From Polaromonas sp. (GTDB lineage Bacteria > Pseudomonadota > Gammaproteobacteria > Burkholderiales > Burkholderiaceae_C): 61,498 nt of DNA. The position numbers were made by a program, and so were the translations under genes. Of the stretch, positions 1-61,498 are shown piece by piece. The DNA lies in NCBI RefSeq assembly GCF_012927485.1, contig NZ_JABBPC010000022.1, positions 1-61,498 on the forward strand, given 5' to 3'. The stretch's first letter is position 1. Every line of letters begins with the position of its first letter. The notes under the pieces are model-generated. The model was not told where the DNA came from. It saw nothing but the letters and a program-made list of their open reading frames with translations, and ran no database searches.

Positions 1-81
1 CCCATCGGTTACATTCCCCCTGCCGAAGCTGAAGAAAATTACTATCGGCAATTAACCAGTCAGGCTGCAGTGTCTGCCTGA
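1..81 (+). CDS. IS3-family transposase OrfB, C-terminal fragment (5'-truncated by window edge)
   Basis: The reading frame is open from base 1 and encodes PIGYIPPAEAEENYYRQL followed by a short Ala/Ser-rich tail and TGA. This matches the last residues of IS3-family DDE transposases, downstream of the catalytic core. The catalytic part is outside the window, so activity cannot be judged. It reads opposite to the neighbouring cassette genes. Confidence 0.8.
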   Translation, partial: PIGYIPPAEAEENYYRQLTSQAAVSA

Positions 82-120
82 CTTAACCCAACGGGCCTCC
101 ACGAAACCCGGGGCGATTCA
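1..120 (+). mobile_element. Right end of an IS3-family insertion sequence (rest outside window)
   Basis: Positions 1-81 read in frame as the C-terminal 26 residues of an IS3-family OrfB transposase (typical GY.PPAEAE..YYRQ tail), ending in TGA. About 40 bases later comes a terminal inverted repeat whose outward reading begins TGAATCGCCCCGGG, a form common in IS3-group elements of Burkholderiales, ending at about 120. The element abuts the remaining part of an attC site at 121, so it has inserted into the outer cassette boundary of the integron array. The other end and any target duplication lie outside the window. Confidence 0.8.
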
Positions 121-174
121 CGTTTGAATTAAGCCGGCCCGCGAAGCGGGTTCGGCTTGAATGAACTGTTAGAC
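115..174 (-). repeat. Integron attC site (outermost seen, outer end lost to IS insertion)
   Basis: The core ends in GTTAGAC at 168-174 and carries paired arms TTGAATTAAGCCG and CGGCTTGAATGAA around a GC-rich centre. It is almost base-for-base the same as the attC at 1495-1554 from position 121 onward. The expected outer core (RYYYAAC) is replaced by the IS terminal repeat ending at about 120. It belongs to the cassette holding the 85-residue membrane protein, whose stop codon lies inside the GTTAGAC core. Confidence 0.8.
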
Positions 175-426
175 CTGTGCCTTCCGCATCTTCCGCTCGC
201 GTTTGAGATAGCGGATACATCCAATTGTGACAATCAGGCCAATGACTACGGTTGCCAATCCTGCCAACAGCCACGTAGTTGACGGACCAGTGAGAGGTTC
301 GCAGTTCGCCACACAAGCGATAGGCTCCAAATGAATTAAGTCAGCACCCTGTAAGGACCAAAGCACGCCAAGGAGGGTGAGCACGATCCCTAATAGTGCG
401 AAAACTCGCGCTAGCCAAATTTTCAT
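169..426 (-). CDS. Cassette-encoded small membrane protein, unknown function
   Basis: The 85-residue product has two predicted membrane helices (about residues 4-24 and 51-72), a short linker with two cysteines (VANCEPL region) and a strongly basic C-terminal tail (KRERKMRK), suggesting both ends face the cytoplasm. A good ribosome site (TAGGAGACGAC) precedes the ATG. The gene fills an integron cassette between attC sites at 115-174 and 510-572, and its stop overlaps the attC core, as is usual for cassettes. I do not recognise a family. Small membrane proteins of unknown role are frequent in chromosomal cassette arrays. Confidence 0.65.
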   Translation of the reverse strand: MKIWLARVFALLGIVLTLLGVLWSLQGADLIHLEPIACVANCEPLTGPSTTWLLAGLATVVIGLIVTIGCIRYLKRERKMRKAQV

Positions 427-509
427 GTCGTCTCCTAAAGCAAGAAAAGATGCTGACCGACAATTGTCAGAACACTAAAATTCGTCGCTGCGATGAGGTT
501 CGTGCGCAG

Positions 510-572
510 GTCTAACGTAAAGTTGAGGGGTGCGCCGCTTTTGACGCGTCCCTCTCGAACGCTCTGTTAGGC
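510..572 (-). repeat. Integron attC site
   Basis: The site is 63 bases long, with consensus cores GTCTAAC (510-516) and GTTAGGC (566-572) at the ends and imperfect complementary arms between them (AGTTGAGGGG.GCG against CGCGTCCCTCTCGAAC). It marks the downstream end of the TipAS cassette and the entry to the membrane-protein cassette. Confidence 0.85.
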
Positions 573-617
573 GAGATGTGATGCGCAGTGGCGAAGCAAA
601 CCCGCTTACAGGTTACG

Positions 618-983
618 TTATGCATAAACATAGATAGCCTCACCCAAGAATCCCACCATATTCCGGTGATACGCGTTGTGGAAGTCCTTCATATCCTTGT
701 TGTCGCTGTAGAAAAGACCCATGCCAATGTAGGCTTCTCTCGAAGGCACATAAAACCGGGAAGCAATAGCGTAACGCTGGGCCATGATCTCCTGGACTGC
801 TGGCGAGGAGGCTTGCGAACCGTCCAGCATGGTAGCCAACCTTTTATAAAGTGCGTCCCAATCAATATGCACCTGCTGTTTATTGACGTGCGACCAATTG
901 TTGGTCTCCGACAGGGATTTTGCTTGCTCGGCATTCAGTGCATTTTTGCATTGTGCGAGATATTCCGGGGTTGAATTTTGCAT
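618..983 (-). CDS. Stand-alone TipAS-domain protein in an integron cassette
   Basis: The 121-residue product is essentially only a TipAS-type helical domain: a helix with W..L..RL..ML.G followed by SSPAVQE...QRY, then FYVPSREAYIGMG.FY and a final helix GFLGEAIYVY. TipAS is the ligand-binding domain of TipA-type MerR regulators (thiopeptide antibiotics), and related stand-alone domains bind albicidin. Here there is no MerR DNA-binding part. The ribosome site AGAAGGATAT lies upstream of the ATG, and the reading frame is intact between attC sites 510-572 and 1043-1129. Role as a drug- or metabolite-sequestering protein is inference. The family call is fairly firm, the ligand unknown. Confidence 0.7.
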   Translation of the reverse strand: MQNSTPEYLAQCKNALNAEQAKSLSETNNWSHVNKQQVHIDWDALYKRLATMLDGSQASSPAVQEIMAQRYAIASRFYVPSREAYIGMGLFYSDNKDMKDFHNAYHRNMVGFLGEAIYVYA

Positions 984-1042
984 GTTCTATATCCTTCTGA
1001 ATAGGGCTACCTTTTATATGCTGCAACTTGTTAAGAGCGGTG

Positions 1043-1129
1043 GCCTAACGTAGAGTTAACCGGCGCGGCGCGGCTTTATCGCGCCGCGTCCAGCGACTGA
1101 AAGGAGCGGGGTTGAGCGCCGGGTTAGAG
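1043..1129 (-). repeat. Integron attC site (87 bases, GC-rich arms)
   Basis: The ends carry cores GCCTAAC (1043-1049) and GTTAGAG (1123-1129). Between them TAGAGTTAACCGGCGC pairs imperfectly with GCGCCGGGTT-like sequence, and an inner stem GGCGCGGC/GCGCCGCG extends the fold. It closes the pseudogene cassette and precedes the TipAS cassette. Confidence 0.8.
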
Positions 1130-1139
1130 GTGAAGCTAC

Positions 1140-1489
1140 TCACAGCGAATAGTCCTCAAATTTGACGAGACGCCAACAAGAGGCTGTTTTTTCAAAGCTA
1201 AACGCAAATGAATAGTCGGTATCCGGTTTGGTGAATTGCACCAAAACTCGCCCTTGCTTAGACCCCACTAATTTTTCAAATGGAATCGTGGCCGTTTTGT
1301 CTTGCTTTGGTAATCAAGACGTGAGTATTTCGGATCAGCCGCGCTGCGGATCTTGTATGTGACCGTTTTTGGTTCAGGCTCAGATGAGCCATTAACGTAT
1401 GTGGCCGAAAGCGGGAAACGGGTGTTCTGTCTTTGAAACTACTGCATACTTTCGAACTTCAATAGGAAGGAGGCAATAAGTTTGTGCAT
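1140..1489 (-). pseudogene. Broken cassette gene (frameshift plus early stop), unknown family
   Basis: Reading leftward from an ATG at 1489, the frame stops after 16 codons (MHKLIASFLLKFESMQ). Coding sense then continues in a second frame (QNTRFPLSATYVNGSSEPEP...YSRLDYQSKT). Near 1300 it shifts to a third frame (TATIPFEKLVGSKQGRVL ... CWRLVKFEDYSL), ending with TGA at 1140-1142. The pieces together look like one small, probably exported protein of about 110 residues whose tail resembles NTF2-like or lipoprotein domains, but I cannot name the family. It occupies the cassette between attC 1043-1129 and attC 1495-1554. Confidence 0.55.
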
Positions 1490-1494
1490 ATAAC

Positions 1495-1554
1495 CTCTAA
1501 CGCCTGAATTAAGCCGAGCCGCGAAGCGGCTTCGGCTTGAATGAATTGTTAGGC
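1495..1554 (-). repeat. Integron attC site (60 bases, classic 59-be form)
   Basis: It starts CTCTAAC and ends GTTAGGC, with arms TGAATTAAGCCG and CGGCTTGAATGAA around a GCCGCGAAGCGGC hairpin. The same arms recur at 121-174 and, with a long loop, at 1976-2092. This repeat family across the array is the mark of a chromosomal integron. It lies directly after the stop of the GFA-family gene. Confidence 0.9.
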
Positions 1555-1564
1555 TGCGTACCGA

Positions 1565-1939
1565 TTACCACAGGTTCTTTCCGTCAATCACGGAAACCGA
1601 CGCGCTTGCTGCATCGAAGTCATCAAAGAGCCGCGCGTTGACGCCAATGCGGCGAGTTTTCTTGTCCCAGCTTCCGTCACGCTCGAATGCGGGACTGTCC
1701 GAGAAGATTGGTATGCCGCAGTTCTTGCAAAAGTGGTGAGCTACGAGCTTCGTTTTCCAGCGATAGATCTCATCGTCTTCAGTCGAAGCATTGACCTGAA
1801 ATTGTTCTGGCTGATAGTAGGCATACAGCGCACCGCGTTTTGAGCAGAACGAACAAGTGCAACGTGTGAGTTGCTCAGGAACATTGCCATCTATCTCGAA
1901 GCTGGTTTTCCCACAGTGACAACTACCTTTGATGGTCAT
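1565..1939 (-). CDS. GFA/CENP-V family zinc protein (cassette-encoded)
   Basis: The 124-residue product has the full GFA fold signature: CHCG near the start (residues 7-10), CTCSFC around residues 28-33, and CKNCG near residue 71, giving the two zinc sites of the family. GFA proteins were named after glutathione-dependent formaldehyde-activating enzyme, but most members have no proven substrate. The gene is a complete cassette between attC 1495-1554 and attC 1976-2092. Its first bases overlap the read-through end of the DUF1697 frame. GFA genes are common cargo of chromosomal integrons. Family certain, reaction unknown. Confidence 0.85.
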   Translation of the reverse strand: MTIKGSCHCGKTSFEIDGNVPEQLTRCTCSFCSKRGALYAYYQPEQFQVNASTEDDEIYRWKTKLVAHHFCKNCGIPIFSDSPAFERDGSWDKKTRRIGVNARLFDDFDAASASVSVIDGKNLW

Positions 1940-2615
1940 GCATTTCTCCTAATCGACGAAAAGAGTTGAAAAGCACCCTAACGCTTGAATTAAGCCGAGA
2001 CGCAACGTGGCAGTAGTGAGCCGACACGACAGCAGCAACGGCAGAAATAGACGAAGCTAAGATGCGGCTTCGGCTTGGATGAATTGTTAGGCTCCAGCCT
2101 CGTGCTGCCGCGCATTTCTTGATAGTGTCCCATGTGCGTGTTGTGACGTTCTTTCCAAGCGTCTTTTCAATGAGTGTCATGAAGATTGGGCCGCACTCAT
2201 GTGGAACATACGCCGTGAACACCTCAGCGCCATCCATGGCTAGGATTTTGGCGCCATCGAGCTCAATAGGCAGCAACAGGTTTTCCTTGTGCGGTTGACT
2301 CAAGAAGGTCACAACTCGCTTTGCCTCTGGCGAGATGTGAAAGTCAGAGTAGGGGTCCGTCTTGAGCAACGCGAGCAGGTGGTTAGTAGTACGCACAATA
2401 ACAGGAAAGCTACGAGGGAGATATTTCTCCATGCCGGATTCAATAACTTTGGCCAGATTCGATTCTTGTTTTTTGGCGCCGGTAAAAACCACGTTGCCAC
2501 TGGACAGAATCGTTCTAACGTCCGTGAAGCCGATCTTCTCGAAGCATTCCTTGAGATCGGCCATCTTGGCGTTCATTGGGCTGACACCACGAAGAAATGC
2601 AACGTAGCGAGGCAT
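1923..2615 (-). CDS. DUF1697 protein, first cassette, reading through its own attC
   Basis: The start is the ATG at 2615 with ribosome site AGGAG six bases upstream. It begins MPRYVAFLRGVSPMNAKMAD, the usual DUF1697 opening, followed by LSSGNVVF and the conserved C-terminal WDTIKKCAAARG. Family members normally end about there (some 180 residues). Here there is no stop, so the frame runs on through the attC at 1976-2092 and ends at 1923, adding about 60 non-family residues and overlapping the next gene's start. It is the cassette next to the presumed attI, so would be the best expressed. DUF1697 function is unknown. Confidence 0.8.
   Translation of the reverse strand: MPRYVAFLRGVSPMNAKMADLKECFEKIGFTDVRTILSSGNVVFTGAKKQESNLAKVIESGMEKYLPRSFPVIVRTTNHLLALLKTDPYSDFHISPEAKRVVTFLSQPHKENLLLPIELDGAKILAMDGAEVFTAYVPHECGPIFMTLIEKTLGKNVTTRTWDTIKKCAAARGWSLTIHPSRSRILASSISAVAAVVSAHYCHVASRLNSSVRVLFNSFRRLGEMHDHQR
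1976..2092 (-). repeat. Integron attC site with long central loop (117 bases)
   Basis: Cores CCCTAAC (1976-1982) and GTTAGGC (2086-2092) with the same arms as other sites in the array (TTGAATTAAGCCGAG and GCTTCGGCTTGGATGAA), but with about 60 extra bases in the terminal loop. The coding frame of the DUF1697 gene passes through it. Confidence 0.85.
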
Positions 2616-2629
2616 TTGTCGCTCCTGGG

Positions 2630-2636
2630 GCCTAAC
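2630..2636 (-). other. Probable attI/first-cassette recombination junction
   Basis: The heptamer GTTAGGC (read on the minus strand) directly precedes the first cassette's ribosome site. No matching outer core and arms follow to the right, so this is the expected crossover point between attI and the first cassette rather than an attC. The sequence to its right is AT-rich and holds a large palindrome instead of a recognisable attI. Confidence 0.55.
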
Positions 2637-2640
2637 TAAT

Positions 2641-2690
2641 ATTAGACATCCGAATAGACGCAAAACATTGCGTCTATTCGGATGTCTAAT
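2641..2690. repeat. Perfect palindrome, 23-bp arms with AACA loop, in the attI region
   Basis: The left arm 2641-2663 (ATTAGACATCCGAATAGACG..) is exactly complementary to the right arm 2668-2690, leaving a four-base loop at 2664-2667. Pairing stops at once outside the arms. Neither side carries a convincing T-run, so a plain Rho-independent terminator is not obvious. It lies between the first cassette junction (2630-2636) and the integrase relic, where attI and the divergent promoters of an integron normally lie. Confidence 0.95.
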
Positions 2691-3314
2691 TATTTATAAA
2701 AATGTAAGATGATTTTAAATTTATCCATGTAGCGAAATTTAGCACCTTCTAAAATAAATGCAATGCCCATCAGAAAATTTACCTAGGCAAGAACCTACGT
2801 TGCTCGATTAAGTCAGGGGGAAAATCCGCTTGAAGCATGACAGTACCCGTACTGAGCAGGCTTATACGGACTGGGTTAAACGCGCATTAGGGTTGGCAGT
2901 GCACTCTCCCGCGCTGGTCGCGAGATGCGCGAGCACGGCACTTTCGAGTTCGCAAATGAAGCGGTCAGCTATCAGGAACTCAGCACCATGTTCGAGACAT
3001 GACGAGCGTGATATTTATTCTCCAATTGCCGATTCCTTCCAACAGCATGGCCCCAGTGGGCCCACAAGAGCTGTTCTTTTGCAGCCTGATAAACTCCGCT
3101 TGACTCTTTTCTTTGGAGAGAATCGCGCGGCCGGATTGGGTGGGCAGCTGTCGGTCGCTCGCAAAACTGCATGGTCGTTTTCAGTCGGAAGCAGAAGTTC
3201 GGCCTCCAACGCTTGACCCTCTGTTTTTGGCCGAACACTGCTGCCGGCCACGCCTCCGAATTCATGAAAATTATGGCTCTGCATCAAGCGCGGGCTATTC
3301 ACGCATACCGCCTA
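2691..3314. other. Intergenic decay zone between integron and M20 gene
   Basis: Bases 2691-2780 are markedly AT-rich compared with the rest of the window and could have held the cassette promoter. Bases 2788-2888 hold the integrase relic. A following frame (about 2900-3002, ending REMREHGTFEFANEAVSYQE.. then TGA) looks protein-like but I do not recognise it. Bases 3003-3314 show no supportable gene. Confidence 0.5.
2788..2888 (+). pseudogene. Integron integrase (intI) N-terminal relic with in-frame stop
   Basis: In one frame the sequence reads LLD-stop-VRGKIRLKHDSTRTEQAY then TDWVKR. This matches the start of integron tyrosine recombinases (LLDQVRE.IRLKHYS.RTEQAY..WI.R). The stop is TAA at 2809-2811, where a CAA glutamine codon is expected. 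Homology ends abruptly after the KR, so the core-binding remainder, the catalytic domain and the tyrosine are all absent. It reads rightward, opposite to the cassettes, which is the normal integron geometry. Without a functional integrase here, the array can only be moved by one supplied elsewhere. Confidence 0.7.
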
Positions 3315-4538
3315 ATGACTGATTACGACCGACTCGACACCTGGGTGGACACCTATTTCAACGAAGAAGTCCGCTTTTTGCAGGACCTCATTCGCGTGCC
3401 GACCGATACGCCGCCGGGTAACAACGCACCCCATGCCGAGCGCACCGCCGAGTTACTCAACGCCTTCGGTTTTGAGGCCGAGAAGTACCCGGTGCCACAG
3501 GCCGATGTGAAGGCCTATGGCATGGAGTCGATTACCAATCTAATCGTACGCCGTCACTATGGGGTTGGCCGCACGATTGCCCTGAATGCCCACGGCGATG
3601 TGGTGCCTCCTGGCGAGGGCTGGACTCACGACCCCTATGGCGGCGAGATCGAGGATGGCAAGATTTATGGCCGCGCTGCCGCTGTCAGCAAAAGCGATTT
3701 CGCCAGCTTCACCTTTGCCGTGCGCGCGCTGGAGTCATTGAGCGCACCGCTGCACGGCAACGTCGAACTGCATTTCACCTACGACGAGGAATTTGGGGGT
3801 GAATTGGGGCCTGGGTGGCTGCTCAAGAAGGGCCTGACTCACCCCGATCTGATGATTGCAGCGGGGTTCTCCTACGAAGTCGTGACCGCCCACAACGGCT
3901 GCCTGCAAATGGAAGTGACGGTACACGGCAAGATGGCTCACGCTGCCATTCCGCACACCGGGGTGGATGCGCTGCAATGCGCCGTTGGCATTCTCAATGC
4001 GCTGTATGCGCAGAACGCGCTGTACCAGCGAGTCACCTCCAACGTCGAGGGCATACAGCATCCCTATCTCAACGTGGGGCGTATTGAAGGTGGCACCAAC
4101 ACAAATGTGGTTCCGGGAAAAGTCACGTTCAAGCTAGACCGCCGCATCATCCCGGAAGAAAATCCTGCAGAGGTGGAGGCTGTTATCCGCCAGGTAATCA
4201 CCGATGCGGCGGGCCGCTTTCCGGGAATCAGCGTTGAAATCAGGCGGCTGCTGCTGGCCCACGCGATGCAAGCACTTCCTGGCAACAAGCCTCTGGTGGA
4301 GGCCCTCCAAAAACACGCTGCAACGTTGTTCGGCCAGCAGATCCCCACCATGGGTACACCGCTGTATACCGATGTCCGCCTGTATGCGGAAGCTGGCATT
4401 CCCGGTGTCGTCTACGGCGCGGGGCCGCGCAGCGTGCTGGAGTCCCACGCCAAACGTTCTGACGAGCGACTTGATCTCGAGGACTTGCGTCGTGCCACCA
4501 AGGTCATTGCGAGGACGCTGAAGGACCTGCTGAGTTAA
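3315..4538 (+). CDS. M20-family metallohydrolase (ArgE/DapE/acetylornithine deacetylase-like)
   Basis: The 407-residue product matches M20 amidohydrolases/peptidases in length and layout: metal-binding HGDV (His93, Asp95), bridging Asp128 in SKSD, catalytic YDEEFGG (Glu158/159), lid domain about residues 185-300, and a late metal ligand His378 in ESHAKRSDER. These enzymes remove acyl or amino-acid groups from amides in the cytoplasm. The start at 3315 was chosen because family homology begins there. An upstream ATG at 3264 is in frame but adds non-family residues. It converges with the DUF1854 gene of the cyanophycin locus, so a role on arginine- or aspartate-containing peptides is possible but inferred. 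Confidence 0.85.
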   Translation: MTDYDRLDTWVDTYFNEEVRFLQDLIRVPTDTPPGNNAPHAERTAELLNAFGFEAEKYPVPQADVKAYGMESITNLIVRRHYGVGRTIALNAHGDVVPPGEGWTHDPYGGEIEDGKIYGRAAAVSKSDFASFTFAVRALESLSAPLHGNVELHFTYDEEFGGELGPGWLLKKGLTHPDLMIAAGFSYEVVTAHNGCLQMEVTVHGKMAHAAIPHTGVDALQCAVGILNALYAQNALYQRVTSNVEGIQHPYLNVGRIEGGTNTNVVPGKVTFKLDRRIIPEENPAEVEAVIRQVITDAAGRFPGISVEIRRLLLAHAMQALPGNKPLVEALQKHAATLFGQQIPTMGTPLYTDVRLYAEAGIPGVVYGAGPRSVLESHAKRSDERLDLEDLRRATKVIARTLKDLLS

Positions 4539-4551
4539 GCCGCCACGCGCG

Positions 4552-5070
4552 TTAAAGAAAGCGCTCCAACAATCGGCGTGAGGCACGATCCAGGGCCGTC
4601 ATATTGGGCACGCTGTATTGCACTCCTTCGCTACCCGCAATCAGCAGGGCCTGACGTCCCAAACGGCGAATATCCTCTTCGCCCTTGAGTACAAACGAGG
4701 TGTCGCCCCGATCGGTTTCGACCGTCCAGATGCTCGGCGTCGCAAAAGTCGAGACACTTACAAGCCGCTTGATCTCGGGTACGAAATCGCGCAGGGCCAA
4801 CTCTTCTTGAAGCAGCGCGCGCAGTGCCGTCGGCAAGGCCTGCAGCCGCTCTATCCACGCCACCTCGTGACCCTCGGTATTGACCAGCGAAATACCTTCA
4901 TCGGGCGCCGCGAGGGGAAACGCCCGCACCGGCACCACGCCAGCATGCTGCTCACCATTAGCGTCAATGAACAACAACCGCCCCGACGCTTGGCGCTCGA
5001 GCCGAAAGCCCGGAGAGACAAGGGAATCGAAATCAAAATGGGGGGCTGTCATGCTTAGACCTTCGCTCAT
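4552..5070 (-). CDS. DUF1854 protein, cyanophycin-associated
   Basis: The 172-residue protein contains the DUF1854 signature (residues about 60-170: EVAWIERLQALP, EELALRDFVPEI, STFATPSIWTVETDRG, RLLERFL end). Its start ATG overlaps the stop of the upstream ABC transporter gene by ATGA, indicating translational coupling. In Burkholderiales this pair sits beside cyanophycin synthetase genes and is annotated as cyanophycin-metabolism associated. The biochemical role is unknown. An internal ATG at 5052 (MTAPHFDF) is an alternative start. No signal peptide or membrane segment is visible, so a cytoplasmic partner of the transporter is likely. Confidence 0.8.
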   Translation of the reverse strand: MSEGLSMTAPHFDFDSLVSPGFRLERQASGRLLFIDANGEQHAGVVPVRAFPLAAPDEGISLVNTEGHEVAWIERLQALPTALRALLQEELALRDFVPEIKRLVSVSTFATPSIWTVETDRGDTSFVLKGEEDIRRLGRQALLIAGSEGVQYSVPNMTALDRASRRLLERFL

Positions 5071-7475
5071 GGGTTACCTGCCTGCTGGGGGGCATGATGG
5101 GCCGTGTGCGCCAGCTGCGCCGTGGCCAGGGCTATCCGGGCTCCCTGGCTCTCCTCGACCTCGCCGCCCTGCCCTTCGCTGTCGACCTGCCGGGCTTGGG
5201 CCTCGTACAGCCGCCAATAGGCGCCCTGCTGCGCCATCAGTTCATCATGCGGTCCGACTTCCACCACTTGCCCACGGTCCATCACCACGAGCCGATCGGC
5301 TTTGCGCAATGTTGACAGCCGGTGCGCGATGGCAATCGTGGTGCGGCCCTGCACCAGATTGTCGAGCGCGCGCTGGATTTCCTTTTCAGTTTCCGTGTCC
5401 ACCGATGAGGTCGCCTCGTCCAGGATCAAAATGCGCGGGTCGATCAGCAAGGCGCGCGCAATCGAAATGCGTTGGCGCTCCCCGCCCGACAGCCCCTGGC
5501 CGCGCTCGCCCACCAGCGAGTCGTAGCCCTGAGTCAGGCGCAGGATGAATTCGTGTGCATGGGCGGCACGAGCGGCGGCCACAATCTCGGCACGCGTCGC
5601 GCCCGGTTTGCCATAAGCAATGTTTTCCGCGATGGTGCCAAAAAATAGAAACGGCTCCTGCAGCACCAAGCCGATATTGCGCCGATAGTCGGCCACGCTG
5701 AAGCGCCGAATGTCGGTGCCGTCTACGCTGATGGCGCCGTCGCTCACATCGTAAAAGCGGCACAACAGATTGACCAGCGTGCTTTTACCCGAGCCGCTGT
5801 GGCCCACCAGACCGATCATCTCGCCAGGCTGGATTTGCAGGTCCAGTCCGCGAATCACGGTACGGTTGCCATAGCGAAATCCGATGCCCTTCATCTCGAT
5901 GCGGCCCTGGAGCGCTTCGATTTTTATCGGCTGGGCCGGCTCGGGCACGTCGGACACGTGGTCAAGAATGTCAAAAATCCGCTTGGCGCCCGCTGCCGCC
6001 TTTTGCGTCACGGAGACAATGCGGCTCATGGAATCAAGTCGCCCATAAAAGCGACCGATATACGCAATAAATGCGGTCAGCACGCCCACCGTGATCTGCT
6101 GCCTGGCTACAAGCCAGATGCCGAACGCCCAGACTACCAGCAGCCCCACTTCCGTCAGCAACGAAACGGTAGGCGTAAACAGCGACCAGGTTTTATTCAG
6201 TTTGTCATTGGCCGCCAGGTTGTATTGATTGACATCGCGAAAACGTTGGGCTTCACGCCTTTCCTGGGCAAACGCTTTGACGACCCGGATGCCGGGGATC
6301 GTGTCCGCCAGGACATTGGTCACATCGGACCATACCCGGTCAATTTTTTCAAAACCGGTGCGAAGCTTGTCGCGCACCACATGAATCATCCAGGCGATAA
6401 AAGGCAAGGGCATAAACGTCACGAGCGCCAGCCATGGGTTGACGAAAAATAAAATGACCGCCGTCATCACGATCATCAGCACGTCGGTGGCGAAGTCCAG
6501 CGCGTGCAATGATAAAAACACGCAAATTCGATCCGTTTCGGAGCCAATCCGTGACATCAGGTCGCCGGTCCGCTTACCCCCAAAGTAATCCAGCGACAGC
6601 TCCAATAAATGGTCAAAAGTAGCGGTCCGCAAATCGGCTCCGATGCGCTCGGACACCAGTGCCAGCAAGTAGGTCCGAGCCCAGTTCAGCGCCCAACCCA
6701 GCACCGCTGCACCGAGCAGCCCACCCAAAATGAGCAGCACTTTTGAGGACTCAATTTTCTGGCCGTTCTGGAACGGGATCAGAATATTGTCCATCAGTGG
6801 AATGGTGAGGTAAGGCGGCACCAGCGTCGCCGCCGTGGAGGCGAGCGTCAGCAAGAAGCCGGTCAGCAGTTGGTAGCGGTACGGGTGGGCAAAACGCCAC
6901 AGTCGCAGCAGCACCCAGGTCGAGGGTGGCGTATGCAACTCCCGGGCGCAAGCCGGGCACTCGTCGCTATCCGGAGGCAGTGGCAAGTCACATTCCGGGC
7001 ACAGTGAGACCTCGTCGGCGGGTCCAAACGCAGGGTCTGCTTTGGCTGCCGCGCCGGAGGCTTCGGCTGGTGTCCGGGCCTGCTGCTGCGCAAACATCCG
7101 CACCAAACGCACCGCCTGGACATTGGCTCCCAGGGTAAAACGCCAGCTGCCGAGCCGGCTGGAATCATCGCTATCGCTGTCATAAAGCTCCAGCGTTCCC
7201 ACCCCGGCATGGTCGAAATGGCGAAGTTCCAGCCCGCGCCGCTTCGGCTGGGTTCCGCCGGTGTCCAGGGTGGACCAGCTGATCCAGGTGCCCTCGGGGC
7301 TACAAGCCAGCAGGCGCCGGTCCGTCAGGGCCAGCAGACCCTGGGCAAAGCGAAGTTGCTGGTCCAAGTCAACCACCAAGGTGCACAAAACGTTCTCTTG
7401 GTTTGCGAGCTGCGAACGGAGTCCTGCCGCAGGGCCGGTTTGGCTTGAATCGTCCACCGGGTAGTTATGTTGCAT
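5067..7475 (-). CDS. ABC transporter (fused membrane and ATPase domains) with PH-like and zinc-ribbon N-terminus, cyanophycin-associated
   Basis: From the ATG at 7475 the product is 802 residues. Residues about 25-130 form a PH-like/GRAM-like beta domain. A zinc ribbon follows (Cys159, Cys162, Cys173, Cys176). A six-helix type-1 exporter domain spans about 200-490. The ATPase domain shows Walker [10 protein letters not shown] (558-566), signature LSGGERQR (662-669), Walker B ILILDEAT (682-689) and a switch His in IAHRLST. All ATPase motifs are intact. The N-terminal extension is unlike ordinary lipid/drug half-exporters. It is coupled to DUF1854 and divergent from the cph genes. Substrate unknown. 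An in-frame earlier start at 7595 exists but lacks family homology. Confidence 0.85.
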
Positions 7476-7817
7476 TGTGGTTATTAATTTTTTAAAGTCC
7501 GGTATTTGGCGCACAGCGCGTGGCGCGACAGATCCAGCTTCTGGCTGGATCAGGAGTGACGCGCAATATGACCCGGAACACGGATTTTCGCCCAAGCCGG
7601 CCAGCGAGGATTTTTGTTACCTTCTCGCGCTCGCGAAAACGATTAAAGTTGAATCAACTCTGCGCTCGACAGCGCAGTCGTCTCCTCTCCGTAAGCACCT
7701 ATTCCAGGCTGGCAGGACTTTTACCAAGTCTGCTAGTCATTTTCATTTACATTCTCCCGGCCGAAAATCGGAACGTTGCAGCGGCAAAGTCCGCTGGACT
7801 GAAAACTTTTGCAAAAC
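7476..7817. promoter_or_regulatory. Divergent control region of the cyanophycin locus
   Basis: These 342 bases separate the leftward transporter operon from the rightward cph operon and must contain both promoters. I see no convincing sigma-70 boxes. Two small symmetric elements stand out: AGTTGAATCAACT at 7647-7659 (six-base arms about a central A) and CTGCGCTCGACAGCGCAG at 7660-7677 (seven-base arms). They lie back to back and could be an operator or a short hairpin. Confidence 0.4.
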
Positions 7818-10052
7818 ATGAGCCAACAGGACGACATCAAGCTACTGCGCATCAATTACCTGCGCGGTCCCAACATCTGGACCTATCGACCGGTACTTGA
7901 AGTGTGGCTGGACTTGGGCGGCCTGGAAGACTTTCCCTCCAACCTGCTGCCGGGCTTCAACGATCGACTGGTCGAACTACTGCCCGCCTTGCGCGAACAC
8001 CACTGCGGCGTCGGCGAACGTGGCGGCTTTCTACAGCGCCTGCAGGAGGGCACCTGGGCCGGCCATGTACTGGAACATGTCGTAATCGAGCTGCTAAATC
8101 TGGCCGACATGCCGACCGGCTTTGGCCAGACGCGTAGCACCTCGCAGCGGGGCGTCTACCGCATGGTGGTGAGAGCGAGAGACGAACAGGTGGCCCGCAT
8201 CGCGCTGGCTGAAGGGCACCGACTTCTGATGGCCGCCATCAACGACCAAGCCTTTGATTCAACACAGGTTCAGGCTGCAGTCGAAAAAATTCGAGCCAAG
8301 GTCGATGACTGCTACCTGGGGCCCAGCACCGCCTCGATTGTGGTGGCTGCCACGGACAGAGGCATTCCTCATATCCGTCTGAACGACGGCAACCTTGTGC
8401 AGCTGGGCTATGGCGCCAGCCAGCGCCGCATCTGGACTGCAGAAACTGAACTTACCAGCGCGATTGCAGAAGGTATTGCGCATGACAAGGATCTGACTAA
8501 AAGCCTGCTGGCCACCTGCGGCGTGCCGGTGCCGAAAGGTGAAATTGTCCACAACGCACAGGAGGCCTGGGCCTCCGCGCAAGACATCGGTTTGCCCGTG
8601 GTTGTCAAGCCCTCCGACGGCAACCACGGTCGCGGCGTGTCTTTGGACCTGAAAACCGAAGAACAGGTCAAAGCCGCTTTTGAAGTGGCCAAGCGCCACG
8701 GCAGCGAAGTCATGGTCGAGCGCTTTGTGCGCGGTCATGAACACCGCCTGCTGGTGGTGGGTGGCCGCGTGGTGGCGGCCGCACGCGGAGAAGCCGCCTG
8801 GGTTACCGGCGATGGCAGCTCTACCGTAGTGCAGCTGGTGGACGCGCAACTCAATACCAACCCACGGCGCGGTCTGGGCGAGGACTTTCCATTAAGCCAG
8901 ATCAAAACGGCAACGGATGGCGCCATCGTGCTTGACCTGCAGCGCCAGGGCTTGACGCCCGACGCGATACCGATGGCGGGCCGCGAGGTGCTGATTCAGC
9001 GCAACGGAAATGTCGCCATCGACTGCACGGACGAAGTTCACCCCGAAGTCGAGTACATCGTCACGCTCGCCGCCCGCGTGGTAGGTCTGGACATTGCGGG
9101 GATCGATGTGGTGGCGCAAGACATCTCGCGCCCATTGCACAGCCAGGGCGGCGCAATTGTCGAGGTCAACGCGGGCCCCGGTCTGTTGATGCACCTGAAA
9201 CCCGCGGAAGGCGCGCCGCGCCCGGTAGGACGCGCCATCTGTGAGCATCTTTTCCCTCATCTCTCCGAAACCCTGGACCACAGCCAGCACGGTCAAGACG
9301 GCCGCATTCCCCTGGTCGGCATCGCCGGGTCCGAAGGCACTCCGTATGTCGCGCGCCTGGTCGCCTGGTTGCTGCACCTGTCGGGCCGCTACACGGGCCT
9401 GGCCTGCCGCGACGGCCTGTTTCTGGACCAGCGCTGCGTGGACACCAGTAACTGTGCCCACTGGGAGGCTGGCCAACGTCTGCTGATGAACCGGGCGGTG
9501 CAGGCCGCCGTGTTTGAAAACGGCGCCGACACTATTTTGCGCAGCGGTTTGTCCTATGACCGCTGCCAGATCGGTGTCGTCACTGACCTCGGCGGTGCCT
9601 CCAGCCTCGCCGAATTCGACATTACCGAAGACGATCAAATGTTCAAGGTCATGCGCTCGCAAGTTGACGCGGTCCTGCCGAGTGGCGCCGCAGTGCTCAA
9701 TGCCGCCCATGCGCGCGTGGTGGAAATGAAAGCGCTGTGTGATGGTGAAGTCATTTTCTACAGCAATGAACCCGACTCGGTTGCCATTACGGCGCACCGC
9801 AACGAAAACGGTCGCGCCCTCTTTGTGCGCCAGGACCAGGTCGTTCTGGCCACCGGCGCCACGGAAGCCTTCTTGCCGAGCTTGGGAAAACTGGCTGCTT
9901 GGAGAGACCGGGACGAGCGACGAGCGCTATCGGAAGGTAGCTTGCTGGCCGCCATAGGCGCCGCATGGGCCTTGGGAATCCCGCTCAATCTGATAGGGGC
10001 GGGCATGAAAGCCTTTGAATCCAGTGAAAAACCTGCCGGGAGGGCAGTCTGA
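7818..10052 (+). CDS. Cyanophycin synthetase-like protein with degenerate ligase domain (CphA')
   Basis: The 744-residue product aligns with CphA along its N-terminal and ATP-grasp parts (LGPSTASIV, SQRRIWTAET, VPVPKGE, VVKPSDGNHGRGV, EVNAGPGLLMHLKP). The Mur-ligase-like part is short and damaged: the P-loop GTNGKTT of true CphA is replaced by GSEGTPY (residues 504-510), and the C-terminal substrate domain found in the next gene is missing. It therefore can keep at most the ATP-grasp activity. The gene ends in TGATG overlapping the next gene, so the two are co-translated. Such a pair is a recognised arrangement in Betaproteobacteria. The start at 7818 (MSQQDD) was preferred to a TTG at 7809. 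Confidence 0.85.
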   Translation: MSQQDDIKLLRINYLRGPNIWTYRPVLEVWLDLGGLEDFPSNLLPGFNDRLVELLPALREHHCGVGERGGFLQRLQEGTWAGHVLEHVVIELLNLADMPTGFGQTRSTSQRGVYRMVVRARDEQVARIALAEGHRLLMAAINDQAFDSTQVQAAVEKIRAKVDDCYLGPSTASIVVAATDRGIPHIRLNDGNLVQLGYGASQRRIWTAETELTSAIAEGIAHDKDLTKSLLATCGVPVPKGEIVHNAQEAWASAQDIGLPVVVKPSDGNHGRGVSLDLKTEEQVKAAFEVAKRHGSEVMVERFVRGHEHRLLVVGGRVVAAARGEAAWVTGDGSSTVVQLVDAQLNTNPRRGLGEDFPLSQIKTATDGAIVLDLQRQGLTPDAIPMAGREVLIQRNGNVAIDCTDEVHPEVEYIVTLAARVVGLDIAGIDVVAQDISRPLHSQGGAIVEVNAGPGLLMHLKPAEGAPRPVGRAICEHLFPHLSETLDHSQHGQDGRIPLVGIAGSEGTPYVARLVAWLLHLSGRYTGLACRDGLFLDQRCVDTSNCAHWEAGQRLLMNRAVQAAVFENGADTILRSGLSYDRCQIGVVTDLGGASSLAEFDITEDDQMFKVMRSQVDAVLPSGAAVLNAAHARVVEMKALCDGEVIFYSNEPDSVAITAHRNENGRALFVRQDQVVLATGATEAFLPSLGKLAAWRDRDERRALSEGSLLAAIGAAWALGIPLNLIGAGMKAFESSEKPAGRAV

Positions 10053-12649
10053 TGGAAGTCTCTCGTATCCGGGCTCTGCGCGGGCCTAATCTCTGGAGCC
10101 GCCACACGGCGCTAGAAGCCATCGTGGCCTGCACGGCGGCGGAGGCCTCCGTCGAGACTCTGCCTGGTTTTGAGCCGCGAGTGCGCGCGCTGTTTCCGGC
10201 CATTGGCGCACTTCGCCAGACCGGTCATGCCGGTCCGGTTTCGCTGGCGCATGTGCTTGAGGCCGCGGCGCTTGAATTGCAAGCGGCGGCAGGCTGTCCT
10301 GTCACCTTCAGCCACACGGAAGTGACGGTCGAGCGAGGCACTTACCAGGTCGTCGTGGAATACTGCGAAGAGGCCGTGGGTCGCCTGGCGCTCGAATTGG
10401 CGCAGGCCCTGATTCACGCGGCCCTGAATGAGGCCGCTTTTGACCTGGATGACGCGATCGCCCAATTGAGAGTCCTCGACGAAAACGAGAGGCTCGGACC
10501 CAGTACTGGGGCGATTGTTGATGCCGCTGTCGCGCGCGGCATTCCATATCGGCGCCTTACCAAAGGCAGCATGGTCCAGTTTGGATGGGGTTCGCGCCAA
10601 CGCCGCATCCAGGCGGCCGAACTTGACGCGACCAGCGCCGTAGCCGAAGCCATCGCGCAAGACAAGGACCTCACCAAAAAGCTGCTGCGTGCAGCGGGTG
10701 TACCCGTGCCCCTGGGCCGACCGGTAAGCGACGTCGAGGATGCCTGGGCGGCGGCTCAACAGATCGGCCTGCCGGTCGCGGTCAAACCTCAAGACGGCAA
10801 CCAAGGTAAAGGCGTCACCGTTAATGTGGCAACCCGCGAGCATCTTGCGATCGCCTTCCGGGCGGCGGCCGAGCATGGTGAAGTCATGGTCGAAAAGTTT
10901 TTACCCGGCAGCGACTTCCGGCTGCTAGTCGTCGGCGACAAGCTGGTCGCCGCTTCCCGGCGCGACCCACCACAAGTGGTCGGCAACGGCGTGCACACCG
11001 TCCGCGGACTGGTGCAGATCGTCAACCTGGACCCGCGGCGTGGTGAAGGCCATGCCACCTCCCTCACCAAAATTTGCTTTGACGACATCGCCGTGGCCCA
11101 GCTCGAAGCGCAGGGACTGACGCCTGAATCGATCCCAGCCAAGGGACGCCGCGTCGTCCTGCGCAACAACGCCAACTTGAGCACCGGTGGGACCGCCACC
11201 GATGTGACCGACGATGTCCACCCGGCCGTGGCGGCTCGGGCCGTGGCAGCCGCACAAATGGTGGGGCTGCACATCTGCGGGGTCGACGTCGTCTGCGAAA
11301 GCCTGTTGCGGCCACTTGAATCACAAAGCGGCGGTGTGGTGGAAGTCAATGCCGCGCCCGGCTTGCGCATGCATCTATCGCCTTCCTATGGCAAGGGCCG
11401 CCCGGTAGGGCTTGCCATGATCAATGAACTATTTCCGCCAGGCAATGACGGCCGCATCCCGGTGATCGCCGTGACCGGCACCAATGGTAAAACCACCACA
11501 ACGCGTTTGATTGCCCATCTGTTGGCAGCGCACGGCCTGCGCACCGGCATGACCAATACCGACGGCGTCTACATCAACGGCCGCCAGACCGATAGCGGCG
11601 ACTGCAGTGGACCCAAAAGCGCCCGCAATGTGCTGATGCACCCCGACGTGGATGCAGCCGTATTTGAAGTGGCACGCGGCGGCGTACTGCGGGAAGGCCT
11701 CGGTTTTGACCGCTGCGAAGTGGCTGTAGTGACCAATATGGGCAATGGCGATCATTTGGGGCTGAACTACATCACCACCGTGGAAGATCTCGCCGTTCTC
11801 AAGCGCGTGATTGTGCAGAACGTGTCGCCGACCGGCTATGCGGTGCTTAACGCTGCAGACTCCATCACCGCCAGCATGGCGGCATCCTGCCCTGGAAAAG
11901 TGATCTTTTTTGCGGCAGACCGGCACCACCCGCTTATGGCTACCCACCGGGCGCAAGGCAAACGCACGGTGTATGTGGACGGACCGATGCTGGTGGCCGC
12001 CGAAGGATCCTGGGTGGAGCGCATCCCGCTGCAGGAAATTCCGGTCACACGGGGTGGCAGCATCGGATTTCAGGTGGAGAACGTCATGGCCGCTGTCGCT
12101 GCGGCCTGGAGCGTCGGGGTTAACTGGGACACCCTTAAAAGCGGCCTGGCAAGCTTTGCCACCGACGCGCACAACGCGCCGGGGCGCTTCAATGTGATGG
12201 ACTACCGCGGCGCCACGGTGATTGCCGACTATGGCCATAACCCCGACGCCATGCGCGCCCTGGTGGCTGCTGTAGACGCCATCCCCGCACAGCGGCGCAG
12301 CGTGGTGATCAGCGCGGCCGGGGACCGGCGCGACAGCGACATCCGCGACCAGACCGTCATCCTTGGAGCCGCCTTCGACGACGTCATTCTTTACCAGGAC
12401 GCCGCCCAGCGCGGGCGGGCTGATGGCGAAGTGATGGCCTTGCTGCGAGAGGGACTGGAAGGAAAAAACATCGCTAGCCGAACCCGTCATATCGAGGAAA
12501 TACGCGGCGAGTTTCTGGCCATAGACACCGCGTTGGCGCGTCTGCAGCCGGGCGATTTGTGCCTGATCCTGATCGATCAGGTGCAAGAGGCGCTAGATCA
12601 TCTCGCCGAACGCATGAAGGAAGCCAAAGAGACGGCGTCTGTCCGCTAA
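10052..12649 (+). CDS. cphA: Cyanophycin synthetase
   Basis: The 865-residue enzyme has the three-part CphA layout: N-terminal domain, ATP-grasp (about 160-470, with VAVKPQDGNQGKGV and EVNAAPGLRMHL) and a complete Mur-ligase-like domain starting at GTNGKTT (476-482), with the later motifs DYGHNPDAMRAL and a C-terminal ligase tail. The ATP-grasp site adds Asp to the backbone and the Mur-like site adds Arg to the side chain, making multi-L-arginyl-poly-L-aspartate in the cytoplasm. It is translationally coupled to the degenerate paralogue upstream. No cyanophycinase (cphB) is seen in the window, so breakdown must be encoded elsewhere. Confidence 0.95.
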   Translation: MEVSRIRALRGPNLWSRHTALEAIVACTAAEASVETLPGFEPRVRALFPAIGALRQTGHAGPVSLAHVLEAAALELQAAAGCPVTFSHTEVTVERGTYQVVVEYCEEAVGRLALELAQALIHAALNEAAFDLDDAIAQLRVLDENERLGPSTGAIVDAAVARGIPYRRLTKGSMVQFGWGSRQRRIQAAELDATSAVAEAIAQDKDLTKKLLRAAGVPVPLGRPVSDVEDAWAAAQQIGLPVAVKPQDGNQGKGVTVNVATREHLAIAFRAAAEHGEVMVEKFLPGSDFRLLVVGDKLVAASRRDPPQVVGNGVHTVRGLVQIVNLDPRRGEGHATSLTKICFDDIAVAQLEAQGLTPESIPAKGRRVVLRNNANLSTGGTATDVTDDVHPAVAARAVAAAQMVGLHICGVDVVCESLLRPLESQSGGVVEVNAAPGLRMHLSPSYGKGRPVGLAMINELFPPGNDGRIPVIAVTGTNGKTTTTRLIAHLLAAHGLRTGMTNTDGVYINGRQTDSGDCSGPKSARNVLMHPDVDAAVFEVARGGVLREGLGFDRCEVAVVTNMGNGDHLGLNYITTVEDLAVLKRVIVQNVSPTGYAVLNAADSITASMAASCPGKVIFFAADRHHPLMATHRAQGKRTVYVDGPMLVAAEGSWVERIPLQEIPVTRGGSIGFQVENVMAAVAAAWSVGVNWDTLKSGLASFATDAHNAPGRFNVMDYRGATVIADYGHNPDAMRALVAAVDAIPAQRRSVVISAAGDRRDSDIRDQTVILGAAFDDVILYQDAAQRGRADGEVMALLREGLEGKNIASRTRHIEEIRGEFLAIDTALARLQPGDLCLILIDQVQEALDHLAERMKEAKETASVR

Positions 12650-12773
12650 TAGCTTTCGTCCTACAGCAGAATCGGCGAGCGGCGACTTTGGTTTCCAGCG
12701 TTGTCTTTCATCGCAACTCGGGCCATCGATGCATCCTTGGAGTTGAAGATTCAAATAACCAAGGAGTTCGGCC

Positions 12774-13205
12774 ATGACTGTAGCAACCCGTTTCTGCCCT
12801 TCCCAATTTAACCGCCTTGGAAAGGGGGTCGCGTACCTCGGCCTGGCCATTTCGTTAACCCTGACCGTAGCCTCTGCCCAGATTGCATCGGGGACCACCG
12901 GTATCGACGCCACAGGAAACGAGAAAAGCGAAATGGCTGCTTGCAACAGCGGCAAGACTCAACAAAATCGGGCTACCTGCATTACCGAGGTCAAAAACGC
13001 TAACGCAGCCAAGCGCGCGGGCAAGCTTGACAACAATGGCGGCCAATTTTCCGCCAACGCCCTGAAACGCTGCGATGTCTTCAAAGGCGACGATCAAGCC
13101 GCCTGCAAAGCCCGAATTGACGGCGATGTCAAAATTCAAGGCAGCGTTGCCGAAGGTGGTGTGATTCGGGAACTTGAAACGGTAGTAGCGCCGGTTCAGC
13201 CTTAA
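12774..13205 (+). CDS. Secreted small protein with four cysteines, unknown function
   Basis: The 143-residue product starts with a basic N-region and a hydrophobic helix ending in ASA (about residues 18-36), a likely Sec signal peptide. The mature part has four cysteines (MAACNS, ATCITE, KRCDVF, AACKAR), spaced as two probable disulfides, and is otherwise polar. The ribosome site AAGGAG lies eight bases before the ATG. It stands alone after cphA, transcribed the same way but 124 bases downstream. I recognise it only as a type of conserved hypothetical often seen in Comamonadaceae. No function is proposed. Confidence 0.7.
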   Translation: MTVATRFCPSQFNRLGKGVAYLGLAISLTLTVASAQIASGTTGIDATGNEKSEMAACNSGKTQQNRATCITEVKNANAAKRAGKLDNNGGQFSANALKRCDVFKGDDQAACKARIDGDVKIQGSVAEGGVIRELETVVAPVQP

Positions 13206-13355
13206 TTTGTGAACCGGCACTGGACACCGGATACTGCGTGCACCTAGAGCCCATTGCTAGTGACCAATATGGGCAAAGACAAGTCACGCGCCGCTAGACT
13301 GGTCTGCTGATTCGCTCAACGGAAGTGCGTAAAAGTCGAGGAATGGGTCTGAAAA

Positions 13356-13592
13356 TCAACTTGGCTGACTTGCCACGCTTGTGATGGCGTAACCCTTCTC
13401 GGCGATTTGCTGGTCTAGGTCATCGATGCCGTAGGAACGCAGAGATTCGGCGTTTTCTCCCATTTCTTTGGCTTGACCATCGGTTTCCCAATCAAAATTT
13501 GTAGCCTCTTCGGGAATGAGCCGCCCCTCGGGCACGGCGAGATAAGAAAATTTATTATTGGCCTCGGCTCGCCGGTAAATGTCTACTCGCAT
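13356..13592 (-). CDS. Small conserved protein, DUF6139-like
   Basis: The 78-residue acidic product begins MRVDIYRRAEANNKFSYL and ends EKGYAITSV, the pattern of a short Burkholderiales family I recall as DUF6139. There are no membrane segments or cysteines. The gene is monocistronic between two rightward genes. Function unknown; the family number is from memory and less certain than the fact that it is a real conserved gene. Confidence 0.6.
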   Translation of the reverse strand: MRVDIYRRAEANNKFSYLAVPEGRLIPEEATNFDWETDGQAKEMGENAESLRSYGIDDLDQQIAEKGYAITSVASQPS

Positions 13593-13923
13593 GGTTCAGT
13601 CCTTCACATAATGGTGATCGCTCGACAGTACCGCTTAGGCGCTATTTTTTTTGTAGGATAAAAGCCCGGCGAGCCCTCGGAGGGAAAGTGCCTTGGCTTT
13701 CGGATCTTGCAAACGACGTGAGTCGTGATGCCTTTCGAACTCGCGCTTGCACGGACCGTTTTGAAAACCCGTTGTTAGCGCGCACGCAGTGACTGGTCAA
13801 TAAAGCTTCTTCAGCGCCTAGCGCTTTGTCGCCCGCTTTTCGTGCGTCATGGATGCCTTACCATCCACAGCTGCAAGATTGGACCTTGTGCGTCCACTCT
13901 TAATAAAGGCTGTGCACCCCGCG
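13593..13923. other. Intergenic, nothing recognisable
   Basis: About 330 bases between the DUF6139-like gene and the antiporter. A possible upstream in-frame start of the antiporter at 13849 lies inside it. No RNA gene, repeat or clear promoter was seen. Confidence 0.5.
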
Positions 13924-15123
13924 ATGACAACGACCGAAATCTATCTGATCGCCATGGCGATTATTTTCACGCTCCCCTATGTGATCTGGCGAGTCGGGCG
14001 AACCGACTATTACGCGCCTCTCGTGGTGGTTCAGATTATTGTCGGCATCCTGCTGGGCCCCGGCGTTCTTGGCAAAATGTTCCCGGGCTATTACTCGTTG
14101 GTGTTCAGTGCCCCGGTCGTTCAGTCCTTGAACGGCATCGCCTGGTGGGCGGTGATGATTTTCGTCTGGGTCGCCGGCATCGAACTGGATCTGAAGAAGG
14201 CCTGGGCACATCGGAGAGAAAGTAGCATCACCGCCGGCTTGGCGCTCGGCACGCCATTGGTTTTCGGCTGTCTGGCCGCCACTGGCCTGCTGATGTATGA
14301 GGGCTGGGTAGGGCCTCGCGGAACTTACTGGCAGTTTGTGATGGGCGTCGGCATGGCCTGTGCAGTCACTGCACTGCCTATTCTGATTCTGCTGATGGAG
14401 AAGCTCGCCATCCTGCGACAACCTATCGGGCAGCGCATCCTGCGCTATGCAAGCCTGGACGACATCGCGATCTGGGGAGTGCTCGCACTCATCCTTATGG
14501 ACTGGCAGCGCGTCGGTAAGCAAGCTGTTTTTCTGACGGCCTTCGCGGGCATTGGCTACGCCTTTAGAAAACTCATGCTGTGGCTGCCGGAGCGCGACCG
14601 ATGGTACGCAGGTCTGGTGTGGTTAATTGTCTGTAGCTTTGGCGCCGACTGGTCGGGTCTTCATTTCATGGTCGGGGCTTTTCTGGCAGGTGCCATCATG
14701 GACAGCGGGTGGTTCAATCAGGCCCACATGGACTTACTGCGTCATCACGTATTGCTGGTAATGATGCCGGTATTTTTCCTCAGCACGGGACTGCGAACCA
14801 ACTGGACCGTGGGCGGTGAAGCGGTATTTGTTGCTGCTGGCGTACTGCTCGTCGCCTCTGTAGGGGGCAAACTGATCGGTACTCACATCGCGGGAAAACT
14901 TCTCAAATGGGCGCCAGGGGAAAGCTCAATCATTGGCTGGCTGTTGCAAACCAAAGCACTCATCATGATTATTTTTTCCAACATTTTGCTGGACAAAGGC
15001 ATCATTACCAGCGAAACCTTTACTGCATTGCTGCTAATGGCCATCGCCAGCACCATGCTCACGGTGCCGGTAGTGTCGCCCCGGCTTCAACGACTCAAAG
15101 AGATTATTTTTCGGTCCACGTAA
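13924..15123 (+). CDS. Cation:proton antiporter, CPA2 family
   Basis: The 399-residue protein is almost entirely membrane helices (about 11-12) in the Na+/H+ or K+/H+ exchanger fold. The half-helix segment VVVQIIVGILLGPGVLG is the conserved CPA2 opening, and an acidic pair in the central region (ASLDDIAIWG) matches the ion-binding Asp-Asp of electrogenic exchangers. There is no C-terminal TrkA-N/RCK domain, so this is the short regulator-free type. The start at 13924 (MTTTEIY) fits the family. An earlier ATG at 13849 adds 25 non-family residues. The transported ion cannot be read from sequence. Confidence 0.85.
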   Translation: MTTTEIYLIAMAIIFTLPYVIWRVGRTDYYAPLVVVQIIVGILLGPGVLGKMFPGYYSLVFSAPVVQSLNGIAWWAVMIFVWVAGIELDLKKAWAHRRESSITAGLALGTPLVFGCLAATGLLMYEGWVGPRGTYWQFVMGVGMACAVTALPILILLMEKLAILRQPIGQRILRYASLDDIAIWGVLALILMDWQRVGKQAVFLTAFAGIGYAFRKLMLWLPERDRWYAGLVWLIVCSFGADWSGLHFMVGAFLAGAIMDSGWFNQAHMDLLRHHVLLVMMPVFFLSTGLRTNWTVGGEAVFVAAGVLLVASVGGKLIGTHIAGKLLKWAPGESSIIGWLLQTKALIMIIFSNILLDKGIITSETFTALLLMAIASTMLTVPVVSPRLQRLKEIIFRST

Positions 15124-15279
15124 AAGGCGCCCCCATAGTCTTGGGAGGCCAACTCACGCAAAGAAATGTTTCGCATCCGCGTGGAATGTAAACCGGCGAA
15201 ACATCATGCAAGAACACTGGCCTTGAAACACTTATTGCCATTCAATAGACTTTGTGTCGAACAAACCCTTAACCATACG

Positions 15280-15690
15280 ATGACTTTTACCGCCGTTAAA
15301 CAGATTTTCCAGCAGACCCCCTCCCGCTTTCGTGCGTCTCATCTGGGCGGCTACAGAATGATGTTCACGGTGGTTGCTGCACTCGCTTTAGTCACCATTA
15401 GTCTGCAAGTTCAGGCCGCAGAGCCTTCGCCCCCAGCGGTAGCACAGACGCGTCCGGTTAAGCCCTTGACGACAGCCCCTGCGGCCACCACGGCCCCCAA
15501 ATACGCGGCGCAAGATCTTGAACGCGCTTTCGACTTCATGGATGCCAATCACGATGGCAGGATCAGCCGGGAAGAAGCGGCGGCCTTCCCCGGCGTGGCG
15601 AAACACTTCGATGAAGCGGACACCAATAAAGACAATTTTCTGTCGCGTGAGGAATTTGAAAACGCGATGAATGCCGTCAAGCCGCAATAA
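15280..15690 (+). CDS. Secreted EF-hand calcium-binding protein
   Basis: The C-terminal half has a pair of EF-hand loops: DANHDGRISREE, then DTNKDNFLSREE, both with the Asp/Asn coordinating pattern and a final Glu. An N-terminal hydrophobic helix ending VQA is a probable signal peptide, followed by a Pro/Ala/Thr-rich linker (EPSPPAVAQ...TAPAATTAP). The start may be 15280 (long n-region) or the ATG at 15358 that gives a more normal signal peptide. A periplasmic calcium-binding or buffering role is inferred. Confidence 0.75.
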   Translation: MTFTAVKQIFQQTPSRFRASHLGGYRMMFTVVAALALVTISLQVQAAEPSPPAVAQTRPVKPLTTAPAATTAPKYAAQDLERAFDFMDANHDGRISREEAAAFPGVAKHFDEADTNKDNFLSREEFENAMNAVKPQ

Positions 15691-15754
15691 GTCCGGGTGG
15701 CTGCTGCCGAACGGCGCAAGCCCCGTCGACATGGAGCGACGGTCGCGTTACTCG

Positions 15755-16945
15755 TCAATCCGCTAAAAACAGTTGCTGCAGATCGTTCAAAAAGTCAAAG
15801 CCTCGCTCGGTCGGTTTGACACGGACGAAATCGCGCTCGATCAAACCTTTGCGTTCAGCCTCTTCCAGCCCCGCCTGAATAGCCGTGAACGGCAGGCCCG
15901 TTTTTTCAACAAAATCCTGCAGTTTGAATCCATCCTTGAGGCGCAAGGCATTGAGCATGAACTCAAACGGGAGGTCAGCGCGGCTGACTTCGGATTCCTG
16001 CGTAACAGCATCCCCGGCCAACGCATGTTCCATATAGAGCTTGGGCTCGCGGTACCTGACTTGACGAATCACCCGATGGGCGAAGCTGAGCTTGCTGTGC
16101 GCACCCGCACCGATTCCCAGGTAATCCCCAAATTGCCAGTAGTTGAGGTTGTGAAAACAGCGATGTCCCGGCTTGGCGTAGGCTGAGACTTCATAGCGCT
16201 GAAGCCCGGCGCCTTCGGTCATTTCGGTGATCTGGTCGAGCATGGCATAGGCCATGTCTTCCTCGAGAATCACCGGCGGAAACTTCGCAAAGTAGGTATT
16301 CGGCTCAATCGTCAGGTGATAAATAGAAATATGGGGCGGCTGCAGCGCAAGGGCCTGCCGCATGTCCTGCTCCAGACTTAACAGGGTCTGGCCAGGCAGC
16401 GCATACATGATGTCGAGGTTGAAGGTATCGAAAGCCTGCGCCGCTTCTTCAACGGCAGCGATCGCTTGAGCACCGTCATGGACGCGGCCGAGCGCTTTCA
16501 AGTGGTGGTCATCGAAACTCTGCACACCGATGGAAAGGCGCGTGACCCCAGCGCAGCGAAAAGCCCTGAAGCGGTCTTTTTCAAACGTTCCCGGATTCGC
16601 CTCAAGGGTGATTTCGCAATCGGCGTCGAGCCTCAGTCGCGCGCGAATATCAGCCAGCAGGCGATCAATGGCTTGCGGTGAAAAGAGACTGGGCGTGCCC
16701 CCGCCAATAAAAATGCTGTGCACCGCGCGACCCCAAATGAGTGGCAGTGACGCCTCCAAGTCGGCAATCAATGCATCTATGTAACGCTGCTCAGGCATTT
16801 CTCCAGAAACTTCATGCGAATTAAAGTCGCAGTAGGGGCATTTTTTAAGACACCAAGGCAAATGCACGTAAAGCGACAGGGGTGGCAGCGCAGCAAGCTG
16901 TAGTGTGCCGCTGCGCATGTAGTGCTGAATATCTTTTTGAGTCAC
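15755..16945 (-). CDS. hemW: Heme chaperone HemW (radical SAM)
   Basis: The 396-residue protein has the HemW radical SAM motif CLKKCPYCDFNSHE near residue 35, the GGGTPSLF stretch that binds SAM, and the family C-terminal HemN-type domain. HemW was long annotated as oxygen-independent coproporphyrinogen oxidase, but the CxxxCxxCxF form here is the heme-carrying chaperone. It lies 12 bases after rdgB on the same strand, a pairing common in Proteobacteria, and probably shares its transcript. Confidence 0.93.
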   Translation of the reverse strand: MTQKDIQHYMRSGTLQLAALPPLSLYVHLPWCLKKCPYCDFNSHEVSGEMPEQRYIDALIADLEASLPLIWGRAVHSIFIGGGTPSLFSPQAIDRLLADIRARLRLDADCEITLEANPGTFEKDRFRAFRCAGVTRLSIGVQSFDDHHLKALGRVHDGAQAIAAVEEAAQAFDTFNLDIMYALPGQTLLSLEQDMRQALALQPPHISIYHLTIEPNTYFAKFPPVILEEDMAYAMLDQITEMTEGAGLQRYEVSAYAKPGHRCFHNLNYWQFGDYLGIGAGAHSKLSFAHRVIRQVRYREPKLYMEHALAGDAVTQESEVSRADLPFEFMLNALRLKDGFKLQDFVEKTGLPFTAIQAGLEEAERKGLIERDFVRVKPTERGFDFLNDLQQLFLAD

Positions 16946-16957
16946 TTGTAGTTCAAC

Positions 16958-17563
16958 TCAAGCTTGCAGCCAGCGTTCACGTATCAGTTCGATCATCTGG
17001 CGCGTGGCCTTGCCGCGATGACTGTTGGCATTTTTCACGCTCACTGGCAACTGGGCAAAGGTTTGGCCGAATTCCGGAAGAAACATCACCGGGTCGAAGC
17101 CAAATCCGTTGCTTCCCACGGGCTCCAGGGTAATCTCACCAGACACCCGCCCGGAGGCGATCAGGGGCTCTGGATCGTCGGCAGACCGGACCGCCACTAG
17201 CGTACTCACGAGTGCAGCGCGGCGCTGCGTCATGCCCGCCATCTGCTCCAACAAGGCTTTGACATTGTGTTCGTCGCCCTTGGGGTAGCCAAACTGCATG
17301 GCATAAAACGCCGTATCCACCCCGGGAAGGCCACCGAAAGCGTCTACACACAAGCCCGCGTCGTCGGCCAGCGCAGGCAAGCCGCTCAGCTTGGCTGCAT
17401 GACGGGCTTTGGCCAGTGCATTTTCCACAAAGGTGCGAAAAGGCTCTTCTGCTTCGGGAATACCAAGCTCAGCCTGGCTCAGCAAGTCCAGGCCCAGTGG
17501 CGCCAGCATGACTTGCAGCTCTGCGAGCTTGCCTTGATTATTCGATGCGAGGACAATTTTCAT
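16958..17563 (-). CDS. rdgB: XTP/dITP pyrophosphatase
   Basis: The 201-residue protein begins MKIVLASNNQGKLAEL, the HAM1/RdgB nucleotide-binding opening, with ALADDAGLCVDAF and GSNGFGFDPVM also intact. It hydrolyses non-canonical purine triphosphates (dITP, XTP) to keep them out of DNA. It sits between rph and hemW on the minus strand, the standard rph-rdgB-hemW order. Confidence 0.97.
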   Translation of the reverse strand: MKIVLASNNQGKLAELQVMLAPLGLDLLSQAELGIPEAEEPFRTFVENALAKARHAAKLSGLPALADDAGLCVDAFGGLPGVDTAFYAMQFGYPKGDEHNVKALLEQMAGMTQRRAALVSTLVAVRSADDPEPLIASGRVSGEITLEPVGSNGFGFDPVMFLPEFGQTFAQLPVSVKNANSHRGKATRQMIELIRERWLQA

Positions 17564-17605
17564 ACCAAAAAGTGGGGCCAGTTCATTAGAGAAGATCAGT
17601 AGCCG

Positions 17606-18334
17606 CTATTGATTTAATACCTGCCTTTGCAGAGCAAGCAATTCGGTGATGCCTTTTTCTGCCAGAACGAGCAGCGCATCCATTTCCTTACGCGAAAACG
17701 CAGCGCCTTCTGCGGTGCCCTGCACTTCCACATAGTGGCCAGCACCGGTCATGACGACATTCATGTCCGTGTCGCAGACCGAGTCTTCGGTGTATTCCAG
17801 ATCCAGCAAGGGCGTACCCTGAACAATGCCCACCGAGATCGCGGCAACGTGATCGAGGATCGGCGTCTCCTCGAGTTTTCCCTGCGCCAGCAATTGGTTG
17901 ACGGCATCTTGCGCAGCGACAAAGGCGCCGGTGATGCTGGCCGTTCGGGTGCCTCCGTCCGCCTGAATCACGTCGCAATCAAGGTAAATGGTGCGTTCGC
18001 CCAATTTCTTCAGATCAAACACAGAGCGCATGGAGCGGCCAATCAGTCGCTGAATTTCCTGCGTGCGGCCGCTTTGCTTGCCGCGAGCGGCTTCGCGATC
18101 GCTGCGCGTGTGCGTGGCGCGTGGCAGCATGCCGTATTCGGCAGTCACCCAGCCTTCGCCGCTCCCTTTTTTATGCCCGGGTACCTTTTCCTCAACCGAG
18201 GCCGTGCACAGCACTTTGGTGCCGCCAAATTCAATCAGTACAGAACCTTCAGCGTGAACGGTGTAATGGCGCGTGATGCGCACGGGACGGAGGGCATCGG
18301 CCGCCCGTTCGCCGCCTCTGGAAAACTGGTTCAT
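17606..18334 (-). CDS. rph: Ribonuclease PH
   Basis: From the ATG at 18334 the product is 242 residues, the normal RNase PH length, starting [15 protein letters not shown]. It has the phosphorolytic core motifs [15 protein letters not shown] and [20 protein letters not shown], plus [15 protein letters not shown]. It trims tRNA 3' ends by phosphorolysis. Longer in-frame extension to 18601 lacks homology. It is followed by rdgB after 42 bases. Confidence 0.97.
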
Positions 18335-18422
18335 GGTGAATGGCTTTCTGGCGAAAAACGCCCTACGGATTGGAAAAAGAGCGCACAGGATTACGCTTGC
18401 GCCAACGCATGAAACACGGCTG

Positions 18423-19325
18423 TCAGGTTTTTCTTGCGGCCGAGCGGCGTATGGCCTCGTTGATTTCGGCAATTGATCGTTCAATCGTCGCCTCGTCAAG
18501 ATCGTCGACCAGCGAGTCAAGCCCTCCGGCTTGAATGGTGGATGCAAACACCCCATCCATGATGCTGTCTGTCGACACGCCACGGGTAGACTCGAACGCA
18601 TCGGGTGTTTCCCACTCCATGGCGAGAACCGTCACATTGTCGCTGTGCTCGCCACCGACGCGCAGCGCATTCTCGACCAACTCGGGGACCGCATCAGAAA
18701 CGCACTTGCTGCCCAGCTGCCGGACAATTTCAGCGTCACTCAGGCTATCCCACAGACCGTCAGAACACAGCAGCAGCTTGTCACCCTGCAGCAGGGTCAC
18801 AGGGCCTGTGATGTCGAAAACGGGTGTGGTGGGGGAGCCCAGGCAGGTAAATAAAATATTGCGGTTGATGCATTCAAGCTTAATCATCCCCGCCTTCTGC
18901 TGCTCGATGTAAGAATGATCGCGGGTGCGCATCAACAATTCGCCATCCCGCACAACATACAGGCGAGAATCTCCACAATGCACCCAAGTGGCGCTGGTGC
19001 CTTGCAAAATAGCGGCAACCAGCGTGGTACGGGGCGTATCCAACATGCCTTTTTCGGTGGCATAGCGAATAATCTGGCGATGCGCCGCCATCAACGCGGT
19101 GGATAAAAATTCAGCCGGGTCCGGAACGGCGGGCCGAGCTTCCATTTGATACAACGCAGAAATGGTTTGTAGGGCGAGCTGCGCTGCGACTTCCCCCTCG
19201 GGATGACCTCCCATGCCGTCGGCCAGCACGAACAAGCCCGACTCGCGGGTGTAGCAGTAACCCATGCGGTCTTCGTTTTTCTCACGCCCGCCTTTGCGGC
19301 TCACCTGAAAAACAGAAAATTTCAT
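18423..19325 (-). CDS. PP2C-family protein serine/threonine phosphatase
   Basis: The 300-residue protein has the PP2C metal-binding motifs: a leading [43 protein letters not shown] and a final [11 protein letters not shown]. All metal-binding aspartates are present. Its start overlaps the stop of the kinase gene (ATGA at 19322-19325), so the kinase/phosphatase pair is translationally coupled and probably acts on the same targets. A C-terminal tail of about 60 residues beyond the core is of unknown role. Confidence 0.93.
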
Positions 19326-20329
19326 TTAAATCTGGTCGCAAAGGCAGTAGCTTTGCGCGCGGTTTTCTTGGTATCCGACACCATATTGTCGAACTGCAAG
19401 CGCACCTTTTCGCCAACAGTCAGTTTGGTGTAACGACGCTCACCTTCCCGACTCAACTCTTTTTGCAACGCAAACACTGATTGGGGCCGTGACAACGGGT
19501 CCAGCGACATGCACCACTCAACGACTTCAATCAGATTGTCGGAATAAACACCCCGCAAGCGAGACAGCGCCAAGGAAAGGCGGTCTTTTTCAAGGCGTTG
19601 CGGTGCATCGTTAGGCGGGTAGCCCTGCATGGATCCGTAGATGCAGGCACCAATCGCATAGATGTCTGTCCAGGGGCCCATTGACGAGTCGCGCCGGTAC
19701 ATTTCAGGGGCGGCAAAACCAGGCGTGTACATAGGCCGGATGAAGTTGCCCTCCTTACTCAAGACCTCGCGAGCCGCACCGAAGTCAATCATCACGGCCC
19801 GGTTGTCGTCCGTGATAAAAATGTTGGCGGGCTTAATGTCCAGGTGCAGCATTTTGTGCTGGTGCACGATTCGCAGCCCACGCAGGATTTCGTCGAACAG
19901 CGAGCGTATGGTTGATTCGCGGAACACCTTCTGTTTTTTTAGCTCGCGGGCGGTAATGATGAAGTCCTGCAAGGTCCCGCCTTCCAGGTAGTTCATGACC
20001 ATGTAGACGGTTTCATTCTCGCGAAAAAAATTCAGTACGCTCACAACCGAACCATGCGAAATCTGGGCAAGCGACCGGCCTTCTTCAAAAAAACTCTTTA
20101 AACCTAATCGGTATAACGAAAGCTTTTCAGGCTGCACCTGCGGCAGCAACTCACCGGGGGAACGGCTGGTCAGTGAAGACGGTAAATATTCCTTGATGGC
20201 GACTTGCTGGCCTTCGTTGTCGACAGCCAAGTAAACTACACCAAACCCGCCAGCCGAAAGCTTTCGCACAATACGATAGCCCCCAATTACGGTGTCGGGC
20301 GGCAATGGTGCGGGCTTGACCTTGGACAT
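19322..20329 (-). CDS. Hanks-type serine/threonine protein kinase
   Basis: The 335-residue protein is a single soluble kinase domain: glycine loop SAGGFGVVYLA, catalytic lysine in VAIKEYLP, catalytic loop LHLDIKPANIF (HLD rather than HRD, with the Asp kept) and MIDFGAARE. No transmembrane or PASTA sensor part follows. It is coupled to the PP2C phosphatase and divergent from yicC, a neighbourhood seen in other Burkholderiales. Substrates are unknown. Confidence 0.92.
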   Translation of the reverse strand: MSKVKPAPLPPDTVIGGYRIVRKLSAGGFGVVYLAVDNEGQQVAIKEYLPSSLTSRSPGELLPQVQPEKLSLYRLGLKSFFEEGRSLAQISHGSVVSVLNFFRENETVYMVMNYLEGGTLQDFIITARELKKQKVFRESTIRSLFDEILRGLRIVHQHKMLHLDIKPANIFITDDNRAVMIDFGAAREVLSKEGNFIRPMYTPGFAAPEMYRRDSSMGPWTDIYAIGACIYGSMQGYPPNDAPQRLEKDRLSLALSRLRGVYSDNLIEVVEWCMSLDPLSRPQSVFALQKELSREGERRYTKLTVGEKVRLQFDNMVSDTKKTARKATAFATRFK

Positions 20330-20397
20330 AATTTGGGATTTGCCACGGTGACAAAGCCACCAGGTCTTCTTCTCTCTCTAATAAAGCGTATCAATAC

Positions 20398-21315
20398 ATG
20401 TCAGTTTACAGCATGACGGGTTATGCAACCGTGCAATCCAGCACGACACAGGCTGTTCCAGAAACTGAACCGCGCCAAGATACCGTGTCGCGGCTCGGCG
20501 TCGAAATACGATCAGTGAACAGCCGCTTTCTTGACTTGGCATTCCGTCTACCCGATGAATTGCGACAGGCTGAACCGGCCTTGCGGGAACTGCTAACCGG
20601 CAAGCTGAAGCGCGGCAAGGTAGAAGTGCGGGTAGCGCTTGAAAGCGCATCGAGCGGCAGCCTTCGTCCACCGTCGCCCGCGACCTTGCAGCGTTTAAGC
20701 TGTCTGGAGGATAGCATCAAGTCCTGGTTGCCGCAGGCCGCGGCACTCAGCGTGGCCGACATCCTCAGAATCGCTATCAATGAAGACAAAAAGCCGCACG
20801 ACCACAGTGAAGAACTGCTCGCGCTGGTGGAAAAGGCCTTGAAAGAATTGATGTCTGCACGCGAGCGCGAGGGAGCCCGCCTAACCCACATGCTGCTCGA
20901 CCGCACTGCACAATTAAGGGTATTGGCGGCGCTTGCGGTGCCCATGGTTCCAAAGCTGGTGGAGCAACAAAAGGCCCGGTTTCTGGAGCGCTGGCAAGAA
21001 GCGATGGCGTTGTCAGACAACACCACGCTGCCCGAAATAGCCCATGATCGGGCCCTGACCGAGGCGACCGCCTTTGCGATCCGAATTGATGTAGCGGAGG
21101 AAATAACCCGACTTTCGTCGCACCTCGAAGAAATAGAGCGCTTGCTTTCCAGCGGCGGCGAGCTAGGCAAGCGCTTAGACTTCTTGATCCAGGAACTGCA
21201 TCGCGAAGCCAATACCCTGGGCTCCAAATCTGCCTCGCTGGAGTTGACGCGGGTTTCTGTGGACATGAAAGTGCTCATCGAGCAAATTCGCGAGCAGGTT
21301 CAAAACATCGAGTAG
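20398..21315 (+). CDS. yicC: YicC family endoribonuclease
   Basis: The 305-residue protein starts SVYSMTGYATVQ and has the central LGVEIRSVNSRFLDL..RLPDELR and the C-terminal QELHREANTLGSKS.S.ELTR motif of YicC/YloC proteins, which are RNA-cleaving enzymes linked to sRNA turnover. It heads a rightward run yicC-gmk-rpoZ. An internal Pro/Gln-rich insertion near residues 18-28 is slightly longer than usual. Confidence 0.93.
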   Translation: MSVYSMTGYATVQSSTTQAVPETEPRQDTVSRLGVEIRSVNSRFLDLAFRLPDELRQAEPALRELLTGKLKRGKVEVRVALESASSGSLRPPSPATLQRLSCLEDSIKSWLPQAAALSVADILRIAINEDKKPHDHSEELLALVEKALKELMSAREREGARLTHMLLDRTAQLRVLAALAVPMVPKLVEQQKARFLERWQEAMALSDNTTLPEIAHDRALTEATAFAIRIDVAEEITRLSSHLEEIERLLSSGGELGKRLDFLIQELHREANTLGSKSASLELTRVSVDMKVLIEQIREQVQNIE

Positions 21316-21360
21316 CTGATTGTTTACTACGAAATTCATAGCAATAAGCAACTATTAAGC

Positions 21361-21981
21361 ATGGACTATCCTGGAAATCTATTTGTTGTTGCCGCCCCGA
21401 GTGGCGCGGGCAAGTCCAGCCTGGTGAAGGCCCTGATGGAACTGGATTCGCGTATTCAGCCTGCGGTGTCGCACACGACCCGGCCACCGCGCGGACAGGA
21501 AAAGCATGGCCGGGAGTATTTCTTCCTGTCCCCGGAAGAATTTGACGGCATGGTGCAGCGCGATGCTTTTCTGGAATGGGCAGAGGTCCACGGCCACCGG
21601 TACGGCACGTCGCGCCACACCATTGAAGAGCGGGTTACACATGGCGCCGATGTGATTCTTGAAATTGATTTTCAGGGCGCCATCAACATCAAGCGAATTT
21701 TTTCCAACGCCGTCTTGATTTTTATACTTCCGCCCAGTTGGGAGGAACTGCGATCCCGCCTGCAACGGCGCGGAGAAGACGCGGCAGAAGTCATTGAGCT
21801 AAGGCTGAAAAATGCAGCCATCGAAATGGCGCAGGCCAGAAAATTCGATTTCGTTATAATCAATGAGTTGTTTGAACGGGCGGTTTTCGACTTGAAGACC
21901 ATTGTTCATGCCCAGCGGCTCAAGTTTTCGGCCCAGCGACGTGCCCGGACCGAGACTTTCAAAGCCCTTCACATTCCTTAA
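21361..21981 (+). CDS. gmk: Guanylate kinase
   Basis: The 206-residue enzyme has the P-loop [11 protein letters not shown], the GMP-binding [11 protein letters not shown] and the [10 protein letters not shown] and [11 protein letters not shown] motifs. It phosphorylates GMP to GDP. It lies 45 bases after yicC and 25 before rpoZ, with spoT next, the classic gmk-rpoZ-spoT order that links GTP supply and (p)ppGpp signalling. Confidence 0.98.
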
Positions 21982-22006
21982 GCTACCGATCACACCGGAG
22001 ATCACC

Positions 22007-22210
22007 ATGGCCCGCATTACCGTCGAAGATTGCCTCGAAAAGATTCCTAACCGCTTTCAGCTTGTTTTGGCCGCCACGTACCGGGCCCGCATGCTTAGCC
22101 AGGGACATGCCGCCAAGATTGAAAGCAAAAACAAACCTGGCGTAACCGCCTTGCGTGAAATCGCTGAAGGCAAAATTGGACTGGAAATGCTGAAAAAAGT
22201 GCCCGGTTGA
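22007..22210 (+). CDS. rpoZ: RNA polymerase omega subunit
   Basis: The 67-residue product starts [20 protein letters not shown] and has the core ARMLS....[16 protein letters not shown] stretch of omega. The start is set by the GGAG ribosome site nine bases upstream and by family length, not by a longer overlapping frame from 21902. It assists assembly of beta-prime into RNA polymerase and is part of one (p)ppGpp site in Proteobacteria. Confidence 0.97.
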
Positions 22211-22229
22211 TCTGACCAGGTCTTTTAAG

Positions 22230-22262
22230 AAATAGCACCGTAACCCGGTGCTATTTTTGTTT
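22230..22262 (+). terminator. Rho-independent terminator after rpoZ
   Basis: Arms AAATAGCACCG (22230-22240) and CGGTGCTATTT (22246-22256) pair perfectly about a TAACC loop, followed by TTGTTTTT. It ends the yicC-gmk-rpoZ transcript and suggests spoT has its own promoter in the 60 bases that follow. Confidence 0.85.
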
Positions 22263-22319
22263 TTAACCCGGTAAAGTCCGTTTTTTAAAATCTTATTGCT
22301 AGCGCGCTACATTTAAGGC

Positions 22320-24566
22320 ATGTGCGCAATGCTTTCGCCCGACATTCCCAGCAAGTCAACCCCGGCAGCCGCCAACGCCGCAGCAGCCAGTTTTGCTACG
22401 CTCACGGCCAAACTGGACTATATGAGCGTCGCCGACATCGAGAATGTCCGCCGTGCTTACCGTTACGCCGATCAAGCGCACCTTGGTCAGTTGCGAAACA
22501 GTGGCGAGCCCTATATCACCCACCCCATTGCGGTCGCCCAACAGTGTGCAGAATGGAAACTTGACGCGCAGGCATTGATGGCCGCCCTGCTGCATGATGC
22601 GATTGAAGATTGTGGCGTAACCAAACCTGAGCTGATCGAGCGTTTTGGTGCGCCAGTGGCAGAGCTGGTGGATGGCCTGACCAAGCTGGAAAAGCTGGAA
22701 TTCAATACCCGGGAAGAGAATCAGGCCGAGTCTTTTCGAAAAATGTTACTGGCCATGGCTCGCGACGTACGTGTCATCCTGATCAAACTGGCTGATCGCA
22801 CCCATAATATGCGCACCTTGGGGAATGCGCCGCGCGCCAAGTGGAGCAGAATTTCGCAAGAAACTCTGGACATTTACGCCCCAATTGCCCACCGCCTGGG
22901 ACTGAACACGACCTACCGTGAACTGCAGGATCTGTCATTCCAGCATTTGCATCCGTGGCGGTACGCGACGTTGACCAAAGCCTTGCAGCGAGCACGCGGC
23001 CGCAGGCGCGATGTGATCAAGCGGGTGCAGTCTGAAGTCGAGTCAGCATTTGTAAATGCCCACATCCCGACTCATATTTATGGGCGCGAAAAAACGCTGT
23101 ATTCCATTTATCGAAAAATGGACGAGAAGCATCTGTCCTTTGCGCAAGTCACCGATCTCTACGGCTTCCGGATCATCGTGCAAGACTTGACGACGAGCTA
23201 CACCGCGATGGGCGTTTTGCATCAGTTGTACAAGCCCTTGCCTGGAAAATTCAAGGACTACATTGCGATTCCGAAGATCAATGGCTACCAATCGCTACAC
23301 ACCACCTTAATTGGTCCGTTCGGAACCAATATCGAATTCCAAATGCGCACAGAGGCCATGCAGGTGGTGGCTGAATCAGGTGTGGCCGCTCACTGGCTCT
23401 ACAAGGCTAACGAACCCGACAGTGATGCCTCACAACGACTGGGAGCGCAATGGTTGCAGTCGCTGCTGGATATTCATCAGGAAACGCGCGATGCGGCCGA
23501 GTTTTGGGACCACGTCAAGATTGACTTGTTTCCTGAAGCAGTTTACGTGTTCACTCCGAAAAGCCAGATCATGGCCATGCCGCGCGGCGCGACCATTGTG
23601 GACTTTGCCTATGCCATTCACAGCGATGTCGGCCACCGAGCAGTAGCGGCAAAAGTCAATGGCGAACAGGTTCCGCTGCGTTCGGAATTACACAACGGCG
23701 ATGTGATCGAGATCATTACAGCGGCCGTCGCCAGTCCCAATCCGGGCTGGTTAGGTTTCGTGCGCACTGGCAAGGCGCGCTCCAAGATACGCCAATACCT
23801 CAAGACCATGGCACTGGAAGAATCGCAGGAACTGGGCGAAAAAATGCTGGCCCAGGCGTTGCGGGCCGAAGGCATAGACCGGGAGCGCCTATCCGCCGAC
23901 GATGATGCCCATCACGCGACATGGGAAAAAATCCTGCGCTTTACCGGCAACCGCTCACGCGCTGATTTGCTGACCGACATTGGGCTCGGCAAGCGTATCG
24001 CCAGCATCATCGCCAAACGAATCGTCACCCTGCTCGCAGAAAGCGGCGAAAAACCGAACGCCCTGCTAATGAGCCGTGAACGCCTTACCCCGCGTGAGTC
24101 GGTATCTCAGGGCGGACTGGTGCTGGATGGCAGCGAAGGCGCCTCAGTGCAGTTCGCGCCCTGTTGCAGTCCGATTCCGGGAGACGGCATTGTTGGCTAT
24201 CTGGGTCGGGGGGAAGGCTTGTTTGTACATACCGACGACTGCGCCGTCGCCAAGCGCCTGCTGCAACGCGACAGTGAGCGATTCATTGCAGTCGATTGGT
24301 CGGACGAGCCAGTACGTACCTTTGAGACCAATATTCTGGTGACGGTTTCCAATGGCAAAGGGGTTCTGGCCCGCGTGGCAGCCGCCCTGGCCAGCGCGGA
24401 AGTCGATATCACCCACGTCGAGATGGGACATGAACCCGCGCATGACGCGACAGACCTGCGCTTCGGGGTAGCGGTGCGGGATCGCACCCACATGGCCTCG
24501 GCGCTACGCAGCGTCAAACGCACGCCTTCCGTACTTCGGGTACAACGCGCCAAGTCCACCGGTTAA
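22320..24566 (+). CDS. spoT: Bifunctional (p)ppGpp synthetase/hydrolase
   Basis: The 748-residue protein has all RelA/SpoT parts: an intact HD hydrolase site (LLHDAIED, His92-Asp93 and Glu96-Asp97), synthetase motifs (TDLYGFRIIV, NGYQSLHTT), a TGS domain (VYVFTPKSQIMAMPRGAT..DFAYAIHSDVG), a zinc-finger-like stretch with CCSPIPGD and a C-terminal ACT domain. The active hydrolase motif marks it as the dual-function SpoT/Rel type. It is preceded by a terminator and overlaps the end of greB by four bases in convergent orientation. A second ATG at 22329 is an equal candidate start. Confidence 0.95.
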   Translation: MCAMLSPDIPSKSTPAAANAAAASFATLTAKLDYMSVADIENVRRAYRYADQAHLGQLRNSGEPYITHPIAVAQQCAEWKLDAQALMAALLHDAIEDCGVTKPELIERFGAPVAELVDGLTKLEKLEFNTREENQAESFRKMLLAMARDVRVILIKLADRTHNMRTLGNAPRAKWSRISQETLDIYAPIAHRLGLNTTYRELQDLSFQHLHPWRYATLTKALQRARGRRRDVIKRVQSEVESAFVNAHIPTHIYGREKTLYSIYRKMDEKHLSFAQVTDLYGFRIIVQDLTTSYTAMGVLHQLYKPLPGKFKDYIAIPKINGYQSLHTTLIGPFGTNIEFQMRTEAMQVVAESGVAAHWLYKANEPDSDASQRLGAQWLQSLLDIHQETRDAAEFWDHVKIDLFPEAVYVFTPKSQIMAMPRGATIVDFAYAIHSDVGHRAVAAKVNGEQVPLRSELHNGDVIEIITAAVASPNPGWLGFVRTGKARSKIRQYLKTMALEESQELGEKMLAQALRAEGIDRERLSADDDAHHATWEKILRFTGNRSRADLLTDIGLGKRIASIIAKRIVTLLAESGEKPNALLMSRERLTPRESVSQGGLVLDGSEGASVQFAPCCSPIPGDGIVGYLGRGEGLFVHTDDCAVAKRLLQRDSERFIAVDWSDEPVRTFETNILVTVSNGKGVLARVAAALASAEVDITHVEMGHEPAHDATDLRFGVAVRDRTHMASALRSVKRTPSVLRVQRAKSTG

Positions 24567-25150
24567 CGCCCCTCCTCGCTTTTCACCACGGGCGCGGACA
24601 CGGCTGGGGCAGGATATTCCACTTTTAGTACCTCGATCACTTGCACGCCTTGAGGCGTGACGAGGTTGACTTCATCACCCACTCGTGACTTAAGCAGCGC
24701 TCTTGCAACCGGGGATACCCAGCTAATTTGTCCCAAGGCACTATCGGCCTCATCGATGCCCAAAATGGTGACCGAGCGTTGCTGCCCATCGCCATGGGCG
24801 TAAGTGGTGGTGGCGCCAAAAAAAACCTGATCACTTCCGTGATGAATAGACGGGTTGCTGATTTCAGCGACTTCCAGGCGTTGAGTCAAAAACCGGATAC
24901 GTCGATCAATCTCGCGCAGGCGTTTTTTGCCGTAAATGTAATCACCGTTTTCTGATCTGTCGCCATTACTTGCAGCCCAATGAACTATTTCGACCACTTT
25001 GGGCCGCTCGCTGTCAATCAGATCCAGCAATTCGGATCGGAGGCTCTCATAACCCTGAGGGGTCATGTAATTTTTGCCCCCAACCGGCAATGGCGCAGCT
25101 GCCCACTCTTCTTCGTCCGGCTCAGTCTCTTTGGTAAAAGCTTTGTTCAT
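24563..25150 (-). CDS. greB: Transcription elongation factor GreB
   Basis: The 195-residue protein has the GreA/B coiled coil (about residues 25-95, with the tip acidic stretch SNGDRSENGDYIYGKKR) and the C-terminal FKBP-like domain ending LVTPQG.QVIEVLKVEY. The KKRLREIDRRIRFLTQRL stretch fits GreB better than GreA. It rescues backtracked RNA polymerase. A nonconserved acidic N-terminal tail and a Pro/Ala C-terminal tail extend the core. It converges on spoT with stops overlapping. Confidence 0.93.
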   Translation of the reverse strand: MNKAFTKETEPDEEEWAAAPLPVGGKNYMTPQGYESLRSELLDLIDSERPKVVEIVHWAASNGDRSENGDYIYGKKRLREIDRRIRFLTQRLEVAEISNPSIHHGSDQVFFGATTTYAHGDGQQRSVTILGIDEADSALGQISWVSPVARALLKSRVGDEVNLVTPQGVQVIEVLKVEYPAPAVSAPVVKSEEGR

Positions 25151-25211
25151 ACGCTAGACACAATAGCATTTAAGAAGTTCTTTACGTGAAAAATAGTGGG
25201 CTTGAAAACGA

Positions 25212-25245
25212 AAAAAGCTGCAACTTTCGTTGCAGCTTTTTCTTT
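25212..25245. terminator. Strong Rho-independent terminator
   Basis: Arms AAAAAGCTGCAAC (25212-25224) and GTTGCAGCTTTTT (25229-25241) pair perfectly about a TTTC loop, with an A-run before and T-run after, so it can work in both directions. It lies upstream of greB's start, so it serves whatever transcripts cross this region rather than greB itself. Confidence 0.8.
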
Positions 25246-25577
25246 TGGTGCGGCTGGCATGAATGGAACACGCGCTGCGTCGGTTTGTCGCCTCCAGGAT
25301 CAATAAGTACGCAATGCTTCACGATCATCCAGAGACCTGCCTGCCTCGTAGATGGCGGAGAACAACTCGTCTCGCTGATGGTGTCGGCTCCGCGCATGAA
25401 GTGCGCTCTGTAGCTCGCTCTCAAATTAGCGTTCCAGAGACTACTTGTGTAGACCTCCTGGGGACATTTCTACAGCCTGATAAAACCTTGATGATGTAGT
25501 TTTTGGGCAGGAAGAAATTCACCTCACTGCCCAGCACTGCACGTCGAAGTCAGCATGACTGCCACCCGTCGAAAAGC

Positions 25578-25614
25578 AAAAGGCCTCGTAACTCACTGAA
25601 TTACAAGGCTTTTT
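25578..25614 (-). terminator. Probable terminator of the tRNA-Ser transcript
   Basis: AAAAGGCCTCGTAA (25578-25591) pairs with TTACAAGGCTTTTT (25601-25614) with one mismatch and one G-T pair. Read leftward it ends in GGCCTTTTGCTTTT. It stands seven bases after the tRNA 3' end. Confidence 0.65.
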
Positions 25615-25620
25615 CTATAC

Positions 25621-25710
25621 TGGCGGAGAGGGAGGGATTCGAACCCTCGGAAGGGTCGCCCCTTCGCCTGATTTCGAGTCAGGTACATTCGACCACTCTG
25701 CCACCTCTCC
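25621..25710 (-). tRNA. tRNA-Ser (anticodon CGA)
   Basis: On the minus strand the gene folds as a class II tRNA: acceptor GGAGAGG pairs with CCTCTCC, D-arm GCAGAGTGG, anticodon stem CCTGA/TCAGG around loop CTCGAAA (anticodon CGA, reads UCG), a long variable arm (GCGAAGGGGCGACCCTTCCG) and T-arm GGTTCGAATCC. The 3' CCA is encoded. It lies 45 bases downstream of serS in the same direction, so tRNA-Ser and its synthetase are neighbours. Confidence 0.97.
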
Positions 25711-25755
25711 TGTGTCGAGCGTTAATTCTAGCAGGCTGAAGAGGCCGTATGACGT

Positions 25756-28099
<2,344 letters not shown>

Positions 28100-28101
28100 G
28101 G

Positions 28102-29103
28102 TCAGCTGGATTGATGGAGCTGACTACCGCTAACCGCGAGCGTGTGGCCCTGCGCATCGACCTTCAGGCCTTTTGGCAGCGGAAATTTAATGGCTTCTTC
28201 AATCCCCGGCATTTTGCGAACCGAAACCGCTCCCAGCGCCCGGATGCGGTCAATCACCTGCTTGACCAGAATCTCTGGCGCCGAAGCACCGGCAGTCAGA
28301 CCGACACGGCTCTTGCCCTCGAACCACTGTTCCTGCAATTCGCTGGCGTCGTCCACCATATAGGCTTCCGTCCCCAATTTGGCCGCCAGTTCGCGCAAGC
28401 GATTGCTGTTGGAGCTCGTCGGGCTTCCAACCACGATCAAGATATCAACCTGCGGGCTTAACACCTTCACGGCGTCCTGACGGTTTTGCGTGGCGTAGCA
28501 AATGTCTTGCTGCTTGGGCGCCCGCACTTGGGGAAAGCGCGCTTTGATCGCCGCACTGATTTCGGCCGCATCGTCCACACTCAACGTGGTTTGCGTCACA
28601 ACCGCCAGCCGCTCGGTTTGCAACGGCGAAATGCGCGCGACGTCGCGCACGTCTTCGACCAGATGAATGCCGGAATCCAGCTGGCCCATGGTGCCTTCCA
28701 CCTCGGGATGCCCCTTGTGCCCGATCATGATGAACTCGTACCCTTCCTTGTGCAACTTGGCCACCTCCACGTGGACCTTGGTAACCAAAGGACAGGTGGC
28801 ATCAAATACATGGAAACCTCGCGCGGCAGCTTCCTCCTGCACGGCCTTACTCACACCGTGCGCGCTGAACACCAGCGTGGCGCCTGGTGGCACGTCAGAC
28901 AACGCCTCAATGAAAATCGCGCCTTTGACCTTAAGGTCATTCACCACATAGGTGTTGTGCACGATCTCATGCCGCACGTAAATCGGCGCGCCAAACTTGG
29001 TCAGGGCCCGCTCCACGATTTCGATCGCGCGGTCAACCCCGGCACAAAACCCGCGGGGCTCCGCCAGCAGAATTTCTTTCAAACCGTTGCTTTCCGTGCT
29101 CAT
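28102..29103 (-). CDS. ispH: 4-hydroxy-3-methylbut-2-enyl diphosphate reductase
   Basis: The 333-residue enzyme has the three cysteines that hold the Fe-S cluster ([31 protein letters not shown]) and the SSNSNRL and TAGASAPE motifs. It makes IPP and DMAPP in the MEP isoprenoid pathway. Its start overlaps the FKBP gene's stop by ATGA, the common slpA/fkpB-ispH arrangement. Confidence 0.97.
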
Positions 29104-29597
29104 AAAACGCCGATAAGCTGCACTTCAAACTCCACCCGCTTACCCGCCAAAGGGTGGTTGAAATCGAATTGCACTGCGCTGCCATCCTCTTTGATCTGCT
29201 GCACCGAACCGGCGTACTCCCCCCTGCCATCGGGCGTGGGGAACCGCACCACATCGCCGATTTCATAGTGTTCGTCGGGATCACCAAGGTCTTTAAGCAG
29301 TTTGCGCGCCACCCATTGCAACAACTCGGGATTGCGGTCACCAAAAGCAACGCCTTCAGCCAGTTCAAACGTAGCCCGCGTACCTTCCTGCAAGCCCAGC
29401 AAGCGCTGCTCGATTGCCGGCGACAACTCGCCGGTACCCAAGCTCAGCGTGGCAGGTTTACTGTCAAAGGTATTGATGATGTCCGCACCGCCCAGCCCCG
29501 CCATGCGGTAATGCAGGGTCAGAAATGAACCGGGCTGGACGGTGGGCTGAATAATGGGATGAACAAGGGATGGCACGAAGGACTCCACGGTGGACAT
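29100..29597 (-). CDS. slpA: FKBP-type peptidyl-prolyl isomerase (SlpA/FkpB-like)
   Basis: From the ATG at 29597 the product is 165 residues, with the split FKBP fold: an opening strand [32 protein letters not shown], then an IF-type insert ([14 protein letters not shown]) and [18 protein letters not shown]. It assists protein folding in the cytoplasm. It is translationally coupled to ispH as in E. coli. A longer frame to 29705 lacks homology. Confidence 0.9.
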
Positions 29598-29750
29598 AAG
29601 ACTTTGGGACCAGCTCAAACGGCCAGCAACTGTTAGTAAACTGCCTCTATTGTAGAAACTACGGATTATCCGAACCATTCCCCGGTTTTTGGCCTTTTCG
29701 CACACCTTTCATCCTCACTGTCACTCACCCTGAACCAAACGAAGTTCCCC

Positions 29751-30425
29751 ATGCTTCTCAAAAACCTGCCCGAGGACGCCCGTCCGCGCGAAAAACTGCT
29801 CGCCCGTGGCCCCGGTGCGCTCAGCGATGCCGAGTTGCTGGCCCTGCTGCTGCGCACCGGCTTGCCGGGCAAAAATGCGCTGCAGATGGGGCAGGAGTTG
29901 TTGACTACTTTCGGCGGCGTAGCGGGGCTGCTTCACACTGGACTCGAAGCGCTCAAAGGTATCAAGGGCCTAGGTCCGGCCAAACGCGCGGAGCTGGTCG
30001 CCGTGCTGGAACTAGCCCGGCGCGCACTGGCCGAAGAGCTGAAAGAAAAGGCGGTGTTTGCCACCCCGCAAGCCGTCCGCGACTACCTCCAACTGCAACT
30101 GGGACACCGACCTCACGAGATTTTTGCCGTGCTGTTTCTGGACAGCCAACATCGGCTCATTGCGCTGGAGGAGCTGTTTCGGGGCACTCTTACCCAAACC
30201 AGCGTTTACCCCCGCGAGGTGGTAGTGCGGGCTCTAGGGCTCAACGCCGCCAGCGTGGTACTGGCGCACAACCACCCGAGCGGCAGCGCCCAACCCTCAC
30301 GCGCCGATGAAGCGCTGACCCAAACGCTCAAGGCGGCGCTGGCGCTGGTCGATGTCCGCGTGCTCGACCACTTCGTGGTGACCAGTACCCAGGCAGTTTC
30401 AATGGCCGAACTGGGACTGCTTTAG
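29751..30425 (+). CDS. radC: RadC/UPF0758 family protein
   Basis: The 224-residue protein has an N-terminal helix-hairpin-helix part ([16 protein letters not shown]) and the C-terminal JAB/MPN domain with the metal motif AHNHPSG...S.AD, the RadC form. Despite the name, a repair role is disproved in E. coli and the true function is open. It is divergent from slpA and 27 bases before the Smr gene. Confidence 0.95.
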
Positions 30426-30452
30426 CATCGGGCATTACCCTCCGGCCACATC

Positions 30453-31133
30453 ATGAAGCAGCTCCTCACGAAACGTCTCAAAGATCACCTGATCAAGGAT
30501 TTAAAAGATCTCAAGGCGGTGAAAAAAGAGATTGAAACACGCGCTCGGCTGGAACAGGGGCGCGTGGCCGCCCGCTTGGCTGCCACCGCAAAAAACAGAT
30601 CTGAAAAAGAACTGTTCTCGCGCGCGATCGGGCCGATCAAGGCCCTTTCGACCAAGCATTTGCCCGGCCACAAGGCCAGCCTGCAGCGAGCCCAGCCAGC
30701 GCCGATTCCGGTGCAGCAGCAGCGCGACGAGTTGGCCGTGATGCGCGAGGCCATTTCCGACGAGTTCGATGCCGAGACCCTGCTCGACACTGACGAAGCC
30801 CTGAGCTTTCGGCGTCCCGGCATGGGGCCCGACGTGGTCCGTAAGCTGCGCAGAGGTAACTGGAGCATTCAGCGCCAGCTCGACCTTCACGGCCTGCGTC
30901 GTGAAGACGCCCGAGAAGCGCTGGCAGCTTTTATCCGCGAAGCCAACAAAGCCGGCCTGCGCTGCGTGCGCGTGGTGCATGGCAAAGGGTTGGGCTCCCC
31001 TGGCAAGACTCCGGTTCTCAAAGGCAGGGTACAAAGCTGGCTGATTCAAAAGCAGGAAGTGCTTGCCTTTGTACAGGCGCGACCGGCCGAGGGCGGTGCC
31101 GGTGCGCTAGTGGTGTTGCTGGCGCAGAGCTGA
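30453..31133 (+). CDS. Smr/MutS2-domain protein
   Basis: The 226-residue protein has a basic coiled N-terminal half (KDLKDLKAVKKEIETRARLE) and a C-terminal Smr domain (about 140-226) with LDLHGLRREDAREAL and RVVHGKG, the LDLHG and HGxG motifs tied to nucleic-acid nicking. It resembles the YdaL/SmrA-type proteins. Following radC in the same direction, it is probably co-transcribed. Confidence 0.9.
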   Translation: MKQLLTKRLKDHLIKDLKDLKAVKKEIETRARLEQGRVAARLAATAKNRSEKELFSRAIGPIKALSTKHLPGHKASLQRAQPAPIPVQQQRDELAVMREAISDEFDAETLLDTDEALSFRRPGMGPDVVRKLRRGNWSIQRQLDLHGLRREDAREALAAFIREANKAGLRCVRVVHGKGLGSPGKTPVLKGRVQSWLIQKQEVLAFVQARPAEGGAGALVVLLAQS

Positions 31134-31301
31134 ATTAACTGCTACCTGTTTGCTAGCCATTAAATGGCTCCCTGCATTCGTCATTAAATTAGCAGATCCT
31201 CCGCTGCTTTAAAAATATTTACCACCGGCTCTGTGGTCGCTGGCACCCGTGGTGGACGACGGTTCCAGCGCACTTTCCCGATTCCCGGCCCCGTCGTGTG
31301 C

Positions 31302-33875
31302 CTACTGGGCTTTACGAAGTGTCTCAACAACCGGTGTGTTGAGCACTGAGCGCAGCCCCCACCAACCTGCGGCCAGCGCCAGAACTGCGCCAGCCAGGCT
31401 GCCAAAGATCGGTACCGTCCACGAACCGGTCCAGCTGAAATCGAAGACGTAGCGAGCAAGGGCCCATCCCACGGCCAGCGCCGCAAGGGAAGCAAGGAAG
31501 CCAGCCAGCAGGCCGACACCGGCCAGCTCTGCACGCTGCACCTGCCGAAGCAGGGAAGCACGCGCGCCCAGCGCACGCATGATGGCGAATTCCCGGGCAC
31601 GTTCTTCCCGCGTCGCCGTGACGGCGGCAAACAGCACCACCAGACCGGCAGCCAATGTAAAGCTGAACAAAAATTCCACCGCACCAATCACCTGGTCCAG
31701 CACCCGCTGTACCTGGCTCAGTGTGCTGCTCATGTCCACATTGGTGATATTTGGAAAGGCTTTAACAAGGGCGTTGTCGAAGCTTTGAGGTCTTTTGCCA
31801 TCGGCCGGGTTACTCCGGACATCTTGAGGCGCGGGTTCGGGCGCCCGGAAGGCGCTGATGTACGACACCGGAACATCGGCCAGTTGGGCCACCGGATACA
31901 TTACAAAAAAGTTGACGTGCATCGAGCCCCAGTCGACCTTGCGCAGACTGGTGATTTTGGCGTCGCTGAGCTGCCCCGCGATGTCGAAACGCAGGCGGTC
32001 ACCGAGCTTGAGACCGAGCGTCTTGGCGAGACCTTCTTCGACACTGATGGCGTCTTGCTCACCGGCGATCCAGCGGCCTGCAACCACTTGGTTATAAGTG
32101 GGTTGTTGCGCACTGGTCGATAAGTTGAAATCCCGGTCCACCAGGCGTTTGGCGCGCTCGTCTGCAAAGTCATCGGGTGTCACGGCCTTGCCATTCACCG
32201 CCACCAGGCGACCGCGGATCATCGGGTACCAATCGAATTTTTTCACGCCACCCGCACGCAACGCCTGTTGAAAGGCATCGCCCTGCTCGGGCTGGACGTT
32301 GATTACAAAACGGTTGGGCGCATCAGCGGGAGTGGCTTGACGCCAGCTGCTGATCAGGTCAGTGCGCAACAGCACCAGCAGCATCAAGGCCAGCAGGCCC
32401 ACGGCCAAGGCGCTGATTTGGACGACCGCATAGGCCGGGCGTGCCGACAATTGACGTGTCGCCAGCACCAGCCAACGTGGTGCCGTGGCCTCGTTCACGC
32501 TGGCTCGCAGCAATTTGACGGCAACGTAGCTGGCCAGCGCAAAAACCAGCACCGCCCCTAAAAATCCGCCCACCGAAATCAGGCCCAGCTTCAGGTCGCT
32601 ACTGGCGGCCACCAGCAGGGCCGCGAAACCGGCCATGCCCACACCCAGCACCACCAGCGAGGCCGGTTTGAGGTTGCCAACTTCCCTGCGAATCACGCGC
32701 AGCGGTGGCACTTGGGCCAATTGCAATACGGGTGGCAGGCCAAAAGCCAACAGCAGCGTCAGGCCCATGCCCATTCCGAACGCCACCGGCCAGAAAGTTG
32801 GAGCGGGTAGCGCCGTCTCGACCAATCCGGCGAGCAACAAAATAAAGCCGTAATGCACTGCAAAGCCCAGCGCCACCCCCAACGCGCTGGCGAAAAGCCC
32901 CGCCACTACGAACTCAAAAGCGTAAGCCAGGGCAATGGTGCGCTGAGGCTGGCCGAGCACGCGCAGCATGGCACAGTCGTCCAGATGCTTCGCGGCAAAT
33001 CCGCGCGCCACAATCGCGACGGCCACGGCGCTCAGCAGCGCCGCCAGCAAGGCCACCAAATTTAGAAATTTTTCGGCCCGGTCCAGCGTTTGATGCATCT
33101 CGGGGCTGCCGCTTTCCAGGGACTCTAACCGTGCGCCACGCAGGCCGGACTGGTTGGCCGGATTTTTGATTTCGTCCGCCGCCCACTTGACATACGCCTT
33201 GACAGCGATGGCATCACCCGCCACTGCAAACCGATAGCTGGTGCGACTGGCCGGCTGAATCAGTCCGGTTGCAGCAACGTCGGCCTGGTTGATCATCACA
33301 CGCGGCGAGAAGCTGATAAAACCGGCCCCACGGTCCGGCTCCTGGACGATGATGCGGGTCAGCGTGAAGCTGGCATCGCCCATCAAAATAGTTTTGCCCA
33401 ACTGAAGACCCAAGGCATCAAGCAACGAAGCATCTGCCCAAGCCGTACCTCGCGCCGGTATCTCACGGGTCACCTGGCCCGCGCCCTCCGTGCTTTCTGA
33501 AACTTTCATAGCGCCGCGCAAGGGATAGCCATCAGGAACGCCTTTGAAGGCCACCAGCTTGCTGGCACCGCCGTCTTCGTCTCGGGCGCGGCCCATGGTT
33601 GGAAAAGTGACGGTGGAAACGGCCTTGAGACCCAGCGCTTGAGCCTTGGCGATAAACGCTGGCGGAGTGACGCCATCGCTGCGGAGCACCGCATCACCGC
33701 CCAAGAGTTGTTGTGCATCACGCTGCAAACCACCCTTGAGCCGGTCTGCGAAAAATCCAACGGCGGTCAGGGCCGCGACTGCCAGCGTGACGGCCACAAT
33801 CAGCAGGCGAAGCTCCCCGGCCCGCAAATCGCGGAACAGAGTTCTCCAGCCAAGCTTCAGAAAGAGGGTGTTCAT
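31302..33875 (-). CDS. ABC transporter permease, FtsX/YbbP type
   Basis: The start at 33875 gives 857 residues. It has ten predicted helices: one near the N-terminus, three in the FtsX-like block about 265-400, a middle pair, and a second FtsX block at the C-terminus (about 730-850). Two large periplasmic domains are MacB_PCD-like. This is the YbbP/LolE-like permease usually encoded beside the ATPase YbbA and lipase TesA. Neither partner is present in the window, so its ATPase must be elsewhere. Its substrate is unproven. Confidence 0.88.
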   Translation of the reverse strand: MNTLFLKLGWRTLFRDLRAGELRLLIVAVTLAVAALTAVGFFADRLKGGLQRDAQQLLGGDAVLRSDGVTPPAFIAKAQALGLKAVSTVTFPTMGRARDEDGGASKLVAFKGVPDGYPLRGAMKVSESTEGAGQVTREIPARGTAWADASLLDALGLQLGKTILMGDASFTLTRIIVQEPDRGAGFISFSPRVMINQADVAATGLIQPASRTSYRFAVAGDAIAVKAYVKWAADEIKNPANQSGLRGARLESLESGSPEMHQTLDRAEKFLNLVALLAALLSAVAVAIVARGFAAKHLDDCAMLRVLGQPQRTIALAYAFEFVVAGLFASALGVALGFAVHYGFILLLAGLVETALPAPTFWPVAFGMGMGLTLLLAFGLPPVLQLAQVPPLRVIRREVGNLKPASLVVLGVGMAGFAALLVAASSDLKLGLISVGGFLGAVLVFALASYVAVKLLRASVNEATAPRWLVLATRQLSARPAYAVVQISALAVGLLALMLLVLLRTDLISSWRQATPADAPNRFVINVQPEQGDAFQQALRAGGVKKFDWYPMIRGRLVAVNGKAVTPDDFADERAKRLVDRDFNLSTSAQQPTYNQVVAGRWIAGEQDAISVEEGLAKTLGLKLGDRLRFDIAGQLSDAKITSLRKVDWGSMHVNFFVMYPVAQLADVPVSYISAFRAPEPAPQDVRSNPADGKRPQSFDNALVKAFPNITNVDMSSTLSQVQRVLDQVIGAVEFLFSFTLAAGLVVLFAAVTATREERAREFAIMRALGARASLLRQVQRAELAGVGLLAGFLASLAALAVGWALARYVFDFSWTGSWTVPIFGSLAGAVLALAAGWWGLRSVLNTPVVETLRKAQ

Positions 33876-33945
33876 AACGCGACCATAGTACGGAAAGGGT
33901 AACGAGATCACGCTGCCGGATTTTGGAGGACTTTGCCTCCGCTAA

Positions 33946-34860
33946 TCAAGCTTCCTGACCCGCCTTCAAATAGCTTCTATTGTCGACTGGGCTACCGGGC
34001 TTCGCTTCCAGCTTGGCCACCAGACCAGCCTGCAACTTAAGGCGGTGCGGATGGGCGTAGCAAATAAAGCGTTTGTTGGTTGCGCGGCCAATGGCGCACA
34101 GCCCCACGGATTGGGCCACCTGATGCCCCATCTGCGTAATGCCGCTGCGTGAGACCACAACCGGTACACCCATCTGCGCCGACTTGATCACCATTTCGCT
34201 GGTCAGACGGCCGGTGGTGTAGAACACGCTGCTCCCGCCGTTGATGGGTAAGGTGTTCCGCATCCACATCCAGCCCGCGATCGTGTCAATAGCGTTGTGC
34301 CGCCCCACATCTTCTACAAAAAACAGCATCTCGGGATCACCGGATGCCGTACCGAACAAAGCGCAAGCGTGCACGGAGCCCGCAGACTTGTAGGTGGTTT
34401 CTTTGAGCCGAATCGTATTGACTAAACCGTAGAGCTGGCTTTGCGTGATGCAGGCACCCGGAGGCAGTTCGATTTGATCGACTTCATCCATCAGGCCGCC
34501 GAACATGCTGCCTTGACCGCAGCCGGTGGTGACCACGCGCCGGGAGGTTTTTTCCTCAATATCCGCGATGCCTTGGCGGGTTTTGACGGCAGCAGCACCG
34601 ACCTCCCAATCGACCGTGATGGATTCGATGTCGTACACCGACTTGACCAGTCGCTGGTTGCGCAGGTAGCCGAGCACCAACAACTCGGGGTGGGCGCCCA
34701 GCGTCATGAGGGTGACCAGCTCGCGCTTGTCGACATACACCGTGAGCGCGCGCTCAGCAGGAATAGAGACTTTATGCTGCTCTCCATATTCGTTGACCGC
34801 GTCAATTTCGCAGGTCAACGGCGCCTGGGCTAACGTAAGGTGGGGCAGTGGCAAAAACAT
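33946..34860 (-). CDS. fdhD: Formate dehydrogenase accessory sulfurtransferase FdhD
   Basis: The 304-residue protein has the FdhD core (LVLGYL, the VVTTGCGQGSMFGG loop, FVEDVGRHNAIDT and SRSGITQMGHQVAQ). FdhD moves sulfur to the molybdenum/tungsten cofactor of formate dehydrogenase. E. coli uses two loop cysteines (CGxC). Here only Cys114 is present and position 117 is Gly, so sulfur transfer would rely on one cysteine. It closes the minus-strand formate dehydrogenase cluster, after a terminator. Confidence 0.93.
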   Translation of the reverse strand: MFLPLPHLTLAQAPLTCEIDAVNEYGEQHKVSIPAERALTVYVDKRELVTLMTLGAHPELLVLGYLRNQRLVKSVYDIESITVDWEVGAAAVKTRQGIADIEEKTSRRVVTTGCGQGSMFGGLMDEVDQIELPPGACITQSQLYGLVNTIRLKETTYKSAGSVHACALFGTASGDPEMLFFVEDVGRHNAIDTIAGWMWMRNTLPINGGSSVFYTTGRLTSEMVIKSAQMGVPVVVSRSGITQMGHQVAQSVGLCAIGRATNKRFICYAHPHRLKLQAGLVAKLEAKPGSPVDNRSYLKAGQEA

Positions 34861-34878
34861 CGATGAAGATTACAACAA

Positions 34879-34909
34879 AAAAGGCCGGCACCTCGCGGGC
34901 CAGCCTTTT
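34879..34909 (-). terminator. Hairpin terminator downstream of the fdh operon
   Basis: AAAAGGCCGGC (34879-34889) pairs with GCCAGCCTTTT (34899-34909) with one mismatch. Read leftward it ends in CCTTTTTTGTTG. It separates the 129-residue exported protein from fdhD, which therefore may be transcribed separately. Confidence 0.65.
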
Positions 34910-34924
34910 ACCCGGGATGGCGTC

Positions 34925-35314
34925 TCAGGGTTTTTTGGCAGGGTTGACATCAGCATCAGGCCGCTTGCTGCTGGGCGGACTGATCGCCAAAGTCGTTGGA
35001 GAGTGCGCCCCCGAAGCCTCTATGGGCTTGGCGGCTTCTGACAGCAGGTAAACGAAAGCGCCCGGGTCCGCGCAAGCAGGCGCTTCCGCCGGCGGCTTGG
35101 TTTCCTTGCCTGCAGACTTGGCCGCAGCGAAATAGCTGGCCGCCGTTTTGTCTTGGGACTTGCATAATTTATAAGCATCCACTTTCCCGTCCCAGGCCGT
35201 CTTGGCAGCAGCCTCTGCGGCTTTGGCCTTGGCTTCGTTGCTCAGCGGAAGAAGTGTGGCCCACGTAAGCGCGCATGCACTGGCAAGCAGACTCGCCATT
35301 AGAAGTTTTTTCAT
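34925..35314 (-). CDS. Small exported protein of the formate dehydrogenase cluster
   Basis: The 129-residue product has a clear signal peptide (residues 1-20, MKKLLMASLLASACALTWA), an Ala/Lys-rich middle, two mature cysteines and a proline-rich acidic C-terminus. It overlaps fdhC's stop by four bases (ATGA), so it is co-translated. It matches a short conserved hypothetical that follows FDH genes in Comamonadaceae. Function unknown; probably a periplasmic accessory. Confidence 0.6.
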   Translation of the reverse strand: MKKLLMASLLASACALTWATLLPLSNEAKAKAAEAAAKTAWDGKVDAYKLCKSQDKTAASYFAAAKSAGKETKPPAEAPACADPGAFVYLLSEAAKPIEASGAHSPTTLAISPPSSKRPDADVNPAKKP

Positions 35315-36531
35315 GAAGTCCTCGCACTTGATACCTGAACAATCTGACTTGCGAGCACTGACCCGCCTCGATGGGCCGGAATCTTACCGGCCTTAACATC
35401 GTCATACCAGTATTGGTGGTGCTCCCTGGCCCAGGTTTCATCCACATAGCCGGATTTCATGGCATGGTAGGCACCGTCCATTCCGATGGTGCCAATGTAA
35501 ATATGGCCGACAAACATCGCCATCATCAGCACCGTCGCAATCGCGTGAACCATCTCCGCGAGTTGCATGGTGCCACGCACGTAGACGAGGCCGGGGACGA
35601 GCTTGTCGAGCACAAAACCTGAGCCCACAACGATGATTCCCAGGAAAAACACGCCGCCCCAGAACACCACTTTTTCACCCGCGTTGAAGCGGTGCGATGG
35701 CACCTCGGTGCCCGACAGAAGGCCACCCCCTTTGAGGATCCAGTTGAGGTCATCGCGGTCAGGGATATTGTCCCGAATAAAAGTAATGAAAACGATCACC
35801 AGCGAAACGGCAAATAACGGCCCGGCGAAGTTGTGCATGTTTTTGAGCACATAAGTGAACCAGCCAAACAGCGTGCCGCCAATGACCGGTTGAATAAAGA
35901 ATTTACCAAACGCCATCACCAAACCGGAGACGGCAAGCAGGCAAAACGCAATGGCATTGGACCAGTGCGCCGAACGCTCGAAGGAGGTGAACCGCTCGAT
36001 CTTGCGGCCGGTCTCAGCCCCATGCAACTTAATCGGGCCCTTGCCAAAGTAAAACAATGCGATCGCACCGGCCATGATCAGCAAAAGCGCCCCCCCGTAA
36101 GGAATTAGCCAGTTGTTGCGAACCTGACGCCACGCTTCGCCGGCATTGGTCAGGCGTGAACCCGGGTACTGCACAAAAGGCTGAATCAGGTTGCCTGCTT
36201 CTGGCGCCTCGCTTTTAGGCAAGTTGCTATGGCCGGTCACGCCGCTACCGACCTGTCGCCACATCGGCGCATTGTTGCCCGGCTGGACTTTGGCCCGTTC
36301 GCCGTTGGTCTGCTTGGCATAGTTGGGATCGGCACTGGCGTCAGGCTTCACTTCAAAAATATTTTGGCTCTGAATGCCGGCAGTTGTCGCCGCAGCCGGC
36401 GCCGATGCAGCGGGCAGCGCTGGAGTGAGGACGCCCGAAGCCTGCGCTGATCGGCTTGGAGCAGTCTCGGCGACTGCTACACCGGTCAAGCCAAATGCTG
36501 TTAATAATATAGCTAAGAGTGCTCGTTCCAT
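35311..36531 (-). CDS. fdhC: Formate dehydrogenase cytochrome b556 (gamma) subunit
   Basis: From the ATG at 36531 (MERALLAILLTAFGLTG) the protein is 406 residues. It has a signal peptide and a long Pro/Ala-rich periplasmic N-terminal part, one helix (about 146-166), then the four-helix di-heme cytochrome b of FdnI/FdoI type with histidines in FERSAHW, KNMHNFAGP, VHAIATVLM and IYIGTIG regions. It carries electrons from FdhB to quinone in the membrane. The N-terminal extension is about 140 residues longer than E. coli FdnI, as seen in many beta FDH3 systems. Confidence 0.93.
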   Translation of the reverse strand: MERALLAILLTAFGLTGVAVAETAPSRSAQASGVLTPALPAASAPAAATTAGIQSQNIFEVKPDASADPNYAKQTNGERAKVQPGNNAPMWRQVGSGVTGHSNLPKSEAPEAGNLIQPFVQYPGSRLTNAGEAWRQVRNNWLIPYGGALLLIMAGAIALFYFGKGPIKLHGAETGRKIERFTSFERSAHWSNAIAFCLLAVSGLVMAFGKFFIQPVIGGTLFGWFTYVLKNMHNFAGPLFAVSLVIVFITFIRDNIPDRDDLNWILKGGGLLSGTEVPSHRFNAGEKVVFWGGVFFLGIIVVGSGFVLDKLVPGLVYVRGTMQLAEMVHAIATVLMMAMFVGHIYIGTIGMDGAYHAMKSGYVDETWAREHHQYWYDDVKAGKIPAHRGGSVLASQIVQVSSARTS

Positions 36532-36542
36532 GATGGCTCCGG

Positions 36543-36773
36543 TCACTTTGTCTTGGAATATTCGTTTTGGTTATTTTGGGCGCGGACCTTGAGCGCTTGC
36601 TCCCAGCTCGCCTTGTCCCCCGGCTTCCAACCAGGCGCCACAAAATTGTTTTGCGCACCATAAAACGGCTCGACATCGTTTTTCATGTTGCCCAAGGTCT
36701 GTGGTTTTTCACCACAAGCCGACATACTGGCTAAAGTGGCCAGCGCCGAGATCAGCATTAAAAAACGGGTCAT
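36543..36773 (-). CDS. Small lipoprotein of the formate dehydrogenase cluster
   Basis: The 76-residue product has a hydrophobic N-terminus ending in a lipobox-like LASMSAC (Cys at about 19), then a short soluble tail with PFYGAQNNFVAPGWKPGD. It overlaps fdhB's stop by ATGA at 36770-36773. The family is a short FDH-cluster lipoprotein of unknown function. It probably anchors or assists the complex at the outer face of the inner membrane. Confidence 0.7.
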   Translation of the reverse strand: MTRFLMLISALATLASMSACGEKPQTLGNMKNDVEPFYGAQNNFVAPGWKPGDKASWEQALKVRAQNNQNEYSKTK

Positions 36774-37390
36774 GATTTCGCCCCTGTGGGCGGCTGGCCC
36801 GCCTGCTTGGAACCATAGGCTGTTCCCCAGCCCCAGACCTCAGCGCCTTTGCCGCGGTGTACGACCCGGTTGCGGAAGATGTCAGCCACCACATCACCAT
36901 CGCCGGCTAGCAGCGCCTTGGTGGAACACATCTCGGCGCACGCTGGCAACTTACCTTCTGAAAGACGGTTGCGTCCGTACTTTTCAAATTCAGCCTGACT
37001 GCCATTGACCTCGGGACCACCCGCGCAGAAAGTGCATTTATCCATCTTTCCCCGCACACCAAAAGTGCCCGTGGATGGAAACTGGGGCGCACCGAAGGGG
37101 CAGGCGTAAGAGCAATAGCCACAGCCAATGCAGATGTCCTTGTCGTGCAACACCACGCCTTCATCAGTCCGATAGAAGCAATTGACAGGGCAAACCGCCA
37201 TGCACGGTGCATCGCTGCAATGCATGCAAGCCACCGAGATGGATTTTTCGCCTGGAACACCATCGTTAAGCGTCACGACGCGGCGACGGTTAACGCCCCA
37301 CGGAACTTCGTTTTCGTTCTTGCAAGCTGTGACGCAGCCGTTGCATTCAATGCAGCGTTCCGCATCACAAACAAATTTCATACGTGCCAT
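36770..37390 (-). CDS. fdhB: Formate dehydrogenase iron-sulfur (beta) subunit, FDH3 type
   Basis: The 206-residue protein has four [4Fe-4S] binding groups: CIECNGCVTACKNEN, CMHCSDAPCMAVCP, CIGCGYCSYACP and the split CTFC with a later CAEMC. It is the electron wire from the FdhA molybdenum centre to cytochrome FdhC. There is no C-terminal transmembrane anchor as in E. coli FdnH, the feature of the FDH3 type. Confidence 0.95.
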   Translation of the reverse strand: MARMKFVCDAERCIECNGCVTACKNENEVPWGVNRRRVVTLNDGVPGEKSISVACMHCSDAPCMAVCPVNCFYRTDEGVVLHDKDICIGCGYCSYACPFGAPQFPSTGTFGVRGKMDKCTFCAGGPEVNGSQAEFEKYGRNRLSEGKLPACAEMCSTKALLAGDGDVVADIFRNRVVHRGKGAEVWGWGTAYGSKQAGQPPTGAKS

Positions 37391-37401
37391 AAACTTTTCC
37401 C

Positions 37402-40377
37402 TTACGCTCTCTCGACGTTGCAGACCGTCGTTTTGGTTTCCTGCATCATCGTCACACTGTCGTAACCGTAAGTGGTTCCGGTGTTAATGGCCTCGCCGCG
37501 CACTATCGGCGCCGCACCATTCGGGTAGTAGGCCAGCATATCGGCCCCTTGCCAGCGTCCGGAAAAGTGAAATGGCATAAACACCGTATCGACACCCACC
37601 CGTTCCGTCACCATCGCCTGAACATTGAGACGCGCGCCCGTCGGGGTGCTCACCCAGGCACGCTCGCCGTTGCGAATACCTTTTTCGGCCGCGACCTTGG
37701 GATTAATTTCAATGAACATTTCCTGTTGCAACTCAGCCAGCCAGGGATTCGACCGTGTTTCCTCTCCACCGCCTTCGTACTCCACTAGTCGGCCGGAGGT
37801 CATGATCAGCGGAAACTTCTCATGTATCTTGTCGGTGACATTCTTTTGCTGAAGCGATTTATACAAAGTCGGCAGCCGCCAGAAAGTCTTTTTGTCATCG
37901 TGCGTTGGATATTTGGCGACCAGATCGGGCCGAATGCCGTAAAGCGGCTCACGGTGCTGCGGGATGGCATCGGGAAAATTCCACACCACCGCCCGCGCCT
38001 TGGCGTTGCCAAACGGATGGCAACCATGATTTTTCATGACCACGCGAATGATGCCGCCAGAAGAATCAGTCTTCCAATTCTTCCCATCGGCCGCCACTTT
38101 TTCGGCCTCGGTCAGCTCTTCCCACCAGCCCAGCTTTTTCACCAGCAAGTGGTCGAACTCCGGATAGCCCGTGGTGATATCGGCGCCTAAAGAGTGTGAG
38201 CCGTCTTCTGCCAATAAACTCTGGCCTTCGCGCTCCACGCCAAAATTAGCGCGGAAGTTACCACCTCCGTCCATGACATGCTTTGAGGTGTCGTAGAGGT
38301 TGGGTGAACCGGGGTGTTTGAATTCCGGTGTTCCGTAGCAGGGCCATGGCAGACCAAAATAATCGCCCGTGAGGTCGTAACCGGTCGCCTTGTCTTTTCC
38401 GCCTTTGGCGCGCAGCGTTCTCACATCGAAAAGATTCATGTTGCGCATGTGCGCCTTGAGGCGCTCAGGACTCTGGCCGGTGTAGCCGATGGACCAGCAA
38501 CTCTTGTTGATTTCGCGCAGGATGTCTTCGGGCACGGGTTCGTCCATACCCTTGACCTTCTGCAGCTTATAGTTTTTGACGAGTTCCTTACCATAGCCCA
38601 ACTTGTCGGCGAGCTGGTACATGATCATGTGATCGCTGCGGCTTTCCCACAGCGGTTCAATCACTTTTTCGCGCCATTGCAAGGAGCGGTTCGAGGCCGT
38701 CACTGAGCCGGTAGTCTCGAACTGGGTAGCCGCTGGCAACAGGTACACCGCACGGTTCGGGTTAAGGTCTTCCGGTTTTCCGGGCATCGCCGCCATGGCG
38801 GCGGTTGCCGAAGGATACGGGTCAATAACGACCAGCAAATCCAGTTTATCCATCGCCCGCTTCATTTCCAGACCACGGGTCTGCGAATTGGGCGCATGAC
38901 CCCAAAAGAGAACTGCGCGCAGATTCGAGTCCTGATCAATAAACTCGTTCTTCTCCATCACGCCATCAATCCAGCGCGAGACCGTGATACCCGGCTTGCC
39001 CATCATGGCCGGTGAGGCATAACGTCCTTTGATCCAGTCGAAGTCCACGCCCCAGGTTTTGGCAAAGTGCTTCCACGACCCCTCCGCCAGACCATAGTAG
39101 CCAGGCAGCGAGTCGGGGTTGGGGCCGACATCAGTAGCGCCCTGCACGTTGTCGTGGCCCCGAAAAATATTGGTGCCACCGCCGGAAACGCCGACGTTGC
39201 CGAGTGCAAGCTGCAAAATACACGACGCCCGAACGAACGCATTACCCGTGGTGAGCTGGGTCTGACCCATACACCAGACGACGGTCGAGGGCCGATTCTT
39301 GGCCATCATTTCAGCCGCCATGTAGACGCGCGCTTCAGGAACGCCGCAGGCTTCTTCAACCTTGTCGGGGGTCCACTTGGCCAGCACCTCTTGCTTGACT
39401 TTGTCCATGCCATAAACACGGTCGTTGATGTACCGGGTATCTTCCCAGCCGTTCTTGAAGATGTGATAAAGCATGCCGAACAGGAACGGGATGTCCGAGC
39501 CCGAACGGAGGCGGATGTATTCGTCTGCCTTGGCCGCCGTGCGCGTGAAACGGGGGTCGATCACGATCATCTTGCAACCGGTTTCCTTGGCATGCAACAG
39601 GTGCAGCATGCTGACCGGGTGCGCCTCGGCTGCGTTCGAGCCGATGTACAACGCGCACTTGCTGTTCTGCATGTCGTTGTACGAATTGGTCATGGCGCCG
39701 TAGCCCCAAGTGTTTGCGACCCCTGCCACCGTGGTCGAATGGCAAATACGGGCTTGGTGGTCGCAGTTATTGCTGCCCCAAAAACTGACGAACTTACGCA
39801 GCAAGTACGCCTGCTCATTGTTGTGTTTCGAAGAGCCGATCCAGTAAACGGAATCAGGGCCACTGGTCTTGCGCAACTCTAGCAGCCTGGCGCTGATTTC
39901 ATTAAGCGCCGTGTCCCAGGTGATCCTCTCATATTTGCCGTTGACCAGCTTCATCGGGTAGCGCAGGCGGTACTCGCCGTGGCCATGTTCACGCAGGGCG
40001 GCGCCTTTGGCGCAATGAGCACCCAGGTTAATGGGCGAATCAAATACGGCCTCCTGGCGCACCCAGACGCCGTTTTCAACCACCGCATCGACCGCACAAC
40101 CCACCGAGCAGTGGCTGCAGACCGTGCGTTTGACTTCGATTTTCCCCTTCGCCTCACCGGCTCCGGGTGTCGCTGCCCTGGCTTTTTTAACCAACGTCAA
40201 CTGGGTGGCCGCGAGGCCGACACCGACGCCCAGGCCCGAGCGCCGCAGGAATGCACGCCGGTCCATGGTGGGCAGCGCATTGGACAGGCCCCGCGAAAGG
40301 CTTTGCACAAAGCGTGCCGAGCCGGTGCGATGCGCCGTATCGCTGGATATGCCGGGCGTTTTTTTCGTGAGAAGCAT
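37402..40377 (-). CDS. fdhA: Formate dehydrogenase catalytic (alpha) subunit, Tat-exported, cysteine form
   Basis: The 991-residue protein starts with a Tat signal (RRAFLRR at residues 40-46; the ATG at 40266 would give a shorter, more usual n-region). Cys87, Cys90, Cys94 and Cys122 hold the [4Fe-4S] cluster. Residue 212 in ARICHSTTVAG is the Mo/W ligand. It is Cys, where E. coli FdnG has selenocysteine, so no Sec machinery is needed. It oxidises formate in the periplasm. It lies 32 bases after the small Tat protein gene and 11 before fdhB. Confidence 0.95.
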   Translation of the reverse strand: MLLTKKTPGISSDTAHRTGSARFVQSLSRGLSNALPTMDRRAFLRRSGLGVGVGLAATQLTLVKKARAATPGAGEAKGKIEVKRTVCSHCSVGCAVDAVVENGVWVRQEAVFDSPINLGAHCAKGAALREHGHGEYRLRYPMKLVNGKYERITWDTALNEISARLLELRKTSGPDSVYWIGSSKHNNEQAYLLRKFVSFWGSNNCDHQARICHSTTVAGVANTWGYGAMTNSYNDMQNSKCALYIGSNAAEAHPVSMLHLLHAKETGCKMIVIDPRFTRTAAKADEYIRLRSGSDIPFLFGMLYHIFKNGWEDTRYINDRVYGMDKVKQEVLAKWTPDKVEEACGVPEARVYMAAEMMAKNRPSTVVWCMGQTQLTTGNAFVRASCILQLALGNVGVSGGGTNIFRGHDNVQGATDVGPNPDSLPGYYGLAEGSWKHFAKTWGVDFDWIKGRYASPAMMGKPGITVSRWIDGVMEKNEFIDQDSNLRAVLFWGHAPNSQTRGLEMKRAMDKLDLLVVIDPYPSATAAMAAMPGKPEDLNPNRAVYLLPAATQFETTGSVTASNRSLQWREKVIEPLWESRSDHMIMYQLADKLGYGKELVKNYKLQKVKGMDEPVPEDILREINKSCWSIGYTGQSPERLKAHMRNMNLFDVRTLRAKGGKDKATGYDLTGDYFGLPWPCYGTPEFKHPGSPNLYDTSKHVMDGGGNFRANFGVEREGQSLLAEDGSHSLGADITTGYPEFDHLLVKKLGWWEELTEAEKVAADGKNWKTDSSGGIIRVVMKNHGCHPFGNAKARAVVWNFPDAIPQHREPLYGIRPDLVAKYPTHDDKKTFWRLPTLYKSLQQKNVTDKIHEKFPLIMTSGRLVEYEGGGEETRSNPWLAELQQEMFIEINPKVAAEKGIRNGERAWVSTPTGARLNVQAMVTERVGVDTVFMPFHFSGRWQGADMLAYYPNGAAPIVRGEAINTGTTYGYDSVTMMQETKTTVCNVERA

Positions 40378-40409
40378 GCAGCTCTCCGTAACAATAAAAC
40401 AAGAAGAAA

Positions 40410-40616
40410 TTAGACGCGTGTGGTTTTGTAGTAGCGCTGAACGTGGTCCGTCAAGCTGTAGCCGCCGCCTTTCTCAGGGGCCGGCTTGGGCTCCCGAGGG
40501 ATGGCGTCTACAGCGGGCACGCCCGGCAGCGCAACGACGGCTGCGGCTGCCGCGCTGGCGACTGCGGCACCCAAAAAGAAACTTCTGCGGGAGGGTTTTG
40601 GCTGGCTATCTTGCAT
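40410..40616 (-). CDS. Small twin-arginine signal protein of the FDH cluster (FdhX-like)
   Basis: The 68-residue product (start ATG 40616 with GGAG seven bases upstream) has a Tat motif RRSFFLG followed by an Ala-rich hydrophobic helix and a short tail ending DHVQRYYKTTRV. It carries no known enzyme domain. Homologues next to fdhA in Shewanella and Burkholderiales are called FdhX and are needed for FDH function there. Here it is the first gene of fdhX-A-B-lipoprotein-C. Confidence 0.8.
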   Translation of the reverse strand: MQDSQPKPSRRSFFLGAAVASAAAAAVVALPGVPAVDAIPREPKPAPEKGGGYSLTDHVQRYYKTTRV

Positions 40617-40819
40617 TTCTATCTCCAAAGAAACTGTATGTATCTGTAATTTTTTCTACTTTACGCCAGAGCGCCGTGCACCACAATGGGTCGCATCAAT
40701 CAAACTGGCAACCCGAGGGAAAACGCTAGCGGATCCTATACGTACTGCCCGGTTTCTGCTCAACGCTCCGATCTCAACCTAAGGCGACTAAGGGCAACCA
40801 GATCAAGAGACACGCCGAT

Positions 40820-41440
40820 TCAGGCCAACATGTCGAACCCCTGCGATTCGACGCCGATAAAAGCTTGTGTGAAGACCGCCAAAGCGCGATAGAAACGAGC
40901 CCTGGGGTGCTGCATGATGGCTTCGCACATCCTTGAAACCCAGGGCTGCAGATGACGCGCAAAAAACTCGCGTTGACGGGTCAGGTTGGCTACTTCCACA
41001 TCGTCGCCGGCAATCAGGTAGCGCATGACTTCGCACAGATAGGCGATATGGTCTTCCGTTTCCGGCATGGTTCCGTCATCGCGGGCCAGCCCCAGTGCCG
41101 CAATATCGGTACGCAGGGCAGCCAGCGGTTTTTCGTTCAGGAATCCACTGAGGTAGTGAGAGCCGAATAGGTACACCTCCGGCTTGCCCACGCCACCGAA
41201 CAAGGCGTCGTATTCCTGGCCCAGCTCCGCCACGGATTGCCCGCGTGCCGCAGCCACCAATTCACCCCATGAACTTTCAAGCAACGCGCCTGCGGCCGGC
41301 GCTTCAGTAACGGCAACACACAGGTTTTGATGCAGCTCAGCCGATGGCGCTGCGTAGTAAAGGGCTGCGAGTAGTCCATAGACTTCGGCGCGAGCAGTTT
41401 CTTCATCAAGGGTGGAAGCTACGAGTTGGGCTTGCGTCAT
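40820..41440 (-). CDS. TorD-like molybdoenzyme chaperone for formate dehydrogenase
   Basis: The 206-residue helical protein has the TorD/DmsD family pattern (RAEVYGLLAALYYAAPS, ELGQEYDALFGG, PETEDHIAYLCEVMRYL and FARHLQPWVSRMCEAI). Such chaperones bind Tat signals and hold apo-molybdoenzymes until the cofactor is in place. Lying between the polyferredoxin and fdhX-fdhA, it is expected to serve FdhA (FdhT-like). Confidence 0.88.
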   Translation of the reverse strand: MTQAQLVASTLDEETARAEVYGLLAALYYAAPSAELHQNLCVAVTEAPAAGALLESSWGELVAAARGQSVAELGQEYDALFGGVGKPEVYLFGSHYLSGFLNEKPLAALRTDIAALGLARDDGTMPETEDHIAYLCEVMRYLIAGDDVEVANLTRQREFFARHLQPWVSRMCEAIMQHPRARFYRALAVFTQAFIGVESQGFDMLA

Positions 41441-41454
41441 GGGTAGCGGCCTGG

Positions 41455-43542
41455 TTAGCGAATATCGGTAATTTTGAGTTCATCGTCCGCAGAATAGAGA
41501 TCAATGACCCGGCAGTCTCCGCACATTTTCAGGCGGTCGGCGGCAGCTCCCTGAAACATGGCGTGTCCTGCCAGTTTGCCGAGCATCGATTCGATCGCCT
41601 TGAGAGTGCCAAAGGGTTTGCCGCAGCGAATGCAGGCATAAGGCTGCATTTCATTCAGCACCATGGCCTCCTTGCGCTGCGGCGAAAGCCTGAACTGCGG
41701 GACGAGCGAGAGCGCCTTTTCCGGGCAGGTTTTCACGCACAGGCCACACTGCACGCAATTCTTTTCGATGAATTTGAGTTGGGGGCGCTCCGGGTTGTCT
41801 TGCAGGGCGCCCGCTGGACAGGCATTGACGCAGCTCAGACACAGCGTACAGGTGTCCTTGTTAATAGCCAGCGCGCCCAGGGGAGATCCGGTCGCCGGCA
41901 GTGAAATCACCTCGGGATGCGCGGGGGCCTGTGACACCAAGTGGTCGAGTGCCAACTCCAGCGTGGCGCGCTTGTCGGCCTGGACGGAAAAACCGGCCGC
42001 TTTCGTCGCACCCTGGGCCGGATCTGCCTGCAGTTGGGCATCCAGCGTGGCCAGATCGCGCGCGTCTTTTGCCTGAAGAATCCGGAAGTGCTCGCCTTGG
42101 TAACCCAGGCCGCTGAGGATGGCCTGCGCAACATCCATCTGCGTCCGCATGGCGTCAAGGTACTGTGGCGCTTCCTCGCCTGTCACGAGTAGCCACACTT
42201 GCGAAGCGCCGTAGGCAATGGCCGAGAGCCAAAGTTCCAGACCAGTCGATGCGGTGTGCCATAACGCCATCGGCAGAACGCGCGCCGGTACGCCCCGGGT
42301 AGCGGAATCAAGCTGAGCCAACCGTCCCAGATCTCCAAGCAGACGCGCGCCCGCTTCCTGGCTGTGCAAAAGCAATGCCGCGTGCCTGCCGCCTGCGCGC
42401 TCGTAGGTAGTCAGTAACGTCTTGATTTTTGTACCCTGGTCGCTGGCACGCGGGTAGGCAAAGGTCAACGCCCCGCTGGGGCAGACCGTGGTGCAGGCAC
42501 CGCAACCCACACACAGGTAAGGGTTCACCTTGATCTGCTGCCGGTCGCGCTCGCTACTCACGGCGGAGGCCGAACAAACATCGATGCACGCATTGCAACC
42601 GGTTTTCTCATTTCGGCTGTGGGCACACAGTTTTTGCTTGTAGACAAAAAACTTGGGTTTCTCGAATTCACCCACGAGCGAGCGCACCTGAAGCAAGGTA
42701 CGGCTGTCCCGACCATCCCAGCGGAAATAGCCTTGAGGCGGTGCCTGCTGCGTAAACGCTGGCGTGGCCCGCAAATCGAGCACCAGGTCAAATGTTTCGC
42801 TCGATCCCACCGGTTCGCGATTGAAGTCGATTGCCCCGGCGGCACCGCAAACCTTCACACAGTCCCTGTGAGATTTACATAGGGCGCTATCAATTTGATA
42901 ATCAAAACCGATCGCCCCTTCGGGACAAGCCACCAGGCAGGCATTGCAGCGGGTGCACAGGTCAAGATCAATCGGGTTGTTGCGTTCCCACTTCAATTCG
43001 AACGCTCCGAGCCATCCCGTCAAATGCCGAATCTGTCCCGCCAGCACCGGGTAACGCCGCTCCTGCAATCCACCGTCACGGCCAGCCCCCATGCTAAACA
43101 AGGTCACTTCCAGCGTGTCCGACAACAACTCGGCAGCACGCTCGGCGGCGTCGAGTTCACCGATGATGAGTAAACGGCCGGCGCTTTTGTAGCTGACGGT
43201 GGGTACCGGCTCGGGATCGGGCAAGTGGGCAACCGCCAGCAGTGCCGCAATTTTCGGCATCGCACCGGCCGCGTCTTTACTCCAGCCGCCAGTTTCGCGG
43301 ATATTGACGAATTTGATGACCGAGGTAGCACCAACAGTTTGCTGCCCGATTTCGGCAAACAAACGCTTTTCCTGGGTGCAGGCCACGACGACGTCATCGC
43401 CCGATTGAATTGCCTTTTGAAACGAACCTGCTTCGCGCCGGCAAAGCGCTGAATGCAGGGTTAGGTTTTCATGAAGTGCCGCGCCCAGGATCTGGGGCTT
43501 CAGGGGCATGGTCTGGTTGCAATCGCAAATGAGAGTCGGCAT
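41455..43542 (-). CDS. Multi-[4Fe-4S] ferredoxin-like protein of the FDH cluster
   Basis: From the ATG at 43542 (MPTLICDCNQTM) the 695-residue protein carries five standard cluster motifs (CTRCNACLVACP, CNACIDVCS, CVGCGACTTVCP, CTLCLSCVNACP, CVQCGLCVKTCP), an extra CKSHRDCVKVC and a C-terminal CIRCG..F pair. No membrane segment or signal is visible, so it is cytoplasmic. It sits between the TorD-like chaperone and DUF3306/DUF3305, a set conserved beside FDH genes in several proteobacterial classes. Electron transfer or cofactor maturation for FDH is inferred. The upstream DUF3306 gene overlaps its start by 74 bases. Confidence 0.85.
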   Translation of the reverse strand: MPTLICDCNQTMPLKPQILGAALHENLTLHSALCRREAGSFQKAIQSGDDVVVACTQEKRLFAEIGQQTVGATSVIKFVNIRETGGWSKDAAGAMPKIAALLAVAHLPDPEPVPTVSYKSAGRLLIIGELDAAERAAELLSDTLEVTLFSMGAGRDGGLQERRYPVLAGQIRHLTGWLGAFELKWERNNPIDLDLCTRCNACLVACPEGAIGFDYQIDSALCKSHRDCVKVCGAAGAIDFNREPVGSSETFDLVLDLRATPAFTQQAPPQGYFRWDGRDSRTLLQVRSLVGEFEKPKFFVYKQKLCAHSRNEKTGCNACIDVCSASAVSSERDRQQIKVNPYLCVGCGACTTVCPSGALTFAYPRASDQGTKIKTLLTTYERAGGRHAALLLHSQEAGARLLGDLGRLAQLDSATRGVPARVLPMALWHTASTGLELWLSAIAYGASQVWLLVTGEEAPQYLDAMRTQMDVAQAILSGLGYQGEHFRILQAKDARDLATLDAQLQADPAQGATKAAGFSVQADKRATLELALDHLVSQAPAHPEVISLPATGSPLGALAINKDTCTLCLSCVNACPAGALQDNPERPQLKFIEKNCVQCGLCVKTCPEKALSLVPQFRLSPQRKEAMVLNEMQPYACIRCGKPFGTLKAIESMLGKLAGHAMFQGAAADRLKMCGDCRVIDLYSADDELKITDIR

Positions 43543-44182
43543 GGTCTTGTGGGCTGCCACCGGAGTCAGGCAATAACTTCGGTGGGCTGGAATTTTCGAG
43601 GCTAACAGGGTCCGAAGGCGCTATATCCGGATACTCCAAGGACTGTGCCACGGTTTCAGTATTAAGGTTATTCGAACTTTCCCCGGACAAAGAGGGGGCG
43701 TCATTCCGATTTAAGCCGCTTTCTCCATCTTCCTCGTCATCAAACAACTTGAGAAATTTCGATCCAACCATCTGCCGGAGCATGGACTCCGGTATCGGAT
43801 CCGCTTTGGAATAGTCGTCAATGTAGATGTCCAGCCCATCCATCACGTTGAAATGCGGATCAGCAAACAGCTTTTTCATCGCGGCGTTGCGTACTTCGGG
43901 TCCGACGTTGCCTGCCATGAAGGGCTTGAAGTCGGAGTCCTTGGTCAGGTGCTTCACATCGTCAAGGGACAGCGCTTGTTCCGCCGGTAGTTCTTGCAAA
44001 ACGGAATCGCCAGCAGCGGGCGAAGGAGGCTGTGCGGCGCCCGGCAACGGAATCCTGCCCGTGGCGGCGTCCGACGCCTCAGTTTTTGCACCCCGTACTG
44101 GCTCCTCCAGGGGGTTGCCCTTTAAAGCTTCCGTTTTTCGGTGCGCCCACCGACCCAGGAATCCCTTGGACGCCTCAACCAT
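43469..44182 (-). CDS. DUF3306 protein of the FDH cluster
   Basis: From the ATG at 44182 the 237-residue protein has the DUF3306 core: GFLGRWAHRK near the start and LSLDDVKHLTKDSDFKPFM..NVGPEVRNAAMKKLFADPHFN in the middle. The C-terminal 90 residues are low-complexity Ser/Pro/Asp. It overlaps the DUF3305 gene by eight bases and runs 74 bases into the polyferredoxin gene. Function unknown; always seen with FDH genes. Confidence 0.8.
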   Translation of the reverse strand: MVEASKGFLGRWAHRKTEALKGNPLEEPVRGAKTEASDAATGRIPLPGAAQPPSPAAGDSVLQELPAEQALSLDDVKHLTKDSDFKPFMAGNVGPEVRNAAMKKLFADPHFNVMDGLDIYIDDYSKADPIPESMLRQMVGSKFLKLFDDEEDGESGLNRNDAPSLSGESSNNLNTETVAQSLEYPDIAPSDPVSLENSSPPKLLPDSGGSPQDHADSHLRLQPDHAPEAPDPGRGTS

Positions 44183-44762
44183 GGCCAGCGCCGCCAAATT
44201 TCTTGTCAGTACTCACCCGCGCAGGGTTGCCAAAGCGGTCTTGCAAAGGCTTGAAGCTTTGCGGGCGCTGGCGGCGCTTGGCTTCCAGCACGTGATGCTC
44301 GTCCACAAAATGCTGCAGCCACTGCACGACGTCAAGCGGCGCGGCTACCTGCTCCACAGTTTCCTGCGCATCGAGCCAGCGCCCGGCATCGTGGTAGCTC
44401 AGCGTGACAATCTGCGGAACGGCCACGGGCTCGTCGGCAAGTGCCGCCTCTTCTTCCATGCGCCAGACCACCCAGAAGCAGGGCCGCAACGTGGTGACGT
44501 TGAGGTAGTAACCCTCCGCATCATCGGTAAAAAGTTCGACTTTAAAGCCAGGGTGCAGCCAGCGTTCTTCGCGCTCGTCCTTGAGAAGCAAGCGCGGCCG
44601 CTCGCCAAAGCCGACCTCGTCCGGCACAACGTCGGCCAACACCCAGCGCCACGGCTGCCAGCGGTTGTCGATGCGCTCGCGGCGCATGACAACCGCCACG
44701 GCTACAAAGGGTCGCCGAATCGCCGCATCCAATTCGGGAGATTGCATCAGAAAATCAGACAT
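44175..44762 (-). CDS. DUF3305 protein of the FDH cluster
   Basis: The 195-residue protein has the DUF3305 core RERIDNRWQPWRWVL..VVPD and FKVELF.DDAEGYYLN with VWRMEEE. No signal peptide or membrane part. First gene of the FDH-associated run DUF3305-DUF3306-polyferredoxin-TorD-like. Function unknown. Confidence 0.8.
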   Translation of the reverse strand: MSDFLMQSPELDAAIRRPFVAVAVVMRRERIDNRWQPWRWVLADVVPDEVGFGERPRLLLKDEREERWLHPGFKVELFTDDAEGYYLNVTTLRPCFWVVWRMEEEAALADEPVAVPQIVTLSYHDAGRWLDAQETVEQVAAPLDVVQWLQHFVDEHHVLEAKRRQRPQSFKPLQDRFGNPARVSTDKKFGGAGHG

Positions 44763-44886
44763 GGCCGCAGTGTACGGCGGTCTTCATACCCGCAGTCGAA
44801 AGGGCTTTTTGGGTAGTTTGTCTATCGGCGCTTCGCCGCTGGGAAGCCAATCGGCCAATCATGCGGACAGAGGAGTCCCGGGGGCT

Positions 44887-45978
44887 TCAGGTGGTTTTGG
44901 AAATCGTGATGGTTGGAAACTTCGCTGAGAAGTCCTTGGACTTGGCCGCCACGGTGATGGCCATCTTGCGCGCGATGCCCTTGTAAATGGCGGCGACGTC
45001 GCCGTCCGGATTAGCCACCACCGTGGGCATGCCACTGTCCGCCTGAACGCGAATTTGCATGTCTAGCGGCAGCGCACCGAGGTAGTCCATGTTGTATTCA
45101 GCGGCCATCTTCTTGCCACCGTCAGCACCAAAAATGTGTTCGGTGTGGCCGCACTGGCTGCACACGTGAACCGCCATGTTTTCGACGATGCCCAAAATCG
45201 GCACGCCAACTTTCTCGAACATCTTGATGCCTTTTTTGGCGTCGAGCAGTGCGATGTCTTGCGGTGTGGTGACGATCACGGCGCCCGTCATGGGCACGCG
45301 CTGGCTCAGCGTAAGCTGGATGTCGCCCGTGCCAGGCGGCATGTCCACGATCAGGTAATCGAGATCTTTCCAGTTGGTTTGACGCAGTAACTGTTCCAGC
45401 GCCTGGGTGGCCATTGGGCCGCGCCAGATCATGGCTTCGTCTTGCGCCACCAGAAAGCCAATCGACATCACCTGAACACCGTAGTTCTCCATCGGCTCCA
45501 TGTTTTTACCGTCAACGCTTTCAGGTCGGCCTTCTATGCCCATCATCATGGGTAGGCTGGGGCCATAGATGTCGGCATCGAGCAATCCCACGCTAGCACC
45601 CTCAGCGGCCAGCGCCAGCGCCAGGTTGACTGCCGTGGTGCTTTTGCCTACGCCGCCCTTGCCGGAAGCGACGGCAATGATATTCTTGACCTGCGGCAAG
45701 AGCTGAACGCCGCGCTGAACGCTATGGCTGGCAATTTTTACCGTGACATTAACCGACACGTTGTCCACACCCGCGACACCCTTGGTGGCCGCAATCAGAT
45801 TCTTTCGCAGCCCCGCGATCTGGCTCTTGGCGGGATAACCCAACTCCACATCAAACGACACATCGCCGCCGCTAAGCTGCAGGTTCTTGATGGCCTTGCT
45901 CGTAACGAAATCCTTACCGGTATTGGGGTCGACTACGGTTTGCAAGGCATTCAAAACGGTCTGTTGTTCTAGGGCCAT
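44887..45978 (-). CDS. mrp: Iron-sulfur cluster carrier ATPase Mrp/ApbC
   Basis: The 363-residue protein has an N-terminal MIP18-like domain (residues 1-90) and a P-loop ATPase (ASGKGGVGKSTTAVNLA, MPPGTGDIQLTLS), with the cluster-binding CSQCG pair. It carries [4Fe-4S] clusters to apo-proteins. It is divergent from metG, the usual neighbour, and lies upstream of the Fe-S-rich fdh cluster on the same strand. An operon link is possible but unproven. Confidence 0.95.
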   Translation of the reverse strand: MALEQQTVLNALQTVVDPNTGKDFVTSKAIKNLQLSGGDVSFDVELGYPAKSQIAGLRKNLIAATKGVAGVDNVSVNVTVKIASHSVQRGVQLLPQVKNIIAVASGKGGVGKSTTAVNLALALAAEGASVGLLDADIYGPSLPMMMGIEGRPESVDGKNMEPMENYGVQVMSIGFLVAQDEAMIWRGPMATQALEQLLRQTNWKDLDYLIVDMPPGTGDIQLTLSQRVPMTGAVIVTTPQDIALLDAKKGIKMFEKVGVPILGIVENMAVHVCSQCGHTEHIFGADGGKKMAAEYNMDYLGALPLDMQIRVQADSGMPTVVANPDGDVAAIYKGIARKMAITVAAKSKDFSAKFPTITISKTT

Positions 45979-46178
45979 CGGGAAACTCTCCGGTTAAATT
46001 TGACAAGGCGGGGTGGATGCGTTTGCTCGGGCGCGTCCAAACTGCGGGGCTACCCGGAAGTCTAACCCGGTGACTTAAACCATGAGCTCGCGGGGAATTG
46101 TCTTCAGACTCCTTCATTAGAGACTTAAGATCGCTGCTTAGTCCCCCAACATTCCCAAGTCCCCTTCAAAGCCGTTCT

Positions 46179-48269
46179 ATGCCCCAGCGCCGTCTGTTTG
46201 TCACCACCGCCCTACCCTATGCCAATGGCAATTTCCACATCGGCCACATCATGGAATATATCCAGGCCGATATATGGGTGCGGTTCCAGCGCATGCAGGG
46301 CCTTGAGGTGAACTTCGTTGGCGCCGACGACGCCCACGGTGCACCCATCATGATCGCCGCTGAAAAAGCCGGCAAAACACCGCAACAATTTGTGGCCGAC
46401 ATTGCTGCCGGCCGCAAGCCCTACCTGGACGGCTTTCACATCAGTTTTGATAACTGGAGTTCCACCGACTCAGCGGAAAACCATGAGTTGGCCCGGCAGA
46501 TCTACCGTGACCTGCGCGACAACCCGGAAGGCTCGCTGATCGAGACCAAAACCATCGAGCAGTTCTTTGACCCGGAAAAGAACATGTTCCTGCCCGACCG
46601 TTTCATCAAGGGCCAATGCCCGAGGTGCCATGCGAAGGACCAGTACGGCGACAACTGCGAAGTATGCGGCGCTGTCTATGCCCCCACCGACTTGATTAAT
46701 CCCTACTCGGCCTTGTCAGGCGCAACGCCAGTACTGAAAAGTTCGGAGCATTTTTTCTTCAAGCTCTCCGACCCGCGCTGCGTCGAGTTTCTACAAGCGT
46801 GGACTCAGGACGGCAAGCTTCAGCCGGAAGTGGCGAACAAGGTCAAGGAATGGTTTTCGACGCGGCAAAATGCCGACGGCAGTACCAGTGAAGGTCTGGG
46901 TGACTGGGACATCAGTCGCGACGCGCCTTACTTTGGTATTGAGATACCGGATGCGCCCGGCAAGTATTTTTATGTCTGGCTGGACGCACCGATCGGCTAC
47001 TTGGCGTCCCTGAAAAACCTGCTGGAAAAACGTAGGCAAAGCTATGAGGACTATATGGCCGACCCCGCCCTGGAGCAGTACCACTTCATCGGCAAGGACA
47101 TCGTCACGTTCCACACTTTGTTCTGGCCGGCCATGCTGAAGTTCAGCGGTCGAAAAACCCCAAACAACGTCTTCGTGCATGGATTCTTGACCGTCAACAA
47201 CGGCGAGAAAATGAGCAAAAGCCGCGGCACCGGCCTGGACCCGCTGAAGTACCTGAGCCTTGGCATGAACCCGGAATGGCTGCGCTACTACCTGGCCGCC
47301 AAGCTCAATGCCCGCAACGAAGATATTGACTTCAATGCCGGCGATTTCATGGCGCGGGTGAACAGCGATTTGATTGGCAAGTATGTGAATATTGCGAGCC
47401 GGGCATCAAACTTCATCACGAAAAATTTTGATGGTAAATTGGCATTTCTTGGCGACACATCGGCTTTGCTAGAGGGTGCCAAGGGAAGCGCCTTTCTGGT
47501 GCGAACAGCCTACGAAAATCGAGAATACAACAAGGCTTTGCGCGACACCATGGCGCTGGCAGATCAAATCAATGAAGCCTTCGATGCGGCCCAACCTTGG
47601 GTGATGGCCAAAGATCCAGAAAAGCGAGCCGCTTTACAAGACATTTGCTCCAGAACACTCCATGGATTCAAGTTGCTTTCGGTTTTGCTGACCCCGATTC
47701 TCCCTGCTTTGAGCCAACGCGTCGCTAAAGACTTCTTTGGTTTTGACCGGGACTTCACATGGGACGATGCGTGGCCGCTTCCCAAGAAAGTCTCACCCTA
47801 CCAGCACCTTATGCAGCGCGTCGATATCAAGCAACTTGACGCATTGTTTGAACCACCAGCCCAGGCAGAATTTGAGCAGGAAGTTACAGATTCAATAGCG
47901 ACACTGCCCGGTGGCGAAGCCATCGCACCCACCATCACCATTGACGACTTCTCCAAAATTGACCTGCGTATCGCAAAGATCGTCAATTGCGAAGCGGTGG
48001 AAGGCTCGACCAAGTTGCTGCGCCTCACACTGGATGCGGGCGAAGGCAAGATGCGCAATGTCTTCAGCGGCATCGCCTCGGCCTACAAACCTGAGCAGTT
48101 AATCGGCAAGCACACGGTGCTGGTGGCTAATCTGGCGCCGCGCAAAATGAAGTTTGGCGTCAGCGAAGGCATGGTGTTGGCCGCCAGCCATGCCGACGAA
48201 AAAGCCACGCCCGGCATTTATGTGCTGGAGCCCACTCCCGGCGCGCAACCGGGCATGCGGGTAAGCTAA
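46179..48269 (+). CDS. metG: Methionyl-tRNA synthetase
   Basis: From the ATG at 46179 the product is 696 residues. It has the HIGH motif (NGNFHIGHI), a zinc knuckle with [17 protein letters not shown], the KMSKS loop ([11 protein letters not shown]) and a C-terminal tRNA-binding OB domain (about 590-696, [13 protein letters not shown]). This is the long E. coli type. A longer frame to 46098 is not family sequence. Confidence 0.97.
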
Positions 48270-48285
48270 AAGCGGCAGACTGTAC

Positions 48286-48801
48286 TCAGGCGCGTCGGCG
48301 TACGGCGGCCAGGATGCCACGCAAGATATCGATTGGCGGCGGCGGACAACCCGGCACCACGAGATCCACCGGAATCACGTTGGAGACTCGACCGCAACTG
48401 GCATAGCTCTCGCCGAAAATGCCGCCATCGCAACCACAATCGCCCACCGCCACCACCAATCTGGGTTCGGGGGTGGCGTCAAAGGTACGCAGCAACGCGG
48501 TCACCATGTTTCGGGATACTGGCCCGGTCACCAGCAGCATGTCGGCATGGCGCGGGCTGGCCACAAACTTGATACCCAAACCCTCAATGTTGTAATAAGG
48601 GTTGCTCAAGGCATTGATCTCCAGTTCGCAGCCGTTGCACGAACCGGCATCCACCATGCGAATGGTCAAGGCGCGCCCCAGGATGTCCAGCACATTCGCC
48701 TGAATGCGTCCGACTTCGTCTTGCACGGCGTCCCCGAAATAAGGCGCCGGCTCGGTACGAATACCGTTTTTGGTAATCTGCTTGGCTATTCTCCAAATCA
48801 T
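48286..48801 (-). CDS. hyfI: Hydrogenase-4-like small subunit (HyfI/NuoB type)
   Basis: From the ATG at 48801 (overlapping hyfG's stop by ATGA) the product is 171 residues. It has the four cysteines of the proximal [4Fe-4S] (N2-type) cluster: Cys55 and Cys58 in GSCNGCELE, Cys122 in VGDCGCDGG and Cys152 in PGCPPPPID. It can therefore still accept electrons. It is the last gene of the hyf-like operon. A longer upstream frame to 49005 is the shadow of the hyfG end. Confidence 0.9.
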   Translation of the reverse strand: MIWRIAKQITKNGIRTEPAPYFGDAVQDEVGRIQANVLDILGRALTIRMVDAGSCNGCELEINALSNPYYNIEGLGIKFVASPRHADMLLVTGPVSRNMVTALLRTFDATPEPRLVVAVGDCGCDGGIFGESYASCGRVSNVIPVDLVVPGCPPPPIDILRGILAAVRRRA

Positions 48802-50348
48802 AGATCCTGCCCCGAATAGCTGAGGTTGAACGATTTGTTGATGAGCGGAAAGTCGGGGACGATATTGCCGATCATCGCGTGCTCCAGCACTGGCCAGTTC
48901 TGCCAGGAAGGATCGTGCAAGTAGCATCGCTGGATACGCTGCTGGCCGTCCACCCAGTCGAGTTCCAGCGCAACAAATATTTCCCCGCGCCAGCCCTCGA
49001 TCCAACCCGCACCACGGGTTGCATGATCGGGCAAAAAAACTGCCTGGCGAAGATCACCCGCGGGAAGGTCCGCCAGAATTTCCCGCATCAATCGCAGCGA
49101 CTCAAACACTTCATCGAATCGGACGATCACTCTGGCCGCAACATCGCCATTGCGGTGTGTGGCCATCTTCACCTGCAAGGTGTCGTAAGGCGGCACGGGA
49201 TGATTACAGCGAAGGTCCCACGCCTGCGCACTGGCCCGGCCGGCCAAACCTGTCAACCCCAATTGCGCAGCCAGCGCCGGGCTCACACGTCCGGTGCTTA
49301 TGAAGCGATCCTGCAAGCCCGCGTGCTCTTCGTACACCGCTCTCAGGGTTCGCACTTCGCTTTCAACGGCATCAGCTTGGCGGCATAACTGGTCTATCTG
49401 TGCGGGGTCAATATCGGCGATGACGCCGCCGGGCACGACACAGTCCATCATCAAGCGATGGCCAAACGCTTCTTTGGATACACGCAGCCAGTCTTCGCGC
49501 AGGCGTGAGAACTGGGCCAGACCAAAAGAAAATGCTGCGTCGTTTGCGAGCGACCCTAGATCACCCAAATGATTGGCGACCCGTTCCCGCTCCAGCATCA
49601 ACGCGCGCAAACACGACGCCCGCGGCGAAGTAGTGCAGTCCGCCGCGGACTCCAAGGCCATGCAGTAGCCCCAGGCGTAAGCCACCGTTGAATCACCCGA
49701 CACCCGCCCCGCCAGACGGTACGCCTGCAGCGGGTCAAATTGCGTCATGCGCTGCTCGATCCCCTTGTGCGTGTAGCCGAGCCGCTGCTCCAGGCGCAGA
49801 ACCTTTTCACCGACGACAGAAAAACGAAAATGTCCGGGTTCGATGACGCCGGCGTGTACCGGACCCACCGCAATTTCATGCACACCATCCCCTTCGACGC
49901 GGACGAACGGGTAATCTAGCAAGTCGGCGTCAGGAAACGCCTGCAATTCGTCGGTACCCTCGCGTAATGGGAAATAATCCACCGGCCACGCTCCGTGGTT
50001 AAGCCACGGGCGCTGGTCTTTGGCACCTTCGGCGTGGATACCTGACAACTCTGCAGCCGCCCGCTGCATTCTGGCGGCCGCCGGAAAGAAGGGAACCAGA
50101 TCGGGGTAGCTGGAATGGCCACCTTCTAGAGGCAATTCCAGCCAAACCAAACCCTCCAGCGTCACATAAGCCGCAAACACGGTCGCAACCGCAGCGTGCG
50201 ATCCGCCCCACACGGCCAACAGTCGCCCACCCGCCTCGCGCACCACAAAGGCAGTGGTCTGCCAGTCATCGGCAGTCACGCTGGCGTGCCAGATTGGCAG
50301 GGGACTCGACATCGGTTGCAGGGCGACATTCAAACCGAAAATATTCAT
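48798..50348 (-). CDS. hyfG: Hyf/NuoCD-like large subunit without [NiFe] ligands
   Basis: From the ATG at 50348 the product is 516 residues, fusing a NuoC-like N-terminal part (about 1-145) with a NuoD/HyfG large-subunit part. In [NiFe] hydrogenases the metal sits between two CxxC motifs. Here the first region reads RVSGDS (residues 215-220) instead of RVCGIC, and the C-terminal one reads DPSWQNW (479-485) instead of DPCxxC. No replacement cysteine pair is visible. It therefore should not bind Ni-Fe or react with H2. This is the mark of Ehr (energy-converting hydrogenase-related) complexes, a known intermediate to complex I. The electron partner is unknown. Confidence 0.88.
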   Translation of the reverse strand: MNIFGLNVALQPMSSPLPIWHASVTADDWQTTAFVVREAGGRLLAVWGGSHAAVATVFAAYVTLEGLVWLELPLEGGHSSYPDLVPFFPAAARMQRAAAELSGIHAEGAKDQRPWLNHGAWPVDYFPLREGTDELQAFPDADLLDYPFVRVEGDGVHEIAVGPVHAGVIEPGHFRFSVVGEKVLRLEQRLGYTHKGIEQRMTQFDPLQAYRLAGRVSGDSTVAYAWGYCMALESAADCTTSPRASCLRALMLERERVANHLGDLGSLANDAAFSFGLAQFSRLREDWLRVSKEAFGHRLMMDCVVPGGVIADIDPAQIDQLCRQADAVESEVRTLRAVYEEHAGLQDRFISTGRVSPALAAQLGLTGLAGRASAQAWDLRCNHPVPPYDTLQVKMATHRNGDVAARVIVRFDEVFESLRLMREILADLPAGDLRQAVFLPDHATRGAGWIEGWRGEIFVALELDWVDGQQRIQRCYLHDPSWQNWPVLEHAMIGNIVPDFPLINKSFNLSYSGQDL

Positions 50349-50352
50349 CAAT

Positions 50353-51807
50353 TCAGCCCCCCAACATTCGCGCTGCCTGAACGTACCAGATATTGAGGTA
50401 AGGGGGAATATACAAACCCAGTACCAAAGCAAGACCTAGGTGAACGAACACCGGCAACAAAGCGGGCGGATGTGCCAGTGGCTTGAGCGAGGTCTCACCA
50501 AACACCATCGGCAGCACCCGGACGAGAACTGATGCAAAAGCGACCCCGAGCGAGAGAAATAGAAACGGCGTCGCCCAGGGTTGTTCACGCATGGCCGTGG
50601 TCAGGATGAGGAACTCGCTGGCAAAAACACCGAACGGCGGCATGCCCAGAATCGCCATCACCCCCAAAATCAGGCCCCAGCCAACCGTCGGATTGACCTT
50701 GATGAGTCCGCGAATTTCACTGATGACCTGGGTACCGGCTTTTTGTGTAGCGTGGCCAACGGTAAAGAAGACCGCTGATTTAACCAGGGAATGCACCGTC
50801 ATGTGCAGCAGGCCGGCAAAGTTGGCAACGGGCCCGCCCATACCGAAAGCAAAAGTGATCAGACCCATATGCTCTATCGATGAATAGGAAAACATGCGCT
50901 TGACGTCCTTCTGACGGGACAGAAAAAACGAAGCCACCACCACCGACAGCAAGCCGAAACCCATCATGAGTTGGCCGGCCAAGGGCCGCTGCAAAGAACC
51001 GTCAGTGAGCACCTTGCAGCGCAGCACGGCGTACATGGCCACGTTCAGCAGCAGGCCGGAGAGCACGGCGGACACCGGGGTCGGGCCTTCCGCGTGCGCA
51101 TCGGGCAACCAACTGTGCAAGGGCACCAGACCGACCTTGGTGCCGTAACCTATCAACAGAAAAGCAAAGGCCAGCGTGATGATGGCCGGGTCAAGCTGAG
51201 TCTTGATGACATCCAGACTGGTCCATAGCAAGGTGGCACTTTCCGGGCCCAGTACTTTTTCGGCCGCCATGTAAAGCAACACCGTCCCGAACAACGCCTG
51301 TGCAATACCTACACCACACAGGATGAAATATTTCCACGCCGCCTCCAGGCTGGCTGCAGTGCGGTAGACACTGACCAACAGCACGGTTGTCAATGTGGCG
51401 GCCTCCATCGCCACCCAGGTGATGCCCAAATTATTGGTCGTCAGCGCTACCAGCATGGTAAAGCTGAACAATTGGTACATGCTGTGGTACAGACGCATCC
51501 GTGGCGACGTCATCTTGCCGCGATCTTGCTCAACCTGCATGTAGGGCCGGGAGAAGATGGCGGTGGTGAATCCCACAAAGGCGGTCAGGGTGACCAGAAA
51601 TACGTTCAGCGGATCAATGAAAAATTGTTTATCCCAGAGCAGCACCGGTCCATCGGCAACGATCCGGGCCGTCAATACGCAGGCGGCGACGAAGGTTCCA
51701 AAACTGAATCCGACATTGATGTCGCGTGCGAAATCACGATGGCCAGTGAAAGCCAGAACGACGCTGCCGAGCAGCGGAATACCAAGAACAAAAAACAAGG
51801 CATGCAC
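50353..51807 (-). CDS. hyfF: Hyf-like proton-translocating subunit (HyfF/NuoN-like)
   Basis: The 484-residue protein is an antiporter-like subunit of about 14 helices with the conserved charge pattern of the MrpD/NuoM/N family: a Glu in WVAMEAATL, Lys in GTKVGLVPLHSWLPDAH, Lys/Asp in QKDVKRMFSYSSIEHMG and a Lys in SLVKSAVFF. The ion path appears intact. Two bases separate it from hyfE and four from hyfG. Confidence 0.92.
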   Translation of the reverse strand: MHALFFVLGIPLLGSVVLAFTGHRDFARDINVGFSFGTFVAACVLTARIVADGPVLLWDKQFFIDPLNVFLVTLTAFVGFTTAIFSRPYMQVEQDRGKMTSPRMRLYHSMYQLFSFTMLVALTTNNLGITWVAMEAATLTTVLLVSVYRTAASLEAAWKYFILCGVGIAQALFGTVLLYMAAEKVLGPESATLLWTSLDVIKTQLDPAIITLAFAFLLIGYGTKVGLVPLHSWLPDAHAEGPTPVSAVLSGLLLNVAMYAVLRCKVLTDGSLQRPLAGQLMMGFGLLSVVVASFFLSRQKDVKRMFSYSSIEHMGLITFAFGMGGPVANFAGLLHMTVHSLVKSAVFFTVGHATQKAGTQVISEIRGLIKVNPTVGWGLILGVMAILGMPPFGVFASEFLILTTAMREQPWATPFLFLSLGVAFASVLVRVLPMVFGETSLKPLAHPPALLPVFVHLGLALVLGLYIPPYLNIWYVQAARMLGG

Positions 51808-51809
51808 GG

Positions 51810-52469
51810 TCAGTCTTCCTTGAGCGCTTCGAGATTGTGAATATCCAGACTGTCGAATTTTTCGCGGATCTGGAACAAGAACACACCAAGAATCAGAACG
51901 CCTACCAGCACATCCAGTGCAACGCCGAACTCCACAATCATGGGCATGCCATTAGTGACCGTCGTGGCTGCAAAAATCAAACCGTTTTCCATCGAAAGAA
52001 ATCCGATAACCTGCGGCACCGCCTTGGAGCGGGTGATCATCATCATGAAGGACAGCAAGACACAGGCCAGCGCAATGCCCAGGGAACCACCCGCCACCGA
52101 GTGAGAGAGCCGCGATATCGGCAAGGCCAGACTGAAGGAAAAAATGACCAGCCCAATACCCGCCAGCATCGTAGTCGGAATATTGATCAGGGTTTCCACG
52201 TCCCAGCGTACGTTCAGCCGCCGGATAACCCGGTGTAACAACCAGGGAATAAAAATGACTTTGAGCGCCAGGGTCAAGCCCGCCGAAACGTAAAGATCGG
52301 GCTGATTCGTGACATAACCGATCAGGATAGACGCCGCTACCAAGGCGGCGCCTTGTATGGTGAAGAGGTTGATCAAGGAAACAATGCGCCGCTGGGAGAT
52401 CATGGCAAACGACAGCATCAGAATCAGCGTCGCAAACAGATTGATCAATTGAGGCACATATTTGATCAT
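51810..52469 (-). CDS. hyfE: Hyf-like membrane subunit HyfE
   Basis: The 219-residue hydrophobic protein has six to seven helices in the HyfE/NuoK-like pattern, with VIGFLSMENGLIF (the Glu of NuoK) and a C-terminal NuoJ/MrpC-like helix. Its start overlaps hyfC's stop by ATGA. Confidence 0.9.
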   Translation of the reverse strand: MIKYVPQLINLFATLILMLSFAMISQRRIVSLINLFTIQGAALVAASILIGYVTNQPDLYVSAGLTLALKVIFIPWLLHRVIRRLNVRWDVETLINIPTTMLAGIGLVIFSFSLALPISRLSHSVAGGSLGIALACVLLSFMMMITRSKAVPQVIGFLSMENGLIFAATTVTNGMPMIVEFGVALDVLVGVLILGVFLFQIREKFDSLDIHNLEALKED

Positions 52470-53416
52470 GACAGTCCGAGCAAAATATTGACCAGAAGGC
52501 CGATCACCGCCAGCAAAAAAGCGGTGCCGAGAAATTCAGGTACGCGAAAAATGCGCATCTTCGCGTTGACCGTCTCGATGCACGCCAGAAAAAAGCCGCC
52601 TATCGCCAGCTTGATGAGGAGTACCGGGAGTGCCAATAGCAAGGCTAGCGGCGCATTGGCCTGCGCCACACCCCAGGGGAAAAACAGCGCCAGTCCAATA
52701 CAGGAATAAGCGAATAGTTTCAGACTGGCCGTCCATTCGAGCAGCGCCAGGTGGCGCCCCGAATACTCGAGAATTAACGACTCGTGAATCATCGTGACTT
52801 CCAGATGGGTTTCCGGGTTGTCCACCGGCACCCGCGCGTTCTCAGCCAGCGATACCATGGTGAAGGCTACACCGGCCACCAGAAAGCTTGGATAGATCGC
52901 AAACTCCCGATGCGCCAGCGTTTCAACGATGGTGGTGAGGGAGGTCGAGCGGGAAATCATGGAAGCACAAAAAAGCACCATCAGCAAAGCCGGTTCGGCA
53001 AGAAACCCGACCAGCATTTCGCGGCGCGCGCCGAGCGTACCAAACGCCGTGCCAATATCCATCGCTGCAAGAGAGATGAACACGCGGGCAAGCGCGAACA
53101 AGCCCACCAGTGCGATGGCATCTGCCGCAGGCGACAAGGGCAGATCGGTGGACAGGGTCGGAATGATGCCGCAGGCCAGAAGCATGCAGCCAAAGACAAT
53201 GTAGGGTGCCATTCGAAACAGTGGCGAAGCGTGCTCGGCCAACACGGATTCCTTGTTAAACAGCTTGTGCAGCATACGGTAAGGCTGCAACAACCCGGGG
53301 CCCGACTTGTTTTGCAGCCAGGCGTGCCATTGGTTCACCCAGCCAGTCAACAGAGGCGCCAGCACAAGGGCCATCACAATCGCCATCAGTTGGGATAGCA
53401 GACCAAGGACGCTCAT
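52466..53416 (-). CDS. hyfC: Hyf-like membrane anchor subunit HyfC (NuoH type)
   Basis: The 316-residue protein has eight helices of the NuoH/HyfC family, with GPGLLQPYRMLHKLFNKES and SLAENARVPVDNPETHLEVTMIHES motifs that form the quinone/proton junction in complex I. Starts and ends overlap its neighbours by ATGA. It joins the soluble HyfG/HyfI arm to the membrane arm. Confidence 0.93.
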   Translation of the reverse strand: MSVLGLLSQLMAIVMALVLAPLLTGWVNQWHAWLQNKSGPGLLQPYRMLHKLFNKESVLAEHASPLFRMAPYIVFGCMLLACGIIPTLSTDLPLSPAADAIALVGLFALARVFISLAAMDIGTAFGTLGARREMLVGFLAEPALLMVLFCASMISRSTSLTTIVETLAHREFAIYPSFLVAGVAFTMVSLAENARVPVDNPETHLEVTMIHESLILEYSGRHLALLEWTASLKLFAYSCIGLALFFPWGVAQANAPLALLLALPVLLIKLAIGGFFLACIETVNAKMRIFRVPEFLGTAFLLAVIGLLVNILLGLS

Positions 53417-55437
53417 TGCTTCACCACCAGCAGCACGGCGATCAGGGTCACAAAGCTGTAGATCAGATAGACCGCTATCCGCCCTTGCTGCAACAGTCCA
53501 ATCACTTTAGAGATGCGTTCGACCAGCGCCGCCACCGGCAAATACAGCCAGTGCCACAGTGGGTCCTCTATCGTGACACGGTAGACCGGCTGCTCATCGA
53601 AAGGCGTGGGCAACTCCCGTTTCATGCGGAACATGGGCTGGAAGATTTGTCGGATCGGCTGTCCAAACCCTTCTGCCGTGTCCTGCATACGGGCGTTTTG
53701 CCACGGATAGCCGCAATCCCAGGGCGGCGCGCGGCGCGTCCGCCCGCTGTATAACTTGCGCACCAGCAGGTAAGCCACGCCGAAGCAGACCATCACGACC
53801 AGCAAGAAGATTGCAGGCGCATAGCTGGCGCGCTCAATACTGACCGGCACCAGCAACCAGCCACTGGCCGCCACCGTCTGCGCAATGCCCGCCGAGACCA
53901 GCAACTGCGTCACCGGATCAATCAGCCTGATCACCTGATTGGGGAACAGCCCCAGCACTACACAGCCCACCGCCAGCCAAAGCATACCCATGCGCTCCCA
54001 GCCATCGACATCATGCGCCTGAGATAATTTTTCTTCCCGTGGCTTGCCGAGAAAAATGACACCAAAGTACTTGACCATGGTGAAGCCGGACAGCGCGGCA
54101 ATCAGCGCAATTAGCGCAGCCACCACAGGCACCAGCATGTTAAGGAACGAACCGGGCAGCCCCGTCGTGAACAGAAAGCTTTGCAGCAGCAGCCACTCCG
54201 CGACGAAGCCCCCAAAGGGCGGTAGGCCGGCGCAAGCCAGCGCACCGATCAAAGTAGGCCAGGCCAACCAGGGCATGTAGCGCATCAGGCCACCGAGCTT
54301 GCCCAGACTACGCTCGCCTGTGGCATGCATCACCGCCCCGGTGCTGCAGAACAGCAAACCTTTAAAGAACGCGTGGCTGACCAGATGGTACAAGGCTGCC
54401 GTCAGAGCCAACGCAGCCAGCGCTTTCATGCCATAGGCCGAGAACAGCAGCGACAAACCGAAGCCAACGCACATCAAACCTACGTTTTCAATCGAGGAAT
54501 AGGCCAGCAAACGTTTCATTTCCGCTTGCACGGTGGAGAACACGACCCCGAACAGCGCGGTGGTCAAACCAATCGCCATCAAGAGCACACCCCACCACCA
54601 GATACGCGTTTGCAGCAAATCAAACGAAATCCGCAAGAGACCATACAGTGCAACCTTCAGCATCACGCCACTCATCAGCGCAGAAACAGGGGACGGCGCC
54701 GCTGGATGCGCCTCTGGCAACCAGGCGTGCAATGGCAATATGCCAGCCTTGGCGCCAAAGCCAAACAAGGCCAGAACAAACGCGACGGAACCCCAGAACG
54801 GCGACAAATGCTGGGCACGCATGTTGGCGAAGGTGTAGTCGCCGGTGTTGGCCTGCAACACACCAAAACACAGCAGAATACCGAGGGCACCAATATGCGC
54901 GACCAGCATATAAAGGTAACCTGCGTTGCGAATTTCGGGAATTCGGTGATTTGCCATGACGAGGAAAAACGAGGAAAAAGCCATCGTCTCCCAGACCACC
55001 ATGAAGGCGTAGGCATCGTCGGCGATTACGACCATGGCCATACTGGCCAGAAAAATGTGATATTCCAGACAGAGCAAGCCCGGGGGCGTTCCCGCACCCT
55101 TGCGAAAATAACCTGCGGCAAAAACTGATACCCCTGCCGATACACCGCCTATCACCATCAGGAAGAAGCTTGAGAGACTGTCCAGACGCAGGTGAAAAGG
55201 CAGCTGGGGCAGCCCGATTGGCAGTACAGCCACCTCGGGCCCACTACCCGCAGCACTCCAGGCCAGCCCCAACAACACGAGGGAAAGAAGACCACCCGCC
55301 GGGAACAACACATTGGCTACCAACGTGAAACGTCGAAGTGCAAACACACCAAGTACACCAATCAACAGCCAGCCGACGACGACGATGAGAACCCAGTCCA
55401 AATGAACCCAAGCTGCAGGATGAGTCAAACCGCTCAT
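53413..55437 (-). CDS. hyfB: Hyf-like proton-translocating subunit HyfB (NuoL-like)
   Basis: The 674-residue first gene of the operon is a 16-or-so helix antiporter-like subunit with NuoL-type motifs (VWETMAFSSFFLVM, GAKAGILPLHAWLPEAHPAAPSPVSA, KRLLAYSSIENVG, HAFFKGLLFCSTGAVMH). It has an extra C-terminal stretch with the sequence RRAPPWDCGYP typical of HyfB. Together with HyfC, E and F it forms a full ion-pumping arm. hyfA, hyfD and hyfH (ferredoxins and second antiporter) are missing from the cluster. Confidence 0.93.
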   Translation of the reverse strand: MSGLTHPAAWVHLDWVLIVVVGWLLIGVLGVFALRRFTLVANVLFPAGGLLSLVLLGLAWSAAGSGPEVAVLPIGLPQLPFHLRLDSLSSFFLMVIGGVSAGVSVFAAGYFRKGAGTPPGLLCLEYHIFLASMAMVVIADDAYAFMVVWETMAFSSFFLVMANHRIPEIRNAGYLYMLVAHIGALGILLCFGVLQANTGDYTFANMRAQHLSPFWGSVAFVLALFGFGAKAGILPLHAWLPEAHPAAPSPVSALMSGVMLKVALYGLLRISFDLLQTRIWWWGVLLMAIGLTTALFGVVFSTVQAEMKRLLAYSSIENVGLMCVGFGLSLLFSAYGMKALAALALTAALYHLVSHAFFKGLLFCSTGAVMHATGERSLGKLGGLMRYMPWLAWPTLIGALACAGLPPFGGFVAEWLLLQSFLFTTGLPGSFLNMLVPVVAALIALIAALSGFTMVKYFGVIFLGKPREEKLSQAHDVDGWERMGMLWLAVGCVVLGLFPNQVIRLIDPVTQLLVSAGIAQTVAASGWLLVPVSIERASYAPAIFLLVVMVCFGVAYLLVRKLYSGRTRRAPPWDCGYPWQNARMQDTAEGFGQPIRQIFQPMFRMKRELPTPFDEQPVYRVTIEDPLWHWLYLPVAALVERISKVIGLLQQGRIAVYLIYSFVTLIAVLLVVKQ

Positions 55438-56072
55438 TCAGCGTCAGTCAAGAAAACAGATTCGAGGGCATGGCTGTATGGTACTCGCTGACGTCGCATT
55501 GACGCACATGATTGCAAAGGCAATGCATGATGGCAACCTGCAGCGAGCGCTCATTTACCGACCAATTTACGCGTTGGCAGAACAAATCCGAAGTCGGTCT
55601 CAGGACCTGACATTCGTTCCCGCCAGAAGTAAGTTCAGCAGTGGCTAACGCTGCCAGACAGCCCCCCCTACTTGAAGTGCGGAGCAAGCGTCCGATGGTG
55701 ATCATGTCATTCACCAAGCATTCAGGCTGGCGGTTGTATTCAAGCGTGCGGGCACCCGAGGCCACCGCAACGCTCGCAACACCCGACAAGGGCGTCGTGG
55801 CCATGTCCCTGGCATCCCAGACTCTTTCAGGCCCCCGAAACGGGCGCGTACATCGGCCTCTAGCGAGACACCTCCTCCAGTTCGGCAACGCGCTGCGATT
55901 CGCAGCCAACCAGCCCAAAAACGCCTGACAGCACCCCCACTTGCCGGACAACATCCTGGTTAAGAAACAGGTGAACAACGGCCCGTTCTATCAGGCGCGG
56001 GAACACCTAAAATGAGTGCCAGGCAGACCCCGCTAAAATCAATTAACTATACGTTTTAGGCAGCTTAGAACC
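55438..56072. other. Long intergenic region upstream of hyfB
   Basis: These 635 bases hold no supportable gene. A leftward frame about 55448-55978 is open but lacks family features. In another frame near 55880-55980 a short protein-like stretch (LNQDVVRQVGVLSGVFGLVG) may be a relic. The hyf promoter should be near 55440-55600. I found no clear -24/-12 or -35/-10 element. Confidence 0.45.
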
Positions 56073-56291
56073 ATGTCCATTTTTCGCCGTCCCGACTACA
56101 CCTCTGAAGTCACTCAGTTCATCGACCAGCTGAAGGCGAAGAAACCCACGCTTGAGGCGGAGCAAAGGGCTGGCCGCTCCCTTCTATGGGACAAAAATCT
56201 CAACCTCGCCGCCCAGGCGGACTACAGCGACGCGCGGGTCGCGCAACAGCCCTACGTGTATGGCACCGACAACCACTCCAACAGCCAATAA
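56073..56291 (+). CDS. DUF3460 small protein
   Basis: The 72-residue protein reads FRRPDYTSEVTQFIDQLK...P.LE.EQR.GRSLLWDK..., the DUF3460 pattern found in many Betaproteobacteria. It is soluble, with no signal. It precedes scpA with a gap of 106 bases, the common neighbourhood. Function unknown. Confidence 0.88.
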   Translation: MSIFRRPDYTSEVTQFIDQLKAKKPTLEAEQRAGRSLLWDKNLNLAAQADYSDARVAQQPYVYGTDNHSNSQ

Positions 56292-56397
56292 TAAGAGAGC
56301 TTTTTCGCAATTCGATCTGAGATCCATCAGGCGAGCGAACGTCGCTATATTTTTCAGAGCAGACTTCTGAGTCGATTTGGCCGTAGCTGCTGCTTTC

Positions 56398-57255
56398 ATG
56401 CCCCAAATTATTTCCTCCTCGCAGGTCCAGGAACTGCCGCCGTTAATCGGGCAAGACCTGCCTGTGGCGATTGACCAAGTCGCCCTCGCCCGCCTGTATG
56501 GCGAGCCGCTGTTTGCCATGCCGCACGATTTGTACATCCCACCGGATGCACTGAAGGTTTTTCTGGAGGCGTTCGAGGGCCCGCTGGACTTGCTGCTCTA
56601 CCTGATCCGCAAGCAGAATTTCAATATTCTTGACATTCCGATGGCGGCGGTCACGCGCCAATACCTCACGTATGTGGACGAAATTCGCGCCACCAATCTG
56701 GAGCTGGCAGCCGAATATCTATTGATGGCCGCCATGCTGATTGAAATCAAGTCGCGCATGCTGCTGCCCCCCAAAAAGGCAGCAGAAGGCCAAGAGGCGG
56801 AAGACCCCAGGGCCGAGCTGGTGCGCCGTCTGCTTGAGTACGAACAAATCAAACAGGCTGCGCACAAACTCAACACAGTGCCGCAATTTGGCCGTGACTT
56901 CCTGCGCGCTCAGGTTTTTGTGGAGCAGGCGTTGGCCCCGCGCTTTCCCGATGTGACCGTGGTCGATTTACAAGAAGCCTGGCGCGACATTGTGAAGCGC
57001 GCCAAGCTGGTCCAGCACCACGTCATCAGCCGCGAAGAGCTCTCGGTGCGCGAGCACATGAGCATCGTCCTGCGCAAGCTGCAAGGGCGCAAGTTTCTCG
57101 AATTTGAGGAATTGTTCGACGCCACGCGCGGCATGCCGGTGCTGGTAGTGACTTTTATTGCGCTGCTGGAATTGGCCAAGGAATGTCTGCTGGAAATCAC
57201 CCAAGCCGAGTCCTTTGCACCTATTTACGTGCGCCTGGCCTACACCCCCGCCTGA
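56398..57255 (+). CDS. scpA: Segregation and condensation protein A
   Basis: From the ATG at 56398 the 285-residue protein has the kleisin N-terminal helix [23 protein letters not shown], the middle [10 protein letters not shown] stretch and a winged-helix C-terminus. It bridges SMC heads in the chromosome condensin. The first 35 residues precede the family core, as in related Burkholderiales. It ends 32 bases before nadB. Confidence 0.93.
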
Positions 57256-57287
57256 TTTTTATATTTCCACCCCCTTGGCCCCCGAAC

Positions 57288-58862
57288 ATGACGCACGATT
57301 TTGATGTTTTGATTGTTGGTAGCGGCCTTGCTGGCCTGTCTGCCGCGCTGCACTTGGCGACTACACACCGTGTGGCCGTGCTGACCAAGCGCACCATGAC
57401 CGACGGCGCCAGCGGCTGGGCTCAAGGCGGCATTGCCGCCGTGCTGGCCGAGGGCGATAGCTTCGACGCTCATGTCAACGACACACTGGTAGCGGGCGCC
57501 GGCCTGTGCGATTTGGCCGCCACGCGCTTTGTGGTCGAAAACGCGCCCAAAGCGATTGCCTGGCTACGCGGCCTGGGGGTGCCTTTCTCGCTCGAAGATG
57601 GGCAGTTGCACCTGACCCGTGAAGGCGGCCACGGCGCGCGCCGCATTGCCCACGTGACCGACGCTACCGGTGCCGCAGTGCAGCGCACGCTCATCGATGT
57701 GGTACGCGCCACGCCGGGCATCACGCTGTTTGAACACCACACGCTGGTGGACGTGATTACGGCGCGCAAGCTCGGTCTGCCCGACCAGCGCTGTCTCGGC
57801 CTGTATGCACTCGACGAAGTTACCGACGAAGTCGTCACCTTCCGCGCGCCCCAAACCATTCTCGCCACGGGCGGCGCAGGCAAGGTGTACCTCTACACCA
57901 CTAATCCCGACACCGCCACTGGCGACGGCATTGCCGCCGCCTGGCGTGCCGGCTGCCGCGTGGCCAACCTGGAGTTCATCCAGTTCCACCCGACCTGCCT
58001 GTACCACCCACACGCCAAGTCGTTCCTGATTAGCGAGGCCGTGCGCGGCGAAGGCGGGCGGCTTTTGTTGCCCGACGGCACGCGTTTCATGCCGCAGCAC
58101 GATGCCCGCGCCGAACTGGCCCCGCGCGACGTGGTGGCGCGCGCCATAGATTACGAGATGAAACGCCACGGCATCGACTGCGTGCACCTCGACATCTCGC
58201 ACCAGAGCCCCGCGTTTCTGCACGAACACTTTCCCAATATTTTGGCGCGTTGCGCGGAGTTGGGCATCGACATCACGCAGCAGCCCATTCCCGTGGTGCC
58301 CGCCGCCCATTACACCTGTGGCGGTGTACTCACTGACCTGGCTGGCCGCACCGACCTGCCCGGTCTGTTCGCCGTTGGTGAAACCGCCTGCACCGGCTTG
58401 CACGGCGCCAACCGGCTGGCCAGCAATTCGCTGCTCGAGTGCATGGTGTTTGCCCGCGCTGCGGCCCAGTACATTGCAGCCGAGCCCGCCGCGCCGATGC
58501 CGGAGTTGCCGCAATGGGACGACAGCCGCGTCACCGACGCCGACGAATGCGTGGTCATTTCGCATAATTGGGACGAATTGCGCCGCTTTATGTGGGACTA
58601 CGTGGGCATTGTTCGCACCAACAAACGCCTGGAGCGAGCCGCACATCGCATCACGCTCTTGCAGGCTGAAATCCAGGAGTTCTACGCCAACTTCCACGTC
58701 ACGCGCGACTTGCTGGAGCTGCGTAATCTGGTGCAGGTAGCCGCTCTTATCGTGCGCTCGGCCCAACTGCGCCGCGAAAGCCGTGGCCTGCATTTCAGTC
58801 GGGACTACCCCAAACTGGCCGCGCCGGCGGCGCCTACTATTTTGGTGCCTGCTGCGGTTTGA
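57288..58862 (+). CDS. nadB: L-aspartate oxidase
   Basis: From the ATG at 57288 the 524-residue flavoprotein has the FAD motif [14 protein letters not shown], the NadB active-site stretch with [11 protein letters not shown] and HYTCGGV, and a [15 protein letters not shown] loop. It oxidises aspartate to iminoaspartate in NAD synthesis. The C-terminal helices include [20 protein letters not shown], copied in degenerate form 900 bases downstream. nadA and nadC are not in the window. Confidence 0.96.
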
Positions 58863-58890
58863 GTCTTCTAGGGATCCATAAGGGCCTCCT

Positions 58891-59532
58891 ATGACGCTCG
58901 CCTCCGCTACCAAACGCCTGGCCTGCACGACCTGCTTGCGCCCGCAAAGCGCTTGTATTTGCCAGTGGATCACACCGATTGCGCATCAGGTCGAAGTGCT
59001 TATATTGCAGCACCCGCTGGAAGTGGGCAATGCAAAAGGAAGCGCGCGACTGTTGCACTTGAGTCTTCCCCACAGCCGGCTGCAGACGGGCGAAGTGTTT
59101 GCCGGGCAGAGCTTGCTGACTGCGCCGTTCGGGGCAGAGGCGGTAGCGAGCAGCCAAAAACACGCGATTCTGCTGTATCCAGACACGCCGCAAGACCGCG
59201 CGCGAGGTAGGCAGCCCCCACCGCCACTGGCGCCCGCCTTGTTGCGTGCGCCTTCACAATTACGCCTGATCGTTTTAGATGGCACCTGGCGCAAAAGCCG
59301 CAAGATGCTTTTCCTCAATCCGCAGTTGCAACAACTTCCGCGCCTATCGCTGCAAGACATGCCTGCTTCGCATTATCTGATCCGTAAAGCGCATCGGCCC
59401 GACCAACTCTCGACACTGGAGGCGACTTGCGCGGCGCTCGCGCAACTGGAAGGGAGCGTTGAAAGGTTTCAGCCCTTGTTGAGGGCATTTGACGGCTTTG
59501 TGGCGCAACAGCTGGGGTACCAAACCGAGTAG
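58891..59532 (+). CDS. tapT: DTW-domain tRNA-uridine aminocarboxypropyltransferase
   Basis: The 213-residue protein begins with two Cys pairs (CTTCLRPQSACIC) that bind zinc and has the catalytic VLDGTWRKSRKM (DTW motif) and SHYLIRKA stretch. DTW proteins add an aminocarboxypropyl group from SAM to uridine 47 in tRNA (acp3U). It follows nadB by 28 bases. Confidence 0.88.
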   Translation: MTLASATKRLACTTCLRPQSACICQWITPIAHQVEVLILQHPLEVGNAKGSARLLHLSLPHSRLQTGEVFAGQSLLTAPFGAEAVASSQKHAILLYPDTPQDRARGRQPPPPLAPALLRAPSQLRLIVLDGTWRKSRKMLFLNPQLQQLPRLSLQDMPASHYLIRKAHRPDQLSTLEATCAALAQLEGSVERFQPLLRAFDGFVAQQLGYQTE

Positions 59533-59631
59533 TACAGGTTGCCGTGTTTACCGTGCAATGGGATTCAGATTTCCTTATTAATGCCCTCGCCACGCTGACT
59601 TCCGTGGATTACCTTACCGGGAGACTCCGAC

Positions 59632-59688
59632 CTCATCACACGCTCTGCGCAACTGCACCGCGAAAGCCGTACGCTGGAGATTAAAGGT
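59632..59688 (+). pseudogene. Relic of an L-aspartate oxidase C-terminal segment
   Basis: In one frame the bases read LITRSAQLHRESRTLEIKG, matching nadB residues at its C-terminus ([18 protein letters not shown]) at 12 or more positions. No further nadB homology is visible on either side, so this is a short decayed duplication about 880 bases downstream of the real gene. Confidence 0.6.
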
Positions 59689-60121
59689 GTCGCAGGACAA
59701 AAAAGCATTCACCAGAGGCGCTTGCCGTCAAGCCGGCGAACATAGACGTTGACCCTCGGCTTGTCGAAGGTCGTTTCTACACAACCGAATACGCTATTCA
59801 GATTGACGTAAAAAAGAAGGTTGAGATTCTTGCGTGCTTCCATCGAATATTTTTTCTCGCCAACGCAGGCGTTGGTTCCGATTTGTTGTCCACGCGAAAA
59901 TTTTTCACAAACGTTACTCGGGCCTTTTAGGTCGTTTGCCATTCCGCCTTATTGGCAGGACATTGCTGATTTGCTAGAAGCTTTCTCTCACCACGCCGAG
60001 GACTTAAATCGAGACGTCGAAAATTTTTGTCTTTGAAGCGTTCGTATTACCAGCCCGTTTAGGCTACCACGAACAAAAGCAGCGAGAACATGAGTGACTT
60101 AGGCAAGCGGCCAGCCAAACC

Positions 60122-60158
60122 GGTTCTGCAAAAATATGCGATACATTTTTGCAGAACC
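60122..60158. repeat. Perfect inverted repeat, 14-bp arms
   Basis: GGTTCTGCAAAAAT (60122-60135) and ATTTTTGCAGAACC (60145-60158) pair exactly about a nine-base loop (ATGCGATAC). It is followed by CGAATTTTTAAA. It could be a terminator for a rightward transcript or the end of a small mobile element. No second copy was seen in the window. Confidence 0.75.
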
Positions 60159-60240
60159 CGAATTTTTAAACCTCAGCAATACTTTGCGAGGTTTTACCGT
60201 ACAGTACCGATCTGAAGCCCAGTGCCAGGCGTTATCCCTA

Positions 60241-60597
60241 TCAGCGACCGCCACCCCGACCCATGCCGCCACCCATGCCACCGCCAGAACCCCGACCGGT
60301 TCCTCTAGCAGGTAGCTCATCAGGTATGGTCATCCCACGTGCCTCAGCGCGCTTTTTCATGGCCTCGTGATTTTCCTTGCGGATTTGCTCTCGTTCTTCA
60401 GCAGTCTTGCCCGCAAACATTTTGGCGCGATATTCAGTGCGCTCTTGTTGCGTCATAAGTTGGCTGCCCCAGATTTGCTCTTGCTTCTGTGTTTGTTCCT
60501 TTCCTTGAACTGGTGCTGGTTCGCTCGCCAAAGCGAACCCAGCCGGCAGAAACAAGGCAGTGGCTAACGCAGACGCCGATAAGGACCGTTGCATCAT
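60241..60597 (-). CDS. Exported small protein with Gly/Arg-rich tail
   Basis: The 118-residue product has a signal peptide (about 1-24, ending ALA), a helical charged middle (GSQLMTQQERTEYRAKMFAGKTAEEREQIRKENHE) and a tail GTGRGSGGGMGGGMGRGGGR. The QQERTEYRAKM stretch recalls a conserved periplasmic family in Comamonadaceae, and the helical part faintly resembles Spy/CpxP-type metal- or stress-related proteins. The ribosome site AGGAG precedes the ATG. Function unknown. Confidence 0.65.
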   Translation of the reverse strand: MMQRSLSASALATALFLPAGFALASEPAPVQGKEQTQKQEQIWGSQLMTQQERTEYRAKMFAGKTAEEREQIRKENHEAMKKRAEARGMTIPDELPARGTGRGSGGGMGGGMGRGGGR

Positions 60598-61498
60598 GGT
60601 GAACTCCTATCAATGTGGGTCGTTTAATTTGTGGCTGCAGCCACTGCAACCCGTTCAGTGGCCACTCCGCTCTAGGATTATCAGTCTGTTTTTAACTTCA
60701 GCTACAAATTTTGATCGACGCGTGCGGCCAACTTATCGAGCACGTGGAACCCAAGGCTAGATATAACGCCGAAAATTTATTCATTCGCCTACTTTTCTGA
60801 TTCACTTATGCCCTGCTTATTACGTGGGGCGGTGTAGGAAATGAAAGCACATATACCAGCATGCGAAATAGACATACGTCTGGTCGGTCGGCACACTTTA
60901 ATGCATGTCTTTAACAGGTTGCCGAAATACTCTACCAATAAGCGTGGCCCCGATCTCGGAATATTTATTTCTTGACCTTACTCGCTTTATTCGCTCGCAT
61001 TATTGATTTCATGAGCTTTTAAAATCGTTTTCGATATTTTGAGTTTGGTATTCCTGCATTTTCTGCCCCTCATGTCGCCTGCAGACGGAGCTTCTCCAGC
61101 GTGCGCATGCACGTGAGGTGGTAGGCCACCATGTCGGCACAAACCTCCAACCGACTCGCTTCAGCCCGCGCGCCGTTACCTGACGCAGGCGGCCACGTTT
61201 TTGACCCCGTCAAATTCTTACTCGATCAGCTTTCTTTTTTGCATCGAGATCGTGCAGCACTGTTAGCGCCGATTGGTAACTGACCGGAGGAATTCTTTTG
61301 TTGACCACACCGGCAAACCTTTTTCAGGAAAATACCGTGGTCAGTGCAATTTCAGCACGTGCTATGCGAACTGACAATTTGGCATCGGTGCAAATACGGA
61401 TGACTGTCCAACGCGGTTCAACGACGTTTAGTCATAGATTTGGAGAGACGGCAACCAAACGACAAACAGAGCAATGTCGAAAGCCAGAAAGAAGAAAG
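60598..61498. other. Gene-poor right end of the window
   Basis: About 900 bases with no intact gene. Read leftward, 61070-61210 has an open frame ending ARAEASRLEVCADMVAYH..MRTLEKLRLQAT then TGA, which looks like the worn C-terminus of a transposase or other lost gene but cannot be named. The rest is AT-rich for this genome. Confidence 0.45.

Follow-up and report, generated by a model that had tools for sequence, protein, structure and literature searches.

The window analysed here is the whole 61,498-nt stretch of contig C15. It begins with the end of an IS3-type element, followed by five leftward-reading gene cassettes with their attC sites, an attI site, a perfect inverted repeat, a relic of an integrase gene (intI), a probable fragment of an unrelated gene and a gene for an M20 (ArgE/DapE-type) hydrolase.

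The attC sites, all on the − strand, were scored with a held-out covariance model (R3) built from attC sites of other genomes only. Four of them are complete: those of cassette 4 (510–572; 46.0 bits, backed by its fold), cassette 3 (1043–1129; 43.5 bits) and cassette 2 (1495–1554; 45.9 bits), and the long site of cassette 1 (1976–2092; 35.0 bits). The attC of cassette 5 (about 121–174; 34.4 bits over 115–174) is cut one base into its R' box by the IS3-type element ending at 120 and is 89.1% identical to the attC of aadA16 cassettes over all 55 nt of 120–174. All five attC-like sites proposed in the first-pass annotation are thereby borne out, at 34–46 bits, by a model trained solely on other genomes' sites; the covariance-model search suggested there was run with R3, not with IntegronFinder's own model. 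The best non-attC match of R3 in the window reaches 14.4 bits, and a sequence-and-fold attC finder passed none of six candidate pairs in 3001–61498. In a 30-site attC alignment the arms are paired in 84.9% of cells, against 20–43% for slid partners, with two of five measures not clearly above shuffles (double-change pairs, 23/500; further pair types, 385/500).

Four of the five cassettes are open, which agrees with the earlier count of at least four cassette genes. On the − strand, they encode (i) a DUF1697 protein in cassette 1 (1923–2615; PF08002, E 1.1e-26 on ORF 1923–2663), whose ORF, lacking a stop of its own, runs on through the cassette's attC; (ii) a 124-aa protein of the GFA family in cassette 2 (1565–1939; PF04828, E 2.8e-13); (iii) a 121-aa stand-alone TipAS antibiotic-recognition domain in cassette 4 (618–983; PF07739, E 1.2e-14), with 90 homologues, the closest 98% identical; and (iv) an 85-aa protein in cassette 5 (169–426) that matches no Pfam family over its cut-off. 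Cassette 3 (body 1130–1494, − strand) is decayed, its 456 bp holding no ORF longer than 42 aa. The body of cassette 2 (1556–1975) found no match among plasmids, none of ten cassette proteins matched the defence families searched (E<=0.001), and scanning the window with Rfam at gathering thresholds returned nothing but a tRNA.

The attI site (2630–2649; GCCTAACTAATATTAGACAT) has a motif score of 20.9, against a mean of −1.1 and a maximum of 13.3 in a shuffled 500-nt background. Beyond it, tblastn identifies the first 42 codons of intI (2758–2883, + strand), with a TAA stop at 2809–2811 (codon 18); the similarity ends after codon 42, before the catalytic domain. The relic matches the IntI of one locus (L011) at 80% over 30 residues (E 8e-10) and 75% over 32 residues (E 2e-10), and 12 of the collected IntI N-termini are 79–83% identical to it, 10 of which come from loci already grouped by post-attI stem type. 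The assignment to IntI is clear by BLAST, but the profile matches of a 27-aa piece are weak and below their cut-offs (NF011946 integron integrase, E 0.0023; TIGR02249, E 0.0043; PF13495, E 0.0029), which would not be surprising for 42 codons; the relic is not among the matches of TIGR02249 to its own genome at E<=1e-3. The first-pass annotation had extended the relic to 3002. This holds for 2758–2883 but not for 2901–3002 (+ strand), which is rejected as part of intI: it is probably a 3' fragment of a gene of the isocitrate lyase/PEP mutase family, with a tblastn match to an annotated Paraburkholderia gene (61% over 31 residues, E 3e-4). Pfam finds nothing on 2907–3000, and NCBIfam and Pfam find nothing on the ORF piece 2830–3000 because most of that piece is not IntI. 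Apart from the query itself, searching the genome for a source of 2884–3314 brought up just one 29-base match, at E 0.2, and a plasmid DNA search with 2600–3314 gave two matches of about 40 nt (E 0.06).

Across the whole genome, TIGR02249 yields six matches, none above its cut-off, which indicates that there is no intact IntI in this 37-contig assembly of completeness 99.99. A second dead integron lies on contig C11 and is nearest to a different IntI type.

Elements of the IS3 family are marked by transposase similarity, TGA...TCA ends and a 3-bp duplication. Window positions 1–120 (+ strand) bear these marks: they comprise the 3' end of the element, with the C-terminus of orfB (1–81) and a terminal repeat ending GATTCA at 120, and a plasmid match from query base 1 falls under an annotated IS3 family transposase. 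The other end lies at C2:1–105, with matching terminal repeats and the duplication CGT; the middle of the element is absent from both contigs. Past the IS end, contig C2 carries 11 more attC sites (one of them, at 4008–4094, weak under R3, with 16.3 bits and E 0.2), a DUF2971 cassette interrupted by a stop, and then the gene for allantoate amidohydrolase (allC). The right flank of the insertion is the M20 hydrolase gene (3315–4538, + strand; TIGR01910, E 1.4e-70, and synteny). In 79 of 80 named loci allC lies next to M20, the exception being L106, which begins 120 nt before M20; the two genes are also neighbours in all 29 same-genus loci examined, drawn from the 69 further genomes of the genus that have an M20 match. 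The comparison with relatives that had been proposed found three genomes of the same genus in which an IntI exceeds the cut-off (G012, G014 and G034); in G014 the two genes are adjacent with no insertion (locus L125). Because C2 enters allC, which adjoins M20 in relatives, the integron very likely splits this allantoate-amidohydrolase/M20-hydrolase pair (purine operon); C15 and C2 are separate contigs, linked by the IS ends, the duplication and synteny. The array of five cassettes described earlier is correct for the window but would be part of a longer one with about 16 attC in total.

Taken together, these results suggest, with a probability of about 90%, that a degenerate chromosomal integron has one of its ends in window positions 1–2883, and that its array very likely runs past the IS3-type element onto C2 and splits the allC/M20 pair. 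The earlier reading as a fossil integron, with its geometry intact and its integrase destroyed, is supported by the attI site, the leftward array and the 42-codon relic at the expected end. attI lies beside intI and the attC array reads away from it, as in a functional chromosomal integron; the complete tyrosine recombinase from an intact intI that such an integron needs is lacking. The interrupted and truncated intI, with attI and array kept, is that of a pseudo-integron. Operationally the array is also a CALIN, defined in the available text of PMC12444791 as at least two clustered attC with no proximal intI gene; the relic and attI show that this CALIN-like array originated as a full integron.

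Other readings of the locus can be weighed against the same evidence. Off-target insertion could have produced a CALIN where no integrase was ever present, the relic being a chance resemblance; CALINs distant from intI are common in Xanthomonas according to the available part of PMC12444791, and the IntI match spans only 42 codons with profile scores under the cut-offs. However, a scored attI and an IntI N-terminus have the location, spacing and strand expected of an integron, and both indicate the same integron group, which makes this origin very improbable. We give just as little weight to the idea of two unrelated arrays on C15 and C2, each abutting a copy of one multi-copy IS: IS ends at contig edges are what any such element would give, but a single array is what the orientation, the duplication and the flanking allC and M20 genes, neighbours in relatives, consistently point to. 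Somewhat less improbable, though still unlikely, is that the array remains mobile, an integrase supplied in trans from a plasmid or mobile integron shuffling its cassettes. Four of the five attC in the window are complete, and the one at 1495–1554 equals a site on mobile integrons; against this, the genome has no IntI over the cut-off, one attC holds an IS and some cassette genes are broken.

For the degenerate integron, the following history can be proposed. The living IntI would have inserted cassettes serially at attI, the newest nearest to it, and such insertion would leave all cassettes reading away from intI. The integrase then lost its function, with a TAA at codon 18 and the catalytic domain gone, and a piece resembling another gene's tail now follows it. 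We infer that the array was frozen thereafter because the genome has no other IntI over the family cut-off; the cassettes are likely fixed in place, the integrase being broken. Additional signs of decay are the IS inside one attC, the dead third cassette and the DUF2971 cassette split by a stop. The locus shows the death of an integron cleanly and with both flanks known, which allows the insertion to be compared with relatives whose gene pair is uninterrupted. Dead integrons as such are of a known kind; a stem-loop beside attI and an attC link to clinical cassettes are the points worth following.

The perfect inverted repeat (2641–2690; 23 nt with a 4-nt loop) overlaps the inner attI box and is found again, bearing compensatory changes, in a subgroup of related integrons. 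Post-attI folds with z < −1.64 occur in 30 of 57 loci, against 6/57 and 6/57 in controls. Among 20 representatives clustered at 65% identity there are six, against 4/20, 5/20, 3/20 and 0/19 in control stretches; this weakens the case for the stem-loop as a general integron feature, and our claim is limited to the related subgroup. A predicted, weak Pc promoter right of the palindrome, seen as consensus matches only, may still drive transcription of the genes nearest attI, and the transcript would carry the 23-bp stem-loop close to its start. We infer a conserved role for the stem-loop within this subgroup, as a leader or as a regulatory element. A nearly even chance must be given to a DNA element instead (an operator for intI, a terminator working in both directions or a duplicated and inverted attI arm): the palindrome is terminator-like on both strands by a simple scan, and promoter-like matches on the + strand are likewise enriched 50–109 nt from attI in related loci. 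Against it, double changes in 7 of 11 pairs across 13 related attI regions fit selection on pairing, be it of RNA or of DNA, with two of five measures within shuffles (34/500 and 217/500). No mention of a stem-loop beside attI was found in the portion of the integron literature available. Its position and pairing, common to the subgroup, make it a testable candidate regulatory element.

Over 57 of its 60 nt the attC at 1495–1554 has the same sequence as that of the cassette of fosE, a fosfomycin resistance gene on clinical plasmids. The 52-base core of the fosE attC has an exact match here, where the neighbouring cassette gene is an unrelated one, and another in a second species of the genus (L261); in the searches of the class and the order, the exact 52-mer occurs in this genome only. 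When up to three mismatches are allowed, 8 of the 369 class genomes and 9 of the 399 order genomes carry it, this genome counted in each, so the fosE-type attC is not exclusive to one taxon. Of 399 Burkholderiales genomes, this one among them, 31 have cores of the fosE/aadA type, the loose core pattern alone being no proof of attC. R3 matched the site in 14 of 20 such loci given to it (it failed in L255, L257, L259, L260, L262 and L272); the attC model confirmed six of seven loci tested from other genera and, among six other same-genus genomes with core matches, only L256 and L261. Recent acquisition of mobile cassettes may explain some of these Burkholderiales matches (e.g. G179, whose site is 97% identical to that of an aadA cassette over 66 nt). 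Only tentatively, and with more doubt than confidence, can Burkholderiales chromosomal integrons, including this dead one, be proposed as a source pool for the fosE/aadA-type cassettes of class 1 integrons.

Comparison with known systems places these observations in context. In the available text of PMC8352920, the attC of fosE and of many aadA cassettes belong to a Xanthomonadales-like clade, 935 of whose 941 sites were found in Xanthomonadales. Likeness to this clade was measured as sequence identity, of the site at 1495–1554 to fosE attC and of that at 120–174 to aadA attC; the host is a Burkholderiales genome. Together with the cores in 31 of 399 Burkholderiales genomes, the site at 1495–1554 questions the confinement of >99% stated there and bears on the origin of clinical resistance cassettes. 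The array is retained and the integrase inactivated as in the ilvD integrons of Xanthomonas whose intI is truncated or deleted (PMC12444791, as far as its available text describes them); in contrast to those, the integron here is inserted between allC and M20 in another host genus. It is also like the pseudo-integrons and intI pseudogenes of Nemergut 2008 (PMC2426708), whose available text reports more than one intI per genome as common, in that the integrase died by a stop and a deletion; it differs in that 42 codons are left and the genome's two remnants are nearest to different IntI types.

We searched the window for attC cassette sites with a script in which a site must have both end boxes, R'' (YYYAAC) and R' (GTTRRR), as well as a fold. 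Four complete sites were found in window positions 1–6000, and none passed in positions 3001–61,498. An alignment of 30 attC sites of ≤90 nt, hand-picked from script matches in the window, contig C11 of the same genome and seven loci of other genomes (excluding longer sites, those outside arrays and a few additional short sites), has 84.9% of its arm cells paired, compared with 20–43% for slid partners, and both-side changes in 9/15 arm pairs. Three of five measures on this alignment were never reached by shuffles, while the double-change pair count was reached in 23/500 and the count of further pair types in 385/500. As covariance model R1 takes in three window sites, model R3 was built from 22 attC sites of other genomes only. 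R3 gives all five sites claimed in the first-pass annotation high scores (i.e. 46.0 bits at 510, 45.9 at 1495, 43.5 at 1043, 35.0 at 1976 and 34.4 at 115–174), and the next-best match in the window has 14.4 bits.

We then inspected the attI site and the integrase. Upstream regions of 76 loci were collected (including the window; three further loci lack the anchor motif), 71 of them with at least 250 nt. A motif with the consensus GCCTAACGTAAAGTAGACAC scores above 9 in 58 of these 71 (57 besides the window), mostly ∼200 nt ahead of a conserved motif in IntI. Among the 13 regions that score lower are L188 and L189, of class 1 type, as well as L017 and L018 from the same genus. The window attI (2630–2649) scores 20.9 (shuffled background: mean −1.1, 95th percentile 5.0, maximum 13.3). 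Repeated GGTGTATA-like motifs, in inverted and direct copies, were also seen by eye after attI in the intI upstream regions of L193, L194, L211, L212, L213 and L240; they may be promoter elements or additional sites for IntI binding. On the + strand, 42 codons of an IntI N-terminus begin at ATG 2758, with TAA at codon 18, and the 24 residues after this stop share 79–83% identity with 12 of the collected IntI N-termini, ten of which come from loci already grouped by post-attI stem type. IntI similarity stops after 2883; in another frame, 2901–3002 (33 residues and a stop) matches the C-terminus of a protein in the isocitrate lyase/PEP mutase family, at E 3e-4 and 61% identity across 31 residues. 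The rightward integrase relic proposed earlier is therefore retained for 2758–2883, but not for 2901–3002. Because IntI similarity gives way to a match with another gene's tail, the integrase was likely truncated by rearrangement and not solely by point change. Together, the attC sites, attI and broken integrase confirm the earlier observation and support its reading as a fossil integron.

The integron finding is bounded on the left by a contig end, because the window is contig C15 of this genome (3.5 Mb, 37 contigs) from base 1. Positions 1–120 are the end of an IS3-type element (plasmid match H1 and its reading frame), and contig C2 opens with the opposite end of an IS3-type element, oriented so as to complete it. 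Terminal repeats at the two contig ends agree, and a 3-bp duplication, CGT (ACGT if the element is given one base fewer), is present in both flanks. C2 has 11 attC sites, all reading the same way as those of the window, and R3 scores the weakest at 16.3 bits (E 0.2); with the five in the window, this makes 16 cassettes. The count of five cassettes proposed from the window thus holds there, but not as the array total. Pfam matches on C2 comprise a cupin, a stop-split DUF2971, EthD, a GNAT acetyltransferase and a glyoxalase; the Pfam search returned no family for the other C2 cassette proteins. The last C2 cassette is read from its sequence as broken and methyltransferase-like. Two C2 cassettes (L179:106–577 and L179:1175–1424) show translated likeness just past the attC boundary.

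Directly against the last C2 attC lies the 3' end of a gene that fuses UHCU decarboxylase and allantoate amidohydrolase; its neighbours encode the allantoinase PuuE and hydroxyisourate hydrolase. The right flank of the integron is an M20 hydrolase gene (3315–4538), with best named relatives in Polaromonas (83–84%) and in Ramlibacter and Xylophilus (83%). Among relatives, the amidohydrolase gene lies directly before M20 in 79/80 named loci and in 29/29 same-genus loci examined, with a spacing of ≤ ∼150 nt by BLAST ends. All eight junctions inspected have ATGA at the M20 start, a pattern as of overlapping stop and start codons. Here the pair is found at opposite ends of the array (on C2 and C15), and the amidohydrolase now stops at a TAA inside the attC R' box. 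Since a pair adjacent in relatives is split here, the integron very likely sits exactly at the amidohydrolase/M20 junction. The pair is unbroken in the same-genus genome G014, which encodes an IntI over the cut-off at another place.

Beside attI lies a palindrome with perfectly complementary arms (2641–2663 and 2668–2690), whose minus-strand fold with flanks has z −7.1. Of 58 post-attI stretches, that of the window has the most extreme fold (z −12.8); the fold excess is small once all loci are clustered at 65% identity. In 13 related loci (including the window), which were picked for having stems, 79.4% of cells pair, 7/11 pairs have double changes and the covariation score is 0.251 (≤0.105 for slid partners); two of five measures are not above shuffles (34/500 and 217/500). 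Promoter-like matches on the cassette strand peak 100–109 nt from attI (17 versus 3.2 expected per bin), and + strand matches are also enriched there (16). A stricter scan of the window cassette strand gave one promoter-like site, at chance level. The cassette-strand peak would put the stem inside the predicted leader of the cassette transcript, and, judged from sequence, the stem would be a candidate leader element. Passages on attI and expression in three papers (PMC8876359, PMC8946536 and PMC3108266) do not mention such a stem, and a literature search found none named in titles or abstract starts, though this does not prove that none has been described.

A second dead integron is present on C11. 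R3 finds ten attC sites in C11:55249–63034, one of them weak (15.7 bits). The adjoining intI relic (C11:63400–64000, i.e. L139:7400–8000) is of a different IntI type; it covers approximately the first 125–150 residues, is interrupted by two stop codons and a frameshift, and itself adjoins an isocitrate lyase gene. Before it, a site resembling attI and a hairpin with imperfect pairing were seen by eye; the script for perfect palindromes found none there. The second piece of this relic is nearest to IntI of the same-genus locus L018 (51% over 103 residues), whereas the window relic is closest to L011 and similar loci. Both relics are followed by an isocitrate lyase/PEP mutase superfamily gene or piece (window 2901–3002 and L181:4268–5587, on opposite strands), possibly by chance. 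Single attC-like sites (L182:5326–5385, L183:4617–4676, L184:4515–4579 and L185:4218–4276) lie on C34 and C21, far from both arrays. An IntI family search of this genome gave no match over the cut-off; IntI matches at E ≤ 1e-60 occur in 148/399 genomes of the order.

We also analysed the spread of the cassettes and their sites. The window cassette gene at 618–983 encodes a stand-alone TipAS antibiotic-recognition domain; related proteins, at best 98% identical, are found on short contigs in ENA, so this cassette may circulate. The fifth window attC shares 89.1% identity with the aadA16 attC over 55 nt, and pieces of it occur in 32 records at 95–99%. The attC at 1495–1554 shares 100% identity over 57/60 nt with that of plasmid-borne fosE cassettes (matches H41 and H42), and 10/3659 matching plasmid records reach at least 99%. 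The plasmid search with its cassette body gave no match, so it is the site that is shared, and the cassette is not a clinical one of recent date. A core pattern for this type of attC, with ≤3 mismatches allowed and 0 matches in backward controls, was found in 7/87 genomes of the genus and, across the order, in 31/399 genomes and 25/159 genera (own genome counted in both). R3 bears out the pattern site in 14/20 loci given and in only 2/6 other same-genus genomes. A second species of the genus (G093) has an exact copy of the window's 52-mer of the fosE-type attC (L261:1487–1545), with two more attC-like sites nearby.

According to the parts of the sources consulted, Ghaly and colleagues place 935/941 such attC in Xanthomonadales and assign fosE and many aadA cassettes to a Xanthomonadales source (PMC8352920), and a review gives this share as >99% (PMC8618304). 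Our core pattern differs from their covariance model, so the comparison with 935/941 is indirect. Our literature search combining Polaromonas, integron integrase and attC found no paper. A dead integron is of a known kind: in the portions of two studies consulted, one survey counted nearly a third of its intI genes as pseudogenes (PMC2426708), and inactive integron modules occur in most Xanthomonas isolates of the other (PMC12444791). The new points are where the integron is inserted, how far its array extends, that this genus has a fosE-identical attC, and that a subgroup shares a stem-loop beside attI.
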